Below, one piece after another: positions 1 to 35,507 of a stretch of DNA of 35,507 nucleotides. Where the stretch lies: NCBI GenBank assembly GCA_026627345.1, contig JAPNUP010000133.1:1-35507 (forward strand), written 5' to 3'. The translations under genes were made by a program, and so were the position numbers. This stretch comes from Bacillota bacterium. Lineage in GTDB: Bacteria > Bacillota > Bacilli > Alicyclobacillales > SLC66. A model generated the notes under the pieces. The model ran no database searches. It saw only the letters and a list, made by a program, of their open reading frames with translations, and was not told the origin of the DNA. Positions within the stretch are counted from its first letter, which is position 1; every line of letters begins with the position of its first letter.

Positions 1-122
1 AAGTGGTATGTCTCGACAACCTGGGACTGGATGATGGGTATCGAAGCTGGACCCCCGCCATACCCTAAAAGTCCGGATTTTAACATAGCCAAGAACAGAT
101 TGCCGATCGTGCTGGACTGCAC
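1..122 (-). CDS. chrA: Chromate transporter ChrA family, N-terminal fragment (cut by window edge)
   Basis: Reading the minus strand from a GTG at 122 gives an uninterrupted frame to the window edge: about 40 residues that include LFLAMLKSGLLGYGGGPASI and then PIIQSQVVETYH. The GLLGYGGGPASIP-I-Q-VV pattern is the characteristic first half-motif of the CHR family, which exports chromate or related oxyanions through the membrane. An AAGGCGG ribosome binding site lies about 8 bases before the GTG. The gene follows the SpoVAF-like gene on the same strand with a 57-base gap. Only the N-terminus is visible, so it cannot be told whether this is a short (one-domain) or long ChrA, and the transported anion is inferred from the family. 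Confidence 0.8.
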   Translation of the reverse strand, partial: MQSSTIGNLFLAMLKSGLLGYGGGPASIPIIQSQVVETYH

Positions 123-179
123 CGAGTGCCACCGCCTTAAAAAGATACCGTATCTCTATGCTCATACTAGCAGATTTGG

Positions 180-1682
180 TTATCCACGGCGAGTGTCTGT
201 TTTCGTGCCAAAAATGGTCGAGCGCTTATCCTTTCCTCTCAGCGGCGCCCGGATAAGTAACCCTTTAATCCCCTCCCAGTTAAAGGGCAGGACCGGCCAC
301 ATATACGGAATACCGAAAGACTTCGTGGTAGATAAGACGATGATGATGAGTACAATCCCGATGACAAACCCCCAAACACCCAAGAGCCACGCCAGCACAA
401 TCATGAACAGGCGCGCGAGTCGATTGGCAGTGGCCAATTCGTGTGACGAGGTGGCAAACTGAGCGACTACGGCGGTCCCCATAAACACCATCACTTCCGG
501 CGTCACGAGATTCATCATGACGGCGAACTGTCCAAACACCAGGGCGGCGACCACACCGATGGCTGTGGCAAGCGCGGTCGGTGTATTGATGACAGCCCGT
601 TCAAAGAGATCCACTCCGAACTGTCCAAGAATAAATTGTACACCGATGGGAAGCGGCAGGGGTTTCGGCAACACCATTTCACTCAGCCCTTTGGGCATCC
701 AGCCGGGATGGTGTGCGAGAACGATAAAGAAGCCGGGAGAGAAAACAGACACAAATGCACCTAACAGCATCACCCAGCGCATATACGTACCGCTTAGCGG
801 ATATTCATGATAGTCTTCGGGATGGTGAATATGATGAAACACAGTGCTCGGCGCGATAATCGCTTCCGGCGTGGTGTCCACAATGATGACCACCTGGCCT
901 TCGAGAAGGGCTGTCGCAGCCACGTCAGGCCGTTCTGTATAGCGCGCAATCGGGTACGGATTCCACTTTACTTTACCAAGAAATTCCGTCACAGACTGCT
1001 CGCCCATAGCGACGATATCACTGTCGATCGCTTTGAGATCTGTTCTCATACGATCGACTAAGGCATCGTTCGTGACGTCCGATAGATAAAGCAGGCTGAC
1101 GTCCGTTTGCGAGCGTGTACCGACTTGGTAAAGCTCGATACGCAGGCGCGGATCCCGCAACCGCCGACGAATCAGCGCCACGTTCATGAGCATGGTCTCC
1201 GTAAAACCATCACGCGGCCCACGCACCACGCGCTCTACCTCAGGTTCTGAGATACTGCGCATCGGATAGATCCGGGTATCGATGACTAACACATCGGAAT
1301 ACCCTTCAAGGAAAATCACGAGCGGCCCCGATAGGATGAACCGAACGGCGTCTTTCATCGTATTAATGATTTGAACCTGCACGAATCCGACGGTTACATT
1401 CAGGTACTGAACCAATTCCTCAATAGTAAAGTCGCGATTAGGATGGCGCTGTACGAATTCTTTGAGCGTCATTTCCATATTCTCAAGGATCAACACCATA
1501 TTCATGGTGAGAAAGTACCCATTGGCGGTATAGGCGGTCATCTTAATTTCATCAAATACGAACGGTTTTGCGATCAAATCCCAGCTCACGCCGATACCCA
1601 GTAACTCTTTGAGGTACTCGTCGTTGACCTTCAGCGTCGGTGAAACTTTCACACCTTCGAGCGCCTCCATGGCAGTCGTCAA
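180..1682 (-). CDS. spoVAF: GerA-family spore protein, SpoVAF-like
   Basis: A 500-residue membrane protein of the GerA family, which acts in spore germination in the inner membrane of the forespore. The soluble N-terminal half carries ERVVRGPRDGF, LIRRRLRDPRL and the signature NPYPIARYTERPDVAA followed by LLEGQVVIIVDTTP. The C-terminal half (about residues 300-470) is a set of hydrophobic segments ending in PYMWPVLPF. The N-terminus (DEYLKELLG-GVSWDL) and overall length match SpoVAF better than classical GerAA receptor subunits, and no gerB or gerC partner is adjacent. The start chosen is TTG at 1682, because GGAGGG sits 7 bases upstream. A sigma-G-like promoter lies just before it. Family assignment is firm; the SpoVAF subfamily is likely. 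Confidence 0.85.
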   Translation of the reverse strand: MTTAMEALEGVKVSPTLKVNDEYLKELLGIGVSWDLIAKPFVFDEIKMTAYTANGYFLTMNMVLILENMEMTLKEFVQRHPNRDFTIEELVQYLNVTVGFVQVQIINTMKDAVRFILSGPLVIFLEGYSDVLVIDTRIYPMRSISEPEVERVVRGPRDGFTETMLMNVALIRRRLRDPRLRIELYQVGTRSQTDVSLLYLSDVTNDALVDRMRTDLKAIDSDIVAMGEQSVTEFLGKVKWNPYPIARYTERPDVAATALLEGQVVIIVDTTPEAIIAPSTVFHHIHHPEDYHEYPLSGTYMRWVMLLGAFVSVFSPGFFIVLAHHPGWMPKGLSEMVLPKPLPLPIGVQFILGQFGVDLFERAVINTPTALATAIGVVAALVFGQFAVMMNLVTPEVMVFMGTAVVAQFATSSHELATANRLARLFMIVLAWLLGVWGFVIGIVLIIIVLSTTKSFGIPYMWPVLPFNWEGIKGLLIRAPLRGKDKRSTIFGTKTDTRRG

Positions 1683-1702
1683 GATACATCCCTCCGTGAC
1701 TC

Positions 1703-1732
1703 CAGTATGCGAAACAGGAGGTTGATGTATGC
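1703..1732 (-). promoter_or_regulatory. Candidate sigma-G-type forespore promoter
   Basis: On the minus strand GCATA (1732-1728) is followed after 18 bases by CATACTG (1709-1703). This is close to the sigma-F/G pattern GHATR-N18-CATWHTA, with one mismatch at the last base of the -10. It is 21 bases before the TTG start of the GerA-family gene, which is the gene expected to be forespore-expressed. The predicted transcript would begin almost at the ribosome binding site, which is tight but possible. Confidence 0.5.
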
Positions 1733-1876
1733 GGGGACGCGCTCACTTTTTGGTTGCAAAGCCGATTTTTTGGATAACACTGATGGTATAGGAAAGCGAC
1801 GTGTGACGGTAACCTTTTGACCACGCCATACGTCTATAGAAGTGACCAGTTTACAAGGGAAACGAGGCGATCACTG

Positions 1877-2413
1877 ATGCCACTAGCCGCCATGAAGTTG
1901 TATGGAGCAGCCGCTCTCTTGTGCGCCTCCGTGTTTTTCCTAAATGGGACTCCCGCGACACACGCCAGTGAACCGGGTACAGCTCTGGCGACTCCACAGG
2001 GATGGGTGCCACAACAGATTGGACACAGTATCTCGTTCGCTTATCCAGCCGACTTCGTACCTGTCAACGATGGTGGACCGTATGTCACCGAGGTGGGTGG
2101 TGCACTCCTGAACAAAGCGCGAACCCAGTACGAACTGTTACTTGGTGTAGAGATCGACTCGCAGCCACATCTCACCGTAGAGTCTGCCGCCAACCAGTTC
2201 CTTCATAACTACCGCAACGATACCTTAGTGGCTGACCGGCAAACTGCCTATGGTCGCGAATTGCAATTTGCCATGCCCGCTCACATGTCATATACGATTT
2301 ATCTCGCGCCGTGCACAGACGGTGTGCGCGAAATTGTGATCAACAACGAACATTCGAGCACCGCCTACACGCGCACGATCCAAACCTTTTTGCAAACCGT
2401 AAAACAACGGTAG
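1877..2413 (+). CDS. Secreted protein of unknown function
   Basis: About 178 residues from ATG 1877, chosen because GAGG lies 9 bases upstream; the frame is open back to 1817. The N-terminus is a clear signal peptide: a short basic start (MKLYG), a hydrophobic core (AAALLCASVFFL) and an ATHA-S cleavage-like site. The mature part is a soluble domain with SISFAYPADFVPV and later IVINNEHSSTAYTRTIQTFL, resembling small extracytoplasmic beta-rich proteins that contain a P-x-D/G-F-type motif. No catalytic motif or cysteine pair was recognised (one Cys near the C-terminus). It stands alone between divergent SpoVAF and the following oxidoreductase. Function unknown. Confidence 0.7.
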   Translation: MPLAAMKLYGAAALLCASVFFLNGTPATHASEPGTALATPQGWVPQQIGHSISFAYPADFVPVNDGGPYVTEVGGALLNKARTQYELLLGVEIDSQPHLTVESAANQFLHNYRNDTLVADRQTAYGRELQFAMPAHMSYTIYLAPCTDGVREIVINNEHSSTAYTRTIQTFLQTVKQR

Positions 2414-2501
2414 TTTCCTTGAACCTTCTGAGTAGTACAATAGCTATGAACAGTCGCACTTGGCGTGCTGTTCAAGCCTGTACATACGAGGAGGTTTTTT
2501 C

Positions 2502-3488
2502 ATGATACGCACTGCAATGCTCAGTCGCTGGCATGTACATGCCAATGACTATGCGCGCCAGGCGCAGGAAAACCAAGACATCAGCATAACGGCCGTCTGG
2601 GATGAACAGCCCACTCGTGGGCAAGCATGGGCAGAGGAACTGAAAGTCCCCTTCTACGAGTCCCTCGATGCACTGTTGTCGTCTGACGCCATCGATGCAG
2701 TCATCGTCGACACGCCATCGAACATGCATCTCGACGTGATTACGAAAGCCGCGCAACACGGCAAGCATATCTACACGGAAAAGGTCATGGGTTTCACTGT
2801 AAAAGAGTGTGAAGAGATGTTCAGTGCTATTGACCGCGCCGGCGTTCAGTTCATGATCTCGCTGCCTAGACTCACCGATCCTGTATATGTGTACGCCCAG
2901 CAGGCGCTGCACGACGGATTATTAGGTGAGTTGCAGTCTATCCGCTGTCGCTTGGTGCATGGCGGCGCCCTGCCTTATGAAGGCCATCCGCACGGCTGGC
3001 TACCTGAACACTTTTTTGACCCGGTGGCGTGCGGTGGAGGCGCCTTAATCGATCTCGGCGCACACCCGATTTATTTGACTAACCGCTTGGCAGGACCTGC
3101 CAAAGCACTGTCCGCTCACTTCTCTTACAACCTCGGCCACGAAGTCGAAGATCATGCCGTTGTCGTAGTCGATTACGCTTCCGGTGCAGTAGGCATCCTG
3201 GAAGCCGGTTTCAACGCTCCAGCGAGCCCTTTTCTGGTAGAACTTCACGGAACCAAAGGCTCGTTGCTGATCGAAGACAACGCGCTTAAAATCAAGTCGG
3301 TGGACATGGGCAACGAATGGGTACATCCTCAACTACCGGCACCGCTGGCCCGACCTATGGAACAGTGGGCAAACGCAATTGTGAATGGTACTGCGCCCAC
3401 CATCACGCGTGACGATGCCATTGCTTTGACGAGAATAAATGAAGCCGCAAAAGTTGCCCATCAAGAAGGTAGACGCATCACTCTCTAG
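2502..3488 (+). CDS. Gfo/Idh/MocA-family NAD(P)-dependent oxidoreductase
   Basis: 328 residues from ATG 2502, preceded by a strong GAGGAGG 7 bases upstream; the longer in-frame extension has no such site. The N-terminal Rossmann domain binds NAD(P). The family's TEK motif appears as YTEKVMGF (about residue 90) and the second-domain signature as CGGGALIDLGAHPIYL (about residue 180). Such enzymes oxidise or reduce cyclic polyols and sugars. The N-terminus is slightly unusual, starting IRTAMLSRWHVHAND, with no obvious GxGxxG at the very start, as in several sugar-dehydrogenase-like members. The substrate is not predictable. It is convergent with the arsR gene across a shared terminator hairpin. 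Confidence 0.85.
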   Translation: MIRTAMLSRWHVHANDYARQAQENQDISITAVWDEQPTRGQAWAEELKVPFYESLDALLSSDAIDAVIVDTPSNMHLDVITKAAQHGKHIYTEKVMGFTVKECEEMFSAIDRAGVQFMISLPRLTDPVYVYAQQALHDGLLGELQSIRCRLVHGGALPYEGHPHGWLPEHFFDPVACGGGALIDLGAHPIYLTNRLAGPAKALSAHFSYNLGHEVEDHAVVVVDYASGAVGILEAGFNAPASPFLVELHGTKGSLLIEDNALKIKSVDMGNEWVHPQLPAPLARPMEQWANAIVNGTAPTITRDDAIALTRINEAAKVAHQEGRRITL

Positions 3489-3500
3489 AAAAACGAGAAA

Positions 3501-3549
3501 AAAACACCCCTGTTTACTCCGCAACTTCGGAGATAAACCGGGGTGTTTT
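3501..3549. terminator. Bidirectional rho-independent terminator
   Basis: A long hairpin: AAAACACCCC-TGTTTA-CTCCG on the left, a CAACTT loop, and CGGAG-ATAAAC-CGGGGTGTTTT on the right, with about 20 paired positions and one bulge. A-rich sequence on the left and TTTT on the right make it work in both directions. It separates the convergent oxidoreductase and arsR genes. Its right part is coding: the arsR stop codon and last codons lie inside the stem. Confidence 0.85.
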
Positions 3550-3843
3550 GGCACTTTCGTAGAATTCGTTGAATACATCTGCCAGAACACGCAGACGATC
3601 TTCATTGAGTCGGTAGTACACCCAGCGCTGGTCATGTCCATCTCGCCGCGCTGTCACAATACCCAAATCGCGCAGCACTTTCAAATGGTGCGAGGCTGTA
3701 TTCTGGCGCAGATCAAGTGATTGGGTAATATCATTCACACACCGTTCTCCTTGAGCCAAGAGGGCAACGATACGACAACGATGACGATCGCCAAGCCCCG
3801 TTACACATTCCAGCCAGCTATCCTCTTCGAGTTCCATCAACAC
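3514..3843 (-). CDS. ArsR/SmtB-family winged-helix regulator
   Basis: 109 residues with a helix-turn-helix core QSLDLRQNTASHHLKVLRDLGIV followed by a wing RRDGHDQRWVYYRL, the standard ArsR arrangement of a small dimeric DNA-binding repressor. The metal-binding ELCVCDL motif of true ArsR proteins is represented by ERCVNDI, which has only one Cys, so classical arsenite sensing is doubtful. The GTG start at 3843 was taken; an ATG two codons in is possible. It lies 37 bases after the phosphate-type transporter on the same strand, so it is probably in the same transcript and may respond to a ligand linked to that gene. Its 3' end forms part of a terminator. Confidence 0.85.
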   Translation of the reverse strand: MLMELEEDSWLECVTGLGDRHRCRIVALLAQGERCVNDITQSLDLRQNTASHHLKVLRDLGIVTARRDGHDQRWVYYRLNEDRLRVLADVFNEFYESAKTPRFISEVAE

Positions 3844-3880
3844 TTGCCCTATTCACCCCTTCCTTACGGCAACAACGTCA

Positions 3881-5299
3881 TCAGGACACAGAAGCTGTCT
3901 CATGCGTGTCTTTTTGAAAAGACTTCACCGCGGGCTTTTGCATCACAGTGATCTCATTATCCTCAAGTGAACGTTGCTTCATCTCAGGAATGGCGAGCCA
4001 GGTCAATAAGACACCGAGTGCAGAGACGCCGGCAAGCAGACCCATGGTATCGCCAAGCCCCACCTGCTTCAACACAATAGGAAGAAGGAATGCCCCGATG
4101 AACGCGCCAATCTTACCTGCCGCTGCTGATATCCCATGGCCTGTGCCGCGGATACTAGTCGGGAAAACCTCTGTCGGCACCAGGAAGGTCGTCGTATTCG
4201 GGCCAAACTCGATGAAAAAGTAGCTGACTGCATAAATGACGAGAAAGAGCAGAGGCAACTTCACGACATCCGGTGCGACAAAAATCGTCAGATAAGCCAG
4301 CGCCATCACTGCAAAACCCACGCCTTGAATCACTTTACGTCCAATGCGATCCATCATTCGCGCTGCAAGAAAGTATCCGGGAACTGCTGCAATCAGAAAC
4401 ACGCCTGCTGCAACGAGCGTAGTGGTCGCGAGCGCCGCGCCTGGAAGTAACGCTTTGTAAATCAACTGCGAGGAAACGCCATTGCCATAAAACGCGACAT
4501 CGATCAAAAACCAGCTGCCAGCGGTACCAATCAGACGGATCATGTTACGCTTATTCCAGAATGACTGCCGTGCCATCACCGGACGCGCTGCCTGTTCTGG
4601 TGCACTATCGACATGCTGACCAGTCAAATTGCTCACGACGGAAGCGGCTGATTCCGTGTCCCCTTTAACAGCCACCAAGTAGCGCGGTGTTTCTTTCATC
4701 GTGCGGCGAAGGTAGATGACAGCGGCAGAAGGAATCGCGCCGAGGCCTAACATCAGACGCCAAGCAATGTCGTGCGACACACCTGCAAATAGTAGGGCGG
4801 AAGCCACAAGCGGTCCCGCCAAGAGACCTAAACCTTGCATAGAGAACACGGTCGTCACCAGAAAACCGCGATTTTTACGATTGGCAAACTCACTCATGAT
4901 CACAGAGCTCGTCGGATAGTCCCCGCCGACCCCGAGACCCACCAAGACTCGAAAAAACACTAGCCAACCAAACGATGGCGCAAAAGCAGACAAAATCGCT
5001 CCACCGGTCAACAAGATCACTTCGATGCCATACATGGCCTTGCGCCCCAGTCGATCCATTAAACGTCCAAAAACGAACGCCCCAATGGCTGCCGCTGCGA
5101 GCGAAGTACTGTTCAGCAATGCCAATTCCGCTGTGCTCAAGTGCCAGATCGGCGTGAGAATCGCTGTTACAGTGCCAATAATGAACAAGTCATAGGCATC
5201 CGTAAAGAAGCCCATCCCCGTCGTGAAAACTGTGCGCCAGTGAAACTTCTGCAACCCGCTTTCGTCAAACGTCTGCAGCACTGCTGATTTGGCTGACAA
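3881..5299 (-). CDS. MFS transporter, phosphate:H+ symporter (PHS)-like
   Basis: 472 residues with 12 predicted membrane segments. FGRLMDRLGRKAMYGIE (loop 2-3) and ARMMDRIGRKVIQG (loop 8-9) are the MFS sugar/phosphate-porter motifs. GLGVGGDYPTSSVIMSE matches the GGDYPLS-type signature of the PHS family (fungal Pho84-like), whose members import inorganic phosphate with protons. The TTG start at 5299 is preceded by AGGAG at 8 bases. About 94 bases upstream is a four-copy repeat like a Pho box, which supports phosphate-controlled expression. Related subfamilies carry organic acids or sugars, so the substrate is probable rather than certain. ArsR is encoded downstream. Confidence 0.8.
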   Translation of the reverse strand: MSAKSAVLQTFDESGLQKFHWRTVFTTGMGFFTDAYDLFIIGTVTAILTPIWHLSTAELALLNSTSLAAAAIGAFVFGRLMDRLGRKAMYGIEVILLTGGAILSAFAPSFGWLVFFRVLVGLGVGGDYPTSSVIMSEFANRKNRGFLVTTVFSMQGLGLLAGPLVASALLFAGVSHDIAWRLMLGLGAIPSAAVIYLRRTMKETPRYLVAVKGDTESAASVVSNLTGQHVDSAPEQAARPVMARQSFWNKRNMIRLIGTAGSWFLIDVAFYGNGVSSQLIYKALLPGAALATTTLVAAGVFLIAAVPGYFLAARMMDRIGRKVIQGVGFAVMALAYLTIFVAPDVVKLPLLFLVIYAVSYFFIEFGPNTTTFLVPTEVFPTSIRGTGHGISAAAGKIGAFIGAFLLPIVLKQVGLGDTMGLLAGVSALGVLLTWLAIPEMKQRSLEDNEITVMQKPAVKSFQKDTHETASVS

Positions 5300-5392
5300 G
5301 ATGTTTTCTCCTCTCCGTCTGTGGCGCTAAAGAGTAGCGCAAATCGATTCAATACAAATCAATATGTTTATGCTTTTACAATACTCTCGTCT

Positions 5393-5431
5393 TGTGTAGT
5401 TTTGTTGTAGGGATTGTAAAGGTCGTGTAAA
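5393..5431 (-). promoter_or_regulatory. Putative PhoP (Pho) box, four direct repeats with 11-bp period
   Basis: On the minus strand, hexamers TTTACA (5431-5426), TTTACA (5420-5415), TACAAC (5409-5404) and TACACA (5398-5393) are separated by exactly 5 bases each. In Bacillus, PhoP binds tandem TT(A/C/T)A(C/T)A repeats with spacing near 5 bases, so one helical turn per copy. Two copies fit perfectly and the two promoter-proximal ones are degenerate. The box precedes the PHS-type phosphate transporter in the correct orientation. Confidence 0.55.
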
Positions 5432-5481
5432 GGTCACACCCAAAGTAAGGTTTATGTTCCCAGCAACACCACTACATACAA

Positions 5482-5516
5482 ATGAGCGGCTAGGAGTCTG
5501 CCCCCTAGCCGCTCAT
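5482..5516 (-). terminator. Terminator hairpin downstream of trxA
   Basis: A perfect 13-bp inverted repeat (ATGAGCGGCTAGG and its complement) around a 9-base loop, beginning 11 bases after the thioredoxin stop on the minus strand. The following sequence is only modestly T-rich (ATTTGTATG), so it may be a stabiliser as well as a terminator. Confidence 0.65.
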
Positions 5517-5527
5517 CTGCACATCTG

Positions 5528-5845
5528 TCACAGTACGCTTGCGAGCTGTGTCTCCAAGTCCTTTTTAGGACGAAAGCCAACGATCTGTTTCACTGCCTGA
5601 CCATTTTGAAATAAGACCAACGTCGGAATACTCATAATCCCAAACTTGGCAGCCGTCTGCGGATTCTCATCGACATCCAACTTAGCCACTGTAATTTTAT
5701 CGCTGTATTGGTTGGCCAGCTCTTCTAATACTGGTGCCATCATCTTACAAGGTCCGCACCAAGTGGCCCAGAAATCCACCAACACGGGCTTATCGCCCTG
5801 CAGTGCTTGAGAAAAATTTGCGTCAGTCACTTTGACAGTTGCCAT
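5528..5845 (-). CDS. trxA: Thioredoxin
   Basis: 105 residues from ATG 5845, with GAGGGG about 10 bases upstream. The open frame extends further upstream, but that stretch overlaps the HesB-like gene and is unlike thioredoxin. It has the canonical active site [18 protein letters not shown], the conserved cis-Pro loop SIPTLVLF and the C-terminal helix, and is full length for the family. It reduces protein disulfides, and also persulfides, in the cytoplasm using thioredoxin reductase. It is the second gene of a two-gene unit behind the HesB-like candidate selenoprotein (50-base gap), close to a persulfide-detoxification operon, which suggests a role in sulfane-sulfur or Fe-S redox chemistry. Confidence 0.97.
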
Positions 5846-5895
5846 ACGTCGATTTCCCCTCTCGTTCTTTACTACTTTACCCTGTACGACCGACA

Positions 5896-6183
5896 TCAGC
5901 AATTCCCGGCCAAAGCCGAATGAATCACCAAACGCTTGCCGAACCACGATTTGACATAGTCTACCGTGACGCCCTCCATATAGCGGGCCATTTCTTTAGC
6001 ATACACTAGTTTGAGGCCGTCTACATCCTGCGCTTCATCTTCCACCCTGATGGTCTCATCCAGAGCCATCATATACTGAGGCCCGCCTCACCCGGCTGAC
6101 AAATAGATGCGCAGATACTGACCTGGGTGTTTTGCCAGTACTGTCTGTAGATATTGTTTTCCGGATTCGGTCATTTGAATCAT
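5896..6183 (-). CDS. HesB/IscA-like candidate selenoprotein (in-frame TGA at the conserved Cys)
   Basis: From ATG 6183, with GGAGG 7 bases upstream, the frame reads 95 codons to a TGA at 5898-5896, interrupted by one TGA at 6090-6088 (codon 32). The product starts [12 protein letters not shown], reaches LRIYLSAG, then the TGA, then [11 protein letters not shown], and ends ALAGNC. In A-type Fe-S carriers (IscA/HesB) this position is the first conserved cysteine of the GCGGP..xLALDE motif. A HesB-related selenoprotein family with Sec at exactly this Cys is established. A hairpin fitting a bacterial SECIS follows the TGA. The rest of the frame is intact, so decay is unlikely. Ordinary ORF calling splits and misses it. 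Probable role: Fe-S or redox sulfur chemistry, co-transcribed with trxA. Translation through the TGA depends on selA, selB, selC and selD, which are not in this window. Confidence 0.78.
6048..6071 (-). promoter_or_regulatory. Candidate bacterial SECIS element
   Basis: Minus strand 6071-6048: TGATGG and CTC pair with GAG and CCATCA, with one bulged A (6054), closing a five-base loop TGGAT. The stem begins 16 bases after the in-frame TGA, and the loop G is about 26 bases after it. This lies within the usual distance range (about 16-37) for SelB-recognised elements, which have a small apical loop with G in the first two positions. A second, nearer hairpin (loop GTATA, 11 bases after the TGA) overlaps it and is the alternative. 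Confidence 0.6.
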
Positions 6184-6215
6184 GGCCCCACCTCCAACCT
6201 TCGAAGTACCTTTCT

Positions 6216-6244
6216 TTTATATACCCCGTCAGGTATAAAGTCAA
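6216..6244 (-). promoter_or_regulatory. Promoter of the HesB-like/trxA unit with CsoR/CstR-type operator in the spacer
   Basis: Minus strand TTGACT (6244-6239), 17-base spacer, TATAAA (6221-6216): one mismatch per box. The spacer and box edges carry an inverted repeat (6220-6237) reading TATACC-N6-GGTATA, which resembles ATACCC..GGGTAT operators of the CsoR/CstR/FrmR family. A repressor bound here would block RNA polymerase. The transcript start would be about 30 bases before the HesB-like ATG. Confidence 0.6.
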
Positions 6245-6271
6245 CAACGGCCGATCACAAATCGTAGGCGA

Positions 6272-6670
6272 TCAGGCTGTGTGCGCACAAGCAGGACAGA
6301 GACCTTCGAAAAGAAGCGTCATCGCCTGCACTTCATAGTCAGAGCGTCGTCCGGCATGTTGCACGAGCTCAGCACTTTCGGGCAGATCAAATTCGGCAAT
6401 CGCATGACATTGGCGACAGACGATATGACAGTGATCATCCGTTCGTCGGTCGTAGTGACAAGCCCCATCGCCCACGTGCAGTTCTTGCACCAGGCCTGCT
6501 TCCGTCAGATACCGAAGAGAATTGTACACAGTGCCATAAGCAAAGTGATATCCCCTGTTGTTCAGCCGCTCGATAATCTCAGCGGCGGTAGGATGGTCGT
6601 CAGCTTCGGTGATCATATCGAGCACGGCTTTACGCTGTTTGGTTAGCAGGAGAGATCGTTGTTGGCTCAT
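6272..6670 (-). CDS. Fur-family metalloregulator, PerR-like
   Basis: 132 residues from ATG 6670 (GAGG 5 bases upstream). It has an N-terminal winged helix, then the metal core. By alignment to Bacillus PerR the structural zinc cysteines are Cys85, Cys88, Cys125 and Cys128, and the regulatory metal ligands His26, Asp74, His80 and His82 are all present. The position of PerR Asp104 is Glu93 here, which is the Fur-like residue. The protein is therefore PerR-like by alignment but may be less peroxide-sensitive, or may sense iron. It lies upstream of the HesB-like/trxA unit on the same strand, 88 bases away with its own promoter between. A TATAAT-containing sequence precedes it, but no complete Per box was found. 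Confidence 0.85.
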   Translation of the reverse strand: MSQQRSLLLTKQRKAVLDMITEADDHPTAAEIIERLNNRGYHFAYGTVYNSLRYLTEAGLVQELHVGDGACHYDRRTDDHCHIVCRQCHAIAEFDLPESAELVQHAGRRSDYEVQAMTLLFEGLCPACAHTA

Positions 6671-6718
6671 GAGATCCTCACGTTTTAGTATTGAACCTAT
6701 TATAACCGATGGGCCAAC

Positions 6719-6760
6719 AAATAAAAGCAGGGCCGACAAGAGAGAATCCTTGTCAGCCCT
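6719..6760 (-). terminator. Rho-independent terminator of the sulfur operon
   Basis: Minus strand: AGGGCTGACAAG, an 8-base loop, CTTGTCGGCCCT (12 bp with one G-U), followed by GCTTTTATTT. It lies beyond the MITE-like element, so the original cstB-to-terminator distance was lengthened by the insertion. Confidence 0.85.
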
Positions 6761-6798
6761 ACTCACTGCAAGACAAATGGCACCATCTACAACTTATA

Positions 6799-6954
6799 GA
6801 GGTTGTTCAAAAAGTGCCGAGAACTCCGTAGCGTGGGAGAGGCGGCAGGCCGTTTCCAACGTGCTCATGTACCGACTACGTACACTCCGCGCGCTGAAAA
6901 CGGCCTGCCACCTCTCCCACGCACGTCTTACCTCGACACTTTTTGAACAGTCAC
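6799..6954. mobile_element. 156-bp MITE-like element with TTATA target duplication
   Basis: The ends GAGGTTGTTCAAAAAGTG and (reverse) GTGACTGTTCAAAAAGTG form 18-bp imperfect terminal inverted repeats. Internally a second long inverted repeat pairs CGTGGGAGAGGCGGCAGGCC with its near-complement around 6912, so the whole element can fold back on itself. It is flanked by direct TTATA repeats at 6794-6798 and 6955-6959. No coding capacity is visible. The right duplication contains the stop codon of cstB. The parent transposase is unknown. Confidence 0.75.
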
Positions 6955-8376
6955 TTATACGGTCACCGGTTGGCCAGTGCGCAGCCACTCATCGTAGCCG
7001 CCTAACATATTCTGAACATCCATGATCCCGCCTGCTTGTAAGATGCTCGCCGCAATTGCAGAACGCGCACCTGAACGACAATGGACGAGAATCGTCTTGT
7101 CCCTTGGTAATTCTCCGAGTCGATTCGCGAGGGTACCGAGCAATACACGGTGCGCCTGCGCAATGTGACCTTCAGACCACTCTACAGAGTTGCGAACGTC
7201 GAGCACAAAAACATCGCCATCTTCGATCGCTTTGGCGGCTTGCTCAGGACGCACCTCCGCATAAGTGTGCACACGCACATCTGCTTCTGGCAACTTCGCG
7301 ACCACACTTGGACTCATGGTGGAGACCAATTGGTCGAGGCCAATCGACTGCAAGTCGTGAACGACCGCACTCACCTGATCTTCCTCACACAACACGTAGA
7401 TCGGTCGATCATAGGCCAGCAACCAGCCAGCCCACGTCGGGAACGACTTGTTTAGCGGTATGTTGATCACGCGTGCAAAATGTCCTTTGGCAAAGACGCT
7501 TGCAGGCCGTGTATCGACTACGACACCTGTCTTTAGCCATTCTTGCAACGTCGCAATCGATTCAGTCTCACGCTGCGGCCCTTTGACTTCAGACAGCAGA
7601 GTCGGACCCTCTTTGTTCAACTTCTTCATCATGGCAAAGTACGTTGGCGGCTCTGCTTGCCCGGTGATCAACGTCTCTACGAACCGTTCTTCATCATCTT
7701 CATTCAATGCCCAGTTAACCATTTTCTCATATCCAACCGTGGAAGACGGTATCGCCCCCAGTGACTTGCCGCAAGCACTACCTGCTCCATGAGCCGGCCA
7801 CAGTTGCAGTGAATCAGGAAGCTGTTTGAAGCGTTGCAGCGATTTGAACATACGATGTGCCATGTCCTTTGTCGAACCCGAAACACCGGCGGCTTTTTCC
7901 AGCAGATCAGGTCGACCGATGTCCCCGACAAAGACAAAGTCACCAGAGAAGATTCCCATCGGCAGCGGCGCGTTGGAGCCTCCATCTGTCACGATAAAGG
8001 AAATATGCTCCGGCGTATGTCCTGGCGTGTGCATCACTTCAAAACGAATATTGCCAACGGAAAATTTAGTGCCATCATACACAGGAACGTGCTTGTAGCC
8101 GTCCACATATTGATACGACCAATCCGGGCCGCCTTCGTCTGACAAATACAGCGTGGCATCAGCGGTTGCCGCGAGTTCCCGTGAACCTGACAGAAAATCG
8201 GCATGGATGTGTGTCTCTGTGACAGCTGTGATCTTGACCCCTTCAGCTTTAGCCGCTTGTAGATACATGGACACGTCTCGCGACGGATCAATCACAATCG
8301 CTTCGCCGCACTTCTGACAACCTACGAGATAAGACGCATGCGCTAGCTTTTCATCATAAAAATACTTGAGTAGCAT
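6955..8376 (-). CDS. cstB: CstB-like persulfide dioxygenase-rhodanese fusion
   Basis: 473 residues. The second ATG (8376) is preferred because GGAG lies 8 bases before it and only 2 bases before the first ATG (8382). Domain order: metallo-beta-lactamase persulfide dioxygenase (residues 1-245; TETHIHADFLSG, HTPGHTPEH, GDFVFVGDIGRPDL, PAHGAGSACG), a degenerate rhodanese domain (about 275-360) lacking a catalytic loop, and an active rhodanese domain (about 375-473) with HCRSGAR (Cys433). This three-part layout is that of Staphylococcus CstB, which converts low-molecular-weight persulfides to thiosulfate or sulfite. Last gene of the tauE-sqr-DUF1641-cstB unit. Its TAA lies in the target duplication of a MITE-like insertion. 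Confidence 0.92.
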   Translation of the reverse strand: MLLKYFYDEKLAHASYLVGCQKCGEAIVIDPSRDVSMYLQAAKAEGVKITAVTETHIHADFLSGSRELAATADATLYLSDEGGPDWSYQYVDGYKHVPVYDGTKFSVGNIRFEVMHTPGHTPEHISFIVTDGGSNAPLPMGIFSGDFVFVGDIGRPDLLEKAAGVSGSTKDMAHRMFKSLQRFKQLPDSLQLWPAHGAGSACGKSLGAIPSSTVGYEKMVNWALNEDDEERFVETLITGQAEPPTYFAMMKKLNKEGPTLLSEVKGPQRETESIATLQEWLKTGVVVDTRPASVFAKGHFARVINIPLNKSFPTWAGWLLAYDRPIYVLCEEDQVSAVVHDLQSIGLDQLVSTMSPSVVAKLPEADVRVHTYAEVRPEQAAKAIEDGDVFVLDVRNSVEWSEGHIAQAHRVLLGTLANRLGELPRDKTILVHCRSGARSAIAASILQAGGIMDVQNMLGGYDEWLRTGQPVTV

Positions 8377-8401
8377 GGCCATCGCTCCTTTAAAATGTGA
8401 T

Positions 8402-9154
8402 TTACTGACGTGCCGAACGCTCTTGCAGAATCGTCAGGACAGCTTTCAACATATGGACTGCCTGTTGCATTTGCGGCTCTTTCAAAAGTTTTGTGAGCGC
8501 AAATACATTGACAGGTGTTCGATCACCTTGGGCCCTGACTTTTGCTTCCTGCCAGAGCGAGCGTGCATCCCCGATCTTCTCAACGACAGGTTCTGTCCAT
8601 TCACGCGCTCCATCGCTCAGGTACGCGAGTGACTCCTTGTCAGCAAGTACAGCCTGCGCCATATCAAGCAGCGTCTCTGCCATGCCGACATAGCCGACGA
8701 GTTTCGGTAGTTTGCCGATCAAGACCACTCCGGCATCCAGTGTCTCCCGATTAAGCGCCACACTGGGCAGTTCCTGCTTGAACCCGTCAATCAGATTCGT
8801 GAGTGATTCTTTATCGGACATGACGGATTCTACCATATCGATCAGATTTTCCAGCAGTGCTGCGTACTTGACGAGCTTCGGCAGTTTGCCGAGCAGTGTC
8901 GCTGCAGCTTCGATGGTTTCGCGATTCAACTCGACTGTCGGCAGTTGCTCTTGAACGCCTTTCATCAAAGAGGCCATCGAGGCCTTATCCTGCAATACAG
9001 TCGTTGCAAACTCAGTCACACGCGATATCGCTGCATACTGTTCCATTAATTTCGGCAAATTCTCGAGCGCTGCAACCAGGCTATCTTGTACTTCGGGGCG
9101 AGCGAGAACGGCCGACAGCGCATCGCGGTTGTTCTCTACAGTCGATTCCGCCAT
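8402..9154 (-). CDS. DUF1641 protein with internal repeats
   Basis: 250 residues from ATG 9154 with AAAGGGGCGG upstream. It is soluble and largely helical. An approximately 65-residue unit is repeated: ELNRETIEAAATLLGKLPKLVKYAALLENL and ALNRETLDAGVVLIGKLPKLVGYVGMAETL, each followed by a DKESL-type helix, with a more diverged copy at the N-terminus. DUF1641 proteins occur next to sulfide:quinone oxidoreductases and some formate dehydrogenases, and their biochemical role is not known. Here it sits 16 bases after sqr and 25 bases before cstB, so it is almost certainly co-transcribed. A scaffold or quinone-pool coupling role is only a guess. Confidence 0.85.
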   Translation of the reverse strand: MAESTVENNRDALSAVLARPEVQDSLVAALENLPKLMEQYAAISRVTEFATTVLQDKASMASLMKGVQEQLPTVELNRETIEAAATLLGKLPKLVKYAALLENLIDMVESVMSDKESLTNLIDGFKQELPSVALNRETLDAGVVLIGKLPKLVGYVGMAETLLDMAQAVLADKESLAYLSDGAREWTEPVVEKIGDARSLWQEAKVRAQGDRTPVNVFALTKLLKEPQMQQAVHMLKAVLTILQERSARQ

Positions 9155-9170
9155 AGTTAGGCCGCCCCTT

Positions 9171-10358
9171 TCACATCAAGCCTTTAAGCATGCCATCCCA
9201 GTAGATGACAGGTAGAAGTTCCTTTTTCAGCAGATACATACTAAAACGTTCTTTCCCTTGATCAAACGGGAAGGTTTCATCCGGCTCGTTGTTATAGTCA
9301 AACTCTGCTAGCACCAAGCTCCCGTATCCTGTAACGAGCGGACAAGAGGTGTATCCGTCATACTGCGCTACCGCAGGCTTGTTACGCAGCAAGTTGAGCA
9401 GGTTTTGCGCGACGACAGGCGCCTGCTTGCGAATCGCAGCCCCTGTTTTGGACGTCGGCAACGAGCTCGAGTCACCTGCTCCAAAGACATTCGCATACTT
9501 GGTGTGTTGCAGGGTAAACTTATCGACTGATACCCAACCATCTTGGTTAGCCAGTGGACTCTTCTTGATGAAGTCCGGCGCACTCATCGGCGGCGTGACG
9601 TGGATCATATCGAAGTGAACAGTTGAACGTTCCTTGCTGTCGACATTCTCAAACACAGCTTCATGCTTCTCGCCGTCGATCTCGACCAAGCTGTGCTTGA
9701 AATGCGTTTCGATCCCTTTGCGAGCGATCACTTGCGATAGCGAATCCGCATACTTCTTGACCGCGAAGATCGAAGGCGTGGCACTGTAAAAGTGCACCTG
9801 CGTGCGATTGCGAACACCGGAACGCCGGAAATGATCATCAGCGAGGTACATGATCTTCTGCGGCGCACCGCCACACTTGATCGGGTTCACCGGTTGGGTG
9901 AAGATCGCCGTCCCGCCTTTGAAATTACGGATATTGTCCCAGGTAGAAGACACGTACTGATACGAGTAATTGCTGCAGACGCCGTTTTTACCGATCGTCT
10001 CAGGCAGACCTTTGACGCGATTCCAATCCACTTGGATACCGGCCGCGACGACGAGATAGTCATACTCTATCGTCTGTCCTTGCTCGGTCATCACCTGATT
10101 CACATCAGGCGCGAACTCCTTGACCGCCTCTTGAATCCATACAGCTCCGTCAGGGATGACAGATGCTTCGTCGCGTTCTGTGACTTCCTTCTGCGCTGCG
10201 CCACCGCCGACTAGTGTCCAGAGGGGCTGATAATAGTGTTTCGAGGAGGGATCAATAATGGCCACTTGACCTGATAACGCTTTCGCTTCCCGCAATAACC
10301 TTGCCGCAATGCTGATTCCTGCAGTTCCGCCACCAACGATCACCACTTGATAATGCAA
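9171..10358 (-). CDS. sqr: Sulfide:quinone oxidoreductase (type II-like)
   Basis: 395 residues from TTG 10358, selected because AGGAAGTG lies 7 bases upstream and the next residues HYQVVIVGGGTAG begin the FAD domain; a GTG-ATG at 10385 is the alternative. An N-terminal FAD-binding GxGxxG, a second dinucleotide region and FGAGDSSSLPTSKTGAA mark the disulfide-reductase fold. Two redox cysteines fit SQR: Cys162 in IKCGGAPQK and Cys339 in YTSCPLVTGY, the latter matching the human/type II motif. The C-terminus is a short amphipathic membrane anchor. It oxidises sulfide to persulfide or polysulfide and reduces quinone at the membrane, feeding the Qox oxidase encoded 3.5 kb away. CstB encoded downstream would use the persulfide product. 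Confidence 0.93.
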   Translation of the reverse strand: MHYQVVIVGGGTAGISIAARLLREAKALSGQVAIIDPSSKHYYQPLWTLVGGGAAQKEVTERDEASVIPDGAVWIQEAVKEFAPDVNQVMTEQGQTIEYDYLVVAAGIQVDWNRVKGLPETIGKNGVCSNYSYQYVSSTWDNIRNFKGGTAIFTQPVNPIKCGGAPQKIMYLADDHFRRSGVRNRTQVHFYSATPSIFAVKKYADSLSQVIARKGIETHFKHSLVEIDGEKHEAVFENVDSKERSTVHFDMIHVTPPMSAPDFIKKSPLANQDGWVSVDKFTLQHTKYANVFGAGDSSSLPTSKTGAAIRKQAPVVAQNLLNLLRNKPAVAQYDGYTSCPLVTGYGSLVLAEFDYNNEPDETFPFDQGKERFSMYLLKKELLPVIYWDGMLKGLM

Positions 10359-10456
10359 GTCAATGCACTTCCTCTCGTCCATCACTTTTAGGTCATAGGC
10401 TTGACAGTGACTGTTAGGTTCGCCCGCTATCTACACGTTACTACACGATACAGGCA

Positions 10457-10486
10457 GATAGAATCAGGGAAAACCCTGATTCTATC
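10457..10486. promoter_or_regulatory. Palindrome A upstream of sqr (CAGGG-N4-CCCTG type)
   Basis: A perfect 13-bp inverted repeat (GATAGAATCAGGG, four-base AAAA centre, then its complement). Its core ATCAGGG-N4-CCCTGAT recurs at 11346-11363. On the minus strand a TAGTAA (10443-10438) lies about 31 bp from the centre, so the palindrome would sit near -41, the classic position for NarL-type activators. No T-tract follows on either strand, which argues against a terminator. NreC, a NarL-family regulator, has a TAGGG-N4-CCCTA-like site. Confidence 0.6.
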
Positions 10487-10490
10487 AAAC

Positions 10491-11294
10491 TCACAGATGC
10501 AACGCTTGGGCATTAAGTACAAGCATGTAAATGGCGACGACAAAGACAACCCCGGAAAAGATATATTGAAGCGCTTTTCGGTGATTGCTCAGTCTAGTCG
10601 CCAGCAAGGTTCCGAACACGCCACCGACGATCCCGCCTATGACGTATTCAAGCACTACCCACCAGTTCACCAGCCCCGACAGGCTATAGTTCACGGCAGT
10701 GGTCAACCCGAATGTGCCGACAGATAGTAGCGAGGAACCGATGGCTGCAATCATCGGCATGCCAGTGGAAAACATGAGCCCCGGCACGATCAAGAACCCG
10801 CCGCCGATGCCGAAGAACCCGGACACTGCGCCAACGACAAAGCCGGTGAAGACTACGCGAAACACGCGAATCTGCGTCTGACCAGATGCCTCTTGAAGTG
10901 CAGTCGCCATTTCTTCCCGCGCACCTTTTTTCGGCCATGACATGCGCACGGCCATGACGATCATCAACAGAGCGAAGAGAAACAAAATCTGTTTGTCAGG
11001 CACGTGTTTGCCGATCTCCGACCCGATATAGGCGCCGACTGCGCCAGGGATAGCAAAAGCGATGGCGGCTTTCCACAGCACGTGTTTTTGCCGCGCGTGT
11101 GGTATCAAATTGATCAGTGCATTGACAGCGACAGCCAGCGCCGTACTTCCTATAACGACATGCGGATCTCGAATGCCGACCACATATAGTAAAAGCGGCA
11201 CCGCGAGAATAGACCCACCACCGCCAAGCAAACCCAGCGAGAAACCAACCAGCCCTCCTGATAGAATAGCCAGAACAATTTGTAATGATGTCAT
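10491..11294 (-). CDS. TauE/SafE-family sulfite or anion permease
   Basis: 267 residues from ATG 11294, with a strong AGGAGGTG upstream. About eight hydrophobic segments with the family's internal duplication: SLGLLGGGGSILAVPLLLY near the N-terminus and SGFFGIGGGFLIVPGLMF in the second half. TauE/SafE proteins move sulfite, sulfoacetate or related organosulfur anions across the cytoplasmic membrane. In cst-type operons a homologue is thought to export sulfite or thiosulfate made by persulfide oxidation. It is the first gene of the unit with sqr, DUF1641 and cstB. A palindrome shared with sqr lies upstream and could be the operator. Confidence 0.9.
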   Translation of the reverse strand: MTSLQIVLAILSGGLVGFSLGLLGGGGSILAVPLLLYVVGIRDPHVVIGSTALAVAVNALINLIPHARQKHVLWKAAIAFAIPGAVGAYIGSEIGKHVPDKQILFLFALLMIVMAVRMSWPKKGAREEMATALQEASGQTQIRVFRVVFTGFVVGAVSGFFGIGGGFLIVPGLMFSTGMPMIAAIGSSLLSVGTFGLTTAVNYSLSGLVNWWVVLEYVIGGIVGGVFGTLLATRLSNHRKALQYIFSGVVFVVAIYMLVLNAQALHL

Positions 11295-11345
11295 GACAAT
11301 TCACCTCCTGACTTTTATTTTATAAAAAGCTACTTGTCCTTTCCT

Positions 11346-11363
11346 ATCAGGGAATACCCTGAT
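11346..11363. promoter_or_regulatory. Palindrome B between tauE and the sensor kinase (ATCAGGG-N4-CCCTGAT)
   Basis: ATCAGGG, AATA, CCCTGAT: the same core as palindrome A, in the divergent region of tauE (minus) and the kinase (plus). Its centre is about 34 bp upstream of a minus-strand TATAAA (11323-11318) before tauE, similar to the geometry at sqr. It is a candidate site for the adjacent NarL-type regulator, or alternatively for CstR. Confidence 0.6.
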
Positions 11364-11426
11364 TAACGAGGCATGATGTTGCCGCATTCCTACATCTACG
11401 CTACAGTAATGCTGGGAGGTCTCAAC

Positions 11427-12500
11427 ATGCCTCGGATACAAAGCGATACGCAGCGACTGCGCGAACTATTCAACCTTCTGAATGATGGTGTCATCGTGAT
11501 GGATAAGAACCGCATCATTGTCTTCATTAATCCAGCCGCCACGCGCATCACTGGATGGGAACTCGACGATGTGATTCCATACTGCACCTACTGTCAAAAT
11601 CGGCGTGTCGTTCAAGGTCAAGAGCGTTGCTTTCTGGCCAGTCAACCGAACCAGAGCTACTTTGAATCAGAACTTCCTACCAAACAAGGCGATGTCGTTC
11701 CAGTAGGAATGAGTCGTACATTTCTGTCTTCCTCGACCGATCCGGAGCGACGCGACATGGTGATTACCATTCGCGATGTCACCATTGAACGTCAAGCCAA
11801 GGAGCTCGCTTTGCGCACTCAGCTTAGCCAAAGAATGCTCGAGGCACAAGAAGAGGAGCGCAAACGACTCTCCCAAGAACTGCACGACGGCATCTCCCAA
11901 ACGCTTTACGGCATCAGCTTGCGACTCGATCATGTCATGAGTCAAGCGCCTAGGCAACTCGCTTTTTTGCAAGAGATTCAAAGGCAAGTGCAATTGTGCG
12001 CGCATGAAGTCCGTACCATGTCGCGCTCCTTATACCCGGCAGTTTTGTATGACATCGGCTTGACGGCGGCCATTCGCACCCTGATCGAGCAGTTGACCAC
12101 ACCTGAACGCGTGATCGATTTTCATGTGGATACCACGCGCGAACCGCAAGAACGCAGTACGGCTGCAGCGCACGTGTACAGAATTGTTCAAGAAGCCCTT
12201 CACAACGCTATCCTTCACGGACGAGCCACTCACATTCACATCTCGCTGGTTTGTCATCAGGACTGCGAAGTGAGCATTGCCGATAATGGGCGAGGATTTC
12301 ATCCGCCCGCGCTTGCAGACACGGACGGTTACGGACTTCGCAACATGAATGAGCGTGCGCGCGCTTTAGAAGGCACGCTTTTGATTCAGTCCGCTCCGCT
12401 TGCAGGCACACAAGTTACCGTACGTTTCCCTTGCGCGGTCTTACTTGAAACGCCCTTACAGAGCGCTTACGCCAAAAAGGGATGGTGGAGCTATGAGTGA
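11427..12500 (+). CDS. nreB: NreB-like PAS sensor histidine kinase
   Basis: 357 residues from ATG 11427 (GGGAGG 7 bases upstream; the longer frame lacks such a site). A cytoplasmic PAS domain (about 10-125) holds Cys53-x2-Cys56-x11-Cys68, then Ala71 where a fourth Cys would complete the C-x2-C-x11-C-x2-C cluster motif of oxygen-sensing NreB. Then a coiled linker, a HisKA_3 box RLSQELHDGISQTL with His153 as the phosphorylation site, and an HATPase with EALHNAILHG, DNGRGF and GYGLRNMNERA. No membrane segments. The 3' end overlaps the response regulator by 8 bases, so the two are translationally coupled. The missing fourth Cys leaves the nature of the signal (oxygen, nitric oxide or sulfur species) open. 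Confidence 0.85.
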   Translation: MPRIQSDTQRLRELFNLLNDGVIVMDKNRIIVFINPAATRITGWELDDVIPYCTYCQNRRVVQGQERCFLASQPNQSYFESELPTKQGDVVPVGMSRTFLSSSTDPERRDMVITIRDVTIERQAKELALRTQLSQRMLEAQEEERKRLSQELHDGISQTLYGISLRLDHVMSQAPRQLAFLQEIQRQVQLCAHEVRTMSRSLYPAVLYDIGLTAAIRTLIEQLTTPERVIDFHVDTTREPQERSTAAAHVYRIVQEALHNAILHGRATHIHISLVCHQDCEVSIADNGRGFHPPALADTDGYGLRNMNERARALEGTLLIQSAPLAGTQVTVRFPCAVLLETPLQSAYAKKGWWSYE

Positions 12501-13149
12501 GATTCGCGTGTTAATCGTCGATGACCACGTACTTGTCAGGCAAGGATTGCGCCTGTTGTTAGATGAGATGCCCGGGATTCGCGTAGTGGGTGAAGGGTCT
12601 TCAGGAGATGACGCGGTACTGCTGGCACAGCGGTTACAGCCGGATGCCGTGCTACTCGACGTCCATATGCCCAAAGGGTTGGACGGCATCACCGCTGCTC
12701 GTCACATCCGTGGAACATGCCCACAGATACGCGTCATCATGCTGACGATGTTTGACGACGATGTGCACGTGGAAAAAATGCTGTTGGCCGGCGTGTCCGG
12801 TGTCCTGTTCAAGCACGATGACAGTGCCGAAATCATCGAAGCGATCCGCTCCGGGACACCGAGTCGCCCTTATCTACCGCGGCGCATGTCAGAAGAAAAT
12901 CGAGAGCGACTAGTCGCCCAAGCTGCCCGCCCCGATGAGCCTTCCTTGACGGCCCGGGAGACGGAGGTCCTGATTTATCTCGCCAATGGGTATACCAACA
13001 AAGAGGTCGCTACCAAACTCATGATCAGTGTTAAGACAGTCGAAACTCACCGTGCTAATATAATGAAACGACTACAATTACAGACGCGCTTTGAACTCGT
13101 CGATTACGCGCTGAAAAATGGGTATATGGAGGCGCCAAAATCACACTGA
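12493..13149 (+). CDS. nreC: NarL/FixJ-family response regulator, NreC-like
   Basis: 218 residues from ATG 12493, overlapping the kinase stop. The receiver domain has Asp10, Asp11 and phospho-acceptor Asp56 (LLDVHMPKG), with Thr and Lys of the active site in LTMF and FKHD. The C-terminal LuxR-type helix-turn-helix is LTARETEVLIYLANGYTNKEVATKLMISVKTVETHRANIMKRL. It binds DNA as a dimer when phosphorylated by the kinase. The closest known architecture is NreC. The repeated CAGGG-N4-CCCTG palindromes upstream of tauE and sqr are plausible targets. The gene ends one base from the convergent cstR gene. Confidence 0.88.
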   Translation: MSEIRVLIVDDHVLVRQGLRLLLDEMPGIRVVGEGSSGDDAVLLAQRLQPDAVLLDVHMPKGLDGITAARHIRGTCPQIRVIMLTMFDDDVHVEKMLLAGVSGVLFKHDDSAEIIEAIRSGTPSRPYLPRRMSEENRERLVAQAARPDEPSLTARETEVLIYLANGYTNKEVATKLMISVKTVETHRANIMKRLQLQTRFELVDYALKNGYMEAPKSH

Positions 13150-13150
13150 A

Positions 13151-13411
13151 CTAACGACTTTTCATCAGTAAATCGATCGCTTCTTTAATTACTTGATCGG
13201 CACTTCCGCCACCGGAGACCTCTTCGCGAATACACTGCTCCATGTTCTCGCCGACCGCGTACATAATCACCCGATCGACCGCCGAACGGATGGCCGACAG
13301 TTGCGTAACGACATCCTTGCACGTCTTTCCTTGCTCCATCATCTGCAAGACGCCACGCACTTGACCTTCTACACGCCGCAGACGATTCTTGACCGCATCG
13401 TTATATTCCAT
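13151..13411 (-). CDS. cstR: CstR-type persulfide-sensing repressor (CsoR/FrmR family)
   Basis: 86 residues, all-helical DUF156 fold, from ATG 13411 with AGGAGG upstream. Cys31 (GKTCKDV) and Cys60 (ENMEQCI) are at the same numbers as in Staphylococcus aureus CstR. The copper-binding His of CsoR, three residues before the second Cys, is replaced (ENM-xx-C). That pattern marks persulfide sensors, in which the two thiols form a di-, tri- or tetrasulfide and release DNA. The expected targets are the nearby sqr and cstB genes. The only good CsoR-type operator seen in the window is in the HesB-like/trxA promoter. Its own promoter carries a different palindrome. Confidence 0.9.
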   Translation of the reverse strand: MEYNDAVKNRLRRVEGQVRGVLQMMEQGKTCKDVVTQLSAIRSAVDRVIMYAVGENMEQCIREEVSGGGSADQVIKEAIDLLMKSR

Positions 13412-13430
13412 GTGATCGCCTCCTGTTCAT

Positions 13431-13459
13431 ACTATAACTTGAAGCCAACCTGTTGGCAA
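13431..13459 (-). promoter_or_regulatory. cstR promoter with overlapping palindrome
   Basis: Minus strand TTGCCA (13459-13454), 17-base spacer, TATAGT (13436-13431), 20 bases before the cstR start; one mismatch per box. A perfect GCCAAC-N2-GTTGGC palindrome (13444-13457) overlaps the -35 box and half the spacer, a position suited to repression. It does not resemble a CsoR-type operator. Confidence 0.6.
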
Positions 13460-13759
13460 AGCCTCTTGCACGCCGATCCGATCAGTCCAAATCTCCTTTC
13501 GGAACTCTGCACAAGACCCGTGGCTCATTTTTATTGCGTAAAATAGACATATTCTATTCACAAATTTTGAGCAGACGTTTCGATGTTCCGATTTGTTCAT
13601 ATCTTTCCCCAACAAATCGGGGTTTTCCCCTATTCTTCGATTCTTCGCGCATGCTATTCTTGTAAGCGTGAGATTAAAAACTGCTTGAAAGACTCTCACA
13701 TATGTACCAGCAGGTATTCGCGGACCTGTTATATGCGGGCTGCACAAAAGGAGGAGGGA
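13460..13759. other. 300-base non-coding leader upstream of the qox genes
   Basis: No convincing gene on either strand. It holds a perfect 10-bp inverted repeat CCGATTTGTT / AACAAATCGG (13588-13597 and 13611-13620, 13-base spacer) followed by GGTTTTCCCC, which could be an operator or a weak attenuator. There is also a looser GTGAGA / TCTCAC pair (13668-13673, 13694-13699). No clear sigma-A promoter could be assigned for the oxidase operon. Confidence 0.4.
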
Positions 13760-13855
13760 ATGTGGCCACGATATGGGGCCTCTTTTGGCGTGCTTTTCGT
13801 CATCTTCCCGCAGGGTCCCATACTTAGCAATGTCCTGCACGTTCTCGCGCAGTAA
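13760..13855 (+). CDS. Possible 31-residue membrane protein at the head of the qox operon
   Basis: ATG 13760 follows a near-perfect AAGGAGGAGG by 4-5 bases and opens a 31-codon frame (MWPRYGASFGVLFVIFPQG, then PILSNVLHVLAQ) ending TAA 15 bases before the qoxA ATG. One hydrophobic segment (GVLFVIF) and no charged cluster. The ribosome binding site and the tight spacing to qoxA suggest a translated small subunit or leader. No homologue is recognised and the frame is short, so chance cannot be excluded. Confidence 0.45.
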   Translation: MWPRYGASFGVLFVIFPQGPILSNVLHVLAQ

Positions 13856-13873
13856 TTAAGGAGGTGTCTATTC

Positions 13874-14830
13874 ATGAGACAGAGAAAGAAAGCGAAGCGT
13901 GCCGCCGCCTATCTTGCCGTATCTGCCGGCGCCGCCTTGCTCCTTTCTGGTTGCGGCAGTCAGTACCAGGTCTTGGATCCCGCTGGGCCTGTCGCCAAGA
14001 CGGAACTGCATCTGATCGTTATGTCAGCATTACTGATGTTGATTGTCATTATCCCTGTACTAATCCTGTTTTTCTATATCCTGTACCGTTACAGGGATAA
14101 GCCAAACAATACCGCCCCTTACGAGCCGAATCACCAAGACAGTAAGGTTCTAGAGATCGTCTGGTGGGGGATCCCGATCCTGATCGTGGCGATTCTCGGC
14201 GCTTATACGATTAAGACCACCTTCATCTTGACGAAACCGCCGACGAACACGACACCGATCACGGTAGAAGTCACCTCGATGGACTGGAAGTGGTTATTTC
14301 AGTATCCGGGTAGCCACATTGCCACTGTGAACTATCTAGACGTGCCGGTGGGTGTGCCTATCCAGTTTGTTCTCACCTCCAACGCGCCTATGAACTCTTT
14401 CTGGGTTCCGCGCTTAGGCGGTCAAGAATATACGATGCCTGGCATGGCAATGCGGCTGTGGTTGCAAGCCTCCTATCCAGGCAAGTACTACGGACACGGC
14501 GCAAACTTTACGGGACGCGGCTTTTCGCACACGACATTTTACGTATACGCCAAACCGATGCCCCAGTTCAAGCAGTGGGTACAATCTGTGAAAGCGTCTG
14601 CTAAGCCACTCACGATGACTGAGTACAAGAAGTTGAATGTGCCTGGGATCGTCGGCAATCTGACATTCTCATCGTATCCGAAGAACGTGTTCTACAACAC
14701 CGTTATGAATGACGGCGGCAAGTACATGAGCAGTACGATGGATTCGATGATGGCCATTGGCAAGAAAGCCTCTACTAGCAATATGTCGGGCATGCCCGGC
14801 ATGTCTAATACGAGCGGTAGCAGTAAGTAG
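13874..14830 (+). CDS. qoxA: Quinol oxidase subunit II (QoxA/CyoA-like lipoprotein)
   Basis: 318 residues from ATG 13874 (AAGGAGGTG upstream). Lipoprotein signal with LLLSGCG (Cys near residue 27), two membrane hairpin segments (about 45-70 and 95-115), then a cupredoxin-like external domain. The CuA ligands of cytochrome c oxidases (C-x3-C) are absent. Instead it carries MNSFWVPRLGGQEYTMPGMAMRL, the form seen in quinol oxidases, so electrons come from quinol. The C-terminal tail is Met- and Ser-rich (SNMSGMPGMSNTSGSS), a possible metal-binding or disordered extension. First of four structural genes for a proton-pumping terminal oxidase. Confidence 0.93.
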   Translation: MRQRKKAKRAAAYLAVSAGAALLLSGCGSQYQVLDPAGPVAKTELHLIVMSALLMLIVIIPVLILFFYILYRYRDKPNNTAPYEPNHQDSKVLEIVWWGIPILIVAILGAYTIKTTFILTKPPTNTTPITVEVTSMDWKWLFQYPGSHIATVNYLDVPVGVPIQFVLTSNAPMNSFWVPRLGGQEYTMPGMAMRLWLQASYPGKYYGHGANFTGRGFSHTTFYVYAKPMPQFKQWVQSVKASAKPLTMTEYKKLNVPGIVGNLTFSSYPKNVFYNTVMNDGGKYMSSTMDSMMAIGKKASTSNMSGMPGMSNTSGSSK

Positions 14831-14861
14831 GAACATTCCATTTTAGAAGGGCGGGAATCAT

Positions 14862-16826
14862 GTGCCTCCAAGTCATCTCAGTCATTGGGGCCTCTTGATC
14901 ACCGGCGACCCACTGATCTACGGAGCAGATGCATCCATCGTGCTCGCCACTGTCGCCATCATCTTCGTGCTGACCAAGTACAAGAAGTGGGGCTGGCTGT
15001 GGAGAGAGTGGCTGACCACCGTTGACCACAAGAAAATCGGCATTATGTATTTAATTGCAGCCGTATTGATGCTGTTTCGTGCAGGCGTGGACGCTGAGCT
15101 CATGCGAACACAGCTCGCGCTGCCCAACCTCCATGTGCTAGGACCTGAGCATTACGATCAGATCTTTACGACGCACGGCACGATCATGCTGTTATTCATG
15201 GCGATGCCTTTTATCTTCGCTCTGATGAATATCGCCGTGCCTTTACAGATCGGCGCTCGCGACGTTGCCTTCCCATTTTTGAACGCAATCAGCTTCTGGG
15301 TATTCTTCTTTGCAGCTATGTTGTTGAACATCTCGTTTGTCATCGGCGGGTCTCCAGACGCTGGCTGGACCAGCTACGCACCGCTGGCGGGCGCAGGCTT
15401 CGACACCGGGCCCGGCGAGAACTTCTATCTCCTTTCGCTGCAGATTACCGGTATCGGCAGTCTCGCGACAGGGATCAACTTTCTGGCAACCATCTTTAAG
15501 ATGCGCGCACCTGGCATGAAGCTGATGAAGATGCCGCTATTCACGTGGTCCATTGTGGCGACGAGCATCCTCATCATCTATGCTTTCCCAGCACTCACTG
15601 TCGTGCTGACCCTGCTGTTAATCGACCGGATCGCTGGCGCACACTTCTTTACGATAGCAGCTGGCGGCAATCCGATGATGTACATCAACATGTTCTGGAT
15701 TTGGGGCCATCCGGAGGTCTATATCTTGATCCTACCGGCATTCGGCGTGTTCTCGGAAATTGCTGCTACCTTCTCGCGTAAGGCGGTTTTCGGTTACAAG
15801 TCGATGGTGTTTTCCTTGCTGCTCATCAGTCTCATCTCTTACTTTGTCTGGGCTCACCATTTCTTTACGATGGGTGCAGGCGCTGGCGTCAACTCGTTCT
15901 TCGCAGTGGCTTCCATGCTCGTCGGTATCCCGACTGGCGTGAAGATATTTAACTGGCTCTTTACTATGTTCCACGGGCGGATTCGAATCAAGATGCCCAT
16001 GCTCTGGATGCTAGCCTTCATCCCTTGCTTCACGATGGGCGGTATGACTGGCGTCATGCTAGCTGCGGCACCGGCAGACTATCAGTACCACAACAGCTAC
16101 TTCCTGATTGCGCACTTTCATCAGGTGCTCATCGGCGGCACTTTGTTCGGTATGCTAGCAGCGATGTATTACTGGTGGCCCAAGATGTTCGGATTCATGC
16201 TCAACGAGTATTGGGGCAAATGGGCGTTCTGGCTGTTTAACATCGGTTTTTATGTCTGCTTTGAACCGCAGTATATTCTGGGTCTGATGGGTATGCAACG
16301 TCGGATGTACACTTATCCGAAAGGCATGGGTTGGACCGATCTGAACTTCATCTCGACGATCGGTGCATACATTATGGGGATCGGGTTCCTAGTCCTTGTC
16401 TGGGATATCGTGTATAGCATCAAGTATGGCGAACGCGATCTCACAGGTGATCCATGGGATGGCCGAACGCTGGAATGGTCATTGCCATCTCCTGCGCCGC
16501 ACTATAACTTCGCTGTGATCCCGACCATTACCCATCGCGATCACTGGTGGGAACTGAAACAAACAGGCAGGCAAGATGAACTCAAGATCCATGAGCAAGA
16601 CATTCGTCCGATTCACATGCCGAAGAATTCAGGCAAGCCGTTTCTCATCGGTCTATCCTTCTTTGTGGTTGGCTGGGGCTTCGTCTTTGAGTGGTACATT
16701 CTCGCTGTGCTCGGTTTGTTGGCGATCTTCGTTATGATGTTCATGCGGTCGGCTGAGCAACACCCGGATTACCACATCCCCGTCGAAGAAGTGGTACACA
16801 CCGAGACCGCACTGGGGAGGTTGTAA
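14862..16826 (+). CDS. qoxB: Quinol oxidase subunit I (haem-copper)
   Basis: 654 residues from GTG 14862 (GAAGGGCGGG upstream; an ATG two bases earlier is out of frame). Fifteen or so membrane helices. Haem ligand region IFTTHGTIMLLF, active-site FWIWGHPEVYILILPAFG (CuB His, cross-linked Tyr and the D-channel Glu), the HHFFTMG pair of CuB histidines, and the haem-ligand region AHFHQVLIGGTLFG. The GHPEVY Glu places it in the A family of oxidases. Length and the C-terminal extra helix match QoxB/CyoB. It reduces oxygen to water and pumps protons, the likely terminal acceptor for electrons from SQR. Confidence 0.96.
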   Translation: MPPSHLSHWGLLITGDPLIYGADASIVLATVAIIFVLTKYKKWGWLWREWLTTVDHKKIGIMYLIAAVLMLFRAGVDAELMRTQLALPNLHVLGPEHYDQIFTTHGTIMLLFMAMPFIFALMNIAVPLQIGARDVAFPFLNAISFWVFFFAAMLLNISFVIGGSPDAGWTSYAPLAGAGFDTGPGENFYLLSLQITGIGSLATGINFLATIFKMRAPGMKLMKMPLFTWSIVATSILIIYAFPALTVVLTLLLIDRIAGAHFFTIAAGGNPMMYINMFWIWGHPEVYILILPAFGVFSEIAATFSRKAVFGYKSMVFSLLLISLISYFVWAHHFFTMGAGAGVNSFFAVASMLVGIPTGVKIFNWLFTMFHGRIRIKMPMLWMLAFIPCFTMGGMTGVMLAAAPADYQYHNSYFLIAHFHQVLIGGTLFGMLAAMYYWWPKMFGFMLNEYWGKWAFWLFNIGFYVCFEPQYILGLMGMQRRMYTYPKGMGWTDLNFISTIGAYIMGIGFLVLVWDIVYSIKYGERDLTGDPWDGRTLEWSLPSPAPHYNFAVIPTITHRDHWWELKQTGRQDELKIHEQDIRPIHMPKNSGKPFLIGLSFFVVGWGFVFEWYILAVLGLLAIFVMMFMRSAEQHPDYHIPVEEVVHTETALGRL

Positions 16827-16829
16827 TCG

Positions 16830-17483
16830 ATGTCGACCACGATCGATCACACGGGCGCCCAGCACGGGCACGATAGCCATTCCTCGACAGGCGCTTTCGT
16901 GCCGCTCGAGTACTCGGATCCTGATAATGCAATAAAGATTTTCGGATTTTGGCTGTTTCTTGCGGCGGACATGGTACTCTTTGCTTGCTTGTTCGCCACT
17001 TTCATTGTGCTTCGCACACACATTGCAAACGGCCCTGACGCGCAACACCTGTTTGACGTCAAAGGATTCATCGAAGAAACGTTCATCCTGTTAACCAGTA
17101 GCTTCACCGGTGGTATGGCGACATTCTTCATGCGCCACCGTCGCGTGAAAGGAACCGTCGCTTGGTTGACCGTCACTGCATTGCTCGGCATGGCCTTTGT
17201 CGGACTTGAGATCACCGAATTTGTGCATGACGTCGGCATCGGCGCCACGATGCAAACCAGCGCTTTTCTCTCTGCCTTCTTTACGCTGGTAGGCACTCAC
17301 GGTTTGCACGTTTCGATCGGGATTGCCTGGATGATCTCGATCATCGTCCAGCTCATCCGCTACGGTATCACTCCTGCTACGGCCCGTAAGGTGTTTATCG
17401 TCAATCTGTACTGGCACTTTCTGGACGTCGTGTGGGTGTTCATCTTCACGGTCGTGTATATCATGGGGGTGATCCACGCATGA
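16830..17483 (+). CDS. qoxC: Quinol oxidase subunit III
   Basis: 217 residues from ATG 16830, 3 bases after the qoxB stop, with GGGGAGG upstream. After a His-rich hydrophilic start (GAQHGHDSHSSTG) there are five membrane helices, as in CyoC/QoxC (short subunit III without the first two helices of CoxC). Conserved features include IFGFWLFLAADMVLFACLFATF and the C-terminal VNLYWHFLDVVWVFIFTVVYI. It stabilises proton uptake in subunit I. The stop overlaps the qoxD start (ATGA). Confidence 0.95.
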   Translation: MSTTIDHTGAQHGHDSHSSTGAFVPLEYSDPDNAIKIFGFWLFLAADMVLFACLFATFIVLRTHIANGPDAQHLFDVKGFIEETFILLTSSFTGGMATFFMRHRRVKGTVAWLTVTALLGMAFVGLEITEFVHDVGIGATMQTSAFLSAFFTLVGTHGLHVSIGIAWMISIIVQLIRYGITPATARKVFIVNLYWHFLDVVWVFIFTVVYIMGVIHA

Positions 17484-17818
17484 TGAATTTCTTGGATGAT
17501 GACACCAAAGAGCGGAAGTTTCATGAAGAGAACTTCCCTTGGAAAGGCATTATCGGCTATATCATGTCGATCGTGCTGACGATCTTCGCTTTCTGGTTTA
17601 GCTTGGATCACGTATCCTCGCTTGGCCCGACGCTGTTCGTCATCCTGGCGCTGGCTGTGCTGCAGATCTTCGTGCAGATGTTCATGTTCATGCACGTAAC
17701 CGAGTCCGACAAAGGATTCCCGTGGCAAACGTTCGGTCTGATCTCAGGTCTGATCTTCGTCATCGCGATTGTAGCCTTGTCGATGTGGATCATGACGTTT
17801 AGTTCGATGGCGTCCTAA
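17480..17818 (+). CDS. qoxD: Quinol oxidase subunit IV
   Basis: 112 residues from ATG 17480, which overlaps the qoxC stop in ATGA; the longer frame into qoxC has no support. Three membrane helices with GIIGYIMSIVLTIFAFW, FVQMFMFMHV and a final hydrophobic helix, as in the CyoD/QoxD (COX4_pro) family. Small accessory subunit needed for assembly. Last gene of the operon; a strong terminator follows. Confidence 0.92.
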   Translation: MMNFLDDDTKERKFHEENFPWKGIIGYIMSIVLTIFAFWFSLDHVSSLGPTLFVILALAVLQIFVQMFMFMHVTESDKGFPWQTFGLISGLIFVIAIVALSMWIMTFSSMAS

Positions 17819-17852
17819 ACGGTTTCTTACGGTTACTTATGCATCAAGAGGT

Positions 17853-17903
17853 CTCCCTATCAGCCCCGTAACCGAGGGGTTGACAGGGAGCTCCTTTTCT
17901 TTT
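17853..17903 (+). terminator. Rho-independent terminator of the qox operon
   Basis: CTCCCTATCAGCCCC (17853-17867), 8-base loop, GGGGTTGACAGGGAG (17876-17890), then CTCCTTTTCTTTT. Fifteen positions pair with few mismatches. The upstream-most TTG of the next frame lies in this stem and is therefore not its start. Confidence 0.9.
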
Positions 17904-17948
17904 AAGTTAACAGAATTAACTGATTTGTGTGAAGGGAGACTAACAGGC

Positions 17949-19463
17949 GTGTGGACGATTCAGGACACTTTCACGAAGTTTGTCTTCCCTTTTAATATGG
18001 AACTGCGCGACGAATCGGCCTTGGAGACGCTGGCCTCGTCACTGACTGCCGCAACGCGCGATGCGACCGATACAGCAGATTGCTCTCTATGGGTCGAACG
18101 GCCTTTTGCCGATCCGGACCTTCATAACCTGCTTCCTTATGTCAAACGCTATATTCGCGATGCTCATAATCATCGCCGCTTCGTCCTGGATCCTGATCTC
18201 CTTGAGACACTGAATAATCTGCAGACTTCTCGCATGTCTGATTCAGAACCGGGCTTTTATCTCTCCTCGGTCGACCTGCACCTGTTCTTCAATGGCATCG
18301 GGTTTCTCGTAGCAGAGATTCGGCCCGTGGCATGCGATGCGAGTGAACTGAGCACTACCTGGATCGAAGACTTGAATGCAGACCTTGCATCGCTTGGACA
18401 AGGCAACCCTTTTTGGCAACGTGATTTTCTCCCTACCCCGGGTTGCGAATCGCGAAGACATGCACTGCCTGCGCTTTTGCGCGGCGAGAAGATGACGATG
18501 GGGCAACTGATTCATAGCCTTTTGAGTCCACTTTGTCAGAGGGCGGAAGGTCCGTTTTCTTGCTACGAGCCTCTAGTAGATACGTTCTTGCCTGTGTACG
18601 GTGCGATTTTGCTACGGCCTAGTGAGAAGAACGTCGTGCGGCCTTCTAAACAGGTGGATGAACAGTTCCAAGAGTTCGTCATGGCACACGGAATCGTGCT
18701 GCGCAAGACACTGCCGTCGGGCAACCGCAACCGCTTTTCTCGACAGTCTCTTACTGATCCTTTACACCACTACATGCCCTACCACAACGTCGTACATACG
18801 CAATCACTGGAAGGCGGCTTTGTTCTAGCCTATGACAATGGCGACGGAGGTTACTTCAGTGGTCGTCAATCGGGCGCCATGCAATCCTTTCGCACCAACT
18901 ACTTTTATATGATGTTACTTGCGCTCCATCAACGCATGAGTATCTTATCGTATACAGCCGAGTCAGCTGACGCCGCCTGCCACTCACACCCGGCTCCGAG
19001 GCTGCGGAAACTGCGCGAGGACATCTATGATTTCACCGCGCGTTGCTATTTTAGTCAGGCTTCCTATTCGGAGGAACGGGATCAACTGTATCGACGCTGG
19101 CAACGCGCGTTTAATATCGGACAAATGTATGATGAACTCAAAGAACAAGTGCACGAGATAGAGGGCTATCTCGCACAGCTCGCGCGCGATGAGGAGTTGG
19201 CCACGAGAGAGCAGGAACTGCGGCAAGAGGCGGAGCGTACCCGCATCATCTCTCTCATCACATTGGTCCTGCTCCCAGTGTCCATCGGTGCCGGAATCAT
19301 CCAAGCAAGCCCGATCGTCGCCAAATGGTTGCATAACGGCACCCCCGTCATCGACGCCCTGCTGATCATCATCGTCACAGTAATGATCAGTGGTCTGGCC
19401 ATTCTGTGGCTGGTGATACAGACTGGGCGGATCCGCACGCGAAAACGCGCTGCCAGAGAATGA
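17949..19463 (+). CDS. Large protein of unknown function with C-terminal coiled coil and two membrane helices
   Basis: 504 residues from GTG 17949, chosen because AGGGAG lies 10 bases upstream; the frame extends back into the qox terminator without support. The N-terminal ~400 residues are soluble and not recognised. Then a charged helical stretch (about 395-455: MYDELKEQVHEIEGYLAQL, EELATREQELRQEAERTR) likely forms a coiled coil, followed by two membrane helices (ISLITLVLLPVSIGAGIIQA and a second ending LAILWLVIQ) and a basic tail. The layout of a large N-domain, long helix and paired C-terminal helices recalls CorA-type channels, but no GMN motif is present. AGTTAA-N5-TTAACT lies upstream (about 17904-17920). 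Convergent with the methyltransferase. Confidence 0.75.
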   Translation: MWTIQDTFTKFVFPFNMELRDESALETLASSLTAATRDATDTADCSLWVERPFADPDLHNLLPYVKRYIRDAHNHRRFVLDPDLLETLNNLQTSRMSDSEPGFYLSSVDLHLFFNGIGFLVAEIRPVACDASELSTTWIEDLNADLASLGQGNPFWQRDFLPTPGCESRRHALPALLRGEKMTMGQLIHSLLSPLCQRAEGPFSCYEPLVDTFLPVYGAILLRPSEKNVVRPSKQVDEQFQEFVMAHGIVLRKTLPSGNRNRFSRQSLTDPLHHYMPYHNVVHTQSLEGGFVLAYDNGDGGYFSGRQSGAMQSFRTNYFYMMLLALHQRMSILSYTAESADAACHSHPAPRLRKLREDIYDFTARCYFSQASYSEERDQLYRRWQRAFNIGQMYDELKEQVHEIEGYLAQLARDEELATREQELRQEAERTRIISLITLVLLPVSIGAGIIQASPIVAKWLHNGTPVIDALLIIIVTVMISGLAILWLVIQTGRIRTRKRAARE

Positions 19464-19476
19464 CGCGGCAGCGCGT
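19445..19476. terminator. Hairpin spanning the stop of the preceding gene
   Basis: Perfect 10-bp inverted repeat ACGCGCTGCC / GGCAGCGCGT with a 12-base loop that contains the TGA stop at 19461-19463. It lies between convergent genes. No good T-tract follows, so termination is possible but not certain. Confidence 0.45.
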
Positions 19477-19504
19477 GTAAGATTAGCGTTTAGCTCCTCG
19501 AGGG

Positions 19505-20071
19505 CTAGACCGTACACACCAACAGGTAGTTGACATCGTTAGGCTTCATCTCGGTCACCTCGACGAACCCGGCTGCTTTCGCGGCTTGGATCAGCTCTGC
19601 AGCAGCCAAGCGCTCGTGCAAAGGCGGCCCAAAGGGTGTGTCTTTCTTCTCCCATTCGAGCATACCTACGCGACCGCCTGGTTTCGTAATCCGGCGCAGT
19701 TCGCCAAGCGCCTTTGCCAGATCATCGACTTCGTGTAAGACGAACGCGCACAACGTTTGGTCCGCCGTATGGTCCGGAAGCGGGATCGCCTGCGCATTGC
19801 CCTCGTGCGTCTGTACGGTTGTCAGTCCCTCCTCAGCGGCACGCTGAGAAAGCCTTTCTAACATCTGCGGCTCAATGTCGACAGCGTGTACGGCACCGTG
19901 TGTGAGCTTCGCTCCACGAATCGCGAAAAACCCGGGTCCGGCACCGATATCCGCCAGTACAGAGGAAACTGTGACACCAAGCTCTTTCCACACCGTCTCT
20001 GGCGAGATCATTTTCTCCCGCTCTGTCGATAATAACCGGTCCATATGCTCTGGTTTGAACCGATGCGCCAT
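19505..20071 (-). CDS. Class I SAM-dependent methyltransferase
   Basis: 188 residues from ATG 20071 (GGGAGGG 6 bases upstream; the frame continues 13 codons further without a site). SAM-binding motif I VLADIGAGPGFFAIRGA, motif II acidic residue in VHAVDIEP, then CAFVLHEVDD and LGELRRITKPGGRVGMLEW, as in the UbiE/Methyltransf_11 group. The start HRFKPEHMDRLLSTEREKMISPETVW resembles small putative methyltransferases of unknown substrate. Cys residues needed for arsenite methylation are not evident. Ends convergent with the large unknown; upstream neighbour is an EamA exporter. Confidence 0.85.
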   Translation of the reverse strand: MAHRFKPEHMDRLLSTEREKMISPETVWKELGVTVSSVLADIGAGPGFFAIRGAKLTHGAVHAVDIEPQMLERLSQRAAEEGLTTVQTHEGNAQAIPLPDHTADQTLCAFVLHEVDDLAKALGELRRITKPGGRVGMLEWEKKDTPFGPPLHERLAAAELIQAAKAAGFVEVTEMKPNDVNYLLVCTV

Positions 20072-20139
20072 ATGTATCCCTCCCGTCGCTTGTTCCGAAA
20101 AGTAATCCACCTGCTCTGTCCAGCATACGGCAAGACTTC

Positions 20140-21015
20140 CTAGCTCGCAACCTTTTGCCGTCTGCGAGTTCCTGCAAGCACGGCCCCTGCAATAATAATG
20201 AGTCCACCGATGAACTCTTGTCCGCTGAGCTGTTCATGTAGCAACACCAGACCTGCAATGACTGTCCACACCGGCAACAAGTTCATCAAAGGCGCGGAGC
20301 GACTGGCTCCGATGCGCCCTACCCCGTAAGTCCATGCCAGATAGGCGATGACTGAAGAAGTCGTGCAGACGTACAGCAGGGACCACCATGCAGCTGACGT
20401 CATATGCAGATGTGGACTCGGATTCGTCGCCACTGCGACGAGGTCACTGAGCAGTCCACCGTAAACCGCAGCACCAGCTGTCATCGTCAGCGGGTCCAGG
20501 CGCGCGCCAAGTCGCTTGCCTACCACCGTATAGGCAGCCCAACAGACCGCTGCGACCAACAGCTCGATATCGCCGATCGAGAGCCCCTGCCCTTGGGTAA
20601 ATGCGCCGCCAAAGAGAAAAGCAACGCCCACCAACGATAGAACGACCCCCACCATCGCCCATACGCGCGGTCGTTCTTTTAGAATCCACAGTCCGAGAAG
20701 TAAAATGACAACAGGAATAAGTCCGGAGATCATCCCTGCCCGCGCCGCGCTCACGCCATGCAAGCCGAGATAAGTCAAGGACGAAAAGAGGAACATACCG
20801 AGGACACCTTGCAAAAAGAATGCGCGAAAGTGTGTCCGCAAAGGGAGGCTGCGCCGCATCACACGCAGAATCGCCCAGAGAATCACCGCAGACACCGTCC
20901 AACGTATCCCATTGAGCCACAGCGCCGGCATCGCGGTCGCCAATACCCGTCCCGCGACATAGTTGCCGCTCCACAACAAGGTGGCGAGTACAAGAGCCAA
21001 TACCCCACGCACCAT
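20140..21015 (-). CDS. EamA (DMT superfamily) transporter
   Basis: 291 residues from ATG 21015, preceded by GAGGAGGTG; a much longer frame upstream (to 21222) has no ribosome binding site and overlaps the divergent gene. Ten hydrophobic segments with the duplicated EamA pattern (LLWSGNYVAGRV in the first half, LLVAAVCWAAYTVVGKRL in the second) and the typical PVWTVIAGLVLLHEQLSGQEFIGGLIIIAGAVL end. Members export amino acids, metabolites or drugs, and the substrate is not predictable. It is divergent from the Gfo/Idh gene across a region containing an inverted repeat. Confidence 0.9.
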   Translation of the reverse strand: MVRGVLALVLATLLWSGNYVAGRVLATAMPALWLNGIRWTVSAVILWAILRVMRRSLPLRTHFRAFFLQGVLGMFLFSSLTYLGLHGVSAARAGMISGLIPVVILLLGLWILKERPRVWAMVGVVLSLVGVAFLFGGAFTQGQGLSIGDIELLVAAVCWAAYTVVGKRLGARLDPLTMTAGAAVYGGLLSDLVAVATNPSPHLHMTSAAWWSLLYVCTTSSVIAYLAWTYGVGRIGASRSAPLMNLLPVWTVIAGLVLLHEQLSGQEFIGGLIIIAGAVLAGTRRRQKVAS

Positions 21016-21064
21016 ACGCCTCACCTCCTCTAATCCATGTTGACTCGCTCTATTGTACCACCAG

Positions 21065-21100
21065 GGGTACACCATTCTCACGCGTCGATCGAGTGTACCC
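21065..21100. promoter_or_regulatory. Inverted repeat GGGTACAC-N20-GTGTACCC in a divergent promoter region
   Basis: Eight-base perfect arms at 21065-21072 and 21093-21100 separated by 20 bases, so about 28 bp (close to three helical turns) centre to centre. It lies in the 157-base region between the divergently transcribed EamA and Gfo/Idh genes, a good place for a shared operator. The regulator is unknown. Confidence 0.45.
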
Positions 21101-21172
21101 ATTGAGTTTCCATCATTCTTCACCAATAATGAAACATGAAACGCGGATTGAACACAGAAGGGAAGATACCCG

Positions 21173-22285
21173 ATGGATAGAGTGAAAGTAGGCGTGATCG
21201 GCGCCGGTGTCATTAGCGCCATCTACCTGAAAAACTGCACGGGGATGTGGAGCCATGCCGTCGAAGTAGTAGCCATTGCAGACGTCGTTCCCGAACTCGC
21301 ACAAAAGCGTGCAGAAGAGTTCCATATTCCTTGCGTCTGCACAGTCGATGAACTGCTCGCCGACCCGGAGATTGAAATCGTGTTGAATCTCACGGCACCA
21401 GCCGCGCATGCGCCTTTAAACATACGCGCGCTGGAGTCCGGTAAGCATGTGTATACGGAAAAGCCGTTTGCACTGACGCGCGAAGATGCAGACGCTGTAC
21501 TGACTTTGGCCAAAACGAAAGGGCTGCTTGTCGGATGTGCGCCAGACACCTTTCTCGGTGCTGGCATCCAAACTTGCATCAAGTTGATTGCCGACGGTTG
21601 GATCGGAGAGCCCTACGCCGCCAGTGGTACGATCATCATGGGCAACGCTTTCGACGGAATGCACCCTAACTTCCAGAATTTCTTGAAGTTCGGCGGCGAT
21701 CCGATCATGGATATGGGACCTTACTATTTAACTGCTCTGATTGCCATGCTCGGGCCCGTGCGTAAAGTCACCGGTTTTGCGCACCAGCGATTGCACGAAG
21801 TGACGATCGATAACCCACAGTCTCACGCATACGGACAAACTGTCCCTATTTCGGCTCCCACGAACGTGTCTGCGGTGCTCGAATTTGATCAGGGCATGAT
21901 TGTCAGTCTGCAGGCGGCAAAGGAAAGTTTCGGCTACAAGCCGCGTCTCGAAGTCTACGGAACTGAAGGTAACCTCACAGTGCCTGACCCCAACTTTTTC
22001 GGAGGCACCGTCTCCATACAGATGGCAAACGGCGACACCAAAGAGATACCGCATACACATCCCTACAAGGATGAAGGTCGCGGCATGGGAGTTGCGGATA
22101 TGGCCTATGCGCTAAGGTTTAATAGAGCCAACCGTGCAAGCGGGCAACTGGCTCGGCATGTCCTCGACGTCTCACTATCGATTTTCGAGTCGTCTAAGAG
22201 TGGCCAGCATGTCCCGGTCACTTCCACCGTCGATCGCCCGAAGCCACTTGCGCTCGGACTGAAATACAACCAATTGGACAGGTAA
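21173..22285 (+). CDS. Gfo/Idh/MocA-family oxidoreductase
   Basis: 370 residues from ATG 21173. Rossmann start VGVIGAGVISAIYLKNC, catalytic-region EKPF in HVYTEKPFALTREDA, and C-terminal domain motif GGDPIMDMGPYYLTAL. NAD(P)-dependent dehydrogenase acting on a sugar, inositol or similar polyol. A gene for a TIM-barrel isomerase begins 25 bases downstream with its own strong ribosome binding site. The pairing is typical of small sugar or inositol catabolic units, though no transporter or kinase is adjacent. Unrelated in detail to the first Gfo/Idh gene at 2.5 kb (different N-terminus). Confidence 0.9.
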   Translation: MDRVKVGVIGAGVISAIYLKNCTGMWSHAVEVVAIADVVPELAQKRAEEFHIPCVCTVDELLADPEIEIVLNLTAPAAHAPLNIRALESGKHVYTEKPFALTREDADAVLTLAKTKGLLVGCAPDTFLGAGIQTCIKLIADGWIGEPYAASGTIIMGNAFDGMHPNFQNFLKFGGDPIMDMGPYYLTALIAMLGPVRKVTGFAHQRLHEVTIDNPQSHAYGQTVPISAPTNVSAVLEFDQGMIVSLQAAKESFGYKPRLEVYGTEGNLTVPDPNFFGGTVSIQMANGDTKEIPHTHPYKDEGRGMGVADMAYALRFNRANRASGQLARHVLDVSLSIFESSKSGQHVPVTSTVDRPKPLALGLKYNQLDR

Positions 22286-22310
22286 ATGGCCAAATGAGGA
22301 GGTTCCACTC

Positions 22311-23066
22311 ATGCATGCTTTTCCAGTCGCCGTTCAACCCTACACCATTCGGTCGGCTTTGGCCACAAACTATGTGGATGCTCTCGAACGTTTGGCTTCC
22401 ATCGGGTATAAAGGCATTGAACTGGGGCTACCCCCAGACGGAATGTCGATTACTGAGCAAAAGGCAGTGCTCGACCGGCTAGGGCTCCACGTTATAGGTA
22501 CTCATGCAGGTTTTGACACGCTGGATTTTGATGCCGATCGCCTCGCAGATTACCTGGATCAGATCGAAGGGGGGCGCTACGTGACTATCTCGCTACGCCT
22601 TCACTCGCGCGAAGACATTCTCGCAAAAGCTGTGCGTATGAACGAGATTGGCAAACAGTTTCGGGATCGCGGCATTACGTTTCTCTATCACAATCATGAC
22701 TGGGAGTTCACACGATTCGATGGCGAATACGCGCTCGATCTCCTCCTCAATGCCACCGATCCCGAGCTTGTGAAAACAGAGTTGGACACCTACTGGATTA
22801 AACGCGGAGGCGAAGATCCAGTCACCTATTTGCAGACCCTTTCAGGCCGTGCCCCCCTTCTTCACATCAAAGATATGGAGGCTGGCGACGAGCAATTATT
22901 TGCCGAGATCGGCACTGGCATCCTGAATTTTCGCGCGATCGCGCAAGTAGCTCAGCAGATCGGAGTGGAGTGCCTGGTGGTGGAACAAGACGAGTGCCGG
23001 CAGGATCCGTTTGAAAGTTTGCAAATCAGCTATACGAACCTTCGCGAATTAGGCATAATGCTGTAA
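22311..23066 (+). CDS. Sugar phosphate isomerase/epimerase (AP endonuclease 2-like TIM barrel)
   Basis: 251 residues from ATG 22311 (GAGGAGG upstream). TIM-barrel motifs include GYKGIELGLP, FLYHNHDWEF (metal His) and LLHIKDMEAGDEQLFAEIGTGILNF (metal-binding His and Glu) as in IolE/Xyl-isomerase-like proteins. It would isomerise or epimerise a sugar or keto-inositol using a divalent metal. It forms a two-gene unit with the preceding oxidoreductase and is followed by a terminator. Confidence 0.88.
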   Translation: MHAFPVAVQPYTIRSALATNYVDALERLASIGYKGIELGLPPDGMSITEQKAVLDRLGLHVIGTHAGFDTLDFDADRLADYLDQIEGGRYVTISLRLHSREDILAKAVRMNEIGKQFRDRGITFLYHNHDWEFTRFDGEYALDLLLNATDPELVKTELDTYWIKRGGEDPVTYLQTLSGRAPLLHIKDMEAGDEQLFAEIGTGILNFRAIAQVAQQIGVECLVVEQDECRQDPFESLQISYTNLRELGIML

Positions 23067-23076
23067 ATAGCGTGTA

Positions 23077-23116
23077 AAGGGGGAGAGACGCTGATCTCTC
23101 CCCCTTAGGCTTTTAC
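23077..23116 (+). terminator. Rho-independent terminator
   Basis: AAGGGGGAGAGA, loop CGCTGA, TCTCTCCCCCTT (12-bp perfect stem, 23077-23106), then AGGCTTTTAC. Ends the Gfo/isomerase unit and abuts the convergent peptidase gene. Confidence 0.8.
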
Positions 23117-24939
23117 TAGCGATCGGTACCGACATGGCGATCGAGAAATTGTGCGATGCCACTGAACACGCGAATCCGATTAGCCAATTTCACCATGCCG
23201 TGCCCTTCATCTTCAAGCCGAATATATTCAACTGGATGATCACGTTCACGTAAGCCGGCCACCATCGTCTCGGCTTCACTGATCGGCACGCGCGGGTCAT
23301 TGGCACCGTGCGTGACAAACATCGGACACTGAATGTCTCCCACGCGCAGAATCGGTGCTATTTCATCGAAGAAGGCACCATCATTTTCGATGCTCCCATA
23401 CTCAGCTTCTCGCAAATGGCGACGGTACGGACTCGTATTTTCCATGAAGGTGCGAAAATGTCCGATCCCGACGATATCGATCCCTGCCGCCCACACCTCT
23501 GGGTAATGTGTCACAGCCGCCAGGACCATGAACCCACCATAGCTGCGTCCCATCACGGCGATCCGCGACACGTCCGCCTTGCCGTGTTCGACGAGCCATT
23601 TGGCGGCGTACGTGAGATCCGCGACAGAATCCATGCGTTTGCGCACGTCGTCAAGGTGAATGTAAACCTTGCCGTAACCGGAACTGCCTCGGACATTCGG
23701 CGCCAAAACCGCGTACCCGCGATGCAGGAAGTACTGCAACGCCGGGTTAAAATCGTTTCTCATCTGCGACTCCGGCCCACCGTGAACGTATACGATCACT
23801 GAATGCGGTCCAGGTCCATCTGGGCGATAATAAAAAGCGGGAATTTTTCGCCCGTCAAATGACGCATACTCGATCAACTCCGGTGCGCGCGTGACGCCGT
23901 TAGGCAGCCCTGACATCGCCGCATAGGTCAACCGGGACACCAGTGCGCCAACGCCGTCAGACGCTGTAGCAGACAGATCGACTGACCACAGTTCCTGACC
24001 GAACAGCGGACTGTTCAGCGCAACCACCAAGCGTTCCTGCGATGCCGGCTGCCAGCATAGCTGCTCAATCGCTCCAACCGGAAGCCCTTCGACGATCAAC
24101 ACTTCCCCCGTATCAGAACGCCGAACCACGAGTTCTGAGGTGCCGCCGATGTTGCGACTGTAAGCTATCTTCGCCCCATCTTCTGAGACGGCCAGCGTCT
24201 CCGCATCCCAGTTGTCGTCCGAGAGAAAGGCCAAATCGCCATTAGCCACATACATTACGGCCACACGCATGAACTCACTATCTTGATCGGTGGTCAGGTA
24301 AAGACGCGTACCGTCGCCTATAAACCGCAAGCATTCGTACTGCGCCTCACCCGTATGTGGCGTGATCAACTTCGCTACACCTGACTTCACGTCCACCAGA
24401 TACAACTCGTGATCGAGATTGGTATGCTCGCGAGACATGAGCACCGCCCGACCGTCTGGCGTAAAGCCATGGGCGACGTTCATATGCGCACTGCTGTAGA
24501 GCAGTCGGTGAGCGTCGCGTTCGAGGTCGTACACGTAGAGGTCAAAGTCGCGACCATTTCGGCGATTGGACGAATATGTAAGCTGCTTGCCATCCGCTGA
24601 CCATCCACCGAAGTTGTACATATGTGCTTCATCGCACGTGATGTCGTGAATCTCTAGGCACTCTTCATCGGCGATAAAAAGCTGTGCATTCTCCGTTCCA
24701 CCACGATCAGCGCTGATACATAACCTGTGTCCTGCAGGCGCGACATGAATCCCCATGACGCGATCCGGAAAAAACGTCATTTGGCGCGGCCACGGCGCAT
24801 GATCCGACAGCGTCCATACTTGCGGCGTACCGGTCATATTGAAGAGAAAATACAGACGAGAACCGTCCTGTGCAAAAGCTGGCACCATCGCGCTGCGCAC
24901 TTCGATAAATCGTTCCACTGAAATGTTCGTTGTCTCCAT
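23116..24939 (-). CDS. S9-family prolyl oligopeptidase-type peptidase
   Basis: 607 residues from ATG 24939. The N-terminal ~340 residues form a TolB-like beta-propeller with repeated WSADGKQLTYSSNRRNGRD- and FTPDGRAVLMSRE-type blades. The C-terminal alpha/beta-hydrolase has nucleophile AVMGRSYGGFMVLAA, an oxyanion region VYVHGGPESQ, Asp in HGANDPRVPISEAE and His in EDEGHGMVK. This is the acylaminoacyl-peptidase/DPP architecture that trims short peptides. No signal peptide, so cytoplasmic. It follows the M20 peptidase on the same strand by 36 bases, suggesting a peptide-degradation unit with the PLP enzyme upstream. Confidence 0.93.
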   Translation of the reverse strand: METTNISVERFIEVRSAMVPAFAQDGSRLYFLFNMTGTPQVWTLSDHAPWPRQMTFFPDRVMGIHVAPAGHRLCISADRGGTENAQLFIADEECLEIHDITCDEAHMYNFGGWSADGKQLTYSSNRRNGRDFDLYVYDLERDAHRLLYSSAHMNVAHGFTPDGRAVLMSREHTNLDHELYLVDVKSGVAKLITPHTGEAQYECLRFIGDGTRLYLTTDQDSEFMRVAVMYVANGDLAFLSDDNWDAETLAVSEDGAKIAYSRNIGGTSELVVRRSDTGEVLIVEGLPVGAIEQLCWQPASQERLVVALNSPLFGQELWSVDLSATASDGVGALVSRLTYAAMSGLPNGVTRAPELIEYASFDGRKIPAFYYRPDGPGPHSVIVYVHGGPESQMRNDFNPALQYFLHRGYAVLAPNVRGSSGYGKVYIHLDDVRKRMDSVADLTYAAKWLVEHGKADVSRIAVMGRSYGGFMVLAAVTHYPEVWAAGIDIVGIGHFRTFMENTSPYRRHLREAEYGSIENDGAFFDEIAPILRVGDIQCPMFVTHGANDPRVPISEAETMVAGLRERDHPVEYIRLEDEGHGMVKLANRIRVFSGIAQFLDRHVGTDR

Positions 24940-24975
24940 CGTCCCATTCTCTCCTCTACGCGCTGTCGGACTCAG

Positions 24976-26217
24976 CTATGATAACCGCGGGCCCAACAGT
25001 GGTTCTATAACACCTTCTACGCCCACAAGCCCAAGCACTGTGAGCAAGACGCGTTGCACCCCGATATGCGCACCTGTGGGATCAAAGTATTCGGCGAGCG
25101 TGTGCATGCCGCCACAGCCTCCACCTCCACCAAGCGTGACCGCAGGAATGCCAAGCGCGATCGGAACATTAGCATCGGTGCTTTGCGCCCCATCGAGCGC
25201 AGGTTCTAGACCCAGTTCGCCCGCAGCGGCGCCAGCCACCTGCACGATCACTGACTCCGCGGATTGTTGACCGGCTGGCCTGTCCCCGATCAGATCAATC
25301 TGGACGGAAATGCCCTCTTCTGTCTGCCAGCGTTCATTCTCTTTGGTACAGGCATCCCGCAAAATAGCCAGCACATCCGTTTCGAGCGTAGCCAGCGCTG
25401 TCTCGTCATTGGAACGCAGATCGATGAGCATACTCGCTTCTTGCGCGATCGTATTGACTGAGGTGCCGCCGCTGATTTCACCGACAGTAAAGGTTGTCTT
25501 GGGATCGTTCGGCGTGACCACGTCCGCGATGCGCGCGACTGCCCGACCAAGGGCATGAATGGCGCTCGGGGTGCCAAAATCGCCAAAGCTGTGGCCGCCA
25601 GGCCCTCTGTACGTGACCTTGTACCTGTGACTGCCCGTGGCGAGGTAGGTCGTACGCCGAGGAGAGCCAGGCTCGATGGAGAGAAAGCCGTCTATCGGCC
25701 ATTCGCTGTCTGCGCATAATGCTTTCACACCACGCAAGTCGCCGACGCCCTCTTCGCCTACTGTCGCGCCAAATACAAGATCTCCGATTGTCTGAATGCC
25801 TGTCTGCTGAAGCGCCCGCAATACGGCGAGTACCACCGTCAATCCGCGCCCGTCATCCGAGATGCCAGGTGCGTAGAGCTTGCCGTCGATATGCTTGACG
25901 GTCACATCAGTGCCCTCTGGGAAGACTGTGTCTAGATGGGCACACACGACTACCGTCGGTCCCTTGCCGTGGCCACGTCGTATGCCGAAGACATTGCCTA
26001 CGGAATCTGTACGTACCCCTTCGAGGCCAAGCGCTTTCAGTTTCTCTGCATAAGCGGCGCCGCGCTTTTGCTCTTGGAAAGCAGGTGCCGGAATCTCCGT
26101 CAGCGCCACTTGTTCTTGCACTGTACGCTCGTGGTCCTTATGTATAAAAGCCAGTGCTTGCTGCACTGAGGAAGCTGTATACATCTCATGTAGCTGCGCT
26201 TGCCACTGTGTGTCCAT
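24976..26217 (-). CDS. M20-family metallopeptidase (PepT-like)
   Basis: 413 residues from ATG 26217 (AGGTGAGGG upstream). Zinc-binding and catalytic signatures in order: VVCAHLDTVFPEG, APGISDDGRGLTVVLA, GATVGEEGVGDLRGVKAL, FLSIEPGSP, and near the C-terminus GGGCGGMHTLAEYF. The middle part (about 195-300; HRYKVTYRGPGGHSFGDFG) is the dimerisation lid domain. Related enzymes are tripeptidase T-like or amidohydrolases; the exact substrate is unknown. It lies between the PLP enzyme and S9 peptidase genes on the same strand. Confidence 0.9.
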   Translation of the reverse strand: MDTQWQAQLHEMYTASSVQQALAFIHKDHERTVQEQVALTEIPAPAFQEQKRGAAYAEKLKALGLEGVRTDSVGNVFGIRRGHGKGPTVVVCAHLDTVFPEGTDVTVKHIDGKLYAPGISDDGRGLTVVLAVLRALQQTGIQTIGDLVFGATVGEEGVGDLRGVKALCADSEWPIDGFLSIEPGSPRRTTYLATGSHRYKVTYRGPGGHSFGDFGTPSAIHALGRAVARIADVVTPNDPKTTFTVGEISGGTSVNTIAQEASMLIDLRSNDETALATLETDVLAILRDACTKENERWQTEEGISVQIDLIGDRPAGQQSAESVIVQVAGAAAGELGLEPALDGAQSTDANVPIALGIPAVTLGGGGGCGGMHTLAEYFDPTGAHIGVQRVLLTVLGLVGVEGVIEPLLGPRLS

Positions 26218-26369
26218 TGGTCTCCCTCACCTTTCCGGCAACGTCGATTGTGCGCCTGGACAGGCGCACTGCGCATGCAACGCATCGCGCAGGATACGCC
26301 CACAGTATCTCATGCTACCCCCGGCGCGTCCATACGGGGCTCTCCAGTGTGAGTCTCTGAGACTCCGTC
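26218..26369. other. 152-base intergenic region with two small palindromes
   Basis: Contains GTGCGCCT-N4-AGGCGCAC (26250-26257 / 26262-26269) and the palindrome GAGTCTC-T-GAGACTC (26351-26365), the latter 4 bases after the PLP-enzyme stop. Neither has a T-tract. They may be weak terminators or processing sites. No gene. Confidence 0.4.
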
Positions 26370-27554
26370 TTAGACAGCGGCCAGCGATTGCGCCAGATCA
26401 GCGATCAAGTCGGCACTATCCTCGATTCCCACGGATAGGCGAATCAATCCGTCCGTGATCCCCATCTGTTCGCGCTGTGCGGGCGGAACAAGACAGTGTG
26501 TCATCGAAGCTGGGTGCTGAATCAATGATTGAACATCGCCAAGGCTCACTGCAATACGAATGAGTTTCAGCCCATTCATCAGTCGCCGACCTGCCTCGAT
26601 CCCACCTTTTACCTCAAATGAGATCAGCGCGCCTGGTCCTCGCATTTGCCGCTGATAAATCGCTTGCTGGCGTTCATCGCCCCACTCGGGAAAACGCACA
26701 TCTGAAACGGCCGGTTGGTTGGCCAACCACGCAGCGACCTCTCTGGCCACCTGTACATGCCGGTCCATACGCAAGGCGAGCGTTCGCATCCCCCGCAACA
26801 AAAGCCAAGCGTCAAATGGAGACAGCACCGCACCGATATCCTTTAGCGTGGATAAGCGCATGGCCTGCATAGCGTGCATACTTCCGACAGCGACGCCGGC
26901 AATCACATCCCCATGACCACCCAAGTACTTGGTTGCCGAGTGAACCACGATGTCCGCGCCAAGGGCAATCGGATTTTGCAGATAAGGGGTCAGGAACGTG
27001 TTGTCCACCACGAGCTTGAGGCCGCATGCGTGCGCTACACGAGCCGCCAAACCAATGTCAACGAGATCGAGTGTAGGGTTAATGGGCGATTCTACATAGA
27101 TGACTTTCGTTTTCGGGGTGATGGCCGCTCGCATCTGTTCCTCGGATTGCAAAGGGGAAAAAGTATGCGAGATTTGCGCGTGTTCCTGCATCCATTGCAG
27201 AAATCCGTATGTGGAGCCGTATACCCCTTCAGAGCACAGAACATGGTCGCCCGCGCGCAGTAAGTGAAGGAGCGTTCCCGAGATGGCGCCCATGCCACTG
27301 CCAAAGGCGAGTCCAGCCTCTGCCCCTTCCAAATCCGCAACCGCTTGTTCAAATAATGCCACAGTAGGATTGGCCAAGCGCGTGTATACATAGCCAGGCT
27401 CGTCACCGGCAAATCGTGCGCCTCCCATCTCGGCCGTCGGGAAGGTAAAAGTCGAGGTTTGCACCAAAGGAGGACTCAAACTTTCATATTCGTTATCGGC
27501 AGTCGTAACCTTGGTGAGTCTCGTATTCCAGCCATCACCGGATGATACAGCCAT
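26370..27554 (-). CDS. PLP-dependent Cys/Met-metabolism enzyme (cystathionine gamma-synthase/lyase or methionine gamma-lyase type)
   Basis: 394 residues from ATG 27554 (GGAGGAA upstream). Family signature: YTRLANPTVALFEQAVADLEGAEAGLAFGSGMGAIS, PLP-stacking Tyr in GVYGSTYGFL, DNTFLTPYL, and the Schiff-base Lys in VVHSATKYLGGHGDVIAG. The Cys typical of dedicated methionine gamma-lyases in YGCT is Ser here (YGST), so gamma-lyase or synthase activity on cystathionine or homocysteine is equally possible. It may release sulfide or methanethiol, linking it to the sulfide-oxidation genes in the window. First gene of a unit with two peptidases. No SAM or T-box leader was seen upstream. Confidence 0.88.
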   Translation of the reverse strand: MAVSSGDGWNTRLTKVTTADNEYESLSPPLVQTSTFTFPTAEMGGARFAGDEPGYVYTRLANPTVALFEQAVADLEGAEAGLAFGSGMGAISGTLLHLLRAGDHVLCSEGVYGSTYGFLQWMQEHAQISHTFSPLQSEEQMRAAITPKTKVIYVESPINPTLDLVDIGLAARVAHACGLKLVVDNTFLTPYLQNPIALGADIVVHSATKYLGGHGDVIAGVAVGSMHAMQAMRLSTLKDIGAVLSPFDAWLLLRGMRTLALRMDRHVQVAREVAAWLANQPAVSDVRFPEWGDERQQAIYQRQMRGPGALISFEVKGGIEAGRRLMNGLKLIRIAVSLGDVQSLIQHPASMTHCLVPPAQREQMGITDGLIRLSVGIEDSADLIADLAQSLAAV

Positions 27555-27661
27555 GCAAATTCCTCCGATCCATCATCTATCGATTCATGTAACCGCTTCC
27601 TCAGTATACGACCACCACCACTGAAACGGAACCCTGTGGCGGCAGATTGATGTGCTCACTA

Positions 27662-28714
27662 TCATCTCCTACGCGAAAAGTAATTGGGTTTGACCACCAC
27701 ATTGTCATAATCGCGGTGAAACACGTGAGTCGTCGCCGGGGACATCGGCGCGATGAGCCAACTCCAATCGCCTGTGAGTTCTCGTCCGGCATCGCGTTCG
27801 AGTTCCTCAAAATAGGCAAACTGTTTGGCTGCGGTATGGTGGTCTACGATCGTAACACCGTGCGCCTTAAACGAGTGCAAGACCGCAATATTGAGCTCGA
27901 GTAACGCACGGTCTTTCCAAAGGGTTGTATCTGAGTGCATCGGCAGTCCAAGTAAGTGGGCGACCTGAGGCAATAGGTTGTAGCGCTTGGTATCCGCAAG
28001 GTTGCGAGCGCCGATCTCCGTCCCCGTATACCAGCCGTTAAAAGGGGCCGTGGGAAACCGTAGCCCGCCGATCTCAAGCTCCATATCGGAAACGATGGGC
28101 ACTGCGTACCATTTGAGACCGAGCCTATCTAACTGCGGCAAGGTAGGATGGTGAATGTCGATCTCCAGCAAGAGTGACGCGGGAATCGGAAACCAGTGCG
28201 TCCCTTGCCGCTCTACCTCGACGACGATCGGCAGCACGTCAAACGGGGTACCAGCACCTTGCCATCCCAAGGCTTGGCAGGTGCGTGTAAAAGCGAGGGA
28301 TATCGGATCGCCGACAATCCCGTCAGGTGTTTCATATCCGGCGTAGCGGATCAGTTGGTCATTCCAAATCCGTACATGTGAGCTAAATACGGTGATAGCA
28401 GGCCGAATAGCTCCGTTATTGGTAGCAAAGTAGATGTGCCTCTGCAGAGCAGATAACACCTGAGAGACTGTCTGTACCCCTCGCGCATCAAACACGGTAA
28501 GCGAGCGCCAAAACAGTCGGCCGATACAACGATTGCTGTTGCGCCAAGCCATTCTGGCACCGTGCGCGAGCTCTTCACCTGTCAACTCGTAAGTTCCATA
28601 ACGGTGTATGCTTTCCTTGATCACAGCGAGTCGGTCATGCATCTCTTCGGCATTCTTGCCGAGCTCATGGTACGCCGTTGCGATGAACTCACACGCCTCA
28701 TCATACAGGAGCAT
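27662..28714 (-). CDS. nos: Bacterial nitric oxide synthase oxygenase
   Basis: 350 residues from ATG 28714, preceded by GGGGAGG at 8 bases; the frame extends eight codons further. Haem-thiolate ligand Cys63 in GARMAWRNSNRCIGRLFW, substrate-binding region PFNGWYTGTEIGARNLADTKRYNLL with the arginine-binding Glu, and the pterin/dimer region GDWSWLIAPMSPATTHVFHRDY. Full length for bacterial NOS, which lacks the reductase domain and borrows electrons from cellular flavodoxin or ferredoxin reductases. It oxidises arginine to citrulline and nitric oxide, and in Bacillota protects against oxidative stress and can tune respiration. It stands between the PLP-enzyme operon and an unknown gene. Confidence 0.96.
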   Translation of the reverse strand: MLLYDEACEFIATAYHELGKNAEEMHDRLAVIKESIHRYGTYELTGEELAHGARMAWRNSNRCIGRLFWRSLTVFDARGVQTVSQVLSALQRHIYFATNNGAIRPAITVFSSHVRIWNDQLIRYAGYETPDGIVGDPISLAFTRTCQALGWQGAGTPFDVLPIVVEVERQGTHWFPIPASLLLEIDIHHPTLPQLDRLGLKWYAVPIVSDMELEIGGLRFPTAPFNGWYTGTEIGARNLADTKRYNLLPQVAHLLGLPMHSDTTLWKDRALLELNIAVLHSFKAHGVTIVDHHTAAKQFAYFEELERDAGRELTGDWSWLIAPMSPATTHVFHRDYDNVVVKPNYFSRRR

Positions 28715-28849
28715 CACGCAACCCTCCCCCACACGCACTCGCTTTCTCAGGAAGTATATGCCTCAGTGCTTGGCTGCCTGTTAGTCGCGGGGAGAGAAAT
28801 GAATCAGTCGGGTGGCGAAATTTCGGCTGCTCCGGCGCTCCATCACGCT

Positions 28850-29608
28850 CTATTTGGATGACGACTGCGGGATTCTCTTCCGATAAAACCATTGTTCTGC
28901 ATTGTGTATGTCTTCATGAGCTACGTGTCCCCGCACCAGATCGGTCGGTTTCTCACTGTAACCGGCTAGTTGGAGTTTCTCGCGCAGACTTTGAAGTCTT
29001 TTGCGTTTCTCTCGAACACTCGGTACGCTTTTCAGCTCCTCGTCCAGCTTGTCCCAAGATTCACCAAGTCCCCAATAGGTGAGAACCAACCAAAATTCCG
29101 CCATGGTGAAGTCAATGATTCGACCACTGCCCGGTCTCGCCGTACCTAACCAAAATTCGTCCCCCGTATAGGGGATTTTAGTGACGAGTTTCAGTTTTTC
29201 ACCACCGCATATTTCCCGGTACGCCTTGCTGATCGGTTCGAGATCAACGCCTCCTGTATGCAACCGCGACAGATAGGTGTAAAAGTCAAGCCAACGGCCG
29301 ATCATTCGCCGTGCATTCTCAAGGTTGACCTCAAACCGCTCGGGGACCCAAATGTGGTTGTATATCCATTCCAGCGCCACACTATAATCCCACCACCGCA
29401 GCTCCGAAACATTCGTGTAAACTGTCCGCTCTATGTAGAGGATGAGCCCGTGGATGTCTTCCCAGGCGTCCGCAAGCTGATCCGTGTGCTTGTTAAAATA
29501 CAGGACATTGAGGTACGACTCCACCCATTCGTGTTCGATGACAGGCTCCCAATCGATATTCTCGTAATACGCGTCAACGCTCTTTTGAACTTCGGTGATT
29601 TTACCCAT
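28850..29608 (-). CDS. Protein of unknown function
   Basis: 252 residues from ATG 29608 with GAGGTG upstream. Soluble, rich in Trp, Tyr and acidic residues, with no signal peptide or membrane helix. The N-terminal half is helical (LADAWEDIHGLILYIERTVY, WWDYSVALEWIYNHIWVPERF), the middle has GTARPGSGRIIDFTMAEFWLVLTYWGLGESW, and the C-terminus has VAHEDIHNAEQWFYRKR. No catalytic motif or family was recognised. Genes on both sides run the same way, but gaps of more than 100 bases suggest it is transcribed alone. Possibly an accessory-region gene. Confidence 0.7.
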   Translation of the reverse strand: MGKITEVQKSVDAYYENIDWEPVIEHEWVESYLNVLYFNKHTDQLADAWEDIHGLILYIERTVYTNVSELRWWDYSVALEWIYNHIWVPERFEVNLENARRMIGRWLDFYTYLSRLHTGGVDLEPISKAYREICGGEKLKLVTKIPYTGDEFWLGTARPGSGRIIDFTMAEFWLVLTYWGLGESWDKLDEELKSVPSVREKRKRLQSLREKLQLAGYSEKPTDLVRGHVAHEDIHNAEQWFYRKRIPQSSSK

Positions 29609-29715
29609 TCGTCACCTCATGTAAAGTGTAGGATTAAACCCGCCAAGTGGTTTGAATACGATAGCGGATACAGAGCAAGGTGTGAATCCCTAGATTGACC
29701 CAAAAGGCACTCGGC

Positions 29716-30138
29716 TTAGGCCTGTATATAGGAAGGAAGTTTTTCCTTGATGATTTTTTCCCACCCATCATTCATGATTTTATGCACTACCGTGTGTGGC
29801 TGTCCGAAGGATGTCGACTTTTCTCCCGCAAAACCAGAGTGAATCAGTACAAACTCTGTATTGTTGTCACCTAAATCCCCTAGTCTGAAAGTAAGGTGCC
29901 AATCAGAGTCCCAATCAAACCCTAGCTCACTCATTGGTTGAAATTCTGTGACCTTACAACGGGAATCACCATAAGGACCTGCATGCAGCATAAACTCGTG
30001 TCCCAGTACCGGTTCAAAAGTATTCTCCATCCACCATCCTGCAATGCCATGTGATGTAGCAACAGCATGCCATACTTTCTCGATTGGCGCATGGATCACG
30101 ACTATTTTACGAATGTCAGGTAGTATGACGTCTGGCAC
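29716..30138 (-). CDS. SRPBCC (AHSA1/START-like) domain protein
   Basis: 140 residues from GTG 30138, preferred over ATG 30153 because GGGAGGG lies 6 bases before it. AHSA1-like fold: strand IRKIVVIHAPIEKVWHAVATSHGIAGWWM, central FEPVLGHEFMLHAG, and C-terminal helix VVHKIMNDGWEKIIKEKLPSYI. These proteins bind hydrophobic ligands and are often paired with an ArsR regulator; none is adjacent here. It is followed and preceded by decayed sequence, so it may be a survivor of an accessory cluster. Confidence 0.85.
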   Translation of the reverse strand: MPDVILPDIRKIVVIHAPIEKVWHAVATSHGIAGWWMENTFEPVLGHEFMLHAGPYGDSRCKVTEFQPMSELGFDWDSDWHLTFRLGDLGDNNTEFVLIHSGFAGEKSTSFGQPHTVVHKIMNDGWEKIIKEKLPSYIQA

Positions 30139-30154
30139 AACAATCCCTCCCATT

Positions 30155-30513
30155 TCAATGCAACATCATTGTATTGGATAAATGCGTTTGAAGCCACTTT
30201 CGAGGTACGCCCGGCATCCTCAGACCCTCACGCGAAGAATGGTAAAGAGGTCGCCGGCGCGGCCGTTGCATTTCAATCACACTTGCCGCGCCGCCTGCCC
30301 ACTCAGCAAGATGACAAATGCTCTCGTTGCCAGTCACCGTAACATCTGGCGGAAGTCAAAAGGGGGCTTAACAGTCAATTCTTCGTGCATCATGGATGCG
30401 TCCTTTCACGCGATTCGATGAAGAATGAATGTCCCATCACCCAACCTCCTTCATTTCCTTCAATTCTGTCCGCCCTTCTCGTCGAGGCGATTCTCCATGC
30501 TCGCCAGATACCA
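30155..30513 (-). other. Decayed region with short open frames only
   Basis: No intact gene. On the minus strand ATG 30393 (AAAGGA upstream) opens 19 codons (MMHEELTVKPPFDFRQMLR). The TGA overlaps a GTG that continues in the next frame to 30155 with an unnatural, Arg/Pro-rich sequence. LTVKPPFDF resembles the start of AlkA-type DNA glycosylases, but the match is too short to assign. A 15-codon frame with a good ribosome binding site precedes it. Interpreted as gene debris. Confidence 0.4.
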
Positions 30514-30633
30514 TCACTCGGAGGCCCAGTGCAACTCCTGAGGATTCAGTTGCTCCATCGCCCGCTCAGCGGTTCTCTTCATACTCCGAAAATTGTCCAG
30601 CACACAATCCAGATACGCACGTCCGACATCCAT
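30514..30633 (-). pseudogene. Truncated DinB-like (DUF1572-type) gene
   Basis: ATG 30633 follows AGGAGG and begins 17 bases after the VOC gene stop. The 39 codons (MDVGRAYLDCVLDNFRSMKR, then TAERAMEQLNPQELHWASE) match the N-terminal helix of DUF1572/DinB-like proteins, including the L-x-W motif. The frame ends at TGA, and the sequence beyond is not recognisable as the rest of the domain. Full members are about 160 residues. The TGA is not at a Cys or Sec position, so this is truncation rather than recoding. Confidence 0.55.
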
Positions 30634-30649
30634 TTCTCCACCTCCTGAT

Positions 30650-31117
30650 TTACAGGTCGTTTGACCGGAGCCACTGTTCAAACGTCATGCCGTCATGATA
30701 GACAACATTTTCGGCGTCCAACTTGAGTGGCGTGATGAACTCCAGTGAATTTCCATCTGGATCGTCAAAATAGATGGCAGCATGGTAGTTAGCCCCGTTC
30801 TGAAGAATAAGCGGCTGGTCTTCCCCAACGACACCGAAGGCTGCACGGGGATGAATGCCCCGGCCCCTGAGCCACTGTTGTACCCGTTTTATGTCCTCTA
30901 ACTCGACATAGAAGGCGACGTGTCGAATCGATGGATGGTATGGGGTCTTGGCGTGCTCCGATGGCCAAAGTCCCAGCCAACTTTTCCCCTTTTCAACCCA
31001 GAAGAAAGTCACTCCCGGACCTGTGTAAGCCAGTTCAAGTCCCAATCCTCGATAAAATCGAGTAGACCTGTCGGTGTCGCTCACTGGCAGATGTGCTTCA
31101 TAGAGCCCCTTGATCAT
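30650..31117 (-). CDS. VOC-family (glyoxalase/bleomycin-resistance-like) protein
   Basis: 155 residues from ATG 31117 with GGAGGTG upstream; the frame is open further but unsupported. Two beta-alpha-beta-beta-beta modules: EAHLPVSDTDRSTRFYRGLGLEL in the first, and RHVAFYVELEDIKRVQQWLRGRGI, NYHAAIYFDDPDGNSLEFITP in the second, with metal-ligand positions His and Glu. The FDDPDGNSLEF motif is typical. Substrate unknown. The truncated DinB-like gene is directly downstream and would have been co-translated with it. Confidence 0.88.
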   Translation of the reverse strand: MIKGLYEAHLPVSDTDRSTRFYRGLGLELAYTGPGVTFFWVEKGKSWLGLWPSEHAKTPYHPSIRHVAFYVELEDIKRVQQWLRGRGIHPRAAFGVVGEDQPLILQNGANYHAAIYFDDPDGNSLEFITPLKLDAENVVYHDGMTFEQWLRSNDL

Positions 31118-31184
31118 GCCTTCACACCTCCATTTTACACTGGCCTGTAATCTTGTTCTGCCCGGTGATCCCTTTCTGTACTGC

Positions 31185-31371
31185 GAAGAGTGGATGAGCA
31201 AAACATCATGCCAAGAAGACGTCGGCTCGCTCTCATTCCAGCGAATCAGTGACCTCCGAAGATCGGGAAGCCTTCTAGCAGGCATGGTGCAAGTTGCACA
31301 GCGAACAGGAGTATCTCGCGCTCGACATCACGTCCACTTCATCCTATTCTAAACTCGGCCCTGAAGGATGA
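31185..31371 (+). pseudogene. Remnant of an IS1634/IS4-type transposase
   Basis: In one frame LSFQRISDL (about 31218-31245) and, after a frame change near a TAG at 31276, AWCKLHSEQEYLALDITSTS then SYSKLGPEG to a TGA at 31371. EYLALDITSTSSYS is the conserved DDE-region strand with the first Asp of IS1634-family transposases. Only about 60 codons survive, with at least one frameshift and no ends found. It lies in the gap before the truncated ATPase. Confidence 0.55.
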
Positions 31372-31460
31372 GTCATCCCAGCAGTACCTGATTATTCGAA
31401 AGTCCACCATGACGGCTTCGGGCTATACGGTGACCCTTCAGTATATTGGTACATTGTGCG

Positions 31461-31469
31461 TGCTATAAT
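31461..31469 (+). promoter_or_regulatory. Extended -10 promoter of the truncated ATPase gene
   Basis: TGCTATAAT is a consensus extended -10 (TGnTATAAT), 33 bases before the ATG at 31502. No good -35 is present at 17 bases, as is usual for extended -10 promoters. Confidence 0.55.
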
Positions 31470-31501
31470 AGTACATATGATGTAGGAAAGGGGGGTGTAC
31501 C

Positions 31502-31852
31502 ATGCTCCACGCAAGGGATATTTTCCCTCTCGGGAAAGTGGTTCCATCTGACGATGTGGTCGACCGCCATACCTTTATTCGAGAGACCAAAATGAGCCTG
31601 GCCGGCGGAAACAGCCTCATGATGTCGGGACCCCGAAGAATTGGGAAATCGAGTGTCGCGTACGAAATACTTCGCCAACTACAGAGTGACGGGTGCGCCA
31701 AAATTGATTTGATGTACACATCGACTGTAGAGGAACTTGCCTCGAAACTTCTGCAATCCGTTCTTGAAAATCGCACTGGGGTATTGCCAAAGTTCAACTA
31801 CGCAGTGCGCCAATTGAAGGACTTCTTCCAGTTGACTTCCTCCTCCGCGTAA
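31502..31852 (+). pseudogene. Truncated P-loop ATPase (archaeal ATPase/AAA-like)
   Basis: ATG 31502 with GGGGGG upstream. 116 codons that include LGKVVPSDDVVDRHTFIRE and a Walker A MMSGPRRIGKSSVAYEIL, then DLMYTSTVEELASKLLQSVL. Full-length relatives are around 380 residues, so the Walker B, sensor and C-terminal parts are missing. After the stop an alternative frame continues (DFLLRVNVEDSFLPSEALLH, then FLDRSHSFGLES) up to the IS200/IS605 end at about 31932, suggesting a frameshift at about 31830 followed by interruption by the element. The part beyond the element is not recognisable. Confidence 0.7.
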
Positions 31853-31943
31853 ACGTAGAGGATTCCTTCCTGCCATCAGAAGCCTTACTGCACTTCTTAG
31901 ATCGGTCCCACTCTTTTGGATTAGAATCGACTTGTCTGCGTTG

Positions 31944-33146
31944 CTACGCAGGCAAACAGGCGATCTGGGTCAGTCCGACCCGTAATACATTCATGGCACC
32001 TACGGTATCTGCATTGGCGTGATAATCACATTTTGTACAGATGAAGTCTGCTTGTGAACTGCGATTCTCTTTACTGATATGTCCACACGTGGGCATTGGA
32101 CAAGTTTGGCTTGTATAAGCCACGGGTACTGTCTTTAGATACCCGCCTCGCCAAGCGAGTTTGTACGTTAAAAGCGTCTGAAACATGGACCACCCTTGGT
32201 CAAGGATGGCTTTATCGAGACCGCTTTTGGCACGCACCCTTTTTCCCGGATTCTCTTTGGTACCCTTCGCCGATCTGCTCATATTCTTGACATGGAGATC
32301 CTCCACAAACACCATCGCGTGGTTTTTGCTAATGATTGTCGAGGTTTTATGCAAGAAATCCAAACGAGCATTGGCAATATGCGCATGTAGCCGCTGAATG
32401 TTAGCGACTTGCTTGCGCCAGTTTTTTGAGAACTTCTTCATGCGGGAAAGTTTTCGCATTTCCCAAGCTACTTGAGTTTCATATCGACGAAACCAGCCTG
32501 GTGCATCGACAAAGGTTTCATCGGAAAGCGCCAAGAAATGAACGATGCCACGGTCGATTCCAACCTGTGATGTTGATGGATGCACAATTGGATCAGGGAT
32601 TTCAACTTCGGTTTGAAACGAACCGTACCAGTGACTCGCGTGCCATGTCACCGTCGCATTCCGCAGATCTCCGTCAATCGCTCGTGACTGGCGAAACTTC
32701 ACCCATCCGATTTTTGGCAAGAATACTTTCGGCAGAACTTTTCGGCCTTCTTGATCTTGTGTGGCCAGGTCGAATTTGATTTGTTTCGAATCTGGGTAGC
32801 GCATACCCGCTTCGTCTCGGTTCTTTTTCTTGAACGTCGGAAAACGCGCCGGATGTTTTGGATCGAACGTAACCTTGATGGACTGCATGAGAAACTTGAG
32901 CGTCCATTGTAAGGGATGCTCAGGCGCTTTACTCAAAAAGGCGTATTCTTCGCTATGCCGCCATAGTGTCAGCAGTTTCGCTAAATCCCCATAGGATAAC
33001 AAAGGAGATCCGGCTTCTAACCGTCCCTTTTGCAGAGCCAATGCCTTATTCCAGACAAAGCGCATACACCCACGATAACGCGAGAGTTGGCGAGCTTGCT
33101 CTTCCGTTGGTTCTAAGCGATAGCGAAACGCTTTGAGTATTTTCAT
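31944..33146 (-). CDS. tnpB: TnpB RNA-guided nuclease/IS605 accessory protein
   Basis: 400 residues from ATG 33146 (MKILKAFRYRLEPTEEQARQ, the usual TnpB start); upstream frame extension into tnpA is unsupported. The RuvC triad appears complete: Asp198 (VGIDRGIVHFLAL), Glu282 (VFVEDLHVKNMS) and Asp380 (NADTVGAMN). The zinc finger CPMPTCGHISKENRS..FICTKCDYHA lies at 349-373. TnpB is the ancestor-like relative of Cas12 and cuts DNA using a guide RNA made from the element's right end. The stop codon lies in the right-end hairpin, the place where the guide RNA scaffold is encoded. It appears intact and possibly active. Confidence 0.93.
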   Translation of the reverse strand: MKILKAFRYRLEPTEEQARQLSRYRGCMRFVWNKALALQKGRLEAGSPLLSYGDLAKLLTLWRHSEEYAFLSKAPEHPLQWTLKFLMQSIKVTFDPKHPARFPTFKKKNRDEAGMRYPDSKQIKFDLATQDQEGRKVLPKVFLPKIGWVKFRQSRAIDGDLRNATVTWHASHWYGSFQTEVEIPDPIVHPSTSQVGIDRGIVHFLALSDETFVDAPGWFRRYETQVAWEMRKLSRMKKFSKNWRKQVANIQRLHAHIANARLDFLHKTSTIISKNHAMVFVEDLHVKNMSRSAKGTKENPGKRVRAKSGLDKAILDQGWSMFQTLLTYKLAWRGGYLKTVPVAYTSQTCPMPTCGHISKENRSSQADFICTKCDYHANADTVGAMNVLRVGLTQIACLPA

Positions 33147-33168
33147 ACTTCTATGATACACTTGGTCT

Positions 33169-33585
33169 ATGAAACAGTCAATCGATATTAGAACGGGTCG
33201 CCACTGTGTATTCAATCTTCATGTTCATTTGGTCTTTATAACAAAATACAGGCGCAATGTGTTTACCAACGCCATTTTAGAGGACATGCATTCTATTTTT
33301 GAAGCCGTCTGTAAAGACTTTGAAGCAGAACTGATTGAATTTGACGGCGAAGATGATCACGTCCATCTGTTGGTCCATTATCCACCCAAGGTTTCAATTT
33401 CTAGTCTGGTAAACAGCTTGAAAGGGGTCTCCAGTCGTCTCATTCGACAAAAGAAGTATCCTGAAATTCAGCAAAAACTATGGAATGGTCACCTGTGGTC
33501 TCCCAGTTACTTTGCAGGTAGTTGTGGTGGGGCACCGCTATCGATGATTCGACAGTATATTGAAAGCCAAAGAACACCTGAGTGA
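33169..33585 (+). CDS. tnpA: IS200/IS605 transposase TnpA (Y1 HUH)
   Basis: 138 residues from ATG 33169. HUH motif His64-Val-His66 in GEDDHVHLLVHYPP and the single catalytic Tyr130 in SMIRQYIESQ, with the conserved LWNGHLWSPSYFAGSCGG. Full length for the family. It excises and inserts the element as single-stranded DNA through its hairpins. Start is 22 bases from that of the divergent tnpB. Confidence 0.94.
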   Translation: MKQSIDIRTGRHCVFNLHVHLVFITKYRRNVFTNAILEDMHSIFEAVCKDFEAELIEFDGEDDHVHLLVHYPPKVSISSLVNSLKGVSSRLIRQKKYPEIQQKLWNGHLWSPSYFAGSCGGAPLSMIRQYIESQRTPE

Positions 33586-33742
33586 CGCACCGCAAACCTC
33601 TCCCTAAAGGAAGAGGTTAGGTGCTTTGTTTTTGGATCAATCCCGCGGCGTGGAGCCCCCCTCATCTACAACTTCCACCACTATTTCAGACTTGGCGAGG
33701 AGTTGGGTAAAACATTTCGGGCGAAGGTCTGAATGGAGGTTG

Positions 33743-33776
33743 ATTAGGGCGGATCGTGTTGCCGACCCGCCCTAAT
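33743..33776. terminator. Hairpin downstream of the MFS gene
   Basis: ATTAGGGCGG / CCGCCCTAAT perfect 10-bp arms, extended by TCG/CGA inside. It begins 9 bases after the MFS stop (minus strand). A clear T-tract is missing on both strands, so termination is likely but imperfect. Confidence 0.5.
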
Positions 33777-33785
33777 GTGCTCATT

Positions 33786-35007
33786 CTACTGTGTCTTCCA
33801 GAATGGTCGAACCGCCAGAATGACTAGCGCCAGGAACAGAATTCCTGCACCTGTAAGGCCAATCCAGACAGACGGCTTCATGAACTGCAGCATCCACCCG
33901 GCGACGAGAGATCCCGTAGGCCCTCCAGCACCGATAATCGCCGTCCGGATTCCAAACACCCGCCCACGCAGGCCGTCTGGAACCTGCTCCTGCACAATCG
34001 TGCGGGCCAGCGGCGCATACGGGCCAAAACATAGACCGGCGCTCCACATCAGCAGCAGCGCAATCCAGAATCCGTGGGTGAACGCTACCAGACTCAAACT
34101 TCCGCCCATTCCTGCGATCATGGTAGACATCCAAAGACGCCGGTGAGTGCCCGTCTTGATGAAAACCATCGTGGTCGTACCGACCAGTGATCCGACACCA
34201 TAGGCCATCCAGAGGATGCCAAGCACGGCTCCACCTTGGCGCCACTCATGGTGAACCAGAAGCGGCAGCGACACCTCTAGTTGTCCGTAAGCCCAGTTGA
34301 GCGCCAGCGCTACTAGCGTGATCTCCAGAACAACTGGTAGCGAGAGAAGCCCCTTCACACCGGTCACGATGTCGCCTACAAAACGGTAGGTGCCACCGCC
34401 TGGCGGATTGTCCTCATCATGAAATCCACCACGTATGTGCTTCACAAAAGCGAGGCACAAGGCACATGCCCAGAAAGAGAGACCGTCCATCAGAATGGCG
34501 ATGGATGCGCCCGTGGCTGCAATGAGTGCGCCGCCAATGAGCGGCCCCACCAAGTAGGCGCTTTGCCACAGGGTCTCGTCCCAGGCATTGGCTTCTGACA
34601 GCAGTTCTGCCGGCACCAGATCCGGTAGAATGGCCATGGCCCCGACCGACGTCAGTGGACTGAGCGAGCCAGCGCACGCCAGGAGCACACAGCAGCCAAA
34701 ACGGGAGCAGGTTCATCCAGTACAAAAGCGGGATCGCAGCGAACAGCAATCCCTGCCCCACGTTATCCAACACCATGAGCCGCGATGCCGCGAATCGGTC
34801 CACCAACACGCCTGCGAGCATTCCGGCTATGACACTCGGGAGGCCGTAACAAAGTCCAGCCAGTCCCATCTGGGCAGACGATCCGCTCATCGTCATCACA
34901 AGCCACAAGACGGCGAGCCATCCAATCTGGTCACCCAGCGTGGAGAGACCTGTACCAACAGTGATGAGCACGAAGTCTCGTTGGCGTAGAATGCGGCCAT
35001 ATTTCAT
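33786..35007 (-). pseudogene. MFS drug-exporter-type transporter, frameshifted
   Basis: Two overlapping frames together make one MFS protein of about 405 residues. The N-terminal part starts at ATG 35007 (GAGG 8 bases upstream; RQRDFVLITVGTGLSTLGDQ, then DRFAASRLMVLDNVGQG). It leaves the MFS-like sequence after LLPFWLL near 34690. The C-terminal part continues one base shifted (VLLACAGSLSPLTSVGAMAI, then LPDLVPAELLSEANAWDET) to the stop at 33786. Deleting one base in the GGCTGCTGTGTG stretch restores the frame. It resembles MFS_3 exporters of macrolides or siderophores. It could be a real pseudogene or a sequencing error. The upstream leader suggests drug-inducible translation. Confidence 0.8.
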
Positions 35008-35015
35008 TGTTGTCA

Positions 35016-35100
35016 CCTCAGAGGCCCCGCATCGGGAGCCATTTGTGATCCAAATACGGGGCGATGCCCCTGAGGTGTCTAGATTGGACGATGGATCACA
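35016..35100 (-). promoter_or_regulatory. Leader with alternative hairpins upstream of the MFS gene (candidate translation attenuator)
   Basis: Four complementary arms in transcription order. Arm 1 TGTGATCC (35100-35093), arm 2 CCTCAGGGGCATCG (35075-35062), arm 3 GGATCACA (35051-35044), arm 4 CGATGCGGGGCCTCTGAGG (35034-35016). Arm 1 pairs perfectly with arm 3. Arm 2 pairs with arm 4 (GCATCG/CGATGC and CCTCAG/CTGAGG), and arm 4 includes GAGG of the MFS ribosome binding site. Arm 1 lies inside a tiny leader frame, so ribosome stalling there could free or hide the site. Confidence 0.5.
35079..35099 (-). CDS. Possible leader peptide (6 codons)
   Basis: GTG 35099 lies 8 bases after GGGAGG (35113-35108) and opens GTG-ATC-CAT-CGT-CCA-ATC-TAG (MIHRPI). 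Position and length recall the leader peptides that control inducible resistance and efflux genes. Evidence is only the ribosome binding site, the spacing and the surrounding alternative hairpins. Confidence 0.4.
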   Translation of the reverse strand: MIHRPI

Positions 35101-35132
35101 CTCGTAACCTCCCGCTCTTGTCTGATAATTAG

Positions 35133-35161
35133 ATTATGGGGTAGCAATGAATGGTTGTCGA
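35133..35161 (-). promoter_or_regulatory. Sigma-A promoter of the MFS gene
   Basis: Minus strand TCGACA (35161-35156), 17-base spacer, CATAAT (35138-35133): five of six matches to each consensus box. It gives a leader of about 120 bases before the MFS start, containing the attenuator-like structure. Confidence 0.65.
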
Positions 35162-35187
35162 TACGGTTGGCTTCTTAAATCATCGAT

Positions 35188-35507
35188 CTAATCGTCATGT
35201 GGTCGTGTCATGACCTGGAATACGCAGCCATTATGATCAAATTTGATTCCCATTTGAAACCCGAATCTTTCGTATAACCGGATGGCCCTGTTGTTGAAGG
35301 CGGCCACCGTCAATCGAATGTCGGCACAGAGGTAGTCAGAAACGATTTGGCCTAACACATGCGCCAGAAACTCAGTGCCTAGTCCCTGACCGGTTAAATC
35401 TGGCCGCATGCCGATCCCGAAATCCACCACGTCCCGCTGCGTCCTATAGGCTCCCACCTTAACACCTGACGGAACCTGCGCAGACTCGCCAATGCAATAG
35501 AACCCGA
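35188..35507 (-). CDS. GNAT-family N-acetyltransferase, C-terminal part (cut by window edge)
   Basis: The frame is open from the right edge (GFYCIGESAQVPSGVKVG) through YRTQRDVVDFGIGMRPDLTG to the stop at 35188; an internal GTG at 35457 is probably not the start. Acetyl-CoA-binding motif MRPDLTGQGLGTEFLAHVL and the C-terminal NNRAIRLYERFGFQ are classic GNAT elements. Residues before the beta-4 strand lie outside the window. Acceptor substrate unknown. Same strand as the MFS gene, upstream of its promoter. Confidence 0.88.
   Translation of the reverse strand, partial: GFYCIGESAQVPSGVKVGAYRTQRDVVDFGIGMRPDLTGQGLGTEFLAHVLGQIVSDYLCADIRLTVAAFNNRAIRLYERFGFQMGIKFDHNGCVFQVMTRPHDD

Follow-up and report, generated by a model that had tools for sequence, protein, structure and literature searches.

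The HesB-like gene and its product

The window (the whole stretch of DNA analyzed, 35,507 nt) belongs to a genome of 2.76 Mb in 186 contigs that was judged 99% complete. It carries a small hesB-like gene whose frame contains one TGA codon, followed 50 nt downstream by a thioredoxin gene. The features of this locus are as follows.

5528..5845, minus strand: thioredoxin gene trxA, active-site motif WCGPC (TIGR01068, 137 bits, over cut-off; PF00085)
5896..6183, minus strand: hesB-like gene, predicted to encode a selenoprotein of 95 residues with Sec32 and Cys95 (translation with TGA as Sec; PF01521; 11 orthologues in the order)
6048..6071, minus strand: candidate bacterial SECIS hairpin with loop UGGAU (25 nt from UGA to loop; fold of -11.8 kcal/mol; compensatory changes)
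6088..6090, minus strand: in-frame TGA, codon 32, read as Sec (same codon TGA in 11 genomes and TGT in one; presence tracks SelB)
6189..6195, minus strand: ribosome binding site GGAGGTG, 5 nt ahead of the ATG
6216..6244, minus strand: promoter-like TTGACT-17 nt-TATAAA, read from the sequence
6221..6236, minus strand: predicted CsoR/CstR-type operator ATACCTGACGGGGTAT in the promoter spacer (exact ATACC-N6-GGTAT palindrome; one of 7 exact sites in the genome)

A preliminary description of this DNA had proposed a hidden selenoprotein gene in a 95-codon frame broken by a single TGA. Translation confirmed this frame, which runs from 6183 to 5896 (95 codons plus the stop) and has the TGA at 6090-6088 as its sole internal stop. 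Coding had been said to stay intact past the TGA, and indeed the read-through protein matches the Pfam family Fe-S_biosyn (PF01521) with an E-value of 2.1e-9, above the gathering score, and the frame is kept in the orthologues. A search with the family profile hit A-type carriers of solved structure (1nwb, 2apn, and 1x0g). When aligned to 1nwb, the family has Sec in the column of the first conserved Cys, as had been proposed, and Cys95 in the C-terminal Cys region. The residues around Sec32 read AGUGGP, giving the motif UGGP, i.e., U-x-G-P. The three-Cys ligand set (C...CGC) of canonical A-type Fe-S carriers is not found in the protein, which has Sec32 and Cys95 alone. A single-sequence AlphaFold model had a mean pLDDT of 48, too low for the model to be of use.

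The ribosome binding site and promoter had both been called perfect. GGAGGTG and the two promoter elements are present, but "perfect" is too strong for the promoter, as a scan for strict sigma-70 consensus promoters listed none at this gene. It should be noted that standard gene calling would overlook this gene or call it too short.

Conservation in the Alicyclobacillales and selenocysteine decoding

We compared 59 Alicyclobacillales genomes, including the window's own. In 11 of them, again including the window's own, we found an orthologue interrupted by a single TGA, whose codon position is identical throughout, and a twelfth orthologue (locus L030 of genome G024) has TGT at this codon. The other TGA orthologues share 37-56% of their residues with the window protein. 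The frame is conserved at 39-57% protein identity, and Sec/Cys32, G34, P35, W80, and C95 are invariant among the 12 orthologues. Alicyclobacillus tolerans carries one of them (L053) and was the sole find when genome contigs were scanned with the single window protein; a search of plasmids returned solely Fe-S carrier homologues with 32-35% identity. Of note, in genome G027, which already has one such gene, a further HesB-like frame is interrupted by one TGA (C10:25707-25958, 37% identity).

The presence of the TGA form follows that of the decoding machinery. SelB was detected in 28 of the 59 genomes, all 11 TGA genomes among them, and tRNA-Sec was also detected in 11/11 of the latter. No TGA-form orthologue was found in the 31 SelB-less genomes of the order (Fisher p=7.7e-5 for TGA form versus SelB presence, uncorrected for relatedness or shared descent). 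A search for selA, selB, selC (tRNA-Sec), and selD in the window's genome had been recommended, and all four are present. SelA scored 587.9 bits, SelB 388.8 bits (cut-off 242), and SelD 333 bits, the last with one in-frame TGA; the genome scan gave one tRNA-Sec above the Rfam cut-off, which ARAGORN also calls, with anticodon TCA. The best FdhA match in the genome has no in-frame TGA, so that the candidate Sec users number at least two, SelD and the HesB-like protein.

The TGA of selD (contig C152 of G000, L077:3571-4941, minus strand) lies inside SCAGUAAK near the N terminus, where SelD proteins have their catalytic Sec/Cys. Judging from its sequence, the selenophosphate synthetase of this genome is thus likely a selenoprotein itself.

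Since a standard-code gene finder sees just a stop at codon 32 of the hesB-like gene, the frame could be regarded as a pseudogene, or as a gene ending at the TGA and producing a 31-residue peptide. The preliminary description had named the absence of selB and selC, or random stop codons and frameshifts in relatives, as signs of a pseudogene. This did not turn out to be the case: SelB and tRNA-Sec were both found, not only here but in all TGA genomes of the order, and coding after the TGA is kept in all 12 orthologues, whose frames are intact, 11 having TGA and one TGT at this codon. The TGA is not a chance event, given that 10 further orthologues have it at the same codon and an eleventh has TGT. 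We therefore rejected the pseudogene, and we find it, like the short peptide, hardly credible. The gene almost certainly encodes a genuine HesB-like selenoprotein, in which UGA codon 32 is predicted to be decoded as Sec via SelB, tRNA-Sec, and an intragenic SECIS hairpin; the selenoprotein interpretation first given to this gene is strongly supported.

The genome with the TGT orthologue (G024, L030/L072) had no SelB match, yet it has a tRNA-Sec match and has kept the hairpin region. As far as can be judged from sequence, its state looks like a recent Sec-to-Cys change with a loss of Sec decoding. The same kind of Cys relic was shown for the HesB-like protein of Desulfitobacterium hafniense (PMC1794560).

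A candidate SECIS hairpin

The 12 orthologue sequences align without gaps over 60 nt around the Sec codon. The loop of the hairpin is UGGAU, replaced by UGGAG or UGGAC in three orthologues. In the window, the 30-nt hairpin segment folds at -11.8 kcal/mol, and only 0.75% of 2000 synonymous variants were equally stable. For the other orthologues, this share ranged from 0.5% to 31%; single-sequence tests of the hairpin are thus merely suggestive. Across the alignment, the seven named pairs of the stem form in 88% of the cells versus 35-51% when the pairs are slid by 1-3 columns. Double-sided (compensatory) changes were counted in eight alignment cells, a number reached in 0/500 shuffles. These changes affect two pairs, one going from AU to GC and the other from UA to CG, and may represent few events, because they mostly split one group of relatives from another.

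Bacterial SECIS elements have been described as having a loop of 3-9 nt, a stem of 4-16 bp, a G in loop positions 1-2, a spacing of 16-37 nt, and a folding energy of at most -7.5 kcal/mol (PMC13188914). The hairpin of the window agrees with these limits, with its 5-nt loop, G at position 2, 25-nt spacing, and -11.8 kcal/mol. A gathering-level Rfam scan gave no SECIS match, and a search with Rfam SECIS_1 (RF00031) gave none here and none in control genomes either, so that its negative result carries no information. Another stem, UGAGG/CCUCA, sits right on the TGA; because the window shares it with just one relative, we did not consider it the SECIS element.

Relationship to known HesB-like selenoproteins

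The preliminary description had referred to an established HesB-related selenoprotein family, and this is correct. HesB-like selenoproteins with the motif UxGP are a listed group (PMC13188914) that has been known since at least the surveys of 2005-2006 (PMC1088965, PMC1794560). For the member in the archaeon Methanococcus maripaludis, 75Se labelling has been reported (PMC11097638). The same 2024 paper describes the function of HesB-like selenoproteins as not clear, with a Methanococcus mutant showing no nitrogen-fixation defect. The window gene adds a member to this known family, and what is new is its regulation.

Like the family members represented by TIGR01911 (HesB_rel_seleno) and NF038090 (IscA_HesB_Se), the window protein belongs to the A-type carrier fold family, with Sec in U-x-G-P and the C-terminal Cys that is usual for them; it differs from the known HesB-like selenoproteins by its ties to a persulfide-type operator and, at this locus, to thioredoxin. 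However, it scored below the curated cut-offs of both models (43.9-44.3 versus 85 bits for one and 19.5 versus 66.35 bits for the other). These cut-offs look strict, because the clostridial UGGP proteins tested do not reach them either. We therefore assign the protein, by its sequence, to the broad UxGP group and to neither curated NCBIfam subfamily. With the A-type Fe-S carriers IscA, SufA, and ErpA, it shares the fold family and the position of the first Cys, but it has Sec in place of this Cys and one C-terminal Cys instead of CGC.

A profile built from the 12 orthologues was run on a sample of 398 Bacillota genomes and found matches in 73 of them, most with one TGA; the matches that were inspected by eye have the motif UGGP (or URGP). 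In a tree of 37 rows, a moderately supported branch (88/74) separates the proteins of the order from the clostridial ones sampled. L035C, a long-branched relative with an open frame, also groups with the proteins of the order in this tree. The family profile also has a weak match (E=0.032) to DsrR (2k4z), an A-type carrier-like protein of sulfur oxidizers that is not known to be a selenoprotein.

Operator and genomic context

A Fur/PerR-like gene lies directly upstream of the hesB-like gene. Beyond it are the following genes.

6955..8382, minus strand: metallo-beta-lactamase/rhodanese protein of the persulfide dioxygenase type (PF00753, PF00581)
9171..10385, minus strand: sulfide:quinone reductase-like flavoprotein (NF049943, 249 bits, under its cut-off; PF07992)
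10491..11294, minus strand: TauE/SafE-type exporter (PF01925, 1.8e-51)
11373-13149, plus strand: NreBC-like histidine kinase and LuxR-type response regulator
13151..13411, minus strand: CstR-type CsoR-family repressor with Cys31, Cys60, and Asn in place of the copper-site His

A persulfide-oxidation operon had been claimed beside the gene, and the first three genes bear this out as a sulfide/persulfide operon at 6955-11294. From hesB to the nearest CstR-type gene, at 13151, the distance is about 7 kb, and the kinase and response regulator genes adjoin this repressor gene, as in the sulfide cluster of Bacillus licheniformis. The window resembles the YrkD/NreBC sqr-pdo cluster of that species (PMC9918477) in having CstR-type, NreBC-like, SQR-like, and PDO-like genes. 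So is a TauE-type exporter, sulfite exporters being among the usual CstR targets (PMC10318464). In contrast, the window has a HesB-like selenoprotein, and the passages of PMC9918477 considered mention none for the YrkD/NreBC cluster or for CstR regulons. No link between HesB and CstR, in the biological sense, was found in the literature searched, which was largely non-subscription, so that one may have been published elsewhere.

The CsoR/CstR-type operator noticed in the preliminary description is an exact match, and such a site also precedes the gene in other genera and in a distant family. Seven exact sites were found in the window's genome versus one for the reversed control pattern. Besides the site at hesB, two are on contig C132 beside genes for a CstR-type repressor, a rhodanese, and thioredoxin-like and persulfide-dioxygenase-like proteins, so that this operon and hesB have the same 16-nt palindrome in common; two lie ahead of a thioredoxin-reductase-like flavoprotein gene at C69; and two (C10, C37) are inside or near unrelated genes. 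An exact operator occurs within 85 nt upstream of 5 of the 12 orthologues, where mononucleotide shuffles predict 0.001 orthologues, and two more have a one-mismatch operator within 130 nt. In a distant Bacillota family (f87), a palindrome of the type ATACCC-N4/5-GGGTAT precedes the HesB-like start by about 30 nt at 4/4 loci (L087, L088, L090, and L101); it could belong to a CstR or to a copper CsoR.

A copper response would likewise be conceivable for the window gene if its operator were the site of a copper CsoR: the G-tract palindromes of copper CsoR operators are similar, and the third CsoR-family member of the genome (C87) has the copper-site His. It has also been reported that most CsoR-RcnR proteins recognize G/C-tract pseudo-palindromes (PMC10318464). 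Against this, an exact site lies at the CstR-type gene (C132) and none at the copper-type gene (C87), the neighbors handle sulfur, and the repressors nearby are without the His, which leaves the copper reading only a slim chance. The CsoR-family proteins near the loci of the order have Cys31 and Cys60, and at the position of the copper-CsoR His they carry Asn or Gln, which is the CstR pattern.

Eight of the 12 orthologue loci have CstR-type, rhodanese, TauE, or persulfide-dioxygenase genes no more than a few kb away. The other setting, found at four, is beside a fumarate-hydratase-like gene (a name given from sequence reading) with no operator and no sulfur genes; altogether five orthologues adjoin such a gene, four of them without other sulfur genes. 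One orthologue group without operator has this setting (L031, L032, L034, L072-L074, and L076). The pairing with thioredoxin emphasized in the preliminary description holds at this locus, where trxA is probably on the same transcript as the hesB-like gene. As a general partner thioredoxin is weaker, because in most other genera the place of this trxA is taken by a gene for a rhodanese, a TauE-type exporter, a CstR-type repressor, or a thioredoxin-like protein of a more distant kind. Among the other Bacillota loci sampled, only 2 of 29 had a CsoR-family or thioredoxin-like neighbor within 1.5 kb.

Possible function

Our best reading is that the protein would be a persulfide-induced, thioredoxin-coupled Sec/Cys redox protein. 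The common operator and the neighboring genes suggest that a CstR-type, persulfide-sensing repressor may occupy the predicted operator in the hesB promoter, and that a build-up of sulfane sulfur would release it and induce the gene, presumably in co-transcription with trxA. The selenol of Sec32 could then take up sulfane sulfur, Cys95 might resolve the sulfur bound to Sec32, and the co-transcribed thioredoxin would reduce the Sec32/Cys95 protein. Because two of the three A-type thiolate positions are kept (Sec32 and Cys95), a Sec/Cys redox or persulfide-transfer protein is the most likely outcome. The whole chain, from a SECIS-decoded selenoprotein under CstR control to a Sec/Cys redox or persulfide-transfer function with thioredoxin, is a serious possibility that we would place just short of an even call. 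A wider proposal, that HesB-like selenoproteins of at least two Bacillota lineages are persulfide-induced, thioredoxin- or rhodanese-coupled Sec/Cys enzymes reducing or carrying sulfane sulfur, is more tentative.

The selenoprotein could instead have the A-type role of an Fe-S cluster or iron carrier, induced upon cluster damage by reactive sulfur and using Sec as a cluster ligand. Its membership in PF01521, the alignment of Sec with a cluster-ligand Cys, and the five orthologues beside a fumarate hydratase-like gene are all consistent with this, fumarate hydratases being a class of enzymes that use a [4Fe-4S] cluster. However, with a single Cys in place of the C-terminal CGC, the protein has two of the three ligands. 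In addition, the genome encodes another homologue whose frame is free of internal stops (C128), and the CGC motif is retained by ErpA-type relatives elsewhere in the order. The missing third ligand position speaks against a standard Fe-S carrier but would be compatible with cluster or iron binding; we consider the carrier role unlikely, if far from negligible. It is also conceivable that the selenoprotein has another redox role (e.g., in peroxide, selenium, or metal handling) and that its link to sulfur is one of shared regulation only. This would fit the Fur/PerR-like gene directly upstream and the lack of a sulfur neighbor at most of the other Bacillota loci sampled, but the operator and sulfur neighbors recur across several genera, and such a role seems quite improbable.

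If the sulfur-related redox role is correct, selenium would serve aerobic sulfide/persulfide detoxification. The repeated combination of operator and sulfur genes offers a concrete, testable role and would be a first clue to the job of the HesB-like selenoprotein family; the regulatory link to a CstR-type operator is new and testable, and its functional side is what we infer. The spore-former from which the window derives appears to respire oxygen, judging from cytochrome oxidase genes inside the window. The switch and the neighbors suggest a role in coping with reactive sulfur in this organism. Its genome, which appears to keep Sec for two proteins at least (SelD and the HesB-like one) and has an FdhA free of in-frame TGA, bears on why some aerobes retain selenocysteine.

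Elsewhere in the window, positions 27662-28738 (minus strand) encode a bacterial nitric oxide synthase oxygenase domain (PF02898, 5.7e-154), and an IS200/IS605-type element at 31944-33585 consists of a Y1 transposase gene (plus strand) adjoining a TnpB-like gene (minus strand).
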